Assembly (NCBI GenBank): GCA_016209205.1
Contig: JACQWQ010000010.1
Span: 17,810 to 81,809, forward strand
DNA from: Chloroflexota bacterium
GTDB taxonomy: Bacteria > Chloroflexota > Anaerolineae > UBA4142 > SHND01
Reading direction: 5' to 3'
Length of the DNA: 64,000 bases
The position numbers and the translations under genes are program-made. Below the pieces are notes generated by a model. The model did not search any database. It saw nothing but the letters and a program-made list of their open reading frames with translations, and was not told the DNA's origin. Shown in pieces: positions 1 to 64,000 of this stretch. How positions within the stretch are numbered: the stretch's first letter is position 1; each line of letters opens with the position of its first letter.

Positions 1-9
1 CGCGCACAC

Positions 10-651
10 TTGTTTGTCACGCGCTTTCGCGTCACGGGCGAACCGGAAATTTTGGCAGTGACGGTCGGCGGGTGGTTTATCAGCATCGGGATGAACCACG
101 CGGGCGTTTCGCTCACGGGCAATCAACTGAATGCGAACGATTCGCGCGCGGGTGTGCCGCGTTTGCTCATCGTGCGCGATATTCTGGCGCAGACCAATTT
201 GGACGACGCGCTCGCGTCCGCATTGATGCCCGAACGCGCGTCGAGTTACAACAACATCATCGGCTCGCAAGACCGGCGCATCGTGAACGCCGAAGGGTCT
301 GCCACTGCCGCAGCCGTCACCTGGGCGCACACCGACGATGGCATCATCGCGCACACGAATCACTATCTCGCGCCCGAAATGCTGCACTTGGAAGCGGACG
401 CCGCGCACCGGAATATGTCGGCGTCGCGCTGCGCCCGCGCGTTGGACTACGCGCAAAAATATCGCGGGCACATTGATTTCGAAATCTGCGCGCGCTTGTT
501 GCGCGATCACGTCTATGCGCCGTGGAGCGTCTGCAAGCACGCGGGGCAAAGCGTCACGGTGTTCAGCGCGATCATTGATTTAACCGAATTGAAACTGTGG
601 TTAGCACGCGGCAACCCGTGTGAGAATGAATTTTCGCTCTACACGATTTAG
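10..651 (+). CDS. Peptidase C45 / acyl-CoA:6-aminopenicillanate acyltransferase-like protein (5' part probably outside window)
   Basis: Translation has GMNHAGVSLTGNQLNANDSRAGVPRLLIVRDIL typical of C45/IAT-family proteins; begins at window edge without a clear N-terminus. Confidence 0.6.
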   Translation: MFVTRFRVTGEPEILAVTVGGWFISIGMNHAGVSLTGNQLNANDSRAGVPRLLIVRDILAQTNLDDALASALMPERASSYNNIIGSQDRRIVNAEGSATAAAVTWAHTDDGIIAHTNHYLAPEMLHLEADAAHRNMSASRCARALDYAQKYRGHIDFEICARLLRDHVYAPWSVCKHAGQSVTVFSAIIDLTELKLWLARGNPCENEFSLYTI

Positions 652-656
652 GGCGA

Positions 657-807
657 ATTGCAGATAGCCGATAGCAGATGGCGAATCGCGTATTACAAAT
701 CGCATATCGCCGATTACTGCTCACTGATGACTGGTCACTGATTACTGCTCACTGCTCACTGCTCACTGCTCACTGATGACTGGTCACTGATTACTGATTA
801 CTGCTCT
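657..807. repeat. Degenerate heptamer array (21 consecutive 7-mers, C...T.. phase)
   Basis: Reading from 661 in steps of 7: cagatag ccgatag cagatgg cgaatcg cgtatta caaatcg catatcg ccgatta ctgctca ctgatga ctggtca ... ; column 1 is always C, column 5 always T. Confidence 0.9.
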
Positions 808-891
808 CTCCCTCACTCCCCCTCTCTATCGCTCCCTCCAATCTCCAATTACGCCCCAAGCATCACCTGTGCTACAATCCTTGCGTTTGCT

Positions 892-1908
892 ATGATTCAA
901 CTGGCAGTCATTGGCGCGGGCTATTGGGGGCCGAATCTCGTTCGCAATTTCAGTCAAACTCCCGGCGCCCGCGTGGCGTATGTGTGCGACCTCGATGCGG
1001 CAAAACTTGCCCCGCTCGCCGCGCAGTATCCCACTCTCACCACCACCCGTAATTATCAAGACGCGCTCGGCGACCCGAACGTGGATGCGGTCGTCGTTGC
1101 GACGCCCGTTTCGACGCACCAGCGTTTGGCAGTCGAAGCGCTGCGCGCGGGGAAACACGTCCTTGTCGAAAAACCGCTCGCCGCGACCGTCCAAGCCGCG
1201 CGCGAAATTGACGCGGTAGCGCGCGAAGTGAAACGCGTGCTGATGGTGGGACACACGTTTATTTACAATCCCGCCGTGACCAAAGTCCACGAATATATCC
1301 AACGCGGCGCGCTCGGCGAAATTTACTATATTGACTCGGCGCGCGTGAACCTCGGCTTGCACCAGTTTGACATCAATGTTATTTGGGACCTCGCGCCGCA
1401 CGACGTTTCGATGATCTTGTATTGGCTTGGACAGCGCCCACTGCGCGTGAGCGCGCGCGGCAATTCGTACACGCAGGACAATATCGAAGACGTCGCGTTC
1501 GTTACGCTTGAATTTCCCGGCAAAGTCATGGCGCACATTCACGTCAGTTGGATGTCGCCCGCCAAGCTGCGTCGCACCACCATCGTCGGCTCGAAACAAA
1601 TGATCGTGTACGACGACCTCGAAGCGGCGGAAAAAGTAAAACTGTACGACAGCGGGGTGGAACAGCTCGCGCTCAACGCGACCACCCGGGCGGAATTGCA
1701 GCGCACGTATCGCGTCGGCGATGTGCTCAGCCCGCGTCTCGACGTGGTGGAACCACTGCGCGTCGAGTGCAAACATTTCGTCGAGTGTATCGTCGAAGGC
1801 AAAACGCCGCGCACGAACGGCGACGCGGGGATTGCCGTCGTACAAGTGTTGGAAGCCGCAACGCGTTCGTTAAGAGAAGGTGGACGGACGATAGAAATTG
1901 GAAGTTAG
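892..1908 (+). CDS. Gfo/Idh/MocA family oxidoreductase
   Basis: N-terminal Rossmann GAGYWGPNLVRNF, VEKPLA motif. Confidence 0.9.
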   Translation: MIQLAVIGAGYWGPNLVRNFSQTPGARVAYVCDLDAAKLAPLAAQYPTLTTTRNYQDALGDPNVDAVVVATPVSTHQRLAVEALRAGKHVLVEKPLAATVQAAREIDAVAREVKRVLMVGHTFIYNPAVTKVHEYIQRGALGEIYYIDSARVNLGLHQFDINVIWDLAPHDVSMILYWLGQRPLRVSARGNSYTQDNIEDVAFVTLEFPGKVMAHIHVSWMSPAKLRRTTIVGSKQMIVYDDLEAAEKVKLYDSGVEQLALNATTRAELQRTYRVGDVLSPRLDVVEPLRVECKHFVECIVEGKTPRTNGDAGIAVVQVLEAATRSLREGGRTIEIGS

Positions 1909-2270
1909 AAATTGGAAGTTGGAAGTTGGAGGTTGGAGGTTGGAGGTTGGAAGTTGGAAGTTGGAGGTTGGAGGTTGGAGGTTGGAGGTTGGAGGTTGGA
2001 CGTAGAGACGTTCCGGTGGAACGTCTGGAGGTTGGAGGTTGGAGGTTGGAAGTTGGAAGTTGGAAACTGATAACTGATGACTGATAACTGATTACTGGTG
2101 ACTGATGACTGATAACTGATTACTGGTGACTGATGACTGATAACTGATTACTGGTGACTGATGACTGATAACTGATTACTGGTGACTGATGACTGATAAC
2201 TGATTACTTGGTGACTGATGACTGATAACTGATTACTGGCGACTGGTAACTGGAGACGGGAGACCGGAGA
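1891..2270. repeat. Composite heptamer array: TTGGARG block plus CTGATNA block
   Basis: TTGGAAG/TTGGAGG units change in phase to CTGATAA CTGATGA CTGATTA CTGGTGA units, ending directly at the next start codon. Confidence 0.92.
2006..2026. repeat. Perfect palindrome AGACGTTCC-GGT-GGAACGTCT embedded in heptamer array
   Basis: 9-bp arms, 3-nt loop; identical copies at 47156, 47213, 47270. Confidence 0.9.
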
Positions 2271-3260
2271 TTGAAGATTCTCGTAACAGGCGGCGCGGGC
2301 TTTATTGGCTCGAATTTGGTGGACGCGCTCGCCGTGAACAACACCCACGAAATTATTGTTGCGGATGATTTTTCCACCGGCTCGCGCGAAAATGTGGCGC
2401 AACACGCGGCGAACCCGCGCGTGCGCGTCGTCGCCCTGGATATTCGCGACAAGTACGCGGTGCGCGAAATCATGCGCGGCGTGGACGTGGTATATCATCT
2501 CGCCGTCCAATGCATTCGCGTTTCGATTCGCGATCCGTATTTGGTGCACGACGTGAACGCGACGGGCACGCTGCACTTGCTCACCGCCGCGTTGGACGAA
2601 AATGTAAAACGATTCGTCTATTGCTCGTCATCCGAAGTGTACGGCACCGCGCGGCGCGTCCCGATGGACGAAGAACATCCGCTCGTCCCGACGACGCCGT
2701 ACGGCGCGAGCAAGCTCGCGGGCGAAACATACGCGCGCTCGTTTTATTTGACGTACGGTTTGCCCGTCACCATCGTACGCCCGTTCAACACGTACGGTCC
2801 GCGCGAGCATTTTGAAGGACCGTACGGCGAGGTGATTCCGAAATTCGTCGTGCGCGCGTTGAATCATGCGCCGCTCGTAATCTTTGGCGACGGCACCCAG
2901 ACGCGCGATTTCACCGACGTAAGCGATACGGTGCGCGGGTTGATTGCCGCAGGCGAATGTGACACGTTGGTGGGCGATGTGGTGAACATTGCGCGGGGGC
3001 AAGACGTCAACCTTCGCGACCTCGCGCAAATCGTCCTCGACACACTGCCCGACTCGCAAAGCGCTATTGAATATCAGGCCCCGCGCCCCGGCGACGTGCT
3101 GCGCCATTTCGCGGACATTTCCAAAGCCAAACGCGTGCTGGGTTTTGAACCGAAAATCGAAATTCGGCAAGGCGTCAAACGTTATGTGGATTGGCTCATG
3201 CGCAGTGAGTTCGACCCGCGCGAAATGTTGAGTCAAGAGAAATTGAGAAATTGGGAGTGA
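2271..3260 (+). CDS. NAD-dependent epimerase/dehydratase (extended SDR, nucleotide-sugar)
   Basis: MKILVTGGAGFIGSNLVDAL, YGASKLAGE motif; TTG start. Confidence 0.9.
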   Translation: MKILVTGGAGFIGSNLVDALAVNNTHEIIVADDFSTGSRENVAQHAANPRVRVVALDIRDKYAVREIMRGVDVVYHLAVQCIRVSIRDPYLVHDVNATGTLHLLTAALDENVKRFVYCSSSEVYGTARRVPMDEEHPLVPTTPYGASKLAGETYARSFYLTYGLPVTIVRPFNTYGPREHFEGPYGEVIPKFVVRALNHAPLVIFGDGTQTRDFTDVSDTVRGLIAAGECDTLVGDVVNIARGQDVNLRDLAQIVLDTLPDSQSAIEYQAPRPGDVLRHFADISKAKRVLGFEPKIEIRQGVKRYVDWLMRSEFDPREMLSQEKLRNWE

Positions 3261-4396
3261 CATCATTGATCCCTATTACAAAACCTTTTTTCGACGAAAA
3301 CGAAGAACGCGCGGCGGCGGAAGCGATTCGCAGCGGTTGGGTCGTGCAAGGTCCGCGCACGATTGAATTTGAGAAAATGGTCGCAGAACGCGTCGGCGCA
3401 AAATACGCACTCGCCACATCCAACTGCACCACCGCGCTCCATCTCGCGCTGATTGCACTGGGCATCGGTCCCGGCGATGAGGTGTTGGTGCCGTCGTACA
3501 GTTTTATTGCCACTGCCAACAGCGTCTTGCACGCGGGCGCGACGCCGGTGTTTGTGGACATTGACGCGCGCACGTACAATATGGACCCGCTGCGCATCGA
3601 GGAAAAAATTACCCCGCGCACGCGCGCCATCATGCCCGTCCATCAAATCGGGCTTGCCGCCGACATTGACACGATTCATGCGATTGCGCGTAAACACGAT
3701 TTGCTGGTCTTGGAAGACGCGGCGACGATCATTGGCGGAACGTACAAAGGCAAACCGATTGGCGCGCACAGTCGCGCGGTGTGTTTTTCGTTCCACCCGC
3801 GCAAAGCGATCACGACGGGCGAAGGCGGCATGGTCACGACCAACGACGAAAACATCGCGCGTCAAGTCGAAATGCTGCGCTCGCACGGCGCGAACGTTTC
3901 TGATTTTGCGCGACATACAGCGGGCAAAGTGGTGATCGAAGAATATCCGGTGCTCGGTTACAATTATCGCCTCACCGACATTCAAGGCGCGGTCGGCGTC
4001 GAGCAAATGAAAAAGTTGGATTGGATTTTGCAGCGGCGGCTGGAAATCGGAGAGCGTTACAATCAAGCGTTCGCGGATTTGGATTTTATCGAGACGCCGT
4101 ACGAACCGGCGTTCGCCAAGCACACGTATCAATCGTATTGCGTACGCATCGCGCACAATGCGCCAAAAACGCGCGACGAAATCATGGCGGCGATGCAGGA
4201 CGCGGGCATTGCCACGCGCCGCGGCGTCATGGCGGCGCATCTCGAACCGTTTTACGTCAACCAATACGGGCGCGTATCCTTGCCCGTCACCGAACAAGCA
4301 ACGCGCACGACGATGCTCTTGCCGATTTACGCGCAAATGACGGAGCAAGAAATCGGGACTGTCATTCACACCTTTCGCAAAATAGTAATCAGATAG
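3251..4396 (+). CDS. DegT/DnrJ/EryC1/StrS family PLP aminotransferase
   Basis: SFHPRKAITTGEGGMVTTND lysine motif; LGYNYRLTDIQGAVG. Confidence 0.92.
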   Translation: MGVTSLIPITKPFFDENEERAAAEAIRSGWVVQGPRTIEFEKMVAERVGAKYALATSNCTTALHLALIALGIGPGDEVLVPSYSFIATANSVLHAGATPVFVDIDARTYNMDPLRIEEKITPRTRAIMPVHQIGLAADIDTIHAIARKHDLLVLEDAATIIGGTYKGKPIGAHSRAVCFSFHPRKAITTGEGGMVTTNDENIARQVEMLRSHGANVSDFARHTAGKVVIEEYPVLGYNYRLTDIQGAVGVEQMKKLDWILQRRLEIGERYNQAFADLDFIETPYEPAFAKHTYQSYCVRIAHNAPKTRDEIMAAMQDAGIATRRGVMAAHLEPFYVNQYGRVSLPVTEQATRTTMLLPIYAQMTEQEIGTVIHTFRKIVIR

Positions 4397-4487
4397 TCGG
4401 ATTGTCGGTTGGTCGGTTAGTCGGTTGATGCAAAAGTCTTGACCATCCGACTATCCGACTCGCAGACCATCCGACTATCCGACCAAA
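4393..4487. repeat. Octamer fold-back element (GTCGGATN)n...(NATCCGAC)n
   Basis: agtcggat tgtcggtt ggtcggtt agtcggtt ... gaccatcc gactatcc gactcgca gaccatcc gactatcc gacc. Confidence 0.85.
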
Positions 4488-4490
4488 CCG

Positions 4491-5240
4491 ATGTTTCCAG
4501 ATTCCATCTCGATTGTCATTCCCGCGTACAACGAAGAAGCGACCATCGTTTCGGTCATGAACGAAGCGCAAACAGTTTTGCAGTCCTTGACGCGCGACTA
4601 TGAAGTGTTGGTCGTGGACGACGGCTCGACCGACCGGACGGGCGCGCTCGCCGACGATGTGGCGCGCCGCGACCCCGCGCACGTGCGCGTCATTCATCAC
4701 GACGGCAACAAAGGTTTTGCGGGCGCGATCAAAACGTGTTACGGCAACGCATCTCAAGATTGGGTGTTTCTCGCGCCCGCCGACAAGCAAGTAGATTTGA
4801 GCGAATTGAAAAATTTTATCGCGCTCACCGACGGCACGGACATCATAGTTGGTTATCGCAAACATCGCGCGGACGGACTGCGGCGTGAGTTGAATTCGTG
4901 GCTCTTTCATTTGCTCTGCCGCATTTTTTTCGGCATCCACTTGAAACAGATTTCCACCTCGAAACTGTATCGCCGCACGCTGCTGCAATCCATTCCGCTG
5001 CAAGCCGCGCCGTCTTCGGCAATGATCGAGCCCGAAGTGATTTTCAAGGCAATGCAAAAGGGCGCGCGTATACGAGAGGTCGGCATGAACCACTACCCGC
5101 GCGCGGCAGGCAAACCCAAGGGCACGGGCGTGCGCATGATCGTCAACACATTCGGCGAAATGTTTCGCTTGTGGTGGGTCTTGCGCGTCGCGCCCAAGCC
5201 CGCGCCGCCCTTGACCATGCCGACGGGAAAATCGCGGTAG
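4491..5240 (+). CDS. Glycosyltransferase family 2
   Basis: SIVIPAYNEEATI, VVDDGSTDRTG. Confidence 0.92.
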   Translation: MFPDSISIVIPAYNEEATIVSVMNEAQTVLQSLTRDYEVLVVDDGSTDRTGALADDVARRDPAHVRVIHHDGNKGFAGAIKTCYGNASQDWVFLAPADKQVDLSELKNFIALTDGTDIIVGYRKHRADGLRRELNSWLFHLLCRIFFGIHLKQISTSKLYRRTLLQSIPLQAAPSSAMIEPEVIFKAMQKGARIREVGMNHYPRAAGKPKGTGVRMIVNTFGEMFRLWWVLRVAPKPAPPLTMPTGKSR

Positions 5241-5243
5241 AAC

Positions 5244-5586
5244 TGTAGCATAGCGCCTCGTGCGCGTTGTAGCCGACCGAACGCCACAAGAACGCCACAA
5301 GCCTCGACGCCCACAAGCTTCAACGCCCACAAGCTTCAACGCCCACAAGCTTCAACGCCCACAAGCTTCGACGCCCACAAGCTTCAACGCCCACAAGCCT
5401 CGACGCCCACAAGCTTCAACGCCCACAAGCTTCAACGCCCACAAGCCTCGACGCCCACAAGCTTCAACGCCCACAAGCTTCAACGCCCACAAGCTTCAAC
5501 GCCCACAAGCTTCAACGCCCACAAGCTTCAACGCCCACAAGCTTCAACGCCCACAAGCTTCAACGCCCACAAGGGGCTATACTACA
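5244..5586. repeat. REP/RAYT-type palindromic element expanded by ~17 copies of a 16-bp repeat (ACGCCCACAAGCTTCA)
   Basis: Ends TGTAGCATAGCGCCTCGTGCGCGTT / AACGCCCACAAGGGGCTATACTACA match the elements at 19620 and 20171; interior is a 16-bp tandem array. Confidence 0.85.
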
Positions 5587-5602
5587 GTGGAATGCCGCCC
5601 TA

Positions 5603-7939
5603 TTGTGTACGACCTTGGAACGGATTGTTCAATTCTTTCGCCAACGTGATCTCCAAGCCCTGCTCTTGTTAGCGGCGCTCGTGTTTTTGTTTTTGCTGCC
5701 CGCCGCGACGATGCAGGGTGTTTATTTTTATGGCGACGCGAACGATTATTTCGCGCGGCTGGCCTACAGCGCGGAACGTTTGCGCACCGGACAATTCGCG
5801 CTGTGGAATCCGTACCTTTCCCTCGGCGGCTCGCACCTTGCCGACCCCGCCGCGCTCGCGACGTACCTTCCTGCCCTCGCGCTCTTTTTGATTTTTCCCG
5901 AACCGTTCGCCTACAACTATACCGTCATCCTGCATTTGTATCTCGCCGCGTCGGGCGCCTATCTCCTCGCGCGCGCGTGGCAGCAATCGCGCGGTGGGGC
6001 GTTGCTCGCGGCAACCGTGTTTGCGTTCAGCGGGTTCAGCGTCGGGCATTTACAGCATTTGAATATCATCATCGGCGCGGCGTGGCTGCCGTGGATTTTT
6101 TGGTGCCTTGAAAAATTTTTCGCCACGCGACGAAATCTTTATCTCGCGTTGGGCAGTTCGGCGCTCGCGCTGCAAATGACGGGTGGGCATACACAAACGG
6201 TGCTGTACGGCGGCGCGGCGTGGGGCGCATACTGTGTTGTTTTTTTTGTGCGCGAATGGCGGATGGGGCAAATGCGCGTTGTGGTGCGCCAAAGCGTTTC
6301 GCTCGCGCTGATGCTGCTCGGCGTGTTCGGACTCGCGGCGATTTTTATTGCGCCGCTCGCCGAACTGCTGAACTTTACGGCGCGCGGCGACCGCATCACG
6401 TACGAATACGCGACGACGTTTTCGCTGGAGCCGCTGCGGCTCGTCGAATTTTTCTATCCGTATTTTTTCGGCGGAAATCCCGGTAGTGTGGAACGCGGCG
6501 CGGGCAGTCTCATCGAAATGACCGCATATCTCGGCATTGTGCCGCTCGCGTTGGCAATCGGCGCATTGTGGCGGCGCGCGTGGCGCATCTATTTTTTGCT
6601 CGGGCTCGGCGCGCTCGCGCTCGTTTTGGCGTTGGGAAAATTTACGCCGCTGTATTGGCTCGTCTATCGCCTTCCGCTCTTTGGCACGGTGCGCGCGCCC
6701 GCGCGTTTTTTGGAATTGGTTGTCTTTGCCGTCGCGCTGTTGGCGGGCTATGGACTGGACGAGATTAAAAACCCAAAAACAAAATTACTGCGTAATTTTG
6801 TTTTTGGGTTTTTAGGATTGTTGCTCGGACTCGAAATTTTGTTTTTTCTCGCGCCGCGCGTGGGCGTGAATTTGTCAGAAACCTTCGCACAGGCGGCGGC
6901 GAACCCCGCGCTGCTGGCGACGATGCTGTTCACGTTGGCAGCGGGCGCGCTGTTTGTTTTGTGGTGGCGCGATATTTTCACCCCCCGCGCGCGCGTCGTC
7001 TTGACGCTGACGTTGGTGTTGATTGATCTTTTCTATTTCGGCTGGAATTTCCGCTACAACGCAGTCGCGCCGTTCGAGGTGTACACGGAACCGGACAAAA
7101 ACACGGCGGCATTGAGGCAGGTACCCAACGCGTTGGCGTACTATTGGGGGCTGGGCGAAACCAAAGGGGCAACCTATTTGCAACGCGGCGAATTGGATAC
7201 GTACGTGGATGCGGCGCGCGCGGGATTGCGCCAAAGTTTGCCGATACGTTTTCACGTTCGTTCGATGCAGGGCTATGGGACGGAACCGCCGGTCTATCAG
7301 GATTTGATGCAAGCCGTCGAGCGCGGGCGCGCGTTCGATCAAAATGCCGTCGCGCTTACCGCGTGGTTTGGCGACACGCACGTTTTGAGCGCACAAGCCC
7401 TGCACGACGGCAAATTGGAACGCGTGCAGCGCAGCGCGCAAATCAATCTCTATCAAAACACACTCGGCGCGCACATCGGGCGCGCGCGCGTTGTCTGGGA
7501 TGCAATTCAAGTCGAGTCGCCCGACGCCGCGCTGGCGAGTGTGACTAGCGGCATTCCCAATCCCGGACAGGTGCGTTTGCAAGGTGAACTTGGGAATTAC
7601 GCGCCGGTTCAAGACGCGCAAGCCAGCGCGCAAATCGAAATGGATCACCCCGAACACGTAAGCGTGCGCGTCGAAACGAATCAACCGGGCTGGCTGGTGC
7701 TGAATGACACGTACTATCCCGGCTGGCGCGCGACGGTGGATGGACAACCCGCAGAGATTTTGCGCGCGAACGCGTTGGTGCGCGCGGTGGCGATTCCGGC
7801 GGGTGAACATCGCGTCGAGTTTGTGTATGAACCGCTGTCGGTTAAAATCGGCGCGCTGGTGTCGCTGGTGACGCTGATTCTTTTGGCGGGCGTTTTGAGT
7901 TTTGAAATATGGCGCAAATCTACTGGTGTTGAAAAATGA
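5603..7939 (+). CDS. YfhO-family membrane protein (putative glycan glycosyltransferase)
   Basis: Multiple TM segments; C-terminal NDTYYPGWRATVDGQPAEILRAN...HRVEFVYEP. Confidence 0.75.
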   Translation: MCTTLERIVQFFRQRDLQALLLLAALVFLFLLPAATMQGVYFYGDANDYFARLAYSAERLRTGQFALWNPYLSLGGSHLADPAALATYLPALALFLIFPEPFAYNYTVILHLYLAASGAYLLARAWQQSRGGALLAATVFAFSGFSVGHLQHLNIIIGAAWLPWIFWCLEKFFATRRNLYLALGSSALALQMTGGHTQTVLYGGAAWGAYCVVFFVREWRMGQMRVVVRQSVSLALMLLGVFGLAAIFIAPLAELLNFTARGDRITYEYATTFSLEPLRLVEFFYPYFFGGNPGSVERGAGSLIEMTAYLGIVPLALAIGALWRRAWRIYFLLGLGALALVLALGKFTPLYWLVYRLPLFGTVRAPARFLELVVFAVALLAGYGLDEIKNPKTKLLRNFVFGFLGLLLGLEILFFLAPRVGVNLSETFAQAAANPALLATMLFTLAAGALFVLWWRDIFTPRARVVLTLTLVLIDLFYFGWNFRYNAVAPFEVYTEPDKNTAALRQVPNALAYYWGLGETKGATYLQRGELDTYVDAARAGLRQSLPIRFHVRSMQGYGTEPPVYQDLMQAVERGRAFDQNAVALTAWFGDTHVLSAQALHDGKLERVQRSAQINLYQNTLGAHIGRARVVWDAIQVESPDAALASVTSGIPNPGQVRLQGELGNYAPVQDAQASAQIEMDHPEHVSVRVETNQPGWLVLNDTYYPGWRATVDGQPAEILRANALVRAVAIPAGEHRVEFVYEPLSVKIGALVSLVTLILLAGVLSFEIWRKSTGVEK

Positions 7940-7955
7940 CACAGTGCATTACCAT

Positions 7956-8024
7956 TGTCATTTCGAACGCAGTGAGAAATCTCGGTGTTGCCAAGAGAGA
8001 TTTCTCACTCCGTTCGAAATGACA
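7956..8024. repeat. Palindromic interspersed element (TGTCATTTCGAACGCAGTGAGAAATCTC ... GAGATTTCTCACTCCGTTCGAAATGACA)
   Basis: About 27-bp near-perfect inverted repeat; when translated gives the spurious peptide CHFERSEKS. Confidence 0.88.
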
Positions 8025-8057
8025 GCCCCTCAAACATTCGCGCCCAAAACTGCAATC

Positions 8058-9509
8058 ATGCACGGAACAAAATCTTTTTGGCAGTCGTCTGACAAGTGTT
8101 TGTACGCGCTGGCGCTGTTTGCGCTGGCGTGGATTTTTGTGTTGAGCGGCGCGGCGTGGCTCAAACTCAACGCGTTGGGCATGGGCTTTGACCTGGGGAT
8201 GTACGAACAGGTCATTTGGAATACGGCGCAGGGACGCGCGTTCGAGACGAGCGCGTTCCGCTATACCAACAATCACATCGGCGCGGACTTGATTGTGTTG
8301 GAAGCGATTCTTGCGCCGCTCTACGCGCTGCTGCCTGCGACCATGACGATGTTGGTCGCGCAGGTGTTCACGGTTGCGCTCGGCGCGCTGCCAATGTATC
8401 TTCTGGCGCGTGACCGCCTCAAATCCAATTGGGCAGGACTGGGCATCGCGATTGCGTACCTGTTGTATGCGCCGCTTTTGTATTTGACGCTGAATGAGTT
8501 TCAACCGCGCGCATTCGCGCTCGTGTGTGTTTTGTTCGCCATTTATTATTTGGACAAATCGCGCTTTCGCCCGTACATCGCGTTTCTTTTCATATCCCTG
8601 TTGACGCGTTCCGATGTCGCGCTGTTTGTCATCATGCTCGGCGTGCTGGCGTTTCTCTGGCGCAAGCCGTGGAAATTTTCGATTGTCCCATTCGTCATGG
8701 GCGCGCTGTGGTTCGTCGTCGCAATCTTTATCGTCGTCCCGTACTTCAAGACCGACAGCGGCGGTTTTATCTATTTCGAGACCTACAGTTGGCTGGGCAA
8801 AACGCCCGGCGAAATGCTCGTGACGATTTTGACCAACCCGTTGTATGTGCTGCAAACGGTTTTCACTCCGCCAAAAATTCAATTCTTGATTCAAGTGTTC
8901 GGGCCCACCCTACCCTTTTCTTTATTGCGCCCCGATGTGCTGCTGCTCGCCGCGCCGACGTTCGCGCTGAATCTTTTGTCGCAATATAACGTGCAATCCA
9001 ACATCACGCGCCAGTATGCGGCAATGTTGTATCCGGTCATGTATGCGAGCGCGGTGTTGGGCATTGCATGGCTGGCAAAACAAAAATGGTTCGCCCCGCA
9101 AAAATCACGCGCATTTTTCGTTCACGCCGCCGTCGTATGGATGTTGGGACTGACCATCGCGGAAAGTTTTGTGGTGGGCAACCCGGTCGTGTCACAATAT
9201 CGCAAAGGAATTTCGCCGCGCGTGGAAACGGTGCGCGGGTTGGTGGCAAGCGTTCCGGCGGAGGCGGGCTTGGGCATTTCGAATCACGTCGGTCCGTTTG
9301 CGGGACAGCGCGAAAGGTTTTACTTTTTCCCGCCGCACGAATATTACACGCACAACACATTTGAGGTTTCGCAGTACATTTTGGTGGACGCACAAGCCGA
9401 CGGCAATACGCCCGGCGTGAAAGTGGGGCTGGAACAATTGCAAAGTGATCCGGCGTGGGAATTGCTGATGCAGCGCGATGGATATGTGTTGTATCGAAAA
9501 AAAGAGTGA
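8058..9509 (+). CDS. DUF2079-like polytopic membrane protein
   Basis: MGFDLGMYEQVIWNTAQGRAFETS...NHIGADLIVLEAILAPLYAL; start moved past the palindrome at 7956-8024. Confidence 0.75.
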   Translation: MHGTKSFWQSSDKCLYALALFALAWIFVLSGAAWLKLNALGMGFDLGMYEQVIWNTAQGRAFETSAFRYTNNHIGADLIVLEAILAPLYALLPATMTMLVAQVFTVALGALPMYLLARDRLKSNWAGLGIAIAYLLYAPLLYLTLNEFQPRAFALVCVLFAIYYLDKSRFRPYIAFLFISLLTRSDVALFVIMLGVLAFLWRKPWKFSIVPFVMGALWFVVAIFIVVPYFKTDSGGFIYFETYSWLGKTPGEMLVTILTNPLYVLQTVFTPPKIQFLIQVFGPTLPFSLLRPDVLLLAAPTFALNLLSQYNVQSNITRQYAAMLYPVMYASAVLGIAWLAKQKWFAPQKSRAFFVHAAVVWMLGLTIAESFVVGNPVVSQYRKGISPRVETVRGLVASVPAEAGLGISNHVGPFAGQRERFYFFPPHEYYTHNTFEVSQYILVDAQADGNTPGVKVGLEQLQSDPAWELLMQRDGYVLYRKKE

Positions 9510-9514
9510 TTGTC

Positions 9515-9571
9515 GCAAGACCTCACAGGTTTGTGCGACGAACTGCGTCGCCGAAACCTGTGAGGTCTTGC
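9515..9571. repeat. Fold-back element GCAAGACCTCACAGGTTT...GAAACCTGTGAGGTCTTGC
   Basis: Long perfect inverted repeat just after the stop of the previous CDS. Confidence 0.85.
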
Positions 9572-9735
9572 CCACGAAAAAAATTTTGACAGGCGTCCCC
9601 TTTCTGCTAAAATCGCGCCGGTTGGCTGTGCGGTGTGAATTTAACAGGGAGATTGCGGGATTCTCATTTTCCCTTAATGACCGCGCCGTAAATGAAATAC
9701 GATAGACAACGTCAAAACAGCCAAGGAGAAGTTTT

Positions 9736-11493
9736 ATGCAAGCTAGAAAAGCACTCGTGATGGCGCTGGTGGTTCTGGGAACCAGCGCCTTTTTGTTGCC
9801 GATGATGGTTTCCGCCGCGAATTGGAGTACTCCATTCGCGCTCGGGGGAGGGGGGACAAAACCTGCCGTCGCTATTGATGCCAGTGGAAATCAACACTAT
9901 GTTTGGTGGACCTCCAACGGTGGGATTCAGTACTCGAAATGCACAGGACAGGGCGGTAAAGGATGCAGTTCCCCAAAGAATCTCCCGACCAGTGGCGCTT
10001 CGTACTATCCCAGCATCGCGATTGATCCGCAAGGACGCCCCAACGTCGTCTTTGAATCCAAAGTGGGTGACTCGGCAAAATACGCGGTCTATTGGACGCG
10101 CCTGCAAGGCAGCAATTGGACCAGTCCCAAGCGCATTACGCGAGAGCCGTATTCCGAATTACCTGACATTGCCATCGGTCCGGGCGGTGTGATTCATGTC
10201 ATTTATCAAAGCAAGCAGAATGACACGGGTTACGTGTATTACACTCAGAGCAATGGTGGTTTCGAGTTTTCGGCGGCGCAAGAGCTCGACGCGGCACAGT
10301 CCGATGCGCCGCTTGCGGAATTCGGCAAATTGGCAGCCCAGGGCAAAGCGCCCGAAGCCGCCGAAGGATCCCAGTTGAGCAATGGGCTTTACCCGCGCAT
10401 CGCCGCCGACGAAAATGATAGCGCGCACGTAGTGTGGAACGCGCCTTCTCCATACGGCATCAAATACCGATATCAAAGCCAAGGCAGTTTTGGCAGCACC
10501 CTCAATGTTGCGAGCGGACAAAAAGACCAAACGCCGGATGTGACCGTGGCGCCGAATGGTCACGTTGGAATTGTTTGGGGCACCTACGACGATTTCAATG
10601 ATGCGTTCGCCGAATACGACAACGGGCGCCAGGAAAACAGAATCAACGATATTGACGATGGTTTGGCGCAAAGTCTGTGGCCCAAAATCGCCGCTGACTG
10701 TGCGGGGAATTTCCATTTCGTCTTTCAAGGCAGCGTGAATAACGACAGCGCATGGAATATTTACCACCGGTCGTACGATCCCAGCACCAACAGTCTCGGC
10801 GCGCGCGAGACGATCGCGAAAATTGCAGCATCAGAACAGACACCCGCGGTGGATGCAACAAACATCGCGGCGATTGTGTACACCAACACCACCAACGGCA
10901 TCATTGATGCGTCAACCGCAAACTTGAATATCCAATGCACGCGCGGCGCAACCGAGACGCCGACCAATACGCCGACCATCACCGAAACACCGACCATCAC
11001 CAACACGCCCGACCCGAACATCACCCCGACGGAAACGCCCACTCCAACGGCGACACCCACCGTCGGCGGCGCGATTTGGGTGCCCAACACGAGCAAGGAC
11101 ATTATCTATCGCAAGACGTGGAAAAAGATCAACAACAACAAAGCCACCGACGACAACTATTCCCGGTGTGAAAAAAACGGCGCTTGTGAAAAGCGCGCGG
11201 CCGCCAAGGTTCTGGTGCCGGATGGTTATACCCGCGTAAAATGGTACACTGCCAAAGCCAAGAGTTATGGCATTACCAATGTGTTTATCAACGACCAATT
11301 TGCTGGAAAGGTTGACCTGTGTAAAGGGAGTTCGAGCTTGGCGCCGACATTCTTTAGCAAGACCTATACGATTCCGGCGCGGACGGACGGACAGCCCCGC
11401 TCGTTTGAAATCGGCGCACCGGGCAAACACAGCAGTTGTTCCCCCTACAATTCGAACTTTATCGTCGTTGACGGGTTCGAAATTCTCCCGTAG
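9736..11493 (+). CDS. Secreted beta-propeller-like protein with Pro/Thr-rich linker and novel Cys-containing C-terminal domain
   Basis: Signal peptide; repeated NxHYVWW/RPNVVFES/AHVVWNAPSPYGI segments; TPTNTPTITETPT linker; paralog of 12966-14837. Confidence 0.75.
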   Translation: MQARKALVMALVVLGTSAFLLPMMVSAANWSTPFALGGGGTKPAVAIDASGNQHYVWWTSNGGIQYSKCTGQGGKGCSSPKNLPTSGASYYPSIAIDPQGRPNVVFESKVGDSAKYAVYWTRLQGSNWTSPKRITREPYSELPDIAIGPGGVIHVIYQSKQNDTGYVYYTQSNGGFEFSAAQELDAAQSDAPLAEFGKLAAQGKAPEAAEGSQLSNGLYPRIAADENDSAHVVWNAPSPYGIKYRYQSQGSFGSTLNVASGQKDQTPDVTVAPNGHVGIVWGTYDDFNDAFAEYDNGRQENRINDIDDGLAQSLWPKIAADCAGNFHFVFQGSVNNDSAWNIYHRSYDPSTNSLGARETIAKIAASEQTPAVDATNIAAIVYTNTTNGIIDASTANLNIQCTRGATETPTNTPTITETPTITNTPDPNITPTETPTPTATPTVGGAIWVPNTSKDIIYRKTWKKINNNKATDDNYSRCEKNGACEKRAAAKVLVPDGYTRVKWYTAKAKSYGITNVFINDQFAGKVDLCKGSSSLAPTFFSKTYTIPARTDGQPRSFEIGAPGKHSSCSPYNSNFIVVDGFEILP

Positions 11494-11499
11494 CTGCCC

Positions 11500-11538
11500 A
11501 AAACCTTCGAGGTCTCGAAAACCTCGAAGGTTTTTTCG
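11500..11538 (+). terminator. Rho-independent terminator
   Basis: AAAACCTTCGAGGT ctcgaaa ACCTCGAAGGTTTTTT. Confidence 0.8.
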
Positions 11539-11541
11539 CTC

Positions 11542-12780
11542 ATGCGTATTCTTTATGTCATCGCGATGTACGGGCCCGAATATCTCGGCAATCTGATTCA
11601 TCGCGAGCTTGGACACGAATTTACTCAGCGTGGGCATACCTTTGACGTCTTTGCTTTGTCTGCCGCGCGCGAAATGCAAGGGCGCGCGGCGGACAGCATC
11701 GAACAAGACATTCACGTCCACCGCGCCGTCGCTGCCGGATATGCACTGCCCAATGCCCTGAACGCGCTGGCAAAACCCTTTTTGCACTATGATCGGTTTG
11801 GCGCGGGACTGGTCGCACTCGCGCGTTATCTGTGGCAGCACCCGCGTTATGACGTAATCCTCGCCGAAGGCGCGTATCCGTTCGGCGCGATGTGCACGCT
11901 TGCCGGTCCCACCTCCGAGTTACTGGTCACCGTCGCGGGCGGCGATTTTATTGACAGCCCCGCGACGAGTTATGGCTACGGACGCTTTCGCACCGCGCGC
12001 GCGTTAATGCGTTACACGTTCCAACGCGCCGCCGCGATCCGCGTGACGACGCCGCTGGTGCGCGAACGCGTGCTCGCCCTCGACGCGCCGCCCGAACGCG
12101 TCGCGCTCATCCCGCGCAACATTGCCGCGTATTGTTATCCGCCGCCGGAAATTCCCCTCTCCGAGTTTCGCGCCCAAGCGCGCGATACGCTGCGCGAAAA
12201 ACACGCGCTCGGCAATGCGCGCCTTATTGCCGCCGTAGGACGTCTATTACCTATCAAGGGCTTTGACACACTCCTTCGCGCGCTGCCTACATTGATTGAC
12301 AAGGCGGGCGATACGCGCGTGCTGCTCGTCGGACCGAATCGCGTGGATCCCAAACTCGGCGACTATCAAGCCCATCTCACGCGCCTTGCCGCCGAGTCGA
12401 ATGTCGCAGACCGCGTTTTGTTCACTGGCGCGATCGCGCATCCGGACATGCGCGCGCTGCTTGCCGCCGTAGATGTGATTGCCGTGCCCAGCGTTTTGGA
12501 AGGAATGAACAAGGTGGCGGTCGAAGGCGCGGCCGTCGGGACGCCCAGCGTGGTCACGCGCACGGCAGGCATTGCCGATTTATTGCGCGACGCGCGCGCG
12601 GGCGAAATCGTCGCAGAAAATTCGCCCGACGCGCTGGCGCAGGGGTTAGCACGTGTGCTGTGCGACCCTGATCTGCGTCAAGCATACATCGCGCAGGGGC
12701 TGGATTTTGCGGCGCAGTTTTCCTCGCCTCGCGTCGGCGCGGCGCTGATGGCTTTGTGCGAAAAAATCGCTCATCCATAA
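11542..12780 (+). CDS. GT4-family glycosyltransferase
   Basis: AAVGRLLPIKGFDTLLRALP; VPSVLEGMNKVAVEGAAVGTPSVVT. Confidence 0.9.
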   Translation: MRILYVIAMYGPEYLGNLIHRELGHEFTQRGHTFDVFALSAAREMQGRAADSIEQDIHVHRAVAAGYALPNALNALAKPFLHYDRFGAGLVALARYLWQHPRYDVILAEGAYPFGAMCTLAGPTSELLVTVAGGDFIDSPATSYGYGRFRTARALMRYTFQRAAAIRVTTPLVRERVLALDAPPERVALIPRNIAAYCYPPPEIPLSEFRAQARDTLREKHALGNARLIAAVGRLLPIKGFDTLLRALPTLIDKAGDTRVLLVGPNRVDPKLGDYQAHLTRLAAESNVADRVLFTGAIAHPDMRALLAAVDVIAVPSVLEGMNKVAVEGAAVGTPSVVTRTAGIADLLRDARAGEIVAENSPDALAQGLARVLCDPDLRQAYIAQGLDFAAQFSSPRVGAALMALCEKIAHP

Positions 12781-12848
12781 GACCCCAAGTGTTTTTGACG
12801 CGCGACGCGACTTGATTTGCGACATCGTCGAAAAACACTTGGGGTCTT
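12779..12848. repeat. Fold-back element AAGACCCCAAGTGTTTTT...AAAAACACTTGGGGTCTT (copy 1)
   Basis: 18-bp terminal inverted repeats; starts inside the TAA stop codon of the GT4 gene. Confidence 0.88.
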
Positions 12849-12965
12849 GCGAACGGGCTAACCAATTGGACTATTGACCTGCGCGCGCGCCCTTGTTAAA
12901 TTAGACAGTTGAGGCGGACACGCGCGTAATTTACCCGGCAAGCACGTGTCCCCGGAGGAACTCGC

Positions 12966-14837
12966 ATGAAGCTTTATCGCGTTTTACTTGTCGCGCTCGG
13001 CATTCTGTTAGTTGGAGCGCTCTTGATACCGCTTACCGCGTCCGCCGCGACCTGGAATCCACCCTACAATCTCGGCAGCGGCAGTACCAAACCATCCGTC
13101 GCCATTGATTCGCAAGGCAACATCCATTATGTTTGGTGGGAGCCGACCTCCAAAGTTATTCAGTACACCGTCTGCACAGGATTGACGAAAGGCACTTGCC
13201 GCGCCGCCGAGACTTTGCCCAACAACGGCAACGATTCATATTTTCCCAATATCGCGCTGGACCCCCAAGAACGCCCGAATGTGGTCTGGGAATCGCGCGA
13301 CGGCGGTTCGTATTCCGTGTATTGGTCGCGTTACGAAAATGGCAAGTGGGGCGCGATCAAAAAAATTTCCGCAGAACCCTACAGCGAGTTGCCCGATATT
13401 GCGATCGGACCGCAAGGCATGATCCATGTCGTGTATCAAAGCAAACAGGACAACACGGGCTATGTCTATTACGTGGAAAGCAACGACGGCTTTGGAACAA
13501 TGCGCGCGCAACAATTGGGCGCGAGCGTTTCGGATGCGCCGATTGATGTAGCCGCCGAAGCGGTGGACAAAGGGCTTGCTCCGGAAGGGCAACAGCTGAC
13601 GAACGGTCTATTCCCACGCTTGACCGCCGACAACGACGACCTCGCGCACGTCGTTTGGAGCGTGCCCTCGCCTTATGGCATTTACTATCGCATCCAAAAA
13701 AGCGATGGTAGTTTTGCCAAAAAAATTACAGTTTCCAAAGATCACAAAGACCAGACTCCTGATATTACATTTTCGCCCAATGGTTCTGTTGGCATCCTGT
13801 GGGGCACGTACGATAATTTCAATATCGCATTCGCAGAATACAATGCCGGGCAGCTCGACTTGGTCAAATATGACGTTGACGGCGGACTGGCGCAATCGCT
13901 ATGGCCCCGTGTCGCGACGGATTGCACGGGCGTGTACCATTTTGCATTTCAGGGCAAAGTCACGACCGACGGCAATTGGGACATTTTTGCGCGCACCTAC
14001 GATGCGGGCACAAATAAATTTGGCAAACGCGTCACCATCGGCGACACGGGTTCAAAAGAGGAAACCCCCGCAATTGCCGTAACTCACCTCGGGGCAATCG
14101 TGTATGGCAACACGAGCAACAACTTGACAATGGGCAGCACCGCCGACCTCGGTATTACATGCGGCAGCTCGCCAACCAACACGCCCACGGACACTGCCAC
14201 GCTGATCCCGACGGCGACCAATACGACCGATCCTGGATCCACACCGACCCACACGCCAACTCCGACCGATACAACCACGCCGGGTTCCACGCCAAGCGAA
14301 ACACCCACCGAAACGCCGTCGCCCACTGCGACGGACACGCCCACCGCGCCGCCGACCGCGACGGACGCTGCTACCGATACGCCCACCGCAACACCCACTG
14401 TTACCACGTCGAGCGGCAACGAACACATCCCATCAAACGATCCACGCATCGTCTACAAAGGCACGTGGAAAGAATTCAAAGAGAAAGACGCGTCGGACAA
14501 GTTGTATGCGCGCTGCGGCGGAAACAAAGTTTGCAAAAAGAATTGGTCAGCGGAATTGAATTTCACTGGCGGGACGCGCGTCGAATGGGAAACGGTGTAT
14601 GCCAAAACGTATGGCAAAGTCATCGTACTGATTGACGGCGCGCCATTCGAGCAAGTGGATTTGTGCCGCCTCAACCGGAAATCGGCGCTGCCGCGTTTTC
14701 GCACCCGTTCCTACATTCTGGGCGGCGACGCGACAACGCCGCACAGCATCAAAATCAAGGCGCTGGGCAGGCATTCCAAATGTTCGCCGTACGACGTCAA
14801 TTACGTCTCTGTAGACGGCTTTAACATTATTCGCTGA
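12966..14837 (+). CDS. Secreted beta-propeller-like protein with Pro/Thr-rich linker (paralog of 9736-11493)
   Basis: Shared N-terminal repeats, TPTPTDTTTPGSTPSETPTETP linker, C-terminal RIVYKGTWKEFK...HSKCSPYDVNYVSVDGFNIIR. Confidence 0.78.
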   Translation: MKLYRVLLVALGILLVGALLIPLTASAATWNPPYNLGSGSTKPSVAIDSQGNIHYVWWEPTSKVIQYTVCTGLTKGTCRAAETLPNNGNDSYFPNIALDPQERPNVVWESRDGGSYSVYWSRYENGKWGAIKKISAEPYSELPDIAIGPQGMIHVVYQSKQDNTGYVYYVESNDGFGTMRAQQLGASVSDAPIDVAAEAVDKGLAPEGQQLTNGLFPRLTADNDDLAHVVWSVPSPYGIYYRIQKSDGSFAKKITVSKDHKDQTPDITFSPNGSVGILWGTYDNFNIAFAEYNAGQLDLVKYDVDGGLAQSLWPRVATDCTGVYHFAFQGKVTTDGNWDIFARTYDAGTNKFGKRVTIGDTGSKEETPAIAVTHLGAIVYGNTSNNLTMGSTADLGITCGSSPTNTPTDTATLIPTATNTTDPGSTPTHTPTPTDTTTPGSTPSETPTETPSPTATDTPTAPPTATDAATDTPTATPTVTTSSGNEHIPSNDPRIVYKGTWKEFKEKDASDKLYARCGGNKVCKKNWSAELNFTGGTRVEWETVYAKTYGKVIVLIDGAPFEQVDLCRLNRKSALPRFRTRSYILGGDATTPHSIKIKALGRHSKCSPYDVNYVSVDGFNIIR

Positions 14838-14843
14838 TTCACC

Positions 14844-14878
14844 AAAAACGTCAGAGCACCGCAAGCTCTGACGTTTTT
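14844..14878 (+). terminator. Rho-independent terminator
   Basis: AAAAACGTCAGAGC accgcaa GCTCTGACGTTTTT. Confidence 0.8.
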
Positions 14879-14900
14879 CGTTCGCCCCGCCGCGCAATGC

Positions 14901-14969
14901 AAGACCCCAAGTGTTTTTCAACCACGCTGTGCATCACGCCGCGCCGCGCACTGAAAACACTTGGGGTCT
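14901..14969. repeat. Fold-back element AAGACCCCAAGTGTTTTTCA...TGAAAACACTTGGGGTCT (copy 2)
   Basis: Same terminal repeats as 12779 and 17495, different interior. Confidence 0.88.
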
Positions 14970-15086
14970 GGGTGGACTTGCATTTGACGCGCCGCATTCA
15001 CAACGCGTATAATTTGAATATCCTTTTGCACCGCTTGTTTTTGCAGCTTACAAAGTCCTCGCGAGGGTGTCGTCTACGGGTATTCC

Positions 15087-16001
15087 ATGCTCAACGAAAT
15101 CACGCGCGGCCTGCAGCAGCCGCAAAAACAATTGCCCAGTAAGCTGTTCTACGACGAACAGGGTTCCAACCGGTTTGAAGAAATTAGCGCGTTGGAGGAA
15201 TATTATCTCACGCGCACCGAGATTGCGATTCTGCGAGAGCACCTATGCGAGATTGCCGCGCGCATCGGTCCGCAGCGCCTCTTGATCGAGTTCGGCAGCG
15301 GCAGCAGTAAAAAAACGCGCCTTTTGCTCGACGCGTTAGAGGACGTCGCGGGCTATGTGCCGATTGACATCTCACGGGAATTGCTCTTGCACGCGACAGC
15401 CGAACTCGAAGCCGCGTACCCCCGCCTCCCGATTATTCCGGTTCATGCGGACTATACGATTCCCTTTACGCTTCCACCTATCGCTTGCCAGGCGACACAC
15501 AAAGTTGCCTTTTTCCCCGGCTCGACCGTCGGTAATTTTTATCCGCCCGAAGTGATCGCGTTTCTGCGCCGCGTGGCGGATTTGGTTGGCGCCGGCGGCG
15601 GCTTGCTCATTGGCGTGGACCTGAAAAAGAATCCCGCGCTGCTCCATCGCGCCTACAATGATGCGGCAGGCGTCACGGCGCAATTCAATTTGAATTTGCT
15701 CGCGCGTCTCAACCGCGAGTTTGGCGCGGACTTTCCGCTCGACCAATTCGCACATCACGCGTTTTACAATGAAACGGAAGGTCGCATCGAAATGCACTTG
15801 ATCGCGCAGGATGACCTGAGCGTGCGACTCGATGGCTGTCAAATTACTATTCGGCGCGGCGAGAGTATTTTGACCGAAGTTTCGTACGAATACGCGTTGG
15901 ACGAATTCGCCGCGCTGGCGGCGCAAGCCCAGTTTGAGGTGGACGCGGTGTGGACCGACGCGCAACAATTCTTTAGCGTGCAATATCTGGTGGCGCGTTG
16001 A
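15087..16001 (+). CDS. egtD: L-histidine N(alpha)-methyltransferase EgtD-like
   Basis: KLFYDEQGSNRFEEISALEEYYLTRTE; LIEFGSGSSKKTRLLLDAL; FFPGSTVGNF. Confidence 0.9.
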   Translation: MLNEITRGLQQPQKQLPSKLFYDEQGSNRFEEISALEEYYLTRTEIAILREHLCEIAARIGPQRLLIEFGSGSSKKTRLLLDALEDVAGYVPIDISRELLLHATAELEAAYPRLPIIPVHADYTIPFTLPPIACQATHKVAFFPGSTVGNFYPPEVIAFLRRVADLVGAGGGLLIGVDLKKNPALLHRAYNDAAGVTAQFNLNLLARLNREFGADFPLDQFAHHAFYNETEGRIEMHLIAQDDLSVRLDGCQITIRRGESILTEVSYEYALDEFAALAAQAQFEVDAVWTDAQQFFSVQYLVAR

Positions 16002-16116
16002 TCCACGAAGGACACGAAGGGTTTCTTGGTGTCCTTCGCGGATTACACGGTTGGCACACCCGCTGAACGCGCGTCGCCAACCTCTGCATGATTTTGTCGT
16101 GAAACAGGGGGCAAAA

Positions 16117-17403
16117 ATGATTCGACCATCTGCATTCAAGTTGAGTGCGGCGGGGGCAGAGCTCATCGAGCCGCTCGAGGAGGCGCGTGAGCGCGAACGG
16201 GCGCTCATTGCGGATTCGAGCGACGCGCAAATGTTGGGCTTGGCGATGCACATTATCGAACCGCCGATTTGGGAACCGGGGCACGTCGGCTGGTTTCAGG
16301 AACGCTGGATTTTGCGCAACCTCGATCAAGCCGCCCCGCTTTTTCCTAACGCCGATTCGTTGTACGATTCGTTCAACATTCCGAACGCACAGCGTTGGGA
16401 TTTGCGTTTTCCGTCCTGTCGAGAAACAATCGAATACATTGACGCAGTGCTGCAGCGGACGCGTAAACGGTTAGAGGGCCAAGCGCCGAGCGCGCAGGAA
16501 ATTTATTTCTATCGCCTCGCGTTGTATCACGAGGACATGCACACGGAAACGCTGCACCACATTCGCCAAACGCTGGGTTATCCCACGCCGATGCTGCCCG
16601 GTGTGCCGCCGCACGCCCCCCACCTTCCGATTGACCCCACTTTCGAACCGCACGATGTTGCGGCGCCCGGCGGCGCGTTTTGTCTTGGCGCAACTACCAA
16701 CATTCCTTTCGTCTTTGACAATGAAAAATGGGCGCACGCCGTCGAGGTCGCGCCGTTTCGCATTTCCGCGACGGTGGTGACCACTGCCGAGTTTCAAAAA
16801 TTTGTCGAAGCGGGCGGCTATCACGACGCGGGGCTGTGGAGCGCGGAAGGTTGGGAATGGCGACAGCGCAGCAACGCAACCCATCCGGTGTATTGGACAC
16901 GTGACGCGGATGGTAAATGGTTGTGGCGGCGTTTTGACACGCTGGCGCCCCTGAAACCATTTTTGCCGATGATGCACGTCAATTGGTTCGAGGCGAACGC
17001 GTACTGCGCGTGGGCGGGACGCCGATTGCCGACCGAAGCGGAATGGGAACTCGCCGCGAGCGCGGAACCCGCACGCGATGGGCGCGGCATCCCCTCGGCT
17101 GTGCTCGGGGCCGGCTCTGAGCGCAAGCGCCGCTATCCCTGGGGCGACGAACCGCCAACGCGCGAACGCGCCAATCTCGATTCCGCCGCGCGCGGCGTGG
17201 TGGACGTACGCGCGCTCGCCGCAGGCGACAGCGCGCTGGGCTGCCGTCAGATGATCGGGAATGTGTGGGAATGGACGGCGGATACGTTCGACGCGTACCC
17301 GGGCTTTGTGCTCGATCCGTACGCCGAATACTCGGCGCCGTCATTCGGACAGCAAAAGGTGCTGCGCGGCGGCGGCTGGGCGACGCGCGGGCGGCTCATT
17401 TGA
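16117..17403 (+). CDS. egtB: EgtB/SenA-like ergothioneine (or selenoneine) synthase; reading frame interrupted by in-frame TGA at 17401
   Basis: DinB-like N-terminus HVGWFQERWILR, YHEDMHTETL metal motif, formylglycine-type domain; homology appears to continue past TGA as NTFRNFYTPDRNNIFAGFRTCARD to 17478. Confidence 0.85.
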   Translation: MIRPSAFKLSAAGAELIEPLEEARERERALIADSSDAQMLGLAMHIIEPPIWEPGHVGWFQERWILRNLDQAAPLFPNADSLYDSFNIPNAQRWDLRFPSCRETIEYIDAVLQRTRKRLEGQAPSAQEIYFYRLALYHEDMHTETLHHIRQTLGYPTPMLPGVPPHAPHLPIDPTFEPHDVAAPGGAFCLGATTNIPFVFDNEKWAHAVEVAPFRISATVVTTAEFQKFVEAGGYHDAGLWSAEGWEWRQRSNATHPVYWTRDADGKWLWRRFDTLAPLKPFLPMMHVNWFEANAYCAWAGRRLPTEAEWELAASAEPARDGRGIPSAVLGAGSERKRRYPWGDEPPTRERANLDSAARGVVDVRALAAGDSALGCRQMIGNVWEWTADTFDAYPGFVLDPYAEYSAPSFGQQKVLRGGGWATRGRLI

Positions 17404-17494
17404 AATACGTTTCGCAATTTTTACACGCCCGACCGCAACAATATCTTTGCGGGCTTTCGCACGTGCGCGCGCGACTGAGCGCAGCGGAAGCCCC

Positions 17495-17596
17495 AAGACC
17501 CCAAGTGTTTTTGCCGCAGCGCGCGACTCGATGAACGATATCGTTGCGATGTGGCGATGTAGTTCATCGCATGTATCGCCAAACACTTGGGGTCTT
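17495..17596. repeat. Fold-back element AAGACCCCAAGTGTTTTT...AAACACTTGGGGTCTT (copy 3)
   Basis: Same terminal inverted repeats as 12779 and 14901. Confidence 0.88.
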
Positions 17597-17635
17597 GGAC
17601 GCGTGTACGAGAGCAGTTGCACTGCGAGGAACCCT

Positions 17636-18058
17636 ATGCGACAACTTTTAACCCTGAGCCACGATGACGCGCAGCGTGCGGTGAACGCGATGCGTGACGA
17701 GGCGCTGCGTCGCGGCCAAGCCGGCGTCATCGTCGTCAGCGACGCGCACGGCGAACTCATCGCGCTCTTGCGCATGGACGGCGCGCCGCTTTCATCCATT
17801 CAAATCGCGCTAAATAAAGCGTACACTGCCGCGCGTGAACGCAAACCCTCGTACGAGGTCGGACAAAAAGCGCGCGACCCCGAGCGCGGTTTTCCTATGA
17901 CCAACTTTGGCGAATTGCGTTACACGACATGGGGCGGCGGCCTGCCCGTCTTGATCGAAGGCGAAGTTATCGGCGCCGTCGCCATTAGCGGCTTGCCCGA
18001 AAGCGAAGATATGGAAATCGCGGAAATCGGCAGAATGGCGGCGTTGGGGATTCTTTGA
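17636..18058 (+). CDS. GlcG/HbpS family heme-binding-like protein
   Basis: LSHDDAQRAVNAM...GVIVVSDAHGELIALLRMDGAPLSSIQIALNKAYTA; GGLPVLIEGEVIGAVAISG. Confidence 0.85.
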   Translation: MRQLLTLSHDDAQRAVNAMRDEALRRGQAGVIVVSDAHGELIALLRMDGAPLSSIQIALNKAYTAARERKPSYEVGQKARDPERGFPMTNFGELRYTTWGGGLPVLIEGEVIGAVAISGLPESEDMEIAEIGRMAALGIL

Positions 18059-18103
18059 GTTCCATCAGTTCCTCGAGTTCCGTCTTGAGGGAACTTGAGA
18101 ATT
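18051..18103. repeat. Nonamer fold-back (TGAGTTCCA TCAGTTCCT CGAGTTCCG ... GGGAACTTGAG)
   Basis: 9-bp periodic units followed by their inverted complement; contains the upstream gene's TGA. Confidence 0.7.
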
Positions 18104-18116
18104 GAGGGAGCGCACC

Positions 18117-19094
18117 ATGAATATGCTTTATCGCACCTTTGGACGCACGGGTTGGCAGATCAGCGAAATCGGGTACGGCATGTGGGGCATGGGCGGCTGG
18201 ACCGAATCGGATGACGCAGAATCGCTGCGCGCACTGCATTTGGCAGTCGAACTCGGCTGTAATTTTTTCGACACCGCGTGGGCGTACGGCGACGGACACA
18301 GCGAGCAGTTATTCAATCAACTCGCCCGCGCGCACCCCGACAAGCTGTTGTATATCGCGACAAAAATCCCGCCCGAGAATCGCATCTGGCCCTCGCGGCG
18401 CGGATTCAAATTGCGGGACGTCTTCCCCGCCGACTATATCAAAGAGTACACCGAAAAGAGTTTGACCAACCTCGGCGTCGAGACGGTTCATGTCCAGCAG
18501 TTTCATGTTTGGGAAGACGATTGGGCAGAGATGGACGAATGGCAGCGCGCGATGGAAGATTTGAAACGCGACGGAAAAATTCAAGCGGTCGGCATCAGCA
18601 TCAACCGTTGGGAACCGTGGAATGGAGTTCGCACGTTGCGCACAGGTAAAATGGATGCAGTGCAAGTGATTTACAACATCTTTGACCAGAATCCCGAAGA
18701 CGAATTGTTCCCCGTGTGCGACGAATTCAACGTCGGCGTCATCGCACGCGTACCTTTCGACGAAGGCACGTTGACCGGCACGCTTACCAAAGATTCCAAA
18801 TGGGCACAAGGCGATTGGCGCAACACCTATTTCGTTCCCGAAAATCTGAACGCGTCGGTTGACCGCGCTGAAGCATTGCGCCCGCTGATTCCCGCTGGCG
18901 TGACCATGGCTGAAATGGCGCTGCGTTGGATTTTGGCGAACAGAACGGTTTCAACCATTATTCCCGGCATGCGCAAAGAAAAAAATGTGCGCGCCAACAT
19001 CGCGACCAGCGATGGAGTTTTGCTCTCTGACGACCTCATGCGCGAATTGAAAAAACATCGTTGGGATCGCATCCCCACCGAGTGGTCGCAATGA
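18117..19094 (+). CDS. Aldo/keto reductase
   Basis: RTFGRTGWQISEIGYGMWGMGGW; FFDTAWAYGDGHSEQL. Confidence 0.9.
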   Translation: MNMLYRTFGRTGWQISEIGYGMWGMGGWTESDDAESLRALHLAVELGCNFFDTAWAYGDGHSEQLFNQLARAHPDKLLYIATKIPPENRIWPSRRGFKLRDVFPADYIKEYTEKSLTNLGVETVHVQQFHVWEDDWAEMDEWQRAMEDLKRDGKIQAVGISINRWEPWNGVRTLRTGKMDAVQVIYNIFDQNPEDELFPVCDEFNVGVIARVPFDEGTLTGTLTKDSKWAQGDWRNTYFVPENLNASVDRAEALRPLIPAGVTMAEMALRWILANRTVSTIIPGMRKEKNVRANIATSDGVLLSDDLMRELKKHRWDRIPTEWSQ

Positions 19095-19348
19095 AAGCAA
19101 TGGAACAAAAATTTGATCAAAACACGACCGCGAAATGCGGCGCGCCCGATTCAGGCAAATACTTTCGCTACATGCCAGAATTCGTCGGTTTTACCGCCGA
19201 AGACGAGCAAGCCATCGTCCAAACCAAAGCGATTCTTGAAAAACAGCAGTTTCCCTCGAATTACATCCCGCGCCCGCCGTGCAAAAAACGAAAATCGTCA
19301 CCATCGCGCGTGCGGACGATATTCAGGAAGGCGAGCGTAAAATTGTGA
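19091..19348 (+). pseudogene. Truncated protoglobin-like N-terminal fragment
   Basis: KYFRYMPEFVGFTAEDEQAIVQTKAILEK resembles the protoglobin N-terminus, then loses homology and overlaps the Rieske gene. Confidence 0.4.
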
Positions 19349-19575
19349 ACGTGGACGGCATTTCGATTGGCATGTTTCACCACAACGGAAATTGGTACGC
19401 GCTGCGTAACAGCTGCCTCCATCGCGGCGGTCCTGTGTGCACGGGCAAACTCGAAGGTGACACGCTCACCTGTCCCTGGCACGGCTTTCAATACGACGTG
19501 CGCGACGGACATCTCATCGTTGACCCCAAATCACGTCTCGACACGTTCAAGGTCAGGTTAGAGATACCACAATAA
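19279..19575 (+). CDS. Rieske [2Fe-2S] ferredoxin-like protein
   Basis: CLHRGGPVCTGKLEGDTLTCPWHGFQYDVRDG: CxH...CxxH cluster ligands. Confidence 0.9.
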   Translation: MQKTKIVTIARADDIQEGERKIVNVDGISIGMFHHNGNWYALRNSCLHRGGPVCTGKLEGDTLTCPWHGFQYDVRDGHLIVDPKSRLDTFKVRLEIPQ

Positions 19576-19582
19576 AAAAATT

Positions 19583-19614
19583 TACGCGGCGGGCGCCTCA
19601 ACCCGCCGCGTTTT
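19583..19614 (+). terminator. Rho-independent terminator
   Basis: ACGCGGCGGG cgcctcaa CCCGCCGCGTTTT. Confidence 0.75.
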
Positions 19615-19619
19615 GTATT

Positions 19620-19680
19620 TGTAGTATAGCCCCTTGTGGGCGTTATAGCCGGATGACGCGCACAAGGCGCTATACTACAA
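19620..19680. repeat. REP/RAYT palindrome (copy A)
   Basis: GTAGTATAGCCCCTTGTGGGCGTT ... GACGCGCACAAGGCGCTATACTAC. Confidence 0.85.
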
Positions 19681-20160
19681 CGGCAACGGATTCATCAACC
19701 CGCTCCATTTCCAATCCTCACGCTTTGTCACCAAACCCTTGCGCACCGGATTATCTAAAATGTATTCCGAAATCGCGCCTAAACTTTCTTCGCTCCGCAC
19801 AATATGGTCAAAATAACGCGGCTGCCACAATTTTCCTTGACAGCCAAATTTCCAACTCGTGTTCGTCGCCTTGCCCTTGTATTGGTCGGTGAACGTCAGC
19901 GCGGAAATTCCATCTACGCGCGGGCTGACCAAAAAATGCAGATGGTCAGGCATCAAGCAGTATGTATAAACATTACACCGTTGACGCTCTTGCTCCTCAC
20001 GCAATAAATCAATCAATGCATCATTCAAATCATCGCGGCAAAACGGCACATGATTTATGTAAGCGCGAATCGTCATGAAGTAAACGCGCCATGCAAATGT
20101 GTATTCAATAGGGTCAAGCCGTTGATTTTGGACAGGGCGATATGGTTTATTCCACGGCAT
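19675..20160 (-). mobile_element. REP-associated tyrosine transposase (RAYT, Y1/TnpA_REP)
   Basis: CLMPDHLHFLV (HxH), YFDHIVRSEESLGAISEYILDNPVRKGLV. Confidence 0.9.
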
Positions 20161-20170
20161 AATGTTTGAG

Positions 20171-20271
20171 TAGTAAAGCGCCTCGTGTGCGTTGTCTGTT
20201 CGTGCGCGTTGTCTGTACGCGTCGTTTATTCGCGTTTGCCCATACCAACGCCCACAAGGGGCTATACTACA
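20171..20271. repeat. REP/RAYT palindrome (copy B)
   Basis: TAGTAAAGCGCCTCGTGTGCGTT ... AACGCCCACAAGGGGCTATACTAC. Confidence 0.85.
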
Positions 20272-20355
20272 AAATCTATTTCTTCCCCAACAGTCCCCTC
20301 AGCAAAATTATCGCGCCCTTTTTATCTAACGGCTCATTATTGTTCCCGAAGCGTG

Positions 20356-21525
20356 TCAAGGCTTTAGCAAAAATTGTTTGGTGAGTGCTGTCGGCAGAAT
20401 TTTCTTCTCTGCTGGCAGATAGACCTCAACTGGAATCCCGAGCCGAGCAAGATAACGACACATTAATGGACCAACTTGTTCCCACTCTAGCCCCCCAAGT
20501 CCACACCCCAAGGCGGGAACGGCAAGGGACTTGATTGCAAGATCCGCAGCATTCTCTACAAGCCACTCCAAACCTTTTTCGATTCCCACAATATCCGACT
20601 GCTCTCGCCAATGATTTTTGGTAGGAAACAAAAGAAACCATGTTTCCAAATTGCCGTTGGATTCCAAAGATGGCTCCTCTGCCAGCTCTTGTTCTAAAGA
20701 CGATTCACGCTTGTACAAATAAGGTCTCCCCATTTTCAGCGTCTGATCCCGACACAAGTCTTGATAAAATACATAGACATCAGGAAATTGATACTTGGCG
20801 CGCGATGCAAGTCCTTTGCCCATAACCCCAACACAGTTAACGCTAATAGTTAAGGTTTGCATCCGGGAAAAGAACATGTCGCCCTCAATAATAGAAATGC
20901 GATCAGTCAATGCAATTCTTTGCGCTGGCTGGAAGAACAATGATAGCGCGGGAATCACTTCGATTTTTCCGTGGGGCAAAGTGGATTTGAGTTTTTCCGC
21001 AACAGTGTGCTTTGATACATAAATTCCATCAATAGAATCGGGAGTAACAACATCAGGTACCAGACATTCAGCCATCATTCTTCGCTTGGAACCATCTTCC
21101 TTTTTCCACCAATCGCTATTCAACACATCTAACATTTCCGCTACAGCTTGGCGTCCCTCGCGCGGATGCAAAATCTCGGACTCGGAATGTGCTGCATTCC
21201 CTGTGGTAATATAAATATCAGGGCGCTTTAGAATATCTTGACGGACAGCGACTATTGCAATTTCATCCAGTCCTTTTTCATTCACGACTTGGTAAAGCAT
21301 TGCGTTTCGCGGTTGAAAGTACAAGTTCGCAAAACTCCACAGGCTTCTCCCATCAGGGGTCAAACGGTTACGGCGATTTGCTACGATTCCCTCATTGTAA
21401 ATCCGCGTAAAGGGAACATTTTCCTTTTCAACAATCTCGTGAGACAAGATACCCCGATTCAATATTGAGGATATATTGTTTATGTGTGTGATGTAATACA
21501 AGCCCTTCATTCTTCGGTGTGCCAT
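20356..21525 (-). CDS. Single-chain DarT-like DNA ADP-ribosyltransferase fused to DarG-like macrodomain
   Basis: N-term: GLYYITHINNISSILNRGILSH, LWSFANLYFQPRNAMLY, RMMAECLVPDVVTPDSIDGIYV (DUF4433/DarT). C-term: EGDMFFSRMQTLTISVNCVGVMGKGLASRAKYQFPDVY...VPALGCGLGGLEWEQVGPLM (macrodomain). Confidence 0.85.
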   Translation of the reverse strand: MAHRRMKGLYYITHINNISSILNRGILSHEIVEKENVPFTRIYNEGIVANRRNRLTPDGRSLWSFANLYFQPRNAMLYQVVNEKGLDEIAIVAVRQDILKRPDIYITTGNAAHSESEILHPREGRQAVAEMLDVLNSDWWKKEDGSKRRMMAECLVPDVVTPDSIDGIYVSKHTVAEKLKSTLPHGKIEVIPALSLFFQPAQRIALTDRISIIEGDMFFSRMQTLTISVNCVGVMGKGLASRAKYQFPDVYVFYQDLCRDQTLKMGRPYLYKRESSLEQELAEEPSLESNGNLETWFLLFPTKNHWREQSDIVGIEKGLEWLVENAADLAIKSLAVPALGCGLGGLEWEQVGPLMCRYLARLGIPVEVYLPAEKKILPTALTKQFLLKP

Positions 21526-21579
21526 TTTCTTCCCTGCCTTTCACCATTCCGATTCAACTGCATTGCATTATAAAACAAC

Positions 21580-23865
21580 TTATCCCAACAACCCTCTCAA
21601 CAAAATCACCGCGCCTCTCTTATCCAACGGCTCATTATTATTCCCGCATTTCGGCGATTGCACGCACGACGGACAGCCGAATTCGCACGGGCATTGTTCA
21701 ATCGTTTCCAACGTCGCCTTCCACAACGATTCCAATAACGCGAATGCTTTTTCCGTGATGCCGATGCCGCCGGGAAAACCGTCGTAAATAAAAATTTGCG
21801 GCTTGCCCGTGTCGGGATGAATCAAAATCGAAAGCCCGCCAATGTCCCAACGGTCGCACATCGCAAACAACGGCAAGAGACCAATGCACGCGTGTTCCGC
21901 CGCGTGCAGCGAACCCGCAAGGTCGCAGCCCGCACGACTCAAGTCGTGACTACACTTTTCGGGAATGTCCCACCACACCGCTTTGGTATCAAACAACTGC
22001 GGCGGATAATCCAAATCCACCGTCGCTAAAACTTCTTCGGTGAATTGACGCTTGCGCCGATAGCCGACGAGTTGTTCCGACACGCGCACGTCGCCGTAGT
22101 ACGCGAGAGTATTCCCCACCTCGCGTTCGCGCAGGGATTTCAAAATGCGCGTCTCGCCGTTCTCGCGCACTTCGGTGTAATAATCCACGTCCACGGGCTT
22201 GCAATACGCCGCGCCCGCTTCCAAATCCAATTTCGTCACGAGATACGATTCGCCTTGATGCAAATAAATCGCGCCTTCGTAGCAGCGCTGCATCGCGGTC
22301 GTCGCTTCGATTTCTTCCAACGTCTTGAAATTATTCTTCACGTCTACGAGCGAAACAATTTTGTCCGACACCGAACGAATGTTGACCTGTTCCGCCGGAT
22401 AGCCGAGTCCTTGAAAATACCACTGGTCGTTGCGATATTCGAGCGTGTGGTTTCGCTCCAACTTAATCATTGCTTCGACAAAACCGGGGCCGAACAAATC
22501 TTCGTCCGCATTCGTCAACGGCAATTCGTACGCCGCGCACGGCAAATGTTTTTCCAAAATGTATGGATTGTCGGGATAAATCAACGCGTGCTCGACGGGT
22601 TTCGCAAACAACACTTCGGGATGGCGCATGAAAAATTGATTCAGCGGATCGTCCATGCCGACGAGAATCGAAAGCGCGTCGCGCGTGCCGCGTCCCGAAC
22701 GCCCCACCTGCTGCCACAACGACGCGATAGTGCCGGGAAAACCGACGACCACTGTCGCGTCGAGATGCCCCACGTCAATGCCCAATTCCAACGCGTTCGT
22801 CGCCGTCACACCGCGCAATTTTCCCGAAAACAAATCGCGCTCAATCGCGCGGCGTTCGTCGGCGAGGTAGCCCGCGCGGTACGATTTCACCGTGTTTATC
22901 AATTCGGGGTCGGTGCGTTTCAAATTATCGCGTGCGTAGAGCAAAACCAATTCCGCGAGTTTGCGCGCCCGCACGAATGTAATGTTTCGCAGCCCCGCGC
23001 GCACCAGCGACGCAAACAAATGCGCGGCTTCGGAGTTGGGACTGCGCCGCGTCGTGCGCGTCTTGTCAATGAACGGCGGATTCCACAACGCGAATTCGCG
23101 CTGCCCGCGCGGCGCGCCATCTTCGGCAATCACTTTGGCGCGACGGCCCGACAAACGATGCACATGCTCGCCCGGATTCGCAATCGTCGCCGAACAAAAA
23201 ATAAATTGCGGATTCGCGGAATAGTATTCGCACAAACGGCGGAGTCGGCGCAGCACGCACGCGACCTGCGAACCGAACACGCCGCGATAAATGTGCGCTT
23301 CGTCAATGACGATGTATTTCAAATTCGCGATGAAATCCGCCCACAGCGAATGATTCGGCAAAATGCCGACGGATAACATGTCGGGATTGGTGAGGATGAT
23401 GTTGCCCCGCTTGCGTAATTTTGTCCGCGCTTCGCGTTTCGTGTCGCCGTCGTACGTGTCGAAAACGATTTGCTTGTTCGTCTCCAACACGTTCGTTAAT
23501 TCGTCCAACGCGCGCAGTTGGTCTTGCGCTAATGCTTTGGTGGGAAACAAATACAATGCGCGGGAACGCGGCGCATCGAGGATCGCTTCCAGAACGGGCA
23601 CGTTGTAGCACAGCGTCTTGCCCGATGAGGTGCCCGTGGCGACGACGACGTCATTTCCCTCGCGCACATAATTGATCGCGTGCGCCTGGTGCGAAAAGAA
23701 TTTTTCGATCCCGTTTTGTTTCAGCGCGCGCAAGAGCGCAGGATGCAGTGGTTGCGCCAGCTGCGCGTATTTGGCGGGACGCGGCGCAAGATGTTCCAGG
23801 TGGATGATTTGGTTGGCGTAATGTTTTTCGGAACGGAGGGAAGTCAGGAATTGAGAAGGAGTCAT
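21580..23865 (-). CDS. MrfA/YprA-like DEAD/DEAH helicase with DUF1998 and C-terminal four-Cys motif
   Basis: VVATGTSSGKTLCYNVP, VIDEAHIYRGVFGSQVA, QQVGRSGRG, CPCEFGCPSCVQSPKCGNNNEPLDK. Confidence 0.9.
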   Translation of the reverse strand: MTPSQFLTSLRSEKHYANQIIHLEHLAPRPAKYAQLAQPLHPALLRALKQNGIEKFFSHQAHAINYVREGNDVVVATGTSSGKTLCYNVPVLEAILDAPRSRALYLFPTKALAQDQLRALDELTNVLETNKQIVFDTYDGDTKREARTKLRKRGNIILTNPDMLSVGILPNHSLWADFIANLKYIVIDEAHIYRGVFGSQVACVLRRLRRLCEYYSANPQFIFCSATIANPGEHVHRLSGRRAKVIAEDGAPRGQREFALWNPPFIDKTRTTRRSPNSEAAHLFASLVRAGLRNITFVRARKLAELVLLYARDNLKRTDPELINTVKSYRAGYLADERRAIERDLFSGKLRGVTATNALELGIDVGHLDATVVVGFPGTIASLWQQVGRSGRGTRDALSILVGMDDPLNQFFMRHPEVLFAKPVEHALIYPDNPYILEKHLPCAAYELPLTNADEDLFGPGFVEAMIKLERNHTLEYRNDQWYFQGLGYPAEQVNIRSVSDKIVSLVDVKNNFKTLEEIEATTAMQRCYEGAIYLHQGESYLVTKLDLEAGAAYCKPVDVDYYTEVRENGETRILKSLREREVGNTLAYYGDVRVSEQLVGYRRKRQFTEEVLATVDLDYPPQLFDTKAVWWDIPEKCSHDLSRAGCDLAGSLHAAEHACIGLLPLFAMCDRWDIGGLSILIHPDTGKPQIFIYDGFPGGIGITEKAFALLESLWKATLETIEQCPCEFGCPSCVQSPKCGNNNEPLDKRGAVILLRGLLG

Positions 23866-23872
23866 GCCCAGA

Positions 23873-23906
23873 TAAAAAAGCCGCCACCCGGTTCGAGCGG
23901 CGGAGG
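23873..23906 (-). terminator. Rho-independent terminator downstream of the PIN-domain gene
   Basis: Minus strand CCGCCGCTCGAACCGGGTGGCGGCTTTTTT. Confidence 0.7.
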
Positions 23907-23911
23907 GTTGC

Positions 23912-24388
23912 TCAAGGATTCAGCCACAGAATTGGAACCTGTTGTTCGACGCTTTTGAATTCAGGATCACCAGTCACGATGGTTGCGCCGAGTTCTTGCG
24001 CGAGCGCAATGGCAAAGGCGTCGGCATACGAAACGCGGTGCTGGCTTTTGATGTGCGCCGCCGATTCAACGCGCGTCCGTGTGACCTCAGTCAGGGAGAT
24101 GGGGAATTCCTCTATCGCTTTTTTCAATTTCGCCAGGCGCTCTACTCCTTGTTCACGCTCGAGCGTGTAGAGAATCTCGCCCCAGTTGATCAAACTCATC
24201 AAGAGGGTAGACTCATTTGCTTCTGCTCTTTCGACCAGCTCTGCTATGGTTTCCTTTCCTGGTTCGTTTTGAATGAGCGCGAGTATGGCGAAGCTGTCTA
24301 GCACGTAAGTCGGCTTCTTCTCGCTCGAGCTCGGCGCGACGGTCGGCGAGGAGGGCTTGGGTGAGGGAGGGATATTGGCTGTACTCAT
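23912..24388 (-). CDS. VapC-like PIN-domain toxin (true start probably internal, e.g. GTG at 24304)
   Basis: YVLDSFAILALIQNEPGKETI...LINWGEILYTLERE...SYADAFAIALAQELGATIVTGDPEFKSVE. Confidence 0.85.
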   Translation of the reverse strand: MSTANIPPSPKPSSPTVAPSSSEKKPTYVLDSFAILALIQNEPGKETIAELVERAEANESTLLMSLINWGEILYTLEREQGVERLAKLKKAIEEFPISLTEVTRTRVESAAHIKSQHRVSYADAFAIALAQELGATIVTGDPEFKSVEQQVPILWLNP

Positions 24389-24773
24389 TCTGAAGCTCCT
24401 TGATCAGCGCGCGAATATCTTTGGTTTTGGTGGGAGTCACCGGCGAGGCTTCAACTTCAGCCGTAACAGATTTTGGTAATTGCTCACTTACAATCTTTTC
24501 GAGCCGCTCCACCCGCCTAGCCAATGCCTGGTAGTCTGCCATTTGCTCAGGTTCGGCGCGACGGTCGGCGAGGAGGGCTTGGGTGAGGGAGGTTGTTCCG
24601 GCATATTTTTCCTGCATTTCTTTGATCAGAGCTGGAATATCCACATTTTGCTTTGCAACTGCTTGAGTGTCTATCGGTTGCTGCACACCTACAATCTCTT
24701 CCAATCGCTCTACCCGCTTTTCTAATTTCTGGTAGTCTGCCATTGACACTTGGATCATCTCACCTTGCGACAT
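24213..24773 (-). CDS. Putative partner/antitoxin with internally duplicated module
   Basis: Two copies of MADYQxLxxRVERLEKIV...DIxALIKElQxxYxxxxSLTQALLADRRAE; 3' end overlaps PIN ORF in another frame. Confidence 0.55.
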   Translation of the reverse strand: MSQGEMIQVSMADYQKLEKRVERLEEIVGVQQPIDTQAVAKQNVDIPALIKEMQEKYAGTTSLTQALLADRRAEPEQMADYQALARRVERLEKIVSEQLPKSVTAEVEASPVTPTKTKDIRALIKELQNEYSQYPSLTQALLADRRAELEREEADLRARQLRHTRAHSKRTRKGNHSRAGRKSRSK

Positions 24774-24810
24774 GTCAACCTCCTCGTTTGGTCAGGCAAC
24801 TGCTCAGCCA

Positions 24811-25179
24811 TCACAGCCGAGCCAATTCCTCGAACGACGCGCGGTTCTCGTCGATCAACTGATCTACAAAGGGCACTGCGCTATCTCGAAATGCCTCGTC
24901 CCAAGATGGAAACTTTTCCCTTTCCGATTGCCCAAGCCCGGCGCGACGGTCGGCGAGGAGGGCTTGGGTGAAGGAGGGGTATTTCCCATATTTCGCTTGC
25001 AACTCCTTTGTGTAGGCGCGAATATCGGTCACTTTATCAGGCGTAGTGGGAGCAGGTTCGGATTCAGGATTGCCCGGAGGGGGTAATTGCTCACGCACGA
25101 TCTTTTCGAGCGGTTCCACCCGTCTGACTAATGCCTGATAGTCTGCCATTGTTAGCTGGATCATCGGACCTTGTGACAT
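24811..25179 (-). CDS. Paralog of the duplicated-module protein
   Basis: MSQGPMIQLTMADYQALVRRVEPLEKIV...DIRAYTKELQAKYGKYPSFTQALLADRRAG. Confidence 0.6.
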   Translation of the reverse strand: MSQGPMIQLTMADYQALVRRVEPLEKIVREQLPPPGNPESEPAPTTPDKVTDIRAYTKELQAKYGKYPSFTQALLADRRAGLGQSEREKFPSWDEAFRDSAVPFVDQLIDENRASFEELARL

Positions 25180-25499
25180 GTGAACCTCCTCGTGTAGCCA
25201 AACGATGAAACAAAGGTAAGTCGAATTTTGTCCTCCTCGACCGCTCTTTCAGGATTGACCCCAACCAGTTGCAAGAGCTCTTCATCCGGCTCAAGGTCAG
25301 GAAACTCGGTCTTGAACTCGGCAACTAAGGCTTCGAGCCGCAAGTGTTCCACCTCGACGCGTACTTTTTCCGCGCGGGTCCGATCCAACGTGGGTAGCTG
25401 CACGCGCACCTGATTGAGCATATCCAGAAAAGTCAAGGCGCTGCGGTCGAAATCTCGCCAGAGCGTTTCTGGAGTAGTTGTTTCTTTCACTGTGGGCAC
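25161..25499 (-). CDS. Hypothetical protein, operonic with 24811-25179
   Basis: Short overlap with next ORF, acidic helical translation. Confidence 0.45.
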   Translation of the reverse strand: MPTVKETTTPETLWRDFDRSALTFLDMLNQVRVQLPTLDRTRAEKVRVEVEHLRLEALVAEFKTEFPDLEPDEELLQLVGVNPERAVEEDKIRLTFVSSFGYTRRFTCHKVR

Positions 25500-25571
25500 T
25501 ACGGTTCTCCTCTGTCAATCGATCTACAGCCATTATATCTTGCCTGTTCGCGGTTGACAAGGAGAACAGGT

Positions 25572-25625
25572 GTCAACGAATGGTGCGCCAGAGAGCGGCG
25601 CGCACGAATAAACGAATAGCGCGGG
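25572..25625. repeat. 54-bp direct repeat, left copy
   Basis: gtcaacgaatggtgcgccagagagcggcgcgcacgaataaacgaatagcgcggg, one mismatch to 26577-26630. Confidence 0.92.
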
Positions 25626-25765
25626 GAACTCGAACCGTTCACTCGCATCGCACCACTGACGCGCATAGAATGCTTGCATGCCCTGCGATTTCCTTGCATT
25701 GTCTTTTCTTTGTCTGAATGTTACAATATCGCCAGTAAGGTGTACGATTCAGGGAGGTCAAAGAT

Positions 25766-26125
25766 ATGGCCAAGCAGGCAATTGTCACAGGAATAGAACT
25801 GCCTACCACTAGCCACATATCGGTCAGGATTGAGGTCAGCTCCCAGATCAATGTTTCTGGCTACATTGCCCGGCAGAAGGCGAACCGTTTCCTGATTCTG
25901 CAAGCAGGCGATCAACTGTGCGCCGGTGAGCCGGAACTAGTAGTCGGTCCTCGGGTGTACTGGCGCGTGCCCGCGCAGTTTGCTCCCTCCCGTCTGGGAC
26001 CGCTGGGCATTGCAGGACACTTGCTGGTGGATGCCGACACGGGTGAAGTGACCGTGGCTGATGGTCAAACGACGGACGACTTGATGCAGCGAGCCGAGGC
26101 GCTGTATGCACGTGCCGCATCTTGA
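25766..26125 (+). CDS. Hypothetical protein, operon partner of C39 peptidase
   Basis: Start/stop overlap with 26106 ORF. Confidence 0.6.
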   Translation: MAKQAIVTGIELPTTSHISVRIEVSSQINVSGYIARQKANRFLILQAGDQLCAGEPELVVGPRVYWRVPAQFAPSRLGPLGIAGHLLVDADTGEVTVADGQTTDDLMQRAEALYARAAS

Positions 26126-26561
26126 GCAAGAACGAGACTATAGCTGCTTGGCTGCCTGTGTCCGCATGGTGCTGGCTTTTTATGGCTCTGTGCACATCGA
26201 GGCGGAGCTGCGCGCTCTGTTCAAGACACGCCCTGGCGGCACAAGCCCAGCGCAGGTCATGTGGCGACTGCCCGAATTGGGATTCGACGCCTATGTGGAG
26301 ACCGGCTCTCAACCCATGCTCCGTAAGCATCTCGCGGCTGGGCAACCCCTTATCGTCCACGTTTGGACGCAGCCACTACCATACTGGCAGCAAGAAGCTA
26401 TTCATGCTCTAGTTCTTGTTGAGTTGACCCAAGAAAGCGTCTTGGCACACGACCCTGTCTTGCCGACTGGTCCCACTATGATCCCCCTTGACTCCTTTCT
26501 CCGCGCTTGGGCAGCCACGGATTACCTGACGATAGTCATTCAGCCCAAGCCCTCAGCGTAA
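26106..26561 (+). CDS. Stand-alone C39-like cysteine peptidase domain protein
   Basis: HLEQERDYSCLAACVRMVLAFYG (Gln, Cys), IHALVLVELTQESVLAHDP (His, Asp). Confidence 0.75.
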   Translation: MHVPHLEQERDYSCLAACVRMVLAFYGSVHIEAELRALFKTRPGGTSPAQVMWRLPELGFDAYVETGSQPMLRKHLAAGQPLIVHVWTQPLPYWQQEAIHALVLVELTQESVLAHDPVLPTGPTMIPLDSFLRAWAATDYLTIVIQPKPSA

Positions 26562-26575
26562 TATCCTCGCCATTG

Positions 26576-26692
26576 CGTCAACGAATGGTACGCCAGAGAG
26601 CGGCGCGCACGAATAAACGAATAGCGCGGGCGCGCGTCCATTCGTTTATTCGTTTATTCGTGGCGCGAACTGCGCGCCAATTCGTTGACGCC
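26576..26692. repeat. Fold-back element GCGTCAACGAAT...ATTCGTTGACGC containing the right copy of the 54-bp direct repeat and ATTCGTTT octamers
   Basis: 12-bp terminal inverted repeats, internal CACGAATAAACGAAT/ATTCGTTTATTCGTG. Confidence 0.85.
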
Positions 26693-26708
26693 GAGTTTCA
26701 GCCAAATC

Positions 26709-26754
26709 AAAGCGCCTCGTCCCCAGCCACGGGGGACGAGGCGCTTCTTTGTTT
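26709..26754 (+). terminator. Rho-independent terminator
   Basis: AAGCGCCTCGTCCCC agccac GGGGGACGAGGCGCTTCTTTGTTTT. Confidence 0.8.
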
Positions 26755-26816
26755 TGCTCACCTTCCCTGCCCGTCACAGTTGCCCATAGCACAAAGGGAA
26801 TGGCAGGGGGACTCTA

Positions 26817-27854
26817 TTATTGGAACGTCACGGACTTGATCACACCAAAGCCCTCGTGGAAGGTAGCAGGCAGTCCCATCACTGTTGTCTCTCCACTGAG
26901 GTAATAGGTGACTGCCGTCTGTCCCGCCAATTCCTTCCCACTGCGTAGAGTCAATGTAGTTTCCTTCTCACCTATCACGATTTTTGCGATATCAGCGACA
27001 GGAATCTCCAACGTAGACACGCCGATTCTTAGCTTCAAATGAACTGTCGGGTTCGTTCCTGAGAGTACAGGATACTGGTGCATCAGACACTTGGGTTCAG
27101 ATATCGTTGTTCTCGTACCGTCGTCAGTGTTTACAATCGCCGTAATATTCCCTTGTTCATCGGGAGTGAAAACGACAGAAGCGACCTTGTCGAAAGGAAC
27201 CAGAAACTCGGAAGGATATCCCTCCACGGTTATCCGCCCTTTGAGTTGGCAATCCAAAAACTCTGCGTCAGTGTATCTGCCGATTTCTCCTTCCAACCTT
27301 TCCCCGGTGAGCAAGGAGATTGCAAACTTGACGGTGTGCTCACCTTGAGCGCTGCTTCTCTCGATTGTCTTGATCTTGTCAAGCGATATCTGGATGGTGG
27401 TCGGGTCTTTGTACAACTCTAGCAGGTCGGCATCAAACGGGCGTGGGCACCCACTTATGCAAATGCCTCCTCGGCTCCAGTACTCTTCCAAACGCACGTT
27501 GGCAAGATCAAACACCGTTCCATCTTCACCCACAACGCGCGCCCTAGTGGCTGGCGTCGGCGACGGGCTTGCCGTGCCGCGAGTCGGTGTGGCTGCAGCA
27601 GCGGCTTTCGTAGTCACAGTCTCCACGGGCTTTGCTGTCGCGGTAGGTGTTGCCGCCGTACTCACCGCAGCAAAACTTGGCGTAACTGTTGGCGCTTGCG
27701 CCGCCGCCGTCAACGCCGCTTTTACAGCCGCATTCACCGTCGCCTGCACATCAGGCGTGGGCGGCGCGGGTGTGGGCGTGGTCACCGGTCGGATTTCGAC
27801 ACAGCCCACCACCAGCAGCAGCACAACCAACAGGATCCAGTTGAACTTGAACAT
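26817..27854 (-). CDS. Lipoprotein of unknown function with Thr/Pro-rich linker
   Basis: MFKFNWILLVVLLLVVGCVEIRPV lipobox; GGAGGTACGACGATG RBS/start. Confidence 0.65.
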   Translation of the reverse strand: MFKFNWILLVVLLLVVGCVEIRPVTTPTPAPPTPDVQATVNAAVKAALTAAAQAPTVTPSFAAVSTAATPTATAKPVETVTTKAAAAATPTRGTASPSPTPATRARVVGEDGTVFDLANVRLEEYWSRGGICISGCPRPFDADLLELYKDPTTIQISLDKIKTIERSSAQGEHTVKFAISLLTGERLEGEIGRYTDAEFLDCQLKGRITVEGYPSEFLVPFDKVASVVFTPDEQGNITAIVNTDDGTRTTISEPKCLMHQYPVLSGTNPTVHLKLRIGVSTLEIPVADIAKIVIGEKETTLTLRSGKELAGQTAVTYYLSGETTVMGLPATFHEGFGVIKSVTFQ

Positions 27855-28046
27855 CGTCGTACCTCCTTCCAGTTCACCGCCTATGCGGCGCCTTGCTTTT
27901 CTGGCATCAGCATAGCACACACGCGGGTACAAGTCTTTACCGGATCATTACCATTCGTTGCCGTTTCATTGCGGTTTGAAAATCTGTCAGCGGATAGGAA
28001 GAGATGATGCGTCATCACGCATGGCGCGTAGGATGAGCAGTGTGCG

Positions 28047-28793
28047 TTAGGCGGTGTCGAAAATGTGCGGCAGGTCTTGTGCGGCGATGCCGATGCCCTC
28101 GTCCGCGACGCGCACGCACAGCCGGTCTTGTTCTTCCTGCACGCTGATGATCACTTGACCGCCCGTAGGTTTCGAGTACTTGATGCCATTGTCCACCAAA
28201 TTCAACAGCGTTTGGCGCAAGCGGTCGCGGTCGCCCAACACCCGCGCCGGGCGTTCGGGACCGATATAGCGCAAGCGCACTTGTCGCGCGTCGGCGATTT
28301 CAGAAAGCGCCATGATCACATCCTCGATCACGCCCTTGAGATTGACCGGCTCGCGCACCAGCGGCGCGTCGGGCGTCTCCAAGTGAGACAGCAGGCGCAG
28401 GTTCTCAGTCAGTCGCGTCAGCCGCCGCACTTCAGCCGCGATGAGCGCGTGATACTGGCGCCAGCGCGCTTGTTCGTCCAACGCGCAGCTCGCCAAATTG
28501 TCGAGGTTGGTCTGAATGTTTTGCAGGGGGTTGGATACTTCGTGGGAGATGTTGTGAATAAAGTGGTGATACGCTGCGCGGGTGGATGCCGCTTGCGCTG
28601 CTTGTTCCGCGTGCGCGGCGATTTGCGCGCGCAAATCCTTGATCTCGTTCGAGAGACGATCGGGGCGGGCAGACCAGCGGCGGTAGCCCACGACCGCGCC
28701 GGCGGCGAGTGCGATCAGCGCGAGCGCGAGGAGGGGCAGCAGGAGGAACGGCGCGCGGATGGTGATTTCCATCCAGGAATCCGGTGACGGCAT
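28047..28793 (-). CDS. Membrane sensor histidine kinase truncated inside the HATPase domain
   Basis: FIHNISHEVSNPLQNIQTNLDNL H-box, LLNLVDNGIKYSKPTGG N-box, VADEGIGIAAQDLPHIFDTA* ends before GTGLGL G2 box. Confidence 0.85.
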   Translation of the reverse strand: MPSPDSWMEITIRAPFLLLPLLALALIALAAGAVVGYRRWSARPDRLSNEIKDLRAQIAAHAEQAAQAASTRAAYHHFIHNISHEVSNPLQNIQTNLDNLASCALDEQARWRQYHALIAAEVRRLTRLTENLRLLSHLETPDAPLVREPVNLKGVIEDVIMALSEIADARQVRLRYIGPERPARVLGDRDRLRQTLLNLVDNGIKYSKPTGGQVIISVQEEQDRLCVRVADEGIGIAAQDLPHIFDTA

Positions 28794-28819
28794 AATTGCC
28801 TCCTACAACGTCTTTGCGT

Positions 28820-28876
28820 TCATTCGTTTATTCGTTTATTCGTTTATTCGTTTATTCGTTTACATTCGTTGACACC
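28820..28876. repeat. ATTCGTTT octamer array
   Basis: cattcg tttattcg tttattcg tttattcg tttattcg tttacattcgttgac. Confidence 0.88.
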
Positions 28877-29580
28877 TTGAAACGATAACCCACGCCGTGC
28901 ACCGATTGGATATAGCGCGGATTGCCGGGGTCTGGCTCGATCTTGGCGCGCAGTTTCGCCACACAGGTATTCACCGCGGCGTCAGAAACGTCCAATCCCG
29001 CCTCGTCGTATTCCCAAACCGCATCCAGCAGGTCCGCCCGCGCGCACGCCGCGCCCGGACGTTGGGCGAGATATTTCAACAGTTCAAATTCGAGGCGTGT
29101 CAGGTGGACCTCGCGCCCGCCGCGTTCTACCAATCGTCGGTCGAAATGGATGCGCAAATAATCGTCCACGACGAACCAGCCCGCCGCATCACCGCGCGCC
29201 TGTTGGGCTTGAATGCGGCGCAAGAGCGCGCGAACTTGCGCCAGCAGCTCGCGCGTCTCGAACGGCTTGGTGAGATAGACATCCGCGCCCAGTTCCAAGC
29301 CCACCACGCGGTCGAGCGTCTCTTTTTTGATGCCCGAGATCATGACGATGCCGACCGCCGATCCGACGCGCTGCCGGACCGTTCTGCAGACCTCCAGTCC
29401 GTCCAGGTGCGGCAGCTGGACGTCGAGGATGATCAAGTCGGGGTTGACTTGGTTCAGCGCCGCCAGCGCGCGGGCTCCATCTTCAGCTGTAGTAACGTCG
29501 AATCCTTCGCGCTCGAAATACTCTTGAAGCGACGCGCGTAAGGAGGTCTCATCTTCGACGATGAGCAGTTTCGCTTTCAT
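28852..29580 (-). CDS. OmpR/PhoB-type response regulator
   Basis: KAKLLIVEDETSLR, LIILDVQLPHLDG, LTKPF, winged helix ending VHGVGYRFKVSTNVNE*. Confidence 0.92.
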   Translation of the reverse strand: MKAKLLIVEDETSLRASLQEYFEREGFDVTTAEDGARALAALNQVNPDLIILDVQLPHLDGLEVCRTVRQRVGSAVGIVMISGIKKETLDRVVGLELGADVYLTKPFETRELLAQVRALLRRIQAQQARGDAAGWFVVDDYLRIHFDRRLVERGGREVHLTRLEFELLKYLAQRPGAACARADLLDAVWEYDEAGLDVSDAAVNTCVAKLRAKIEPDPGNPRYIQSVHGVGYRFKVSTNVNE

Positions 29581-29634
29581 AAACCCCGCCCAGCCGCGGC
29601 AATGACGGGTGACGAACGGCGCGTCACCCGCCAC

Positions 29635-31065
29635 TCAATACACCAGCTCCTCCGCGAAATGATCCTCGTGCTTGTCCAGATGCTTTTCGCAAATCACTAC
29701 TCGTCGCTGTTGCCGGTTCGAGCATTCGATGCAGATCCACTCGGCGATTTCCTGCTTGCCGCGCTTTTTGCACTCCTCGCAATAATGGTAGCGCGGCTCG
29801 TTCTGTTCAACCACCCGCGGGTACTTGGCGCTCGCCTCGCGCGGCGTGATGGCTTCCAGTTTGAGAATGTGCTGGATGTTATCGCCAAAGTCATACGTGT
29901 AAGACAGTTCATCGCCGGGCTCTAGCCCCAATTCTCCGACCAACCACTCGTCGCCCGCGCCGCCGCCAAATGGATTGTGGTCGCCTAGCCCGCGCCGGTC
30001 TGCATCCCGATCAGTGCCCAGGTAGAACTCGCTCAGATGGTCGCTCAAATCGTGACCAAACGCCGCGCGCATCTCCCGGTCAAGTTCCCGCAGCAGCTGA
30101 TCGCCGCGAATTTCGATGTGCCGCCACAGGTTTTTGTTGTGACGAAAAGCTGCCCAGAAGCGGTAAACCTTCTGGGCAAGTTCCTTGCGCGGCGGACGTT
30201 TGCGCGCGGAACGCCGCGGCGCTTCCAAGAGATCCAAAAAGTCTGACTCGTCCAGACCCAGCGCCTGGTAAATCTGGTCGGACCGTGTGGCGACTTGTAC
30301 CCACCGGTTCTGCCATTTGAAACGCGTAGTATCACGCAGAATCGTCTCTAGCGCATCGGGGGGGCAAGGATCGTGATAATGCCCCTGTGCCAGCAGTCGT
30401 GCAGCCACGTCAGTGAGCAGAGCGCCGCGGCGCCGCGACTTGAGAACCGCGGAGGCGGCATCAGCCACCGCGCGGTTGCGCGCGGCGAGCCGCGCTTTGT
30501 CGCGCCGGGCGTGCGGCTCGAACGTGAGGCGACAGTGTCGCGCCTCCGCGTCCACCAGCTCGACGATGAGCGCGTCCTCCGCGCGCGCCTTCTGGCTTGC
30601 GAGCCAGGTCCACAGCGCAGGCGCTCCACGCGTCCCCCAGATCATCCGCCAATGTCGCTCGCCCAGAGCTTCCGGGATCAGCGTGAGGGTTGTCCCGTCG
30701 GGCAGCTCCGCCGTCACTTGCGCCGGGTCTTTTGGCATACCTCGATCAATCTGATCGGGCCACAGTGCCGTCACCATCTCCCACTCGAAGAGAAGATGAC
30801 GCTTTTGCAAACCCTCTTGCGACAGCGGCTGACGCAGGATCGCGCCCTGCAAAAGCACCGGGAACCAGGCGTAGCGACCGTCGGCGGTGCGCTGCACCAT
30901 GTACGACTTGGTAAGGTTATTCAGCCCCGCTTTCAGGTCCGCCGTGTTCATGGGACGCAGCGCCTGCGTTGCGTCCAACAGTTCGTCAATGGTCAAAGGT
31001 CGTCGCGCCTGTACCAGCGCTTGCAGAATGGCTTGCGAGCGCGGCAAGCCATGAATTTTAGGCAT
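29635..31065 (-). CDS. Plasmid pRiA4b ORF-3-like domain protein with N-terminal helix-turn-helix region
   Basis: DELSYTYDFGDNIQHILKLEAI...YPRVVEQNEPRYHYCEECKKRG. Confidence 0.6.
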   Translation of the reverse strand: MPKIHGLPRSQAILQALVQARRPLTIDELLDATQALRPMNTADLKAGLNNLTKSYMVQRTADGRYAWFPVLLQGAILRQPLSQEGLQKRHLLFEWEMVTALWPDQIDRGMPKDPAQVTAELPDGTTLTLIPEALGERHWRMIWGTRGAPALWTWLASQKARAEDALIVELVDAEARHCRLTFEPHARRDKARLAARNRAVADAASAVLKSRRRGALLTDVAARLLAQGHYHDPCPPDALETILRDTTRFKWQNRWVQVATRSDQIYQALGLDESDFLDLLEAPRRSARKRPPRKELAQKVYRFWAAFRHNKNLWRHIEIRGDQLLRELDREMRAAFGHDLSDHLSEFYLGTDRDADRRGLGDHNPFGGGAGDEWLVGELGLEPGDELSYTYDFGDNIQHILKLEAITPREASAKYPRVVEQNEPRYHYCEECKKRGKQEIAEWICIECSNRQQRRVVICEKHLDKHEDHFAEELVY

Positions 31066-31096
31066 AGGTCGTTTTCCTTCGTTTTGCGCAATTCCC

Positions 31097-31489
31097 TTAC
31101 CTCAACCCTAATTTCGCGCGCACGAACGCGCGCACGCGTTTCATCGCCGCGATTGCTTCTTTCACATCATCGGCTGCGGCAGACAGCCCCGGATACCGAA
31201 TTTCGGAACCCCACCGATTCAGCAGAATGGCATCATCCTCGATCAATTGAAAATCGTCGTCTACATCCTGACAACGTCTTCGCAAATCTGTGAGGTCGTG
31301 GCGGAAACGGAATGGCTTTTTGTGCAGCACGAGAAATGCTTTCAAGTATTTTTCAATGCACTGCGCGCAATCGTACACTACCTTGTCGGGCAGCGGGTCT
31401 TTTCGACGCTGCGCGAGATCGAGCGCGCCTTTCCAGTCCATTTCGGCTTTGGCGACCCAATCGTGCACGGTGATGGTCTCGCCGGTCAT
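31097..31489 (-). CDS. HEPN-domain protein
   Basis: WVAKAEMDWKGALDL...CAQCIEKYLKAFLVLHKKPFRFRHDLTDL. Confidence 0.82.
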   Translation of the reverse strand: MTGETITVHDWVAKAEMDWKGALDLAQRRKDPLPDKVVYDCAQCIEKYLKAFLVLHKKPFRFRHDLTDLRRRCQDVDDDFQLIEDDAILLNRWGSEIRYPGLSAAADDVKEAIAAMKRVRAFVRAKLGLR

Positions 31490-31841
31490 ATAGGATTCTC
31501 CCTTTTTGATTGATCTCTGTCATGAAGATATCGCCCAGCGCAAGGCGGTGTCTTAATTCTTGCGGGGTACGCACGATAATGTCCATTGCAAAACGGCGGT
31601 TGGAAAACAGTTTGTCAATCGCCATCGCATTCTCGATGGAGCGTTGGCGACTTTTCATCACCACCAACAAATCAATATCGCTGTCCAGCGTCGGTTCGCC
31701 ATACGCGTACGAGCCAAAGAGAATGATCTTTTCGGGATCAACTGCCTCGACGATACGTTTTGTAATGGCGCGCAGCAGCTCGCGCGTCACCAACGTCTCG
31801 CCGCGAAATTCTTCAATCACCCGCGTTGAATCGCGTCCCAT
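31353..31841 (-). CDS. MNT-type nucleotidyltransferase, partner of HEPN
   Basis: IILFGSYAYGEPTLDSDIDLLVVM (GSxxx...DxD); C-terminal ~45 codons overlap the HEPN gene. Confidence 0.8.
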   Translation of the reverse strand: MGRDSTRVIEEFRGETLVTRELLRAITKRIVEAVDPEKIILFGSYAYGEPTLDSDIDLLVVMKSRQRSIENAMAIDKLFSNRRFAMDIIVRTPQELRHRLALGDIFMTEINQKGRILYDRRDHHRARLGRQSRNGLERRARSRAASKRPAARQGSVRLRAVH

Positions 31842-31875
31842 CCCTTCACCTGTCTACCTGTTTACTGTCTACTGT

Positions 31876-33318
31876 CTACTGCACACGTCCCGCGAGATAC
31901 TCGATCAGATCAATCTTGCTCACAATCCCCGTCACCTTGTCCTCTTCGCACACCACCGCGACTTTGCCGTGACGGAAGACCTCGGACAAGACGGCGAGCG
32001 AAGTTTCGGGACCGATCACTTCGGCGGATTCGTTGTCAATAATATCTTCAATCGTCTCGTCCACCACGTGCGCGTGGTCGGAGCCGAGCAAGTGATTGAG
32101 CAAATCCACTTCTGTCACCATCCCCGCATAACAGCCCTCTTCATCCACGACCGGCAATTGCGAAATGTTGTGCTGCTTCATGCGCGCGATGACGTCGGTT
32201 TTCAAATCGCGTTTGTGCGCGGTGATGACGCCCATTCGCTTGGTCGCCAAAATATCTTCGACGCGCCCCTCCGCGAGCGGCACATCGAGCATTCGGTTTT
32301 CACGCATCCAGTTGTCGTTAAACACTTTGGACAAATAGCGCGAACCCGAATCGGGCAAAATGACGACGACCGTTTTGTCTGCGTCCAAATTTTTTGCGAT
32401 TTGCAGCGCGGCGTAGACTGCCGTGCCCGACGAGCCGCCGCAAAACAATCCTTCTTCGCGCACCAACCGCCGCGTCATCAAAAATGATTCGCGGTCGCCC
32501 ACTTGCAAAACATCGTCCACGTATCGCAGATCCAACGCCGTCGGCAAAAAATCTTCGCCGATGCCTTCGATCTTGTACACCTTCGGAAACGCGCCCGGTG
32601 GAACGACACCGCCCGCTTTGAAAACGTCATACAGCAGCGAACCGATTGGGTCAACGCCAATGACCTTGACGTGTGGATTCTGTTCCTTCAAGTATTTACC
32701 CGTGCCTGTTATCGTGCCGCCCGTGCCCATGCCGCAGACGAGGTAATCTATTCTGCCCTGCGTCTGGTTCCAGATTTCAGGACCCGTCGTCAAATAATGC
32801 GCTTCGGGATTCGCAGGGTTCCAGTATTGTCCTGCCAGAATCGTGTTGGGCGTTTCTTCGGACAAACGTTTTGAAACTGAATAGTACGAGCTCGGGTCGT
32901 CCGGTTCGACGGCGGTCGGCGTAATGACGACGCGCGCGCCGAACGCGCGCAGCAGGCGAATTTTTTCTTCACTCATTTTATCGGGCATGACAAAAACACA
33001 TTTGTATCCTTTGATCGCCGCCACAATCGCCAGCCCGACGCCCGTGTTGCCGCTCGTGCCTTCGACAATCGTGCCGCCGGGTTTTAATGTGCCTTGACGC
33101 TCCGCGCGCTCGATCATGCCCAGACCGATGCGGTCTTTGACCGAACCACCGGGATTCATAAATTCGAGTTTGGCGTACACTTGCGCGCGAATGCCGCGCG
33201 TCACTTTGTTCAATTTCACCAGCGGCGTATTGCCGATAGCTTGCACTACATCGTCATAGACACGTAAATTTCCATCGGACAAAATTTTTTCGTTGGATAC
33301 ACTTATTAGGTTAGACAT
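31876..33318 (-). CDS. Cystathionine beta-synthase (PLP domain plus tandem CBS domains)
   Basis: NPGGSVKDRIGLGMIE, EGTSGNTGVGLA, C-terminal MGVITAHKRDLKTDVIARMKQHNISQLPVVDEEG. Confidence 0.92.
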   Translation of the reverse strand: MSNLISVSNEKILSDGNLRVYDDVVQAIGNTPLVKLNKVTRGIRAQVYAKLEFMNPGGSVKDRIGLGMIERAERQGTLKPGGTIVEGTSGNTGVGLAIVAAIKGYKCVFVMPDKMSEEKIRLLRAFGARVVITPTAVEPDDPSSYYSVSKRLSEETPNTILAGQYWNPANPEAHYLTTGPEIWNQTQGRIDYLVCGMGTGGTITGTGKYLKEQNPHVKVIGVDPIGSLLYDVFKAGGVVPPGAFPKVYKIEGIGEDFLPTALDLRYVDDVLQVGDRESFLMTRRLVREEGLFCGGSSGTAVYAALQIAKNLDADKTVVVILPDSGSRYLSKVFNDNWMRENRMLDVPLAEGRVEDILATKRMGVITAHKRDLKTDVIARMKQHNISQLPVVDEEGCYAGMVTEVDLLNHLLGSDHAHVVDETIEDIIDNESAEVIGPETSLAVLSEVFRHGKVAVVCEEDKVTGIVSKIDLIEYLAGRVQ

Positions 33319-33426
33319 CGTGATCACCTCGAAAAAGATGAAGGATAAAAGAAAAAGTCTTGATTCATCTCTCATCCTTCACCCTTCATTTAGAGTATAG
33401 CACCCGGCGGCGAGAGGCAGCTAAAA

Positions 33427-33460
33427 GGAAAAGCCACATGCATTTTCCGCATGTGGCTTG
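33427..33460 (-). terminator. Rho-independent terminator
   Basis: Minus: AAGCCACATGC ggaaaat GCATGTGGCTTTT. Confidence 0.7.
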
Positions 33461-33506
33461 TTCCTCACTGGCTTGCACCAACGAGCAACCCAACCCTTCC
33501 TTGTAA

Positions 33507-33986
33507 TCAGTGGCAGCTCGAGTTACCTCTCCAGCAAGTCGCGCTTGAACTTGTTCCCCTACCTGAAGTATATTTGACTGTGCTGGCGGCACCCGGATAC
33601 GGTATCCATGCATGCCTAGCTGTCACATAAATGTAGGAGCAGTCCGGCCAGGGAACAGTTACACCGCCACTATTTGTATTCCAATAGCGATAAGATTCAA
33701 ACTCGTTAATGATATGGTTATAATCATGTGTGGACCATTCTCTCGACCAGGTGTCCAGATAGTAAATGCTAGAAGGTGCTGTTGTAAAATTACTACTCGT
33801 GGCATTACCACCTCCCTGAGTGCAAGATCCGGGGCTACCAGAAGTTATGGCCGCACCTCCTGCTCCATTGGAAAGTGTAACCGTAATATACTCAGCTAGT
33901 GCAGGGACAACCGAAGCCAAAAAGAGTGCGCTGATCATTAGAATCACGAAGAATGGACGCATTCGCTTGCGTAGCATAGTATTCAT
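33507..33986 (-). CDS. Small secreted protein of unknown function
   Basis: Signal peptide MRPFFVILMISALFLASVVPALA. Confidence 0.6.
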   Translation of the reverse strand: MNTMLRKRMRPFFVILMISALFLASVVPALAEYITVTLSNGAGGAAITSGSPGSCTQGGGNATSSNFTTAPSSIYYLDTWSREWSTHDYNHIINEFESYRYWNTNSGGVTVPWPDCSYIYVTARHAWIPYPGAASTVKYTSGRGTSSSATCWRGNSSCH

Positions 33987-34026
33987 TGATAGTTGCCCCC
34001 AATGAGATTAGAAGATCGAGATATTG

Positions 34027-34662
34027 TTACGGGGTATTTTCAAGATTCTTCATAGCAATTCGTAACGCATAAACGAATTGCTGAAGGGTTCCATCTTGGG
34101 GATTGAAATTATTGCTACCGCGAGCTACGACTCCCCCCCAAGAACCAGACTTTTGACCGCTGTATGAATAGAATGGCGTCTTGTACCTTTCATCGGGCCA
34201 GGCTTTGGCCTTGGCTCGAAGTGCCGGATCAGCAATTAGATCTGCCAGTTCACTCATCTTGATATTTATTCCTGCTATGATCGTTCCTCTATCATATTGA
34301 CTCTTGAGCCATTTGATGTCCACCTCTGAAAGACTATGTTGATGTACAATTACCGCTCCTATCCTGCCTCTTTTTGTTGCGTTATCATTAGCTGCAGATT
34401 GATTACTTTCGACTGTTTGTTTCAACGTTGGAAAGTCATGAACAACTTTTACTCCTTCTCGTTGCAACGCAGTTAGCGAGCCGGGCACATCCTCACTTAT
34501 AGCAAGGCTAGTGGGGGCCAAGTAAATTATCTGAGCGTCCGAAGTAATCGTCGACGCATCACTTGCATTAAGAGTGAAGAGGCTGGTGATTGCTACTCCG
34601 ACCCCGATCAAGAAGAGAAAGAGAGCGATGAATAAGAGCCAAGATTTTTGTAACTGCTTCAT
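34027..34662 (-). CDS. Membrane-anchored protein of unknown function
   Basis: MKQLQKSWLLFIALFLFLIGVGVAITSLF. Confidence 0.6.
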   Translation of the reverse strand: MKQLQKSWLLFIALFLFLIGVGVAITSLFTLNASDASTITSDAQIIYLAPTSLAISEDVPGSLTALQREGVKVVHDFPTLKQTVESNQSAANDNATKRGRIGAVIVHQHSLSEVDIKWLKSQYDRGTIIAGINIKMSELADLIADPALRAKAKAWPDERYKTPFYSYSGQKSGSWGGVVARGSNNFNPQDGTLQQFVYALRIAMKNLENTP

Positions 34663-35018
34663 GCTGTGCTCCTTTGAAGAATTGATTTGCATTTGTTTGA
34701 TTGAAGGTTGAGGCAGATAAGAGAGTTTGCACGTTACTAACGAATGGTGCTAGTCAGCACTATGAACAAGGGTGATGCTTTGGCTATAACTGTCGTGTAT
34801 CACAGAATTGATGCTTAAAGCAGGGACTAGCATCATTCGGTACTAAACTATGGCAGGTATAACACATTTCTCTTCCAACCGCAAGCTGAATTTCAGCGAC
34901 GGGTGTGGGTCACGTTTTGCACGATGCGAGTTTCTGACCGGTAACCACTCATTTTGTGCGATTTTCGTGGTGATTTCCTCTACTTGATACTGCCACGCAA
35001 AACTGTGACGCACACCTC

Positions 35019-35870
35019 TCAGCGACCGCCACGCTGTGTTAGTTCGTACACCGCGCGCCGCTCACGCCCACTCTGTTTGGCAATGCGCTTGACCGCATCC
35101 GTGCGCGGCATTCCTTGCGCAATCAACCTGTTAAATTCGCGTTTCACGCGCACATCATCCCATGCGTCGTCCTCGCTGGATGTTGGGCGCTTGACGGTTG
35201 ACTTTTGCCCCCCAATCACCAACGTGAATTCCCCGCGCGGTTCCACCGTTTGAAAATACGCGCGCACTTGCCGAATCGTTCCCCGCTGAAATTCTTCGAA
35301 CTTTTTCGTGAGTTCACGCGCGACACAAATTCGCCGCGCCGCGCCAAAGATATTTTCCAAATCCTCCAACGCGTCGCGCAAACGGTGCGGCGTCTCAAAT
35401 ACGACCAGTGTGTCGCGTTCGTCAACGAGGTCGCGTAAAAACCTGCGCCGCGCTTGTGGCTCGCGCGGCAAAAAACCCGCGTAATAAAACGCGTGCGCCG
35501 GGAGACCCGACGCCACCAACGCGGTCAACACCGCGCTCGGTCCCGGGATCGGCGACACGCGATGCCCCCGCGCAATCGCTTCACGCACCAGTTCATACCC
35601 CGGATCGTTGATGCCCGGCATCCCCGCTTCCGAAACCACCGCGACATCGCCGCGCTCCAACGCATCGAGAATCCGTTCCAACTTGTTCGTCTTGCTGTAC
35701 TCGAAAAATGACGTGACCGGCGTATGAATTTCAAAATATGTGAGCAGCTGTTTTGCCGTGCGCGTATCTTCGGCGGCAATCAACGAAACCGCGCGCAGCG
35801 TCTCGAGCGCGCGCGGCGATATGTCTTCGAGATTGCCGATAGGCGTGGCGACGAGAAAGAGAGTGGTCAT
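35019..35870 (-). CDS. rsmI: 16S rRNA (cytidine(1402)-2'-O)-methyltransferase
   Basis: LFLVATPIGNLEDISPRALETLR, AAEDTRTAKQLL, VSEAGMPGINDPGYELV. Confidence 0.95.
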   Translation of the reverse strand: MTTLFLVATPIGNLEDISPRALETLRAVSLIAAEDTRTAKQLLTYFEIHTPVTSFFEYSKTNKLERILDALERGDVAVVSEAGMPGINDPGYELVREAIARGHRVSPIPGPSAVLTALVASGLPAHAFYYAGFLPREPQARRRFLRDLVDERDTLVVFETPHRLRDALEDLENIFGAARRICVARELTKKFEEFQRGTIRQVRAYFQTVEPRGEFTLVIGGQKSTVKRPTSSEDDAWDDVRVKREFNRLIAQGMPRTDAVKRIAKQSGRERRAVYELTQRGGR

Positions 35871-35873
35871 TCC

Positions 35874-35940
35874 GTCGGATAGTCGGATCGTCGGATGGTC
35901 GCGGTGATTTGACTAACCGACCATCCGACGATCCGACCTA
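35874..35940. repeat. Octamer fold-back GTCGGATAGTCGGATCGTCGGATGGTC...GACCATCCGACGATCCGACC
   Basis: 19-bp perfect inverted repeat made of GTCGGATN octamers; same family as 4393. Confidence 0.88.
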
Positions 35941-37443
35941 CAGACCATATATTTCCGCATACTTGTTTTTCAAATACGCGATGTACGACCGCGTTTGCAG
36001 CGGCTCGCCTGTAATTTGGTTTGCCAATTCGTTGAGCGTGAATTTTCTGCCGTGTTGGTAAATTTTTTGCTGGAGCCATTGCCGCAGCGGTTCAAATTCA
36101 CCTTGCGCGAATTGCGCGTCGAGATTGCCCAATTCCTTGCGCGCCTGCTCGAACAATTGCGCGGAAAAAAAGGTGCCGAGCGAATAGGTCGGAAAATATC
36201 CGTACAGGCCCATGGACCAGTGTACGTCTTGCAAGACGCCCTGCGCGACATCGGGCGGTGTGATGCCGAGATACGACGACATGGCTTCGTCCCACCACGC
36301 CGGCAGTTCCGCCACCCGCAGTTTGTTTTCGAGCAAAAGATTTTCCGCCTCAAAACGCAACATCACGTGCAGCGAGTACGTCACTTCGTCGGCTTCGACG
36401 CGAATGAGCGAGGGCTGCACTTTGTTCACGGCGCGATACATTTTTTCCGCGTCCAGGTCCGCCGCATTTTTGCGAAAGGTCCTTTTGAATTTTGGGAAAA
36501 AGAATTCCCAAAATGCGCGTGAGCGCCCGACCAAATTTTCCCACAAGCGCGATTGCGACTCGTGTACACCCAGCGACGCGCCGCCTGCCAACGCGGTGCG
36601 CTCGAATTTGTCCGGCGAACCTTGTTCGTACAACGCGTGTCCGCCTTCGTGCAGCGCGCCAAACAAACACGAGTTGAAAAAATCGGGCAGGATGCGATTC
36701 GTCACGCGCACGTCATGATTGGAAAACGTCGTGCAAAATGGATGCGGCACCCGGTCCATCCGCCCGCGTTCGAAATCATAGCCAATCGCGCGCAGCGCCT
36801 CATGCGCCAAAGCCCATTGTTTGTCCGGGTCATAATGGCGGAGCACCGCGGCATCCTCCACGCGGTCGGAATGTGCGCGGATGGTTTGTACGAGCGGCAC
36901 CAGCTCGCGGCGCACCGCGTCGAAAATTTCTGTTACTTGCGCGGTTTTCATGCCCGGTTCGTATTCGTCAAGCAGCGCGTCGTACATACGGTCGCTATAA
37001 CCGAGATATTCGGCTTCACGCTGCTTTAATTCCAACATGTGTGCAAGGTGTGATTCAAACCCATGCCAATCGTTTGCCGCGCGGGCTTGCGCCCACGCCG
37101 TCGTCGCCAAACCGCTCGCCTCTGCCAATTCGGCAACAAACGCCGCAGGCAAACGCACCGCTTTGACGTATTCGCGTTGCAGCACGCGCAACATCGAAAC
37201 TGTATCATCTTCGTACGGCAAATCGCGCGTTTCGGCGCTCAACAGGTCCAGCAAAGCCCCAACCCGTTCCGACGTAAAGCGCTCGTGCGCCAAACGCGAA
37301 AGCGTTGCCACTTGACTCGCGCGCGCCTGCGCGCCGCCCGGCGGCATGTACGCCTGCTGGTCCCAATTCAGCACCGACTGTGCCTTGTACAGATCATCCA
37401 CATCGGCGATGATTGCCTTGAATTCTTCCAAATGCTCTGACAT
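35938..37443 (-). CDS. M32 family carboxypeptidase
   Basis: HEGGHALYEQG zinc motif; ESQSRLWENLVGRS. Confidence 0.95.
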   Translation of the reverse strand: MSEHLEEFKAIIADVDDLYKAQSVLNWDQQAYMPPGGAQARASQVATLSRLAHERFTSERVGALLDLLSAETRDLPYEDDTVSMLRVLQREYVKAVRLPAAFVAELAEASGLATTAWAQARAANDWHGFESHLAHMLELKQREAEYLGYSDRMYDALLDEYEPGMKTAQVTEIFDAVRRELVPLVQTIRAHSDRVEDAAVLRHYDPDKQWALAHEALRAIGYDFERGRMDRVPHPFCTTFSNHDVRVTNRILPDFFNSCLFGALHEGGHALYEQGSPDKFERTALAGGASLGVHESQSRLWENLVGRSRAFWEFFFPKFKRTFRKNAADLDAEKMYRAVNKVQPSLIRVEADEVTYSLHVMLRFEAENLLLENKLRVAELPAWWDEAMSSYLGITPPDVAQGVLQDVHWSMGLYGYFPTYSLGTFFSAQLFEQARKELGNLDAQFAQGEFEPLRQWLQQKIYQHGRKFTLNELANQITGEPLQTRSYIAYLKNKYAEIYGL

Positions 37444-37474
37444 AGTTATTCCGTTTCCTCTTTGTAGATTGCGG

Positions 37475-37565
37475 CTCACTGTTCACTGCACACTGATTAC
37501 TATTCACTGATCACTGATCACTGATTACCGATCACTGACCACTGATTACTGTTCACTACTCATCC
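37475..37565. repeat. Heptamer array (NNCACTG / ATTACTG units)
   Basis: CTCACTG TTCACTG CACACTG ATTACTA TTCACTG ATCACTG ATCACTG ATTACCG ATCACTG ACCACTG ATTACTG TTCACTA. Confidence 0.9.
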
Positions 37566-38355
37566 TGCGTTTCACTTCGTACAACAACACGCTCGCTGCG
37601 ACCGCGAGATTGAGCGAGTCCACCTGTCCGCTCATCGGAATGCGCACCGCGTTGGCTGCGTGCAAAACATCATCCGGCAAACCCTCGCCTTCGTTTCCAA
37701 ACACCAACGCGCACGGCGGACGCAAATCGGCATGCCACAAATCTTGCGCCGCTTGATCCGACGCCGCTACCATGCGAACACCCTGCATTGTGCCCCAATC
37801 TAAAAAATCTTGCACCTTTTCCACACGCACCAACGGCGCCGTAAACAACGCGCCGCGACTCGCTTTCACCGCCGCGGGCGCGTATGGATCGGTCGCCGCG
37901 CCAATGACGACGACGCCGCGCGCATTTACCGCGTCTGCCGTGCGCAGAATACTGCCGAGATTGCCCGGGTTGCTCACTTGCCACAACGCCACGAAAACCG
38001 CGTCCGCGTCCACGCGTAGCGAATCCAAAGTGCGCGCGGTCATTTTCACAACCGCTGCCAGCCCTGACGGGTGTTCGCGTTCGGCGAACGATTCCAAGAC
38101 CGCGCGCGAGACGTTCACAATGCGCGTGCCCGCGCGTTCCTGTGCGCGCAGCATTGCACGCGCCGCCGCACTCGTCAGCAAATCCGGCGCGACGACAAGA
38201 AGTGTCACCGGCGCGCCGCTTTGCGCTGCCTGCAGAACGGGTTGAATCCCTTCGACCAGAAATTCGCCGCGCGCTTGGCGATTTTTTTTCTGTGCCAGCG
38301 CGCGCAGTTCCTTGACCAGTGGGTTCGAGGGGCTGGATAGAATTGTCGTTTTCAT
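37546..38355 (-). CDS. TrmH/SpoU family RNA methyltransferase
   Basis: NPGNLGSILRTADAVNARGVVV; LVFGNEGEGLPDDVL; VRIPMSGQVDSLNLAVAASVLLYE. Confidence 0.93.
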   Translation of the reverse strand: MKTTILSSPSNPLVKELRALAQKKNRQARGEFLVEGIQPVLQAAQSGAPVTLLVVAPDLLTSAAARAMLRAQERAGTRIVNVSRAVLESFAEREHPSGLAAVVKMTARTLDSLRVDADAVFVALWQVSNPGNLGSILRTADAVNARGVVVIGAATDPYAPAAVKASRGALFTAPLVRVEKVQDFLDWGTMQGVRMVAASDQAAQDLWHADLRPPCALVFGNEGEGLPDDVLHAANAVRIPMSGQVDSLNLAVAASVLLYEVKRRMSSEQ

Positions 38356-38471
38356 GGGGTGCGGTCACGGACTCGCCGAGACAAACAAAACGAGTTCGCT
38401 TCCATGCGAGGAGCACACAACTGTGCCAGCACCAAGTGCAATTTTACGTCTGACAAAAAAGTGAATTCGAT

Positions 38472-38864
38472 TCACTGCTGCTTTTCAGAAATGTTCTCAC
38501 CCGATTTGGTCAAGCCGTCAAGCCAAGCCGAGTCGCGCTCGCCCACCATCAAAACCTCATCATAATAATTTTTATAGCCGAGCGCGTCCAATTTTTGTTT
38601 AAACACCTCGAGCGGACTCTTGTCATCCGCTTCCCAAATTTCGAGGAATGAACCTTGCGTCGTCAAAGTATAACCGACGACCAGCGTCACACCCGCCGCT
38701 TTGGCTGCGCGCCGCACCCGCGCCGCAAAACCCGCTTGTTCTTCTTCCGACAATTTTTTCCACTCGGGCTTGAGATGCCCGATGAGAATGAGAGCGATAC
38801 GTTTCACGGAAGGATGATGGATTGCAGGTTTTTGCTGCGCGGCAGTACGCGCCAAGAACCGCAA
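38472..38864 (-). CDS. Hypothetical protein
   Basis: Plausible coding ORF; probable GTG start at VKRIALILIGH. Confidence 0.5.
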   Translation of the reverse strand: MRFLARTAAQQKPAIHHPSVKRIALILIGHLKPEWKKLSEEEQAGFAARVRRAAKAAGVTLVVGYTLTTQGSFLEIWEADDKSPLEVFKQKLDALGYKNYYDEVLMVGERDSAWLDGLTKSGENISEKQQ

Positions 38865-38866
38865 TC

Positions 38867-38905
38867 CAAATGAAGGATGAAGGATGAATCCTCTATCCTT
38901 GGCCC
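38867..38905. repeat. GAAGGAT heptamer array / fold-back
   Basis: aatgaaggatgaaggatgaatcctctatccttggcc. Confidence 0.75.
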
Positions 38906-39261
38906 TTTAGTCTGCGAACGATCGTGACAAAAATTGAGATGAGCTCGTCGGTTTCTTGCGCTAAATGCGCCGCGCGTGCCTGAACGATAATGTTCGAATC
39001 CACCAACAATTCCAGCCAATATGCAGATTCATCCAATTCCTGCAACGCCCCTTCCATTTTGCTAATCAAATCGGCATCTGATTTTGCGCGCTGTCCTTCC
39101 CGATACTGTGCCCCAACAGATGTGCCCGAGCGCAGCAGTTGCTTTCCAAGGATTTGCGCTTCCGTCGTTTTTGGCAATGAAACATACAGACGTATAACCT
39201 CGAGAGCATACCGCTTTGTCCGTTCCCTCAAATCTTGTGGTTTCTTTTTTTCATCCTTCAT
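38893..39261 (-). CDS. Four-helix bundle protein (23S rRNA IVS-encoded family)
   Basis: QILGKQLLRSGTSVGAQYREGQRAKSDADLISKMEGALQELDESAYWLELL. Confidence 0.88.
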   Translation of the reverse strand: MKDEKKKPQDLRERTKRYALEVIRLYVSLPKTTEAQILGKQLLRSGTSVGAQYREGQRAKSDADLISKMEGALQELDESAYWLELLVDSNIIVQARAAHLAQETDELISIFVTIVRRLKGQG

Positions 39262-39281
39262 CCTTCATCCTTCATCCTTGG
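39251..39281. repeat. TTCATCC heptamer array
   Basis: ttcatcc ttcatcc ttcatcc ttcatcc ttgg. Confidence 0.85.
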
Positions 39282-40739
39282 CATTTTCGGCGTGTGAATC
39301 GCATGTTTGTGTTGCCCGACCAATACCGCGAGCATTCCGCCGCGCTGCGCGACATTGACCACTTGTTTTTGCGAAGCGCGTCCGAGCACGGCGAGACCAT
39401 ATTTCGTCGGCGCAAAACCATAGACCACATAAAAGGGCGCGGTCGAGACCTCCCCGGTTTCCGTGAGCACGGGAAATTCGTACACGGCAATGCGCGCCAA
39501 ACGCTGCGCCACCCATTCTCCCGGTTCGCTCACTGCGCGTTGAATGGCGGCCTCCCACGCGCTCTGCGTGGTCGAAGGTCCGATCAAAACATCTTCGCCG
39601 CCATAGGCGCGATTGGGTTTAATGACCAAAATTTCGCGATTGTCGCGCGTAAATTCCAACAGTTCCACCAGTTCGCCCATTGGGTCTGTCGTACGGATAT
39701 CGCGCAGCACGCGCGTCCATAGGACATGGCGGCGAAACACATTGCGCTCGTCCATGGTAAAGTGTACGGCAAAGCGCGGGTCGGTGAGAATTTCAAAACA
39801 AGACTTGTGATCAAAATCACCCGCCATCGAACTGACCATTTGATTTTGGCGCAAGAGCTGTTTCATCGGACGCACGTTCATGCCTTCGGCTTCCATCTCT
39901 GCCAATTCGCGCGTCTCATAATCGCGATACGCCACGTCAATCAAATGATTTTCGTAATACACTTCGCCGCCCCGCACATACAATTCTTCGGGGTCGGCGT
40001 GATACACCTCGAGGCCCCGCGCGCGATAATAATTCATCAGCGTTTCTTGTTCGTTTGGACCATCGCCCGCGTATTTCGGATCAATAAAACAAATCGCGCG
40101 TCCCGGCCGTCCGATCACTTCCGCGTGATCCAACATTTCCTGCATAAAGGTATCGCGCAAATCGTCCGGCGCTTGGAGCGCCAAATCCGGCGCGACGGCT
40201 TCCATCACCGGCACCACCGTTTCGAGCACGATCTCTTCGGCAGTGGGGATCAAGTGCACGCCGCCTGCGCCCACAAGATTTGCTTCGATGAACGCGAGCG
40301 AATCTTTCGAGAACGCGCCGGTCAAATCCGCCACCGCGTCGAGCCGCCCAAAGACGGTATGAAATTGATTGTGACTCGCGCCCCACGTGTCCCACAACCA
40401 TTTCGCTTCGCCTTCTTGCAGCCGCACGATTTCACGCACCTGAAAATCTTTGAGGTACAGCTCCGGCATCCGCTTGAGCGCGCCAAGCAGCGTTTGCGAA
40501 ACATAATGAAAATAATTCAGTTGTTCCGAAAACACGGCGAGCGGGCGCATCAAGACATTGATCACTTCCGTCTTGCCGTCGCGATAATAAACCAGCTCTT
40601 TGCGCAGGGCTTGGTCGTGAATCGCCTGACTGAGCTCTTTCATGGTCTCTGGCGGCAGGGAAGCAAAAATTTGGCGGAGATACAAATCCAGTGAAACTCC
40701 GCGCAGACCTTGCTCGTCGGGCGTAAAGGGAGATTGCAT
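39258..40739 (-). CDS. Circularly permuted ATP-grasp-like protein
   Basis: Y...VLWTRVLRD..., REILVIKPNRAYGGEDVLIGPSTT. Confidence 0.65.
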   Translation of the reverse strand: MQSPFTPDEQGLRGVSLDLYLRQIFASLPPETMKELSQAIHDQALRKELVYYRDGKTEVINVLMRPLAVFSEQLNYFHYVSQTLLGALKRMPELYLKDFQVREIVRLQEGEAKWLWDTWGASHNQFHTVFGRLDAVADLTGAFSKDSLAFIEANLVGAGGVHLIPTAEEIVLETVVPVMEAVAPDLALQAPDDLRDTFMQEMLDHAEVIGRPGRAICFIDPKYAGDGPNEQETLMNYYRARGLEVYHADPEELYVRGGEVYYENHLIDVAYRDYETRELAEMEAEGMNVRPMKQLLRQNQMVSSMAGDFDHKSCFEILTDPRFAVHFTMDERNVFRRHVLWTRVLRDIRTTDPMGELVELLEFTRDNREILVIKPNRAYGGEDVLIGPSTTQSAWEAAIQRAVSEPGEWVAQRLARIAVYEFPVLTETGEVSTAPFYVVYGFAPTKYGLAVLGRASQKQVVNVAQRGGMLAVLVGQHKHAIHTPKMPRMKDEG

Positions 40740-40753
40740 GGTAGGAAAGCACC

Positions 40754-41572
40754 TTATTCGCGTTCAGGGTCACCACCAAGAGCGCGCAAGCGTTCGGCAA
40801 GTTCGCGGACGCGCGCTTCGGCTTGTTCGGCGCGTTGGCGTTCCTGTTCCGCGCGTTGGCGTTCTTGTTCGGCGCGTTGACGTTCCTGTTCCACGTGTTG
40901 ACGCGCTTGGTCGGCGCGTTGGCGTTCCTGTTCCGCGTGTTGACGTTCTTGGTCGGCGCGTTGGCGTTCCTGTTCCGCGTGTTGACGCGCTTGGTCGCGC
41001 TGTGCGATGACCTCGACAAATGTTGCAAACGGCTCACCATCGGGACGAAACAGCTTCAATTCGCCATCTTCTAGTTCAAAGCGCACACCCAACCGCGGAC
41101 TCGTCCAGCCGACAATGTTCTCTATTTCTTGCAATGTATCGCCGCGCCGAATCCAGCCGCTCAATTCGCCGTCGTCCGGGTCATACAAATAATACTCTTC
41201 GACGCCGAAACGTTCATAGAAATGGAGTTTGCGATGCATTTCGGAAAATGTATTGCCCGGCGAGAGAATCTCAAAAACCACTTGCGGCGGGATGTCGTCT
41301 TCAAGCCACTGCAAATACGAACCCCGGTCGCCTTTGGGACGTCCGAACACAACCAGCGCATCCGGCGCGACGCGAATTTTTGGATCTCCTTCGACGGGAT
41401 ACCAAAACAAATCTCCCGCGACAAACACTTGCGGGTCGTTCGCAAACAATGCCTCTAAACCATTTTCGATGGTGGCGATGTAACGAAATTGTTTGGTGTT
41501 GTCTGCCATGGGCTTCCCATCGCTTTCGGGATAGATGATACGTTTTGTGGTGATCGGCTCTTGAATCAACAT
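40754..41572 (-). CDS. Uma2-family (DUF820) PD-(D/E)XK-like protein with C-terminal coiled coil
   Basis: VAPDALVVFGRPKGDRGSYLQW...PPQVVFEILSPGNT...KLHFYERFGVEEYYLYDPDDGE; tail (AEQERQR)n. Confidence 0.85.
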   Translation of the reverse strand: MLIQEPITTKRIIYPESDGKPMADNTKQFRYIATIENGLEALFANDPQVFVAGDLFWYPVEGDPKIRVAPDALVVFGRPKGDRGSYLQWLEDDIPPQVVFEILSPGNTFSEMHRKLHFYERFGVEEYYLYDPDDGELSGWIRRGDTLQEIENIVGWTSPRLGVRFELEDGELKLFRPDGEPFATFVEVIAQRDQARQHAEQERQRADQERQHAEQERQRADQARQHVEQERQRAEQERQRAEQERQRAEQAEARVRELAERLRALGGDPERE

Positions 41573-41901
41573 GTGACATGCTCCTCGACGCGGCAGCGTC
41601 GGCAACATTATAACGCGGGGCGTCAGCGGGGTAAAGGGGGAGGAATTTGATGACCGGCCGGCGGCTTGGAAAGCCCTGTGGGAGGGCTGGAGCCGCAAAA
41701 GGGGAGAAATTTTCGACGTGGTACAAACGTCAGAATCCCACATTTCGTTCCCCATTTTGATAGTCCAAAAGTACCTGAGCCGCTATCCATTCCCCTTATT
41801 GACGCCCGCGCGGGGAGAGCTTAAGATGAATTGCCAATGTGTATATCTCGGACGTTGTAGGAGCTAGAGACCCAGGAGTCTCGGATTGAAATCGAATAGA
41901 T

Positions 41902-43830
41902 ATGGCGCAGCTAGTTTTTTTGGACTTTGACCTTTCCATCGAGATTGACGGCGATGGGTATCGGGCGCGCGTCCTCGACTCGCCCGCCGGACAAGCCAGC
42001 ACGCGCTTTCAATTTCCGGTAGACGACTGGGCGCTCGAGTCATTTCTCGTTTCCTTGGGCACGGTACGACAACGCGCGCGCCGCGTCGAATCCAAAGAAA
42101 TGTTCGCCGCCAAACAATTGGGCGCGCGTTTGTACAACGCAGTACTGAGCGGCGACGTGCGCACCTGCTGGCAGCGTTGTTTGGACGAAGCCCGCCGCCG
42201 CGATTGCGGTCTGCGCATTCGCTTGCGCCTCAGCGCCGTTCCCGAATTGGCGGAACTGCCCTGGGAATTTCTTTACGATTCCGCCGCAAATCAATTCCTC
42301 GCGTTGTCCAATCGGACCCCCCTCGTGCGTTACGTGGATTTGCCGCAAAGCATTCTCCCGCTCGCGATCAAACCGCCGCTGCGCGTGCTCGTGATGATTT
42401 CCAATCCCACCGATTGGGACGAGCTCGACGTGGAGCAAGAACGCAGCAAGCTAGAACACGCGCTCAAACATTTGACGCAGGGCGGGCTGGTCATTCTGGA
42501 ATTCTTGCAGGACGCGACGCTGGAAAGCTTGCAGCATCGCTTGCGGCAAAACACGTTTCATCTCTTTCACTTTATCGGGCACGGCGGCTTTGACGAAAAT
42601 CATCGCGATGGGCTGCTCGTCTTGTGCGATGAAAATGGGCGCGGGCGCCGCGTAACCAGTCAACGTCTTGGCACGATTCTGACCGATCACTCTTCGCTGC
42701 GCCTCGTCATCCTCAATGCGTGCGAAGGCGCGCGCAGCGCGCGTGAAGACCATTTCACCGGCGTCGCGCAAACGCTGATGCAAAAAGGCATTCCGGCAGT
42801 GATCGCGATGCAGTACGATGTGAGCGATCACGTTGCCATCGCGTTCTCGCAAGAATTTTATGCGGCGCTCGTGGACGGTTATCCCGTGGACGCGGCGGTG
42901 AGCGAAGCGCGCAAAACCGTGTACGGGCAAGGCAACGACGTCGCATGGGGCATTCCCGTTTTGTACATGCGCGCGCCCAACGGACGCATCTTTGATTTCG
43001 ACGCGCAAGCTGCCGTACCGCTACGCCCACGCCATCTGCGCAAACTCAGCATCGCTTTTGTTTGTTTATTCGCGCTCTTGCTCGGCTGCATCGCGCTGAC
43101 TGCTACGGGAAAAATCCCGGACGGGTTAAGCGTCGCAGGAATGCCGATCTCCGCGGCGTTTACATCACCCACACCAACCGCGACACTTACGCCAACCTTT
43201 ACAGCAACTGCCACGCACACGCCCACCGCGCTGCCAACGACAACCTTCACCGCAACTGCGACCGCAACGGATACGGAATCGCCAACGGCAACGCGTGTCT
43301 CGCCGACGCCAACATTTTCTCCTACCATCACATTGACCCCGTCGCAAACAGTCCCGCCAAGCGAAACACCTACGGCAACTCCTTCGCCAACGGCGACGCG
43401 TACTTTTACGCCAACGCGTCGTCCCAACACGCGCACCCCGACGCCGACCTTCACACCGACATTTCCGCCGGGCGTCTATCTCACCGCGCTGAGCTTGGAC
43501 CCGCCCGACCCGCTGCGCAATCAGCAAGTCCACTTTAGGGCAAAACTGCTCAATACCACGGGCGCGCCGCAGCCCTATCGCATTCGTTTTCAGTTGTACG
43601 ATGCCGAGACGCGCAAACGCTACACGGATACGGCGCTCCACGACAGAACCCTGTCTGTTGGCGAGAACGTGATCATCGCCGCGCCATGGACGTATGATTC
43701 CGCGCTGATGGGTTGCATCTTGTTTTATCTGCAATTGGAGTATCAAACCAATGCCGCGCGCATTCCCTTTCGCGACGCGGCAGGCAATATAGTCGCGCGC
43801 GATTTTGCCGTGTGCGCGCCGGAACGATAA
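41902..43830 (+). CDS. CHAT-domain (caspase-like) protease with TM helix, Pro/Thr-rich stalk and C-terminal beta-sandwich-like domain
   Basis: LPWEFLYDS, HLFHFIGHGGFDE (His), LVILNACEGARS (Cys); TM IAFVCLFALLLGCIALTAT; TPTATLTPTFTATATHTPT linker. Confidence 0.88.
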   Translation: MAQLVFLDFDLSIEIDGDGYRARVLDSPAGQASTRFQFPVDDWALESFLVSLGTVRQRARRVESKEMFAAKQLGARLYNAVLSGDVRTCWQRCLDEARRRDCGLRIRLRLSAVPELAELPWEFLYDSAANQFLALSNRTPLVRYVDLPQSILPLAIKPPLRVLVMISNPTDWDELDVEQERSKLEHALKHLTQGGLVILEFLQDATLESLQHRLRQNTFHLFHFIGHGGFDENHRDGLLVLCDENGRGRRVTSQRLGTILTDHSSLRLVILNACEGARSAREDHFTGVAQTLMQKGIPAVIAMQYDVSDHVAIAFSQEFYAALVDGYPVDAAVSEARKTVYGQGNDVAWGIPVLYMRAPNGRIFDFDAQAAVPLRPRHLRKLSIAFVCLFALLLGCIALTATGKIPDGLSVAGMPISAAFTSPTPTATLTPTFTATATHTPTALPTTTFTATATATDTESPTATRVSPTPTFSPTITLTPSQTVPPSETPTATPSPTATRTFTPTRRPNTRTPTPTFTPTFPPGVYLTALSLDPPDPLRNQQVHFRAKLLNTTGAPQPYRIRFQLYDAETRKRYTDTALHDRTLSVGENVIIAAPWTYDSALMGCILFYLQLEYQTNAARIPFRDAAGNIVARDFAVCAPER

Positions 43831-43865
43831 CGGCGCGTGGCTGCGGTTCGTCCGAACAAAAAAAG

Positions 43866-43902
43866 TTGCCCCGCAAGTTTGAACGTGCGGGGCAATTCTT
43901 TT
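43866..43902 (+). terminator. Rho-independent terminator
   Basis: TTGCCCCGCA agtttgaacg TGCGGGGCAATTCTTTT. Confidence 0.75.
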
Positions 43903-43942
43903 CATAGTTTCGCTAATGGCTGAGGCGTACGTCGGCGGCGGG

Positions 43943-44746
43943 CTAATCCTCTTCGACTGGCTCTGGCTCGATCACTTCAAAGCCCGCCTCGCGCAGGGCT
44001 TGGGCGCGGCGGCTGTGAATGGACGCGGTCGCCAAGACGATGCGGTCAGGCGTCACTCCGGTCGCCTGGATGTAAATGTTCCGTTTTCGCTCCAAACGTC
44101 TCTGAATGTTCGGACCCGCGCTGGCTGCAATCTCGACCAAAATATGCACGCCATTCGTGATGATGAGGTCGAATTGCTCGCCTTGAATCACGCGCGCTTC
44201 GACATGGGCGCCAAACGATTTTTCCAACAGCGCAGAAATGGTCTCGCGGAACACACTCTCATTCCAAAGCCCCCACCGTTGACCCAGACGACTCAAGTCC
44301 TTGCGCAAGTCTGCAAAGCCGGTTTCCATCGTTTGCTTGAGATCCGCGACAACGTTCTCCAAATTGGTTTGGCGCTGCTCTAACGCGCGCTGCCCTTCCA
44401 CCAACGAACGCTGCCCTTGCTCCACGCCATCCATCCGCTGCTCCAACACGCGCTGCCCTTGCTCCAAGGCGCGTTGCCCTTGCTCTAACCCGCGCTGACC
44501 CTGCTGCAGCGCATCTTGGCCTTGTTCCAGATTGTCTAGCCGCTGATCAACACGATCAAACCGATAGTTGGATTCTTCGCGGTGTTGACGCAATTCTTCG
44601 AGCAACTGATTGAATTCGTCGCGCGAGGGAAATGCCTCCAGCATCATCCCGCGCAATTCATAACGCACTTCGGGATGCTCGCGGAGCACACGGGGCAGTT
44701 CCTCTTTGAGGACGTGCCGTATGGTTTCCAAGTCAAACTCGTTCAT
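43943..44746 (-). CDS. DUF3782-like coiled-coil protein with nuclease-like C-terminal region
   Basis: (LEQGQRA)n coiled coil; RWGLWNESVFRETISALLEKSFGAHVEARVIQGEQFDLIITNGVHILVEI. Confidence 0.7.
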   Translation of the reverse strand: MNEFDLETIRHVLKEELPRVLREHPEVRYELRGMMLEAFPSRDEFNQLLEELRQHREESNYRFDRVDQRLDNLEQGQDALQQGQRGLEQGQRALEQGQRVLEQRMDGVEQGQRSLVEGQRALEQRQTNLENVVADLKQTMETGFADLRKDLSRLGQRWGLWNESVFRETISALLEKSFGAHVEARVIQGEQFDLIITNGVHILVEIAASAGPNIQRRLERKRNIYIQATGVTPDRIVLATASIHSRRAQALREAGFEVIEPEPVEED

Positions 44747-44766
44747 CTTGTTCTCGTTCGAGTGCC

Positions 44767-44849
44767 GAGACCTGACGGTGTTTCCAATGGGGCGTGTCTT
44801 TTCGACTGTGTGCCGCGACGTTTTGCGTCGCAGAATCCTGTCAGGTCTC
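44767..44849. repeat. Fold-back element GAGACCTGACGG...CCTGTCAGGTCTC
   Basis: Inverted termini; related to 9515 and 57864 elements. Confidence 0.65.
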
Positions 44850-45016
44850 CCGAACCTATCGGCTCGGTTGGCAACGGAATTTTACCACCAAGTTGATTTC
44901 TCGTCATATAGTGAAACCCTATTGGGTGTGCGTCACATTTTTGGGATGCCAGTCGCTGTAGAGCGACTTGGTGTTGTTGTTGCCGCGATTTCTAATCGCC
45001 CGTTGCTGCCGACTTG

Positions 45017-46408
45017 TTATTCACTCCTCGTACGCGCAGTCTCTTTCATCATCCCATACGCGCGTTTCGCAGAATAATCTGCGCGCAGCAAACCAAAGTA
45101 TCCTTCGGGGTTACTGCCAATATCGCGGTCTTGCAGTTGATACCACACGATCGTCGGCGTCAAGTCCCACAGTTCGGTGTACACCAGACGCAACCAGTTC
45201 GCAACATCCTCTTCCGATTGGGGCGGCGCGGTGTTCCACCACGGCACGTCGCTCGGCGCACCGATTTCCGTGAGCCACAACGGAATTTTTTCATCGCCGT
45301 ATTGATTCAACACCGCGCGCGTCGCCGCAATCTTGGCGCGCAGCGCCTGGATGCCGCCGTTGGGCAGCATGTACGGATGAATCGCCATTACGTCGAAATA
45401 ACCACGCGCGCCGTGCTGATATGCCTGTGCGATGAAACTGTCTGCCAATCCCGAATCGTCGTTGCCTTCAACGCCGTTGCCGCTCATGCCCGCGAATAGA
45501 ACCACCGCGTCGGGGTCGGCGTACTTTGCGCCAAGATACGCTTCTTGCAAGAGCGCCGCGTACCGCGCGGGATTTGGCTGCGGTTTCCAAAATCCTTCCG
45601 TGTTCGGCTCATTCCAAATTTGCCATACGCGCACGTCGTTCTTGAAATGCTTGACCACCTCGTACGTGTAATGCGCGAAATCATAGTCGTTCAATGGTTC
45701 GGAATATAGGCGCACGCGCCAATCGTTCGATTCCTGCGCCGACGACGCCCACCAACTCACGTAATCCAGGATGCCCAGCATTTCCAATTTGTGCTCGCGC
45801 ACGATGCGTACGACGGCATCATAGTTGTCAAACTTCCATTCGTCGCGCACCGGGTTCAGCATCTCCCAATTGAAATCCATGCGTACGACTTGAATGCCTG
45901 CCTCTTGGATCAACTGCGTTGCGCGCCTTACATCTTCGAGTGTCGGATAATACGGCGCGCGGCGTCTTTCTAAATGCGCGGTTACGCCAAATTTCCACGC
46001 GGGCAGTTGGGGTGACGCGAACGCGACAATGCGGCGCGTAACGCGCAGTTCTTGCGATTGCGCGTCACGGACGGTCAGCGTTGCAGTGTAGGCGCGCGGC
46101 GTTTCAAACACAAACGGCGCGGGCTGTGCGGCATCGGCATCTGTCTCGCCGTCGCCGTCAAAATCCCACGCGTACGTGTATGGCAGCGCGCCACCCGAAA
46201 CATTCGCCGTAAATGTGACCGTGAACGGGGCGCGCCCGGAAACGAGTTTGTAGGATTGTTCCGCATCGGGCAGGATGGTTGCCGCCAACAAACGCAAGGG
46301 TGTCGGCGGCACACGCGTCGCCGTGGGCACGGGCGTCGGGGTGGGTGTTGGCGCAAGCGCGCTGCATGCGGCGAGCAACAATACGAGCAGTAAAATCAAA
46401 ACACGCAT
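45017..46408 (-). CDS. Lipoprotein: PKD domain plus glycoside hydrolase-like (beta/alpha)8 domain
   Basis: LLAACSALAPTPTPTP lipobox; YTYAWDFDGDGETD PKD; VWQIWNEPNTEGFW and LWLTEIGAPSD catalytic-type motifs. Confidence 0.8.
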   Translation of the reverse strand: MRVLILLLVLLLAACSALAPTPTPTPVPTATRVPPTPLRLLAATILPDAEQSYKLVSGRAPFTVTFTANVSGGALPYTYAWDFDGDGETDADAAQPAPFVFETPRAYTATLTVRDAQSQELRVTRRIVAFASPQLPAWKFGVTAHLERRRAPYYPTLEDVRRATQLIQEAGIQVVRMDFNWEMLNPVRDEWKFDNYDAVVRIVREHKLEMLGILDYVSWWASSAQESNDWRVRLYSEPLNDYDFAHYTYEVVKHFKNDVRVWQIWNEPNTEGFWKPQPNPARYAALLQEAYLGAKYADPDAVVLFAGMSGNGVEGNDDSGLADSFIAQAYQHGARGYFDVMAIHPYMLPNGGIQALRAKIAATRAVLNQYGDEKIPLWLTEIGAPSDVPWWNTAPPQSEEDVANWLRLVYTELWDLTPTIVWYQLQDRDIGSNPEGYFGLLRADYSAKRAYGMMKETARTRSE

Positions 46409-46411
46409 GTA

Positions 46412-47080
46412 CTAGCTTTCTCCCTGCACTTCACGCTCCAAGCGTTCGAAAAATGCCACCATATACGCGTGGCGTTCCGTGGCGATTCTACGCGCGGTCG
46501 GCGTGTAAAAGCGTTCGCGCAAATGTTTCAGTTTGACGTGAAATTCGTCAACCGGTGTATGCGAGTTATTGTGTTGCAGACGCGTGGCTATCGCGTCGGG
46601 TTTGGGTGCGCTGTACAATTTTTGGTTCAGCAAGCCGCATACGGCGTACGCGCGCGCAATGCCAATCGCGCCGATGGAATCGAGTTTATCTGCGTCGAAT
46701 AAAATTTTTGCTTCGAGCGTCTGCGGCTTGGCGGCGCCGCGAAAACGGTGCGAACGGATTGCGTCGGCGACGCGTTCGGCAAACGTTTCATCCGCGCCAT
46801 TTTGCACGAGAAATAATTTCGCCTCGCGCGCGGAAACGTCCGCGTGATCCGTATGTGCGCCGCCGGGTGGCTGCCCGCTCTTTGCAGCCGAATCTTCGTC
46901 ATGCCGCGCAATGTCGTGCAGCAATGCCGCGGCGCACACAATCTCCACATCCGCGCCCTCGACACCCGCCAGATGTTCCGCCATTCGTGTCACGCGCAAA
47001 ACATGCTCAAAATCATGGGCGCTGTCCGCATCCGTATAAAACGCGCGCGCCTGTTCAAGAGTAATAAAAGAGTGAGACAT
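46412..47080 (-). CDS. HD-domain phosphohydrolase
   Basis: DSAHDFEHVLRVTRMAEHLA, AALLHDIARHDE, FDADKLDSIGAIG. Confidence 0.92.
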   Translation of the reverse strand: MSHSFITLEQARAFYTDADSAHDFEHVLRVTRMAEHLAGVEGADVEIVCAAALLHDIARHDEDSAAKSGQPPGGAHTDHADVSAREAKLFLVQNGADETFAERVADAIRSHRFRGAAKPQTLEAKILFDADKLDSIGAIGIARAYAVCGLLNQKLYSAPKPDAIATRLQHNNSHTPVDEFHVKLKHLRERFYTPTARRIATERHAYMVAFFERLEREVQGES

Positions 47081-47091
47081 GCGGGAGATTA

Positions 47092-47330
47092 TAACATTGG
47101 AGGTTGGAGGTTGGAGGTTGGAAGTTGGAGGTTGGAAGTTGGAGGTTGGACGTAGAGACGTTCCGGTGGAACGTCTGGAGGTTGGAGGTTGGAGGTTGGA
47201 GGTTGGACGTAGAGACGTTCCGGTGGAACGTCTGGAGGTTGGAAGTTGGAAGTTGGAGGTTGGACGTAGAGACGTTCCGGTGGAACGTCTGGAGGTTGGA
47301 AGTTGGAAGTCGGAAGTTGGAGGTTGGAGA
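47092..47330. repeat. TTGGAGG heptamer array with three AGACGTTCCGGTGGAACGTCT palindromes at 57-bp spacing
   Basis: Palindromes at 47156-47176, 47213-47233, 47270-47290. Confidence 0.92.
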
Positions 47331-47359
47331 GGGAGAGATGAAGAGAGAGTGTGAGGAAG

Positions 47360-47540
47360 TAATCAGTTATCAGTAATCAGTGGCCAGTGATCAGCGACTC
47401 GCGATTTGTATGGGTGCGATTGTGCGATACGCGATTGGCGATATGCGAATCGCGATACGCGATTGACTATCTGCTATCAGCCATCGGCGATCAGCAATCT
47501 GCGATACACGATACGCGATTGGCGATTGGCGATTTGCCAC
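47360..47540. repeat. Heptamer array: TNATCAG units then CGATACG/CGATTGG units
   Basis: 16 consecutive 7-mers from 47425, all C at column 1 and A at column 3. Confidence 0.88.
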
Positions 47541-47559
47541 TCTGTGCTATAATTTTGGC

Positions 47560-47856
47560 GTGCAGACCAAACCAGTCAAACACAAGACACGGGCAACCGT
47601 CGTCGTGTGCGGGATGGTGCAGGGTGTCAATTATCGTTGGTTCACCCAGCGCCGCGCCTCAGATTTACAGTTGACAGGTTACGTACGCAATATGCCGGAT
47701 GGCTCGGTCGCGGTGGTTGTCGAAGGCGACCGCCGTGAGATTGAAACACTGCTCGATGCACTGCGCGTGGGACCTTCGGCGGCAGTCGTCGAAAGTGCAA
47801 CCGTGGAATGGCACGCGGCGTGCGGGGAGTTTGACCGCTTTGAAGTTAGATATTGA
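47560..47856 (+). CDS. acyP: Acylphosphatase
   Basis: VVVCGMVQGVNYRWFTQRRASDLQLTGYVRNMPDGSVAVVVEGD. Confidence 0.93.
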   Translation: MQTKPVKHKTRATVVVCGMVQGVNYRWFTQRRASDLQLTGYVRNMPDGSVAVVVEGDRREIETLLDALRVGPSAAVVESATVEWHAACGEFDRFEVRY

Positions 47857-47884
47857 GTCCCGCGCGCTCCCGACCACAACGCGC

Positions 47885-49165
47885 GTGGCTGTTCCACAAA
47901 CTCAACTCTGGCAAGGCAAGCCCGACCGGATGGCATGGCTCGTCCTCTTTGGGGCGTTCTTTGTCTGCATCGCGCTCAGCGCCCTTGTTCCCTTTCTCGG
48001 TTATCAATTCATCCGCTTTTCCACCGACCCGCAGACCGCGTCGCTTCAGGCAGCGAACCGGACGAAAGAAGGCGACAACTCGGTGCGTGTCAACATACCC
48101 AACGTTTCATTGCCTATTGCTATCAAAGACCCCGCACCCGTTTCCGAAAACTATAGTATCACCACCGACAAGACCCAGTCTTCGGGTGCCTTTATCACTT
48201 TTTTTGATTCCAGCACCGCGACTATTTCACCCAACACGCAACTCATCTTGCACGATATGCGCCGTCCCAGTTTCGGCTGGAGCGATCAACCGAATATCAT
48301 CACAGTCGAACAAATCAGTGGGACGGTCCTTTATGGTGTCGTACAGCCATGGAAACACACCGGCAATCCTGACGGTCGTCCACCGCAATTTCTCGTGCGC
48401 ACCCCCAATTTTGACGCGTGGTTGAATCCGGGCGGGACGTATTCACTTGACGTCACCAAGAATGGCTCGGAAATTGCAGTCCGGTTCGGCGCGGCGACCG
48501 TGCAGACACGCGATGGGAGCCGTCAAATTCTGGTGGGGCTAGGGCAGCGCGTGATTGCCGAGACAGGCAAACCCTTGGGGGACCTGTTGCCTGCCGCCAA
48601 AGATTTGCTCACCAATGGCAATTTTACCGAAAAGATTGACTGCCAGACAAACACCGGGTCATGGAAATGCTACAGCGATCAAGGCGGCGACGGCGGCAAC
48701 GTGAATGGTTCCGCTGGTGTCGTCACGTTGGACCGAAACGCCGTACAAATCAAGCGCACGGGGTCGAATCAAAACAGTGCCATCACCGGCATTCGTCAAA
48801 TCATTGACCGCGACGTTTCCGATTTTCGGACGCTGAAACTTTTGGCGGACGTGCGCGTGGATGCACAGAATTTGTCGGGCGGCGGCTATCAAAGCACCGA
48901 GTACCCGCTCATTTTGCACATTACCTACAAAGACGTGGACGGCGACCGGCACGAATATTTTCAAGGGTTTTACATTCAAAACGATGCCAACAATCCGACG
49001 CAGAACGGCGGACTCATTCCCGCAGGCGCATTTATTCCATTCGATTCGAGCAACCTCCTCGCCAGTTTGCCGTTCAAACCCTTCCGTATCGAGTCGGTTG
49101 AAATCTACGCTTCGGGCTGGGACTATGAAAGCTATGTCTCGAATGTGCGCCTGACAGCAGAATAG
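47885..49165 (+). CDS. Membrane-anchored extracytoplasmic protein (FecR-like segment)
   Basis: TM AWLVLFGAFFVCIALSALVPFLG; LVRTPNFDAWLNPGGTYSLDVTKNGSEIAVRFGAATVQTRDG. Confidence 0.6.
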   Translation: MAVPQTQLWQGKPDRMAWLVLFGAFFVCIALSALVPFLGYQFIRFSTDPQTASLQAANRTKEGDNSVRVNIPNVSLPIAIKDPAPVSENYSITTDKTQSSGAFITFFDSSTATISPNTQLILHDMRRPSFGWSDQPNIITVEQISGTVLYGVVQPWKHTGNPDGRPPQFLVRTPNFDAWLNPGGTYSLDVTKNGSEIAVRFGAATVQTRDGSRQILVGLGQRVIAETGKPLGDLLPAAKDLLTNGNFTEKIDCQTNTGSWKCYSDQGGDGGNVNGSAGVVTLDRNAVQIKRTGSNQNSAITGIRQIIDRDVSDFRTLKLLADVRVDAQNLSGGGYQSTEYPLILHITYKDVDGDRHEYFQGFYIQNDANNPTQNGGLIPAGAFIPFDSSNLLASLPFKPFRIESVEIYASGWDYESYVSNVRLTAE

Positions 49166-49172
49166 AATCCGA

Positions 49173-49985
49173 ATGCTGAATCAAATCCGAAATTACCCGC
49201 GTGTCCGAACAGAGGACCTGCTCGTCGTTTCCAAACGCGTGATAGATGGTTTACTGCGAACGCTGCTGGTCATTCAAACGCCGTTCGGGTACAAACGCGT
49301 CGCGGAACTGTACGCGCCCGAACACGCCGAGAACAGCGCGGCAATTTTGTACGTACACTGGTACGAACCTGAAGCGCACGATTCCAATCGTCGTCAATTT
49401 GTGCAAGAGGCAAAAGAAATGGCGCGCGGCGGCGCGGTCTGCATGATGGTCGAAACACTGTGGAGCGACTTGGACTTTTTCATCAAGCGCACGCAAGCCG
49501 ACGACGCGCGCAACTCGGTGCAAGAGGCGGTGAACCTGCGCCGCGCGTTGGATGTATTGTTGTCGCAAGAAGGTGTGGACACAACACGCGTGGTGTACGT
49601 TGGACACGATTTCGGCGGCATGTACGGCGTGTTAGCGGGAAGCGTTGACCAGCGTCCAACACACTATGTCATCATGGCAGCGACGCCGCGTTTCCCAGAT
49701 TGGTATTTGTATTATCCCGCGCTGGAGGGTGATGCGCGCGAGGCGTTCCTCCAAGAAATGTCTGCGCTTGACCCCATCGCACACGTCGCAAATCTCGCGC
49801 CCGCGCCGGTGTTGTTTCAGTTCGCCGCCGACGATTTTCACGTGCCCAAAGCACGCGCAGAGGAATTTTTCGCGGCAGCGCACGAGCCAAAAGAGTTGAG
49901 CTGGTATGACGCAGGACACGGCTTGAACGCGCAAGCGACCGCCGAACGCCAAGCGTGGCTCAAGCAGCGACTTGGTCCGAGTTGA
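49173..49985 (+). CDS. Dienelactone hydrolase-like alpha/beta hydrolase
   Basis: RVVYVGHDFGGMYGVLAGSVD; C-terminal WYDAGHGLN. Confidence 0.85.
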   Translation: MLNQIRNYPRVRTEDLLVVSKRVIDGLLRTLLVIQTPFGYKRVAELYAPEHAENSAAILYVHWYEPEAHDSNRRQFVQEAKEMARGGAVCMMVETLWSDLDFFIKRTQADDARNSVQEAVNLRRALDVLLSQEGVDTTRVVYVGHDFGGMYGVLAGSVDQRPTHYVIMAATPRFPDWYLYYPALEGDAREAFLQEMSALDPIAHVANLAPAPVLFQFAADDFHVPKARAEEFFAAAHEPKELSWYDAGHGLNAQATAERQAWLKQRLGPS

Positions 49986-49997
49986 CCGACTTTTCTG

Positions 49998-50100
49998 CTA
50001 GCCCGCAATCGCATTTCGGACGTCATCCAATGCGAGCGGATTTTCCGACGCGCTCACGTCGCCGGGGTGATTGCCCAAATACACCCTATGCGCCGTTTCA
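49998..50100 (-). pseudogene. Relic of the C-terminal end of an acetyl-CoA-synthetase-like gene
   Basis: Minus strand reads TAHRVYLGNHPGDVSASENPLALDDVRNAIAG*, compare VARAVYLGQDPGDISALENTRALEEI of the intact gene at 50729-52804. Confidence 0.7.
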
Positions 50101-50176
50101 GTTAGAATGTGCGGGAGCGCGTTGTATGTGCTTGCAGATTTCTATCACGCCACGCGGAAGGGGAATCACAACAACG

Positions 50177-50422
50177 ATGCCATCGAAGCGGGTTGGGGGA
50201 TTTCTCTGTTATTTTGTTTCCTACGATTGTGAGGAACCGCCACACATTCATTTGGCAAAGGGTAAAGAGCGACGCGCCCCGGGCGCTAAATTTTGGTTGA
50301 TTCCGGTTCAATTGGAACGGAATCGCGGTCTCAACGCGAGCGAGCTGCGCGAAGCGCGCATTATTGTTCAAGAGAATCGGAGCGAGTTTTTGGAGATGTG
50401 GAATGAGCATTGCCACGATTGA
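50177..50422 (+). CDS. DUF4160-domain protein
   Basis: GGFLCYFVSYDCEEPPHIHLAKGKERRAPGAKFWL. Confidence 0.85.
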   Translation: MPSKRVGGFLCYFVSYDCEEPPHIHLAKGKERRAPGAKFWLIPVQLERNRGLNASELREARIIVQENRSEFLEMWNEHCHD

Positions 50423-50714
50423 CGTACAGCCACGGGTGAAAAATGTAGCGATCACCAACCACCTGTTATCAGTTCAGATTCAGGATGGGCGTACTGTTTC
50501 CGTTCCGTTAACTTGGTATCCGCGCCTGCTGCATGCGACAGCACAAGAAAGAACGAATTGGCGCGTATTTGAGGACACGGCTGGACGCGATGTGATTTTT
50601 TGGGAACACTTGGACGAATTGATTCCCGTAATCGCTTTACTAACAGGGACGTCAAGCCGAGAATCAAAACGTTCATTCGAACGATGGCGGAAAGCAAGAG
50701 CTATGCGGAAATAG
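50403..50714 (+). CDS. DUF2442-domain protein, partner of DUF4160
   Basis: VQIQDGRTVSVPLTWYPRLLHATAQERTNWRVF. Confidence 0.85.
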   Translation: MSIATIDVQPRVKNVAITNHLLSVQIQDGRTVSVPLTWYPRLLHATAQERTNWRVFEDTAGRDVIFWEHLDELIPVIALLTGTSSRESKRSFERWRKARAMRK

Positions 50715-50716
50715 AA

Positions 50717-50747
50717 AATTTCGAGACATCATCTCGAAATTTTTTGT
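50717..50747. terminator. Bidirectional hairpin terminator between convergent genes
   Basis: AAAATTTCGAGA catca TCTCGAAATTTTTT. Confidence 0.75.
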
Positions 50748-52804
50748 TTCAGAACCACGCTCTTGATTTCCTCCAACGCGCGCGTATTCTCCAACGCGCT
50801 AATATCGCCGGGGTCTTGGCCCAAATACACTGCCCGCGCGACGCGACGCATGATTTTGGCATTGCGCGTGCGCGGCAAATCATTCACAAAATAAATCGCC
50901 TTGGGCATCAACGCCTTGCCCAATTCGTCCACCAAGAGTTCCCTGAGTTCCCGTTCGATGTTCGCGTATCGCGTATCGCGGACCACATATCGCATATCGC
51001 CCACTCCCTCATTTCCCTCAGTTCCCTTGGATCCCTCTTTGCCCTCTTCGCCCTCTCTCCCCTCTTTTCCCTCGTATCCCGCTTTCAACATCACAAAACA
51101 AACCACCGCTTCGCCTTTAATTTCATCCGGCGCCCCAATCGCCGCGCTTTCTTGCACGGCAGGGTGCTTGCCTAAAGCCGATTCCACTTCGGCAGGACCG
51201 AGGCGCTTGCCTGCCACTTTGATGACATCGTCAGAACGACCGAGAATGTACCACAAACCATCGTCGTCCACCGCTGCCCAATCGCCGTGCACCCACACAT
51301 TCGGAAAACGCGCCCAGTACGCGTCAAGATACCGTTGTGGGTCTTTCCAAAAACCGCGCGTCATGCCAATCCACGGTTGGCGTATCACCAGTTCGCCGAC
51401 GCGCCCGCGTACGGAATTGCCTTTTTCGTCCACCACATCCGCGTCAATCCCCGGCAGCGGTCCGGCGAACGAACCCGGTTTTTGCGGCGTGAGAAAATTG
51501 CCCATCACGATGCCGCCCGAAATTTCGGTGCCTCCCGAATAATTGATGATCGGGCGTTTCCCCTCCCCTACCGTGTTGAACAGCCACAACCAGGAAGTTG
51601 GGTTCCACGGCTCGCCGGTCGAGCCAAACGCGCGCAGTGATTCGAGTGAATATTTTTTTACCGGCTCGTCTCCATATTTCATCAAGGCGCGCACGAACGT
51701 CGGCGAAACACCGAGCAGAGAAATGTTGTGCCGCTCGACCATTGCCCATACGCGATTCGGCGCGGGATAATCGGGCGCGCCGTCGTACAAAAACATCGTC
51801 GCACCGAGCAAGAGCGCGCCGTACACCTCCCAGGGACCCATCATCCAACCCATGTCCGTCATCCAAAACAACGTGTCGGTGGGCTTGACATCCAACCCGT
51901 GATACATGTCCTGCGCGCCCTTGATGGGGAAACCACAATGCGTGTGTACCGCGCCTTTCGGTTTGCCGGTCGTGCCGCTGGTGTAAATGAGCATCAACAA
52001 ATCTTCGGCGTCGGTTTTTTCTGTTTCTGCATTGCCCGTATCTCCAAGCGTGACAATTTCATCCCACCAGTGGTCGCGTCCGTGCTGCATCTCGATGCGA
52101 TTTTTTGCGCGCGGCAATACGATAACATGTTTGACGCTTGACGTTTGACGCACTGCCTCATCCGCCGTTTGCTTCATCGGCACAACCTGTCCGCGCCGAA
52201 ATGTGCCGTCGGCGGTGAACAATGCTTTCGCACCCGCGTCGTTCAATCGCACGGCTGCCGCGCCTGCGCCGTATCCGCTGAACAATGGCAAAAAGACCGC
52301 GCCGATTTTGGCAATCGCCAAAACCGCGACCACGATTTCGGGTGTCATCGGCATGAACACGCCAATCGCGTCGCCCTTTTTCAAACCGAGCGCGCGCAAG
52401 CCGTTGGCGATTCGACCGACTTCCCGATCCAGCTGTGCGTACGTCAACGTGCGCGTTGCGCCCTCTTCGCCTTCCCACTTGACCGCAATCTGATTTTCGC
52501 GCGGTGTGCCAATGTATTTATCGAGACAATTGTGCACGACATTCATTTTCCCGCCGACGCACCATTGGGGAAACTGAATGCCGCCCGACAAATCCACCAC
52601 CTGCGTGTAGGGTTCATAAAACTGCACGTCCAATTCGCGCAGCAGTGCGTCCCAAAACCACGCAATGTCCTTTACCGACGCGCGCATGAATTCGTCAAGC
52701 GATGCCAAGCCGTGTCGCGTGTAGGACTGGTACAAATTACTGTCTTCGATTTGCACGCGGGAAGGTCGCCAGGCGATCTCGCCGCCAAATTCAAATTCTG
52801 CCAT
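50729..52804 (-). CDS. Acetyl-CoA synthetase-like AMP-forming acyl-CoA ligase
   Basis: LLMLIYTSGTTGKPKGAVHTHCGFP; GDWAAVDDDGLWYILGRSDDVIKVAGKRLGPAEVE; LPRTRNAKIMRRVAR. Confidence 0.92.
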   Translation of the reverse strand: MAEFEFGGEIAWRPSRVQIEDSNLYQSYTRHGLASLDEFMRASVKDIAWFWDALLRELDVQFYEPYTQVVDLSGGIQFPQWCVGGKMNVVHNCLDKYIGTPRENQIAVKWEGEEGATRTLTYAQLDREVGRIANGLRALGLKKGDAIGVFMPMTPEIVVAVLAIAKIGAVFLPLFSGYGAGAAAVRLNDAGAKALFTADGTFRRGQVVPMKQTADEAVRQTSSVKHVIVLPRAKNRIEMQHGRDHWWDEIVTLGDTGNAETEKTDAEDLLMLIYTSGTTGKPKGAVHTHCGFPIKGAQDMYHGLDVKPTDTLFWMTDMGWMMGPWEVYGALLLGATMFLYDGAPDYPAPNRVWAMVERHNISLLGVSPTFVRALMKYGDEPVKKYSLESLRAFGSTGEPWNPTSWLWLFNTVGEGKRPIINYSGGTEISGGIVMGNFLTPQKPGSFAGPLPGIDADVVDEKGNSVRGRVGELVIRQPWIGMTRGFWKDPQRYLDAYWARFPNVWVHGDWAAVDDDGLWYILGRSDDVIKVAGKRLGPAEVESALGKHPAVQESAAIGAPDEIKGEAVVCFVMLKAGYEGKEGREGEEGKEGSKGTEGNEGVGDMRYVVRDTRYANIERELRELLVDELGKALMPKAIYFVNDLPRTRNAKIMRRVARAVYLGQDPGDISALENTRALEEIKSVVLKQKISR
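50962..51084. repeat. In-frame intragenic short-period repeats: 6 heptamers (TCGCGTA) plus 9 nonamers (NNCCCTNNN)
   Basis: tcgcgta tcgcgta tcgcgga ccacata tcgcata tcgccca | ctccctcat ttccctcag ttcccttgg atccctctt tgccctctt cgccctctc tcccctctt ttccctcgt atcccgctt. Confidence 0.9.
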
Positions 52805-52827
52805 TGTGATGTCTCCTTGCCTCAGTA

Positions 52828-52878
52828 CATCCCAATTTGGGATGCTGTCATTTCGAGATGGTCATCCCTTTTGGGATG
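52828..52878. promoter_or_regulatory. Pair of palindromes upstream of acyl-CoA ligase (candidate operator)
   Basis: CATCCCAATTTGGGATG (52828-52844) and CATCCCTTTTGGGATG (52863-52878). Confidence 0.5.
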
Positions 52879-53355
52879 TGTAACCACAGAAACTTTTCCA
52901 ACGCGAATCAACACCAATCTTCGCCAAACCATGTCCTGAACGAACGTGAAGGATACGGCTTGGCACGAATCCACGCGAAAATCTTGTTTTTTTAGATTCG
53001 TGGCGCGGAGTTCGCGCCAATTCGCGCAGACCTGTCCCGAAGGCTTGTCCCGAAGTATTGAGGGAAGTTTTGGCGATGAATGCGATGGGAATACATCGCC
53101 CATCGCAGCAATCCGCGAACATTCAGGCGTTCGCGGCAAAAACCTCGAAGGCCTAACCACCAATAAACTCAGAATCCGCTCTAAAAGGCAGCGGCAATGC
53201 ATCCGATGAAGCGGACGCAGTTCGTCCGATGCATCGGCGCGCATTGCAGACTGCCGTAAGGCGGCGCGCAGTCCAAGAGATTGGAGAGCGGTCCCCTATC
53301 ATTGGAGTCTTGCTGGTTGACGCCGCGCGAATTTCACATACAATCGTGCAACCGT

Positions 53356-54519
53356 ATGACCGCGTTAGCAGACCTCCTCACCCGATTTTCCCAAACCCAC
53401 GGCACGTCAGGGAATGAAGACGCCGTACGCGCGCTCGTCGTGCGCGAATTCCAAAAACTTGCCGATGACATCCAAATCACAACGCACGGCTCCGTAATCG
53501 GCATCCGGTATGCGACAACGCCGCCGCGGTCCAAATCTCGCCGCGCGGCTGCTTCGTCGGACGCGCCGCGCCTGCTCGTCGAAGCGCACATAGACGAAAT
53601 CGGACTGGTCGTAACGGGGATTCAGGACGGCTTCATTCGCTTTGACGAAATCGGTTATTGGGACCCGCGCGTGCTGCCTTCGCAAAATGTATTGGTGCAC
53701 GGGCGCAAAACTTTGCCCGGCGTCATTGGCGCGCGTCCGCCGCACGTTTTGTCGGCGTCCGAGCGCAAAGAGACCTTGCCGCTCCCAGAATTGTTTATTG
53801 ACGTAGGCATGTCAGATGTGCGCGTCCGCGCACTCGTGAACATTGGCGACTCGATCACCATGGACCGGCAGGTGACGCCGCTGCAAAATGATTTCTATTC
53901 CGGCAAGGCGTTCGACGACCGCGCCGCGCTCGTCGCGCTGCTGGAATTTCTGCGCCAATTGCAAAATACGCCGCACGCGTGGGATGTGTACGCCGTCGCG
54001 AATGTGAATGAAGAAGACAGCGCGTTGTATCTCGGCGCGCTCACGTCCGCGTTCCAAATTCGCCCGCACGTTGCGCTTTGCCTGGACGTGACGCACGCGT
54101 ATCAACCCGGGCTGGCGCAAGACGAACTCGCGCGGCTCGGGCAAGGTCCGTGCATTGCGCGCGGCGCGAATGTACATCCCTTCGTGTTTGAAAAATTGCG
54201 CCAAGCCGCGCTAAGCGAAGCGATCCCGCATCACATTAACGTGTACGGCGGCGACACCGAAACGAATGCGTGGATGATGCAGGTCGCGGGCGAAGGCATT
54301 CCCACCGGATTGGTAGAAATTCCGCTGCGCTATATGCACACGCCGGTCGAGACGCTGCATCTCGACGACGTGGCGCGTGCGGCAGAACTCGTGCGCGTGT
54401 TTGCGACAAGCTTGACGCGCGAAGATGCTCTCGCGCTGCACGGTGAAACGTTCGTATACGGGGCGCAGCAAACTAAAAATCAGAAACCCAAATTGCCAAT
54501 TCGGAAGAAACGCCGTTAA
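53356..54519 (+). CDS. M42 family metallopeptidase (paralog 1)
   Basis: FSQTHGTSGNEDAVRALV, EAHIDEIGLVVT, AFDDRAALVALLEF, GGDTETNAWMMQVAGEGIPTGLVEIPLRYMHTPVET. Confidence 0.9.
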   Translation: MTALADLLTRFSQTHGTSGNEDAVRALVVREFQKLADDIQITTHGSVIGIRYATTPPRSKSRRAAASSDAPRLLVEAHIDEIGLVVTGIQDGFIRFDEIGYWDPRVLPSQNVLVHGRKTLPGVIGARPPHVLSASERKETLPLPELFIDVGMSDVRVRALVNIGDSITMDRQVTPLQNDFYSGKAFDDRAALVALLEFLRQLQNTPHAWDVYAVANVNEEDSALYLGALTSAFQIRPHVALCLDVTHAYQPGLAQDELARLGQGPCIARGANVHPFVFEKLRQAALSEAIPHHINVYGGDTETNAWMMQVAGEGIPTGLVEIPLRYMHTPVETLHLDDVARAAELVRVFATSLTREDALALHGETFVYGAQQTKNQKPKLPIRKKRR

Positions 54520-54553
54520 AATAGGTTCGCCCGTGATTCAAAGGGAGCAAAAG

Positions 54554-55933
54554 ATGGCTCAAAGTAAATCGAACAAAAAATTGCGTCAAGCACGTGAAAG
54601 GGCGCAAACGTATCATCAAGAGTATCCATTTCGAACGACTCTTGATTTGAACCGAATATCCATTGATAAGACTTGGACTTTTAGTGACCTGACTCAAAAG
54701 CAGACAAGATATATTTCGCATGGCTACTATACTTATCCCGCCAAATTTATTCCTCAACTAGCAAGGCGACTTATTTGCGAATTAACTGCAGAAAGCGACA
54801 CAGTTGTTGACCCGTTTATGGGAAGTGGGACAACAATTGTCGAGGCCATGATTTCGGGAAGAAAAGGAGTTGGGACAGATGTAAACCCTGTAGCACATTT
54901 GGTTGCTAAGGTTAAGAGCACACCTATCAATCCCGAACTGTTGAGGAAAGTTTATGGGCAATTGGTCGTGGACCTAGAACATTATCTGGCACAAAGACCG
55001 AACTTGTTTGCAAGATACCATCCGCCAATCATCCCTGAGAATGAGAGGATTGACTATTGGTTTCGACCAAGCGAGAAAGAGCGGCTGGGAATTATCTTTG
55101 GAAGAATTACGGTGATTGAGGAACCCGATTGTCGAGACTTTTTCCTAGTAGCTTTTTCGCAAAGTCTAAAGTCTAGCTCTATTTGGATGCAGAAAAGTAT
55201 AAAGCCGACGCGCGACAGGGCGAAGGTGCCTGTTGACCCTCTAGCGGCATTTTTACGCCAGTCACGTTTTATGCTCAAACAAAACGAGAAGTTTTGGAAT
55301 TTGGTACCACCTAGCGTTCGAAGCAATCTTGATGAATACCGGGTTGTAACTCAATCAGATGCACGCGTTTTGCCTGTAAGCACCGGTGACGCAAGTCTGG
55401 TTGTAACCAGTCCGCCCTATGTCACATCCTACGAGTATGCAGATCTTCATCAGTTGACCGCATTGTGGCTGGGTTACACAAATTCCGTAAATCAATTCAG
55501 ACATAGCTTTATCGGTTCTGCGTATTCAAATCGCTCGACCATTGATTTACGCAGCGACATTGCCAATGCAATTGTGGAGAATCTTGAAACGGAAAAGAAA
55601 CGGCGGGAAGTCAGAAATTATTTTGCTGACATGCTAGAGTGCTTTCGAGAAATGTATCGAGTCCTAAGAGTCGGCGGCAAGGCATGTATTGTGATTGGGA
55701 ATACGAAATTTGAAGGCGTCGAGATTGCAAACGCCCAAGTTTTTATAGAACAAATGATGAGTCTGGGATTCGTCGTCCATAAGATCATCAAAAGGGAAAT
55801 TCCCTCCAAAATTCTTCCACAGACTAGGGACCCTGAAAATGGACAGTTTACTTCATCTGCTAATGCAGAAAAAGTCCTCGCATATCCAGTAGAGTTTATC
55901 CTCATTATGGAGAAACAACATGGAATTCGATGA
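54554..55933 (+). CDS. Type II DNA methyltransferase (TSPPY, likely m4C)
   Basis: VVDPFMGSGTTIVEAMISGRKGVGTDVNP; LVVTSPPYVTSYEYADLHQL. Confidence 0.9.
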   Translation: MAQSKSNKKLRQARERAQTYHQEYPFRTTLDLNRISIDKTWTFSDLTQKQTRYISHGYYTYPAKFIPQLARRLICELTAESDTVVDPFMGSGTTIVEAMISGRKGVGTDVNPVAHLVAKVKSTPINPELLRKVYGQLVVDLEHYLAQRPNLFARYHPPIIPENERIDYWFRPSEKERLGIIFGRITVIEEPDCRDFFLVAFSQSLKSSSIWMQKSIKPTRDRAKVPVDPLAAFLRQSRFMLKQNEKFWNLVPPSVRSNLDEYRVVTQSDARVLPVSTGDASLVVTSPPYVTSYEYADLHQLTALWLGYTNSVNQFRHSFIGSAYSNRSTIDLRSDIANAIVENLETEKKRREVRNYFADMLECFREMYRVLRVGGKACIVIGNTKFEGVEIANAQVFIEQMMSLGFVVHKIIKREIPSKILPQTRDPENGQFTSSANAEKVLAYPVEFILIMEKQHGIR

Positions 55934-56627
55934 AGTTAAAAGGATATATCACAAATCGAGAGAATCTCGGAGTGATTATCAATTCGTGGGAAAGTTATTC
56001 AACGATATCAAGCAAAAATATTTGGAAGAGGCGAGACGGTTAGGTAAAGACCCTAATCAGTCTTGGAATTCTTGGAGCGGACACAATCTGCAAAAGTTAA
56101 TTGCCTACATCATTGAGGAATACGCCGACAAGAACAAGCACCCAGTCGGAATCACGAGTGATGATGCACTTCGGCGCAAAAAACTCCCAGCGGACCTTGA
56201 ACAGGTCAAGCGCAACATACTCGTCTTATATGCGGAATTCGCAGTCGTTCCTGATGCTGACATTGTGCTCTACGATAAGAAATCACTAAAGGTCATCGCA
56301 ATTCTTTCTTGCAAGGCAAGCTTACGAGAGCGAATCGCGCAGGCAGCGTACTGGAAAATCAAGCTGCATTCGGCAGCAAACACGCGTGATATTCTGTGCT
56401 ATCTGGTATCAACGGACAACGACGGAGACTTTTTGGCAACGGGTGAAAACACATCGCGTGACCGTATCATCGTAGAATATGGAGAACTAGATGGAGCATA
56501 TATTCTGAGAGATATTCCACAGAGCGCGAAGATCAAGTTGTTTGATTCAATTTTCACTGACTTGATGAGATTCTGGACGAATGGTATAGCAAACAACATT
56601 AAGCTCCCAAGCAAGGAGATCAAATGA
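55920..56627 (+). CDS. Type II restriction endonuclease, possibly BsaWI/CCGG-like PD-(D/E)XK family
   Basis: VPDADIVLYDKKSLKVIAILSCKASLRERIAQAAYWKIKL; overlaps MTase stop. Confidence 0.65.
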   Translation: MEFDEVKRIYHKSRESRSDYQFVGKLFNDIKQKYLEEARRLGKDPNQSWNSWSGHNLQKLIAYIIEEYADKNKHPVGITSDDALRRKKLPADLEQVKRNILVLYAEFAVVPDADIVLYDKKSLKVIAILSCKASLRERIAQAAYWKIKLHSAANTRDILCYLVSTDNDGDFLATGENTSRDRIIVEYGELDGAYILRDIPQSAKIKLFDSIFTDLMRFWTNGIANNIKLPSKEIK

Positions 56628-56815
56628 ACAATTATCGAATCATTATCGAAATCATTACTCCTGTAATGTTTACAATGGATGTACCGTCACAAGAAAGCGC
56701 GAAAAATCTCATCGAGAAATTATGTGACTCGAACTCCGAGTACTACGATCAGTTTTGGCAATATTTGTACGATTGCATTCACATCAAGTCTATTGCGATC
56801 CCGGTGGACGACTAA
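56624..56815 (+). CDS. Small protein of R-M cassette
   Basis: Start overlaps REase stop (ATGA); 63 aa. Confidence 0.4.
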   Translation: MNNYRIIIEIITPVMFTMDVPSQESAKNLIEKLCDSNSEYYDQFWQYLYDCIHIKSIAIPVDD

Positions 56816-56830
56816 TTCGATTCAAGAGCT

Positions 56831-57871
56831 ATGTTTCTCGAAAAACTCTCGAATGCCCGCGGTGTCTCGGGCAATGAAACTGCCGTGCGCGCGTTGATTG
56901 CCGAACAGCTGGAAAAATACGTGGACGAATATCGCGTCGACGCGCTGGGCAATCTGATCGCGCTGAAACGCGCGGCAAAGCGGAATGCCGCGCGCCGCGC
57001 GCCGCTCAAAGTCTTGCTTGCCGCGCATACAGATGAAGTCGGTCTGTTGGTGACGCACATTGACCGCGAAGGATATCTGCAATTTGACAAGGTGGGCGGG
57101 ATTGACGACCGCGTGCTCGCGGGCAAGGCGGTGTTGATCGGCGCGGCGGGTGTGCCGGGCGTCATCGGGTTCAAACCAAGGCATCGCTCGTCCGAGGCGG
57201 AACGGAAAAAAGTTGTGCCCGCCGACGCGCTGCGGATTGACATTGGCGCGACCTCGCGCGAGGACGCGGCGCGCGTCGTCGCCCCCGGCGATTACGCGAC
57301 GTTTGCGACGCAATTTTCTACGTTCGGCGATCATTGCGTGCGCGGCAAAGCGTTGGATGATCGCGTGGGCTGCGCGTTGTTGTGCGCGCTCGTGCGCGAA
57401 AATTTTCCGTTCGATTTGTACGCCGCGTTCACGACGCAAGAAGAAATCGGTCTGCGCGGCGCGCGGGTGGCTGCCTTCACCGTCGCGCCGGATTGCGCGT
57501 TCGTGTTGGAAGCGACGGTCTGCGACGATTCCCCCAAGACGCGCGAACAGTCGCCGACGACGCGTTTGGGCGCGGGGCCCGCGTTGACGATTGCCGACCG
57601 CAGGTTGTTGGCAGACAAGCGCTTGAATCGTCTGTTGGAACAAACTGCGCAAGAACACAAACTGCCCTATCAATTCAAACAGCCGCTCGTCGGCGGCACG
57701 GACGCGGGAATTATCCATCGCGTTCGCGCAGGCGTACCCAGCGCGGTCATTTCGATTCCCGCGCGTTACATTCATTCGCCCGCCGCCGTGATTTCACTCG
57801 ACGATTACGCGAATGCGTTGAAACTCTTGCGCGCGGCGCTGCCGAAATTGGCGGAGGGACTGGAGACCTGA
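56831..57871 (+). CDS. M42 family metallopeptidase (paralog 2)
   Basis: LSNARGVSGNETAVRALI, LAAHTDEVGLLVTH, CVRGKALDDRVGCALL, GGTDAGIIHRVRAGVPSAVISIPARYIHSPAAVI. Confidence 0.92.
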   Translation: MFLEKLSNARGVSGNETAVRALIAEQLEKYVDEYRVDALGNLIALKRAAKRNAARRAPLKVLLAAHTDEVGLLVTHIDREGYLQFDKVGGIDDRVLAGKAVLIGAAGVPGVIGFKPRHRSSEAERKKVVPADALRIDIGATSREDAARVVAPGDYATFATQFSTFGDHCVRGKALDDRVGCALLCALVRENFPFDLYAAFTTQEEIGLRGARVAAFTVAPDCAFVLEATVCDDSPKTREQSPTTRLGAGPALTIADRRLLADKRLNRLLEQTAQEHKLPYQFKQPLVGGTDAGIIHRVRAGVPSAVISIPARYIHSPAAVISLDDYANALKLLRAALPKLAEGLET

Positions 57872-57999
57872 GAGGTTTTTGCCAAGCCGTAGTTTGGCGA
57901 AACGTACGTTACACGTATCGCGTGCGCGGCGTACAGCGCGAATGGTATGTATGACACGCACGCGCGATGTATGTCATCGCAAGAAACCCTGTCAGGTCT
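57864..57999. repeat. Degenerate fold-back GAGACCTGAGAGGTTTTTGC...GCAAGAAACCCTGTCAGGTCTT
   Basis: Inverted ends; overlaps 3' end of paralog 2. Confidence 0.6.
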
Positions 58000-58007
58000 T
58001 TACACTA

Positions 58008-59099
58008 TGACTCGAAAAAATTCAACTCGCGTGCGTGAAGCGCCACATTTTCCCGCGTTCGATCTGGGCGCGCCCAATCCACCCCTGGCGGCGCAAACCG
58101 TGAATGGAACGCTTGCGCCGTTCCAAGCACTGGTCAAGCGCTTGTCCGAGGCGTACGGTCCTTCGGGTAATGAAGAAGCCGTGCGCGATTTGGTGCGCGC
58201 GGAAATTACAGGCGCGGTGGATCAGGTGCGCACGGACGGCTTTGGCAATTTGGTTGCGTTTCGCAAGGGCAGCGGAAATACTCGCAAAAAAATCATGCTC
58301 GCCGCGCATTTGGACGAGATTGGCGTGATGGTTACGTTTATAGACGCGTTTTGGAATGCTCGGCGCGGTGAAACCATTGACACTGCTCGGCGCACGCTGT
58401 CAATTTGCAAATGGCGCGGTCGGTGTTTTTGGACGCGAGACGCGCGGCGCGGCGCGCACAGAAATCGAAACAGAAAAACTGTTTATTGACGTGGGCGCGG
58501 CTTTGGCGGAAGACGCGCCGGTGCGCGTCGGCGATGCCGCGTGTTTGGTGGGCGCGTTCCAAGAAACAGGAAATTTTTGGAGCGGCAAAGCATTGGCGTC
58601 ACGCGCGGGCTGTGCGTTGTTGATCGAGACACTGCGTCGTCTAAAAAAATCGCCGCACGATGTGTATGGCGTGTTCACCGTGCAGCAACAAGTGGGCACG
58701 CGCGGCGCCGGCGCGGCGGCGTTCGCGATTCAACCCGATTACGCGTTCATTGTAGACGCCGCGCCCGCGAATGATTTACCCGGCGCGTCCACGTCAGAGA
58801 TTAGCTTGGGCAAGGGACCCGCGATCAAGTTTCAAGATGAAAACATGATTGCCAGTCCTGCCGCGCGTCAAGTCCTGATTCATGCCGCGCACGACGCGCA
58901 TGTGCCCTATCAAGCCCTGGTTTCCACGCGCGCCGGGGGCGATGGAACGATAGTACAAGCGACACGCGAAGGCATTCTCACCGGCGCGCTCGCGTTGCCC
59001 ACGCGTTATTTGCACACCCCATCCGAAATGCTTGACCCGCGCGATCTGGAGAACGCGCTGCACCTTTTGGGACAGCTGCTTGCCGCCAAAGTGCTTTGA
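58008..59099 (+). pseudogene. M42 family metallopeptidase (paralog 3), frameshifted near 58345
   Basis: Frame 1 LSEAYGPSGNEEAVRDLV...LAAHLDEIGVMVTFIDA; continues in another frame MLGAVKPLTLLGARCQFANGAVGVFGRE... Confidence 0.8.
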
Positions 59100-59177
59100 G
59101 TTCAGTACTATTCTCCCATTGAGATTTCGAAGGGACACGCGTAAAATGCAACCGTAAGTACGAATGCACCTTAATTA

Positions 59178-59287
59178 ACACTCCGACAAAGGCAAACACA
59201 GTCAAAGCTGTGGACGCAAAACTGAGGGACCTAAAACGGAGAAGTGAATTTCACTTCAGTCATGGTAGCCCGGTTGCCAAAGAGTGC
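59178..59287 (+). ncRNA. Cyclic-di-GMP-I (GEMM) riboswitch aptamer
   Basis: aCACTCcgacaaAGGCAAACacagtcaaagctgtGGACGCAAAactgaGGGACCTAAAAC...catGGTAGCCCGGTTGCCaaaGAGTG; P1 CACTC/GAGTG. Confidence 0.85.
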
Positions 59288-59335
59288 AGCCAAGCAAACA
59301 GCGTTTGGCAAGTGGTTTGAAAAAGCAATCGTCAA

Positions 59336-59372
59336 ACCCGCTTTCTTTGGATGAGAAAGCGGGTGTTTTTTT
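59336..59372 (+). terminator. Rho-independent terminator following GEMM aptamer
   Basis: ACCCGCTTTCT ttggatg AGAAAGCGGGTGTTTTTTT. Confidence 0.85.
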
Positions 59373-59420
59373 CCCAATGTAAAGCAAATGGGTCTGCTCT
59401 TCCCCCCAGAGCAGCCCATC

Positions 59421-59465
59421 GCGGGTTATTGCGCGGCCGGGCGCAATAACCCGCTGCTTTTTTTT
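59421..59465 (+). terminator. Second strong Rho-independent terminator
   Basis: GCGGGTTATTGCGC ggccgg GCGCAATAACCCGC TGCTTTTTTTT. Confidence 0.88.
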
Positions 59466-59483
59466 GTACGCGCAAAATGATTT

Positions 59484-59535
59484 GCGTAGGGGCGCACCCT
59501 TGTGGTCGCCCGTATGGGAATCGCCCGCCGGGCAG
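59484..59535. repeat. Interspersed repeat GCGTAGGGGCGCACCCTTGTGGTCGCCCGTATGGG
   Basis: Resembles repeats giving GDHKGxPL spurious peptides in many genomes. Confidence 0.5.
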
Positions 59536-59574
59536 GGCAAGCGTCGCCAAAATACGGCTTATCAGCCATTGCTC

Positions 59575-61236
59575 CTACGTCGCGATGCGTTTGACAATTC
59601 CGTTCGTTCCATCAATTTCAATCATTTCTCCATCCACCAGCGCGCCTGTGAGGTTGGCGACGGCGGTCACTGCCGGTAAACGGTATTCGCGCGCGACGAC
59701 CGCGCCGTGTGACAAGACGCCGCCGCGTTCGAGGACCAAACCCGCCAGCCGCGCAAAGACCGGCGTCCACGCGGGATCGGTAGAAGGTGCGACCAGAATT
59801 TCGCCCACCGCAACGCGACCCAAGTCGCGCGGGTCACGCACAATTCGCGCGGCGCCGCGTGCGATGCCCGGGCTCACCCCGCGCCCGCGCCATGCCTGCA
59901 CTGGAACGTCTCTGTCCTGCCGTTCAAACAACGGCGTGTCGCCGCGCAGAAAATGTGGATACCCTCCCGTGCCCCGCGCGCGATATTCGTTCAGATGCTC
60001 GCGCCATTCGGTTTCACGCGCGGCAGCGCGCGCGGACAGTTCCGCCGATTCTATCGCCCCCGCGTAATATGCTTGCACCTCTGGACGCGTCGCGTAAAAA
60101 ATCGCGTCCGCGTCGGCCAGCACGCCCTGCGCCGCCAAGTCCGCGCCGAGTTTCAAGCACGCGCGGCGCGTGAGCGCAAGCGACTTGTGCCAATAATAGC
60201 GTTGGTCTTCGCGCAATTGCGCGTATCGCCGCGCGAGCGCGACGAGCGGGCGAAAAACAATGCGCTGCCACCAGCGAAGCGCGCCGCGCGCGCGCAGGTA
60301 GGCATCCTGCAATTCCGCCGGGTCGTCCCAATTTTTGGCGCGCGCCGATGTGTCAAGGAGCGGCAGCAGCTGTGTCGGATCCTCGCGAAATGTGGGGCAC
60401 GCGAGATCGAGCGTGAACGCGCGATGTCCATGCCGTTCCAAAAATCGTGCGAGTGCGTCCGCCGTTCGTTGTTCGTCGGCGCTGAGCGCGGCATTGGCGT
60501 TGATGCGTTCGAGTAACCGAGTGGAAAGCGGCGCGGGCAGCCGCGCGAGCGCGTCCAGTTCCGCATTCACCTCACGCGTCTTGTTTGGCACATTGCAGCT
60601 GAGGATAGGCGCGAGCTCACCCGTCCACTGCGCCAGAATTTTGTACAACACGTCCGCGTACGTCAGACTCCACCGATGAATGCGCAGCAAGCGCGCGTCG
60701 AGTTCATACAATGCGTTCAGGATGCCCAACAAGGTTTGTGCAGCATTCGCCGCATCGAGCGACGATTGGAGCCGCCGAGTTTGTGCGTCGTGATATGGGA
60801 CAAAGCGCCGCCATTTGAGATAGTTGAGCGGCGACGCGCCCCACGCCTCGCGCAGCAAATGCGTCACGAGAGATAAAACAAAACGCGGTTGCCACAGCGC
60901 GGTCGGGTACGGCGCGCGTTTGCGGTACGCGAGATCGCCGTGTGGAAAATAGCGTATCGCGTCGGCGGGCACGAATGCGTCGGGAAAGGGTTTGTAGATA
61001 ATCTGAAACACTGCGACGTTGACGTAGGGCAGCGCGCGCCACAAACGCGTCGCGGGAATCCTTTCCGCATCGGGATAACCCATAAAGCGCAAGGGTTCGC
61101 GCAGCGCGAGCTCTTCAAACAGCGCGCCGACGAATGACCAACCCAACGGTGAGACCGGTTCCGTAAAACGTTCGTTGAGAAACGCAGCGGTCCAGAGAAT
61201 TTCCGTGTCGTTTTGCATCGCTCCCATTATATACAA
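59575..61236 (-). CDS. PEP-utilizing enzyme mobile-domain protein (lacks ATP-grasp domain)
   Basis: C-term RGVSPGIARGAARIVRDPRDLGRVAVGEILVAPSTDPAWTPVFARLAGLVLERGGVLSHGAVVAREYRLPAV. Confidence 0.8.
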   Translation of the reverse strand: MYIMGAMQNDTEILWTAAFLNERFTEPVSPLGWSFVGALFEELALREPLRFMGYPDAERIPATRLWRALPYVNVAVFQIIYKPFPDAFVPADAIRYFPHGDLAYRKRAPYPTALWQPRFVLSLVTHLLREAWGASPLNYLKWRRFVPYHDAQTRRLQSSLDAANAAQTLLGILNALYELDARLLRIHRWSLTYADVLYKILAQWTGELAPILSCNVPNKTREVNAELDALARLPAPLSTRLLERINANAALSADEQRTADALARFLERHGHRAFTLDLACPTFREDPTQLLPLLDTSARAKNWDDPAELQDAYLRARGALRWWQRIVFRPLVALARRYAQLREDQRYYWHKSLALTRRACLKLGADLAAQGVLADADAIFYATRPEVQAYYAGAIESAELSARAAARETEWREHLNEYRARGTGGYPHFLRGDTPLFERQDRDVPVQAWRGRGVSPGIARGAARIVRDPRDLGRVAVGEILVAPSTDPAWTPVFARLAGLVLERGGVLSHGAVVAREYRLPAVTAVANLTGALVDGEMIEIDGTNGIVKRIAT

Positions 61237-61237
61237 A

Positions 61238-61293
61238 TGTTAAAAGGCAGTTGGACTGCCCTCGCCCGGCGGCAGTCCAACTGCCTTTTAACA
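61238..61293. repeat. Perfect 23-bp inverted repeat TGTTAAAAGGCAGTTGGACTGCC...GGCAGTCCAACTGCCTTTTAACA
   Basis: Direct reading, 10-nt loop ctcgcccggc. Confidence 0.92.
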
Positions 61294-61339
61294 ATGGCAT
61301 ATCTCCTCGTTTGCGCGTCCGCGTAAATCGCTTATAATG

Positions 61340-61640
61340 TCTGCACGGCTGACGCCCGCACGCGTCATTTAACAAAACTACAAGCAACAACACGCAGCGA
61401 AGTCGGGTGAAATTCCCGCGCTGTCCCGCAACTGTGAAGCGAGTGGGATAGTGCGATAGTGAGATAGTGCGATAGTGCAATAGTCGGAGAATCCTCCCCT
61501 AACGCACTATCGCACTACTGCACTATTGCACTATCGCACTACAAGCCAGGCCGCCTGTGTGTTGGGCTGGGAATGAATCCACGGGTCCATCATTCGCAGC
61601 AACTTGCGGAAACTTGTTTCCGCCGAACCTTCGCGAGAAA
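61340..61640 (+). ncRNA. Cobalamin riboswitch with repeat-expanded peripheral stem
   Basis: GTCGGGTGAAATTCCCGCGCTGTCCCGCAACTGTGAAGC ... AAGCCAGGCCGCCTG core; followed by btuF/btuC. Confidence 0.88.
61442..61541 (+). repeat. Octamer fold-back insertion inside cobalamin riboswitch
   Basis: gtgggata gtgcgata gtgagata gtgcgata gtgcaata gt...cgcactat cgcactac tgcactat tgcactat cgcactac. Confidence 0.9.
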
Positions 61641-61693
61641 GGGGGCAGACGTTTCATACACATTTGACGCACAAGCGTATTGTGCCTTTACCT

Positions 61694-61723
61694 CCTCTTG
61701 TCGAATCGGCAAGAGGTTTTTTT
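61694..61723 (+). terminator. Rho-independent terminator of the cobalamin riboswitch
   Basis: CCTCTTGTC gaatc GGCAAGAGGTTTTTTT. Confidence 0.85.
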
Positions 61724-61763
61724 ATTGCTCGTCACAACCGTAACCATCAATAGGGAGCCACTC

Positions 61764-62750
61764 ATGCAGTTCCGACAAAAAAAACTGAATCTCATTCTCG
61801 GCGCGCTGATCGGCTTGACGCTGTTTATCGCCGCCTGTGGCGCGCCGGTCGTACAACCCACCGCCGTTCCGCCAACCGCCGCGCCAACGCTTGCCCCAAC
61901 CCAAGCGCCGTCCGGCGTATCGCTTACCGACAGCGCGGGACGCAACGTCACACTCACCACTTTGCCAACGCGCATTGTCTCGCTCACACCCAGCACCACA
62001 GAAATCGCGTGCGCGGTCGGCGCGTGTGACAAGCTCGTAGGCGTGGACCAATTTTCGGATTTTCCCGCACAAGTCAAAACGCTGCCCAAACTGAGCGACG
62101 GGTTCAATCCGAATTACGAACAAATCGTCGCGGCGAAACCCGACCTCGTGTTGGTCGCGGGCATTACCTCCCCCGATGTCATCAAGAAATTGGAGGAATT
62201 GAAAATCAACGTGCTCGTCGTCGGCGCGGTCAGCACGACCTTTGACACGATCAAGAGTGAAATTGGAATGGTGGGCAAAGCGGTGGGCCGCGCCGATCAA
62301 GCCGCGCAAGTGGTCGCCGCGATGGATGTCAAGCTCGCCGACTTGGCGACAAAAATCGCGCAGGCAAAAACCAAACCGCGTGTGTTCTGGGAACTCGACG
62401 CGACGGACCCCGCCAAGCCGTTCACGCCGGGCCCCGGCAGTTTTATAGATGAAATCATTACGCGCGCGGGCGGCGAAAATGTGGCGCACAACGCGTCGTC
62501 GCCCTATCCGCAGCTCAACGCCGAAGAAATCATTCGAGCCAACCCGCAAATCATTATTCTCAGCGACGCGGCGTACGGCATCGCGCCCGAATCGGTGGGC
62601 AAGCGTCCGGGCTGGGATGTCGTACAAGCCGTGAAGGACAACAAGGTGTTTCCGATTGACGACAATCTCGTGAGCCGTCCGGGTCCGCGCGTCGTCGAAG
62701 GTCTGGAAGCCGCGGCGAAATTGATCCATCCCGAGTTGTTTACGCAGTAA
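61764..62750 (+). CDS. btuF: Cobalamin/iron-type ABC transporter substrate-binding lipoprotein
   Basis: LFIAACGAP lipobox; RIVSLTPSTTEIACAVGACDKLVGVDQFSDFP. Confidence 0.88.
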   Translation: MQFRQKKLNLILGALIGLTLFIAACGAPVVQPTAVPPTAAPTLAPTQAPSGVSLTDSAGRNVTLTTLPTRIVSLTPSTTEIACAVGACDKLVGVDQFSDFPAQVKTLPKLSDGFNPNYEQIVAAKPDLVLVAGITSPDVIKKLEELKINVLVVGAVSTTFDTIKSEIGMVGKAVGRADQAAQVVAAMDVKLADLATKIAQAKTKPRVFWELDATDPAKPFTPGPGSFIDEIITRAGGENVAHNASSPYPQLNAEEIIRANPQIIILSDAAYGIAPESVGKRPGWDVVQAVKDNKVFPIDDNLVSRPGPRVVEGLEAAAKLIHPELFTQ

Positions 62751-62759
62751 TGGCTTATG

Positions 62760-62817
62760 GACAGGATTAACAGGATTTTTCAGACTTTGTAATCCTGTTA
62801 ATCCTGTAAATCCTGTC
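62760..62817. repeat. Nonamer fold-back GACAGGATTAACAGGATT...AATCCTGTTAATCCTGTAAATCCTGTC
   Basis: 9-bp periodic units in inverted orientation. Confidence 0.85.
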
Positions 62818-62831
62818 AAGAAATCGTTTTT

Positions 62832-63947
62832 ATGGCAAGTCAGGATGTGATACCCAAGCCCGCTGCTGAAATCATACGTGCCGCGCGCGTAATCTCGGGC
62901 GTCAACCTGCGCGCATGGGTGCGGCATCCCGCGTTCGTCTTGAGTGCGCTCGGTTTGTTTCTGCTGGCGACGTGCATCCTCGCCATGCGTCTCGGCACCG
63001 TCAGCATCGAACCGGCGCAGATCATTGCGATTACACTGAAACGTACATTTGGGTTCGACCTCGGGGTTGTCTGGAGCGCCGCCGACGAATCTATCATTTG
63101 GCAAATTCGGTTGCCGCGCGTCTTGGGCGCGGCAATTGTCGGCGCGGGGCTGGCGGGCGCGGGCGTTGTGTTTCAAGGTCTCCTGCGTAATTCGATGGCA
63201 GACCCGTACTTGCTCGGCACCTCGGGCGGCGCGGCGCTCGCCGCAACCATCGCGTTTTTTATTCCGTTCTCCATCGGCGTCGCGACGTATGGATTTGTGC
63301 CCATCGCCGCCTTCTTTGGCGCGCTGCTCGCCGTGCTGCTAGTGTACCGCATCGCGCGGGTCGGAATGCACACGCCGATTACGACCCTGCTGCTCGCGGG
63401 CTTTGCGGTGAGTTCGATGCTGTCGGCAGTCATGTCGGCGCTGATGCTGTTGAGTCGCGGGACATTGGAACGCGTCGTCTTGTGGACGCTCGGCGGGGTG
63501 AGCGCGAGCGGTTGGAATATGTTGTTTGCGGTGACGCCGTTGATCGCGCTGGGCAGTGTCTTGGCGTTTTGGTTGTCGCACGATCTCAACGCGTTCTTGT
63601 TGGGCGAAGAACAAGCAGCGGCGTTGGGCGTGAACGTCGAACGCAAAAAATTTCTGCTGCTCGCCGTCGGTGCGCTGATGACGGGCGCGGCGGTTGCGTT
63701 GAGCGGGCTGGTCGGTTTCGTCGGACTGATCGTGCCGCACATTGCGCGCATCGTGCTCGGACCCGATCACCGTTTGCTCCTGCCCGCGTCCCTGTTGTGC
63801 GGCGCGATCTTTTTGGTCATTGCCGATTTGATTGCGCGCACGGTGATTGCGCCACAAGAAATCCCGCTCGGCGTCGTCACCGCGCTCGTCGGCGCGCCGT
63901 TTTTCATCGTGCTGCTGCGCCGCGCGAAAAAAGCGTACGCGTTTTGA
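62832..63947 (+). CDS. btuC: FecCD-family ABC transporter permease (cobalamin)
   Basis: IRLPRVLGAAIVGAGLAGAGVVFQGLLRNSMADPYLLGTSGGAAL; GLVGFVGLIVPHIARIVLGPDHR. Confidence 0.93.
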   Translation: MASQDVIPKPAAEIIRAARVISGVNLRAWVRHPAFVLSALGLFLLATCILAMRLGTVSIEPAQIIAITLKRTFGFDLGVVWSAADESIIWQIRLPRVLGAAIVGAGLAGAGVVFQGLLRNSMADPYLLGTSGGAALAATIAFFIPFSIGVATYGFVPIAAFFGALLAVLLVYRIARVGMHTPITTLLLAGFAVSSMLSAVMSALMLLSRGTLERVVLWTLGGVSASGWNMLFAVTPLIALGSVLAFWLSHDLNAFLLGEEQAAALGVNVERKKFLLLAVGALMTGAAVALSGLVGFVGLIVPHIARIVLGPDHRLLLPASLLCGAIFLVIADLIARTVIAPQEIPLGVVTALVGAPFFIVLLRRAKKAYAF

Positions 63948-63954
63948 GGCAAGA

Positions 63955-64000
63955 TCAGAGACTGGAGACTCGAAAATCAGTTATCAGTCACCAGTTATCA
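63955..64000. repeat. Heptamer array (TATCAGT units), cut by window end
   Basis: aatcagt tatcagt caccagt tatca. Confidence 0.75.

Follow-up and report, generated by a model that had tools for sequence, protein, structure and literature searches.

A predicted cobalamin riboswitch whose variable arm matches the dispersed tandem repeats of its genome

The leader and the genes downstream

The window, i.e., the whole stretch of 64,000 nucleotides of Chloroflexota DNA that was analysed, contains on its forward strand a leader whose sequence argues that it is a real cobalamin riboswitch, at 61388-61716, with the aptamer part at 61388-61564. Two genes follow on the same strand. We assign them to transporter families on the basis of the Pfam models, since the more specific NCBIfam models match below their cut-offs: a BtuF-like substrate-binding lipoprotein at 61764-62750 (Pfam Peripla_BP_2, 3e-38; NCBIfam BtuF, 2e-31) and a BtuC-like permease at 62832-63947 (Pfam FecCD, 1e-91; NCBIfam BtuC, 6e-87). 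Upstream of the aptamer, TATAAT at 61333-61338 (+ strand) is likely the -10 box of the leader's promoter; a consensus scan gave no good -35 box for it and no full sigma-70 site. TATAATG likewise lies upstream in the same-genus genomes G001, G002, G003 and G005. Between the promoter of the leader and the gene that precedes it, a perfect palindrome, TTAAAAGGCAGTTGGACTGCC...GGCAGTCCAACTGCCTTTTAA, occupies 61239-61292. A c-di-GMP-I riboswitch without a repeat insert is located at 59181-59281 (+ strand, 63.2 bits).

The aptamer is closed by a helix (P1/P3) in which the 5' strand CAACACGCAG (61388-61397) pairs with the 3' strand CTGTGTGTTG (61555-61564). All 10 pairs form in this riboswitch, and the helix covaries in the genus: among five same-genus species, 48 of 50 cells are paired and 5 of the 10 positions have two-sided changes. 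Next come the P5-L5 hairpin CGGG-TGAAATT-CCCG (61404-61418), placed by alignment to RF00174 and conserved in the order, and the conserved core GCTGTCCCGCAACTGTGA (61420-61437), which matches RF00174, comprises the T-loop region and the 5' strand of P6, and is near-invariant in 21 riboswitches. On the other side of the variable arm, the core resumes with AAGCCAGG (61543-61550) as part of the B12 box AAGCCAGGCCGCCTG (61543-61557), a variant of AGCCAGGAGACCTGCC common to five of the six genus members. The core elements present are therefore GGTG of L5, GCTGTCCCGCAACTGTGA and the AGCCAGG of the B12 box; the AGACC part of the box reads CCGCC, a genus-wide variant.

In the expression platform, CCTTCGCGAGAAAGG (61628-61642) is a probable P13-L13 hairpin, kept across the order and in one outgroup family, and its loop L13 may form a kissing interaction with L5. 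The somewhat longer segment CCTTCGCGAGAAAGGGGGCAGG (61628-61650) is conserved in almost every riboswitch of the order as well as in an outgroup family; this exceeds what is expected of a platform consisting of a simple terminator. An intrinsic terminator, CCTCTTGTCG-AAT-CGGCAAGAGG-T7, with a stem of 10 bp and 7 T, is located at 61694-61723 and is conserved in the order. An antiterminator duplex between AAAGGGGG and the terminator's 5' arm has a p value of 0.265 against shuffles in this leader, and it beats shuffled sequences in few species.

The octamer arm and its position in the aptamer

The variable arm is a 108-nt autonomous, near-perfect octamer hairpin at 61436-61543 (+ strand), as supported by minimum free energy (MFE) folding, and by the relatives' cmscan alignments for its position. 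In the literature this arm is called the P6 accessory region, and its length is highly variable (PMC9600662). Searches for tandem repeats (TRF) and inverted repeats found a 5' array of 5.4 copies of the AGTGCGAT type (61442-61483) and a complementary 3' array of the CTATCGCA type (61499 to about 61541); according to the inverted-repeat search, the two strands are 42 nt each, 83% complementary and 15 nt apart. As RNA, the arm has an MFE of -64.9 kcal/mol, while 200 shuffled sequences give -26.5 +/- 3.2 (z -11.9).

A sequence-only reading of this locus had proposed that about 100 nt of octamers and their complement form a long imperfect hairpin, and the repeat searches and folding bear this out. 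Its further statements, that the conserved core is intact on both sides of the arm and that a terminator begins at 61694, also agree with the features described above. It had described the peripheral stem as having been replaced or expanded. Because the usual arm within the class is a short plain hairpin, "expanded" is a better description than "replaced".

The sequence-only reading also placed the repeats within the aptamer, and suggested an alignment to the Rfam cobalamin model as a check. For relatives that have the same layout and score above the cut-off, RF00174 aligns over its full length, and the repeats fall between the two strands of P6. These alignments, together with the covariation in the closing helix, locate the repeats inside the aptamer, with the core motifs kept, so that neither of the two outcomes that the sequence-only reading had named as refuting it is observed. 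The check was less successful for the window's own copy, which scores 27.8 bits (E-value 3.3e-5), below the gathering score of 31.5 bits, because the model places its 3' end on a decoy, CGGAGA, within the array. Four of the six genus members score under the gathering value; other scores are 33.7 bits (G003) and 53 bits (G004) in the same genus, and 38-79 bits in the sister family. Arrays thus mislead the alignment at its 3' end, which accounts for the sub-threshold model scores of such riboswitches. Rfam microRNA models (mir-17 and mir-122) also match the arm, and we rejected these as chance matches to a hairpin.

We also considered whether pairing in the arm is maintained at the level of the RNA. 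Under purifying selection on RNA pairing, G.U mismatches in the sense strand should outnumber A.C mismatches. In 30 arms, we counted 40 G.U and 37 A.C mismatches, which is no signal of such selection. Because there is no G.U bias, we see no sign of RNA-level upkeep beyond the formation of a hairpin. The mismatches affect those letters of the units that vary, with TAGT staying constant. The array looks like a tolerated DNA-level repeat, and not like a helix that is maintained base by base.

Overall, the leader resembles the RF00174 btuF-type leaders, which have an L5-L13 kissing loop, in its core motifs, order of helices, terminator and downstream operon with BtuF-like and BtuC-like genes. However, it differs from them in that its arm consists of the genome's own 7- or 8-nt tandem repeats, and in that the genus lacks a separate P2 hairpin, has a changed B12 box and includes scores under the gathering value.

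Array arms in related genomes and their match to dispersed repeats

We compared the arms of all cobalamin riboswitches that were identified in the order (18 genomes). Tandem fold-back arrays with 7- or 8-nt units occupy the same arm site in 18 of these 20 riboswitches, where G003 and G005 are borderline by periodicity; counts across the order partly reflect shared ancestry, since the species are not independent. A strict, gapless fold-back test is passed by about two thirds of the array arms, and the folding z score relative to shuffles is -2.6 or lower in all except two of them. The unit is in most cases particular to the riboswitch, e.g., TAGTGCGA in the window's genome, TAGTTGCA at one site and CAGTAAA at another in G018, CAGTCGC in G019 and AGTGGTA in G013; G006 and G009 both have TAGTCAAC. 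The remaining two riboswitches, in G004 (from the window's genus) and G012, have plain arms of 29-32 nt and keep the same core.

In other families of the class, a sample of 95 that was chosen partly for length yielded ten clear array arms, which come from eight families, plus two borderline ones, with further units. The strict screen of this sample counted 11 outside the order. One of these, L182, is a false positive with a plain hairpin of 17 nt, and wrong anchors were used in some of the extractions. Outside the class, arms are mostly the canonical CCACTG...GGGAAGG, and arrays occur in one family (f58). The original observation is real and wider than the single locus for which it was made: array arms with species-specific units extend across the order and to at least eight further families of the class.

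The repeats in the arm are also dispersed in the genome. According to pattern and blast searches, on which all our genome-wide repeat counts rest, the AGTGCGAT pattern has 584 matches in the window's genome (G000) vs 18 for a reversed-pattern control, and the arm as a blast query has 156. By the strict, gapless test, 8 of 46 dispersed AGTGCGAT loci are accompanied by a complementary partner no more than 150 nt away, a frequency that applies to one genome and one unit. We saw by eye no shared flank or target-site duplication, which would mark a MITE or transposition, among 34 dispersed loci. Other arrays with 7- or 8-nt units (ACTGCTC, ACTGATG, GTCGGATA, TCACTGA and TTGGAGG) are present in the window at 716-806, 1894-2257, 4396-4483, 37476-37557 and 47097-47533. 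CAGTN3 arrays have 1606 matches in this genome, far above each of the 47 other genomes compared.

We then counted TAGTN4 and CAGTN3 arrays in 48 genomes, and defined a genome as array-rich if it has at least five matches. Array-rich genomes make up 22 of the 28 with array arms vs 3 of the 20 with plain arms (Fisher, 2e-5), and outside the order the corresponding fractions are 7/12 and 2/18 (p 0.013). The plain-arm genome G004 has zero such arrays; G012 and G150 are exceptions, being array-rich with plain arms. In array-arm genomes that have neither kind of array, the units are of other types (ATACC or TGGTC) and are outside this count. The TAGTCAAC pattern occurs only in G006, G009, G018 and G019, and weakly in G012; it is absent from the window's genus.

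Predicted insulation of the core and possible explanations

In models of secondary structure without pseudoknots for 18 species, pairing between arm and core per nucleotide is 0.037 with native arms. With three kinds of control arm, which were shuffled or made one-sided by doubling of the 5' or the 3' arm, the values are 0.165, 0.132 and 0.159 (Wilcoxon p 5e-5, 8e-4 and 8e-6). In the same kind of model, the probability of P5 in the window's riboswitch is 0.89 with the native arm, and averages 0.40 when one-sided arrays taken from the same genome are inserted instead (62 inserts). It had been suggested from the sequence that the repeats are tolerated because they form their own stem. Our results are in line with this suggestion: in the models native arms pair less with the core, and dispersed arrays are mostly one-sided while nearly all of those in riboswitches fold back.

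The explanation that we favor, with a probability of roughly 0.7, is that a functional, terminator-coupled B12 riboswitch offers, in a dispensable arm, a permissive site for the fold-back repeats of its genome, which would be neutral or selfish and renewed in each lineage. Under this explanation, the riboswitch would bind B12 and control the B12 transport operon through transcription termination. Its P6 accessory arm, presumably needed in no fixed form, would be filled by a fold-back array of the dispersed tandem repeat. The array would fold into a separate hairpin above P6 and thereby leave the core free of mispairing, while one-sided arrays would interfere with the core and be lost. The array itself would be a passenger of the arm, replaced over time in that genome's own unit. 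Points against this explanation are the sub-threshold RF00174 score of the window's copy, the array-rich genomes G012 and G150 with their plain arms, the even mismatch counts and, in most species, an antiterminator pairing no better than that of shuffled sequences.

The alternative that is hardest to dismiss, although we consider it the more doubtful one, is that the arrays grew in place, through slippage and hairpin-mediated copying that started from the stem of the arm itself (P6/P7). Their likeness to other arrays would then reflect a common mutational grammar (TAGTNNNN, CAGTNNN). In agreement with this idea, a closing GTTAGT/ACTAAC is common to many species of the other family, units vary within an array around a fixed TAGT, and G006 and G009, which belong to one genus, have the same unit. 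However, heptamer arrays also occur in arms that have no TAGT stem (G013, G014 and G129), and the agreement of an arm with its genome's own unit is explained most simply by copying between loci.

The sequence-only reading had suggested that copy number could tune folding kinetics. In this view, the length or copy number of the arm would be selected for its effect on pausing, stability or the time taken by co-transcriptional folding, and thereby on the threshold of the switch. A very stable arm that is transcribed ahead of the B12 box could delay closure of the core, and array arms do recur in many lineages. We nonetheless find such tuning unlikely, given that plain-arm relatives keep the same core and platform, that the RNA-level signature of pairing is absent in the mismatch counts above and that the same repeats are present at many other places in the genome. 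Decay of the genus's riboswitch, with an arm that fills with junk once selection has ceased, would fit the low RF00174 scores, the altered B12 box and the missing P2 hairpin. Yet the closing helix covaries, the core and platform are near-invariant, and arrays are no rarer in the sister family, where the riboswitches reach 38-79 bits; we therefore regard decay as very improbable. The assembly of the window's genome has 279 contigs and many repeats, which could raise the suspicion of an artefact, but the same architecture, with different units, recurs in independently assembled genomes of the order (17 other riboswitches), so that this explanation is scarcely credible.

If arms are indeed permissive sites for genomic repeats, they would form a natural series in which the same riboswitch carries many unrelated arm sequences, giving a direct view of how much an RNA fold tolerates. 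They would suggest a simple rule for repeats that enter a structured RNA, i.e., fold back or be lost, and the effect of repeat copy number on regulation by a leader becomes testable. A bolder proposal is that side arms are a recurrent, insulated home for fold-back repeats, and that array turnover alters the behavior of the switch and so tunes B12 (and in one case thiamine) regulation; we give this proposal little credence. The RNA is of a known kind, and the use of genome repeats as building material for its known variable arm appears to be undescribed: our literature search on riboswitch arms with repeats and on repeats of Chloroflexota, in which subscription journals were thinly covered, gave no relevant paper.

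A partly comparable case was reportedly described by Vioque in 1997, namely short tandemly repeated repetitive (STRR) sequences that lie within RNase P RNA in heterocystous cyanobacteria. It, too, concerns genomic heptamer repeats in a structured RNA, but the RNA and the phylum are different. Octamer arrays are absent from the RNase P RNAs of the order, where other palindromic repeats are found. In five of these RNAs (L251, L246, L247, L248 and L242, from G000, G002, G018, G009 and G010), dispersed palindromic repeats of the CCTCACCCC...GGGGT and CATCCTGAGCATAGTCGAAGGA types are in a variable stem. Heptameric simple sequence repeats in Xanthomonas and Nostoc are similarly short intergenic tandem units, some of them inverted, that vary between close relatives (PMC4692102). 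However, those repeats are G-rich and form quadruplexes (PMC4692102), unlike the TAGTNNNN/CAGTNNN units described here, which lie within a riboswitch aptamer.

Another riboswitch of the same genome has a comparable insert. Its TPP riboswitch (L273:1501-1695; contig C176:3212-3406) has 88 extra nt in the P3 arm, and units similar to GGCGATG are present in both arms of this insert. This insert folds at -58.8 kcal/mol (z -6.8), although its periodicity is weak (p 0.026), and the TPP riboswitches of relatives have short P3 arms. A general rule of repeat arms in riboswitches is plausible from this case, but not proven. Four cobalamin riboswitches (L100, L104, L105 and L106, from G010, G014, G016 and G017) have an extra hairpin in the L5 loop, which should disturb the L5-L13 kissing loop. 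The extra hairpin in G014 resembles a dispersed repeat, GTCCTGAGCGTAGTCGAAGGA.
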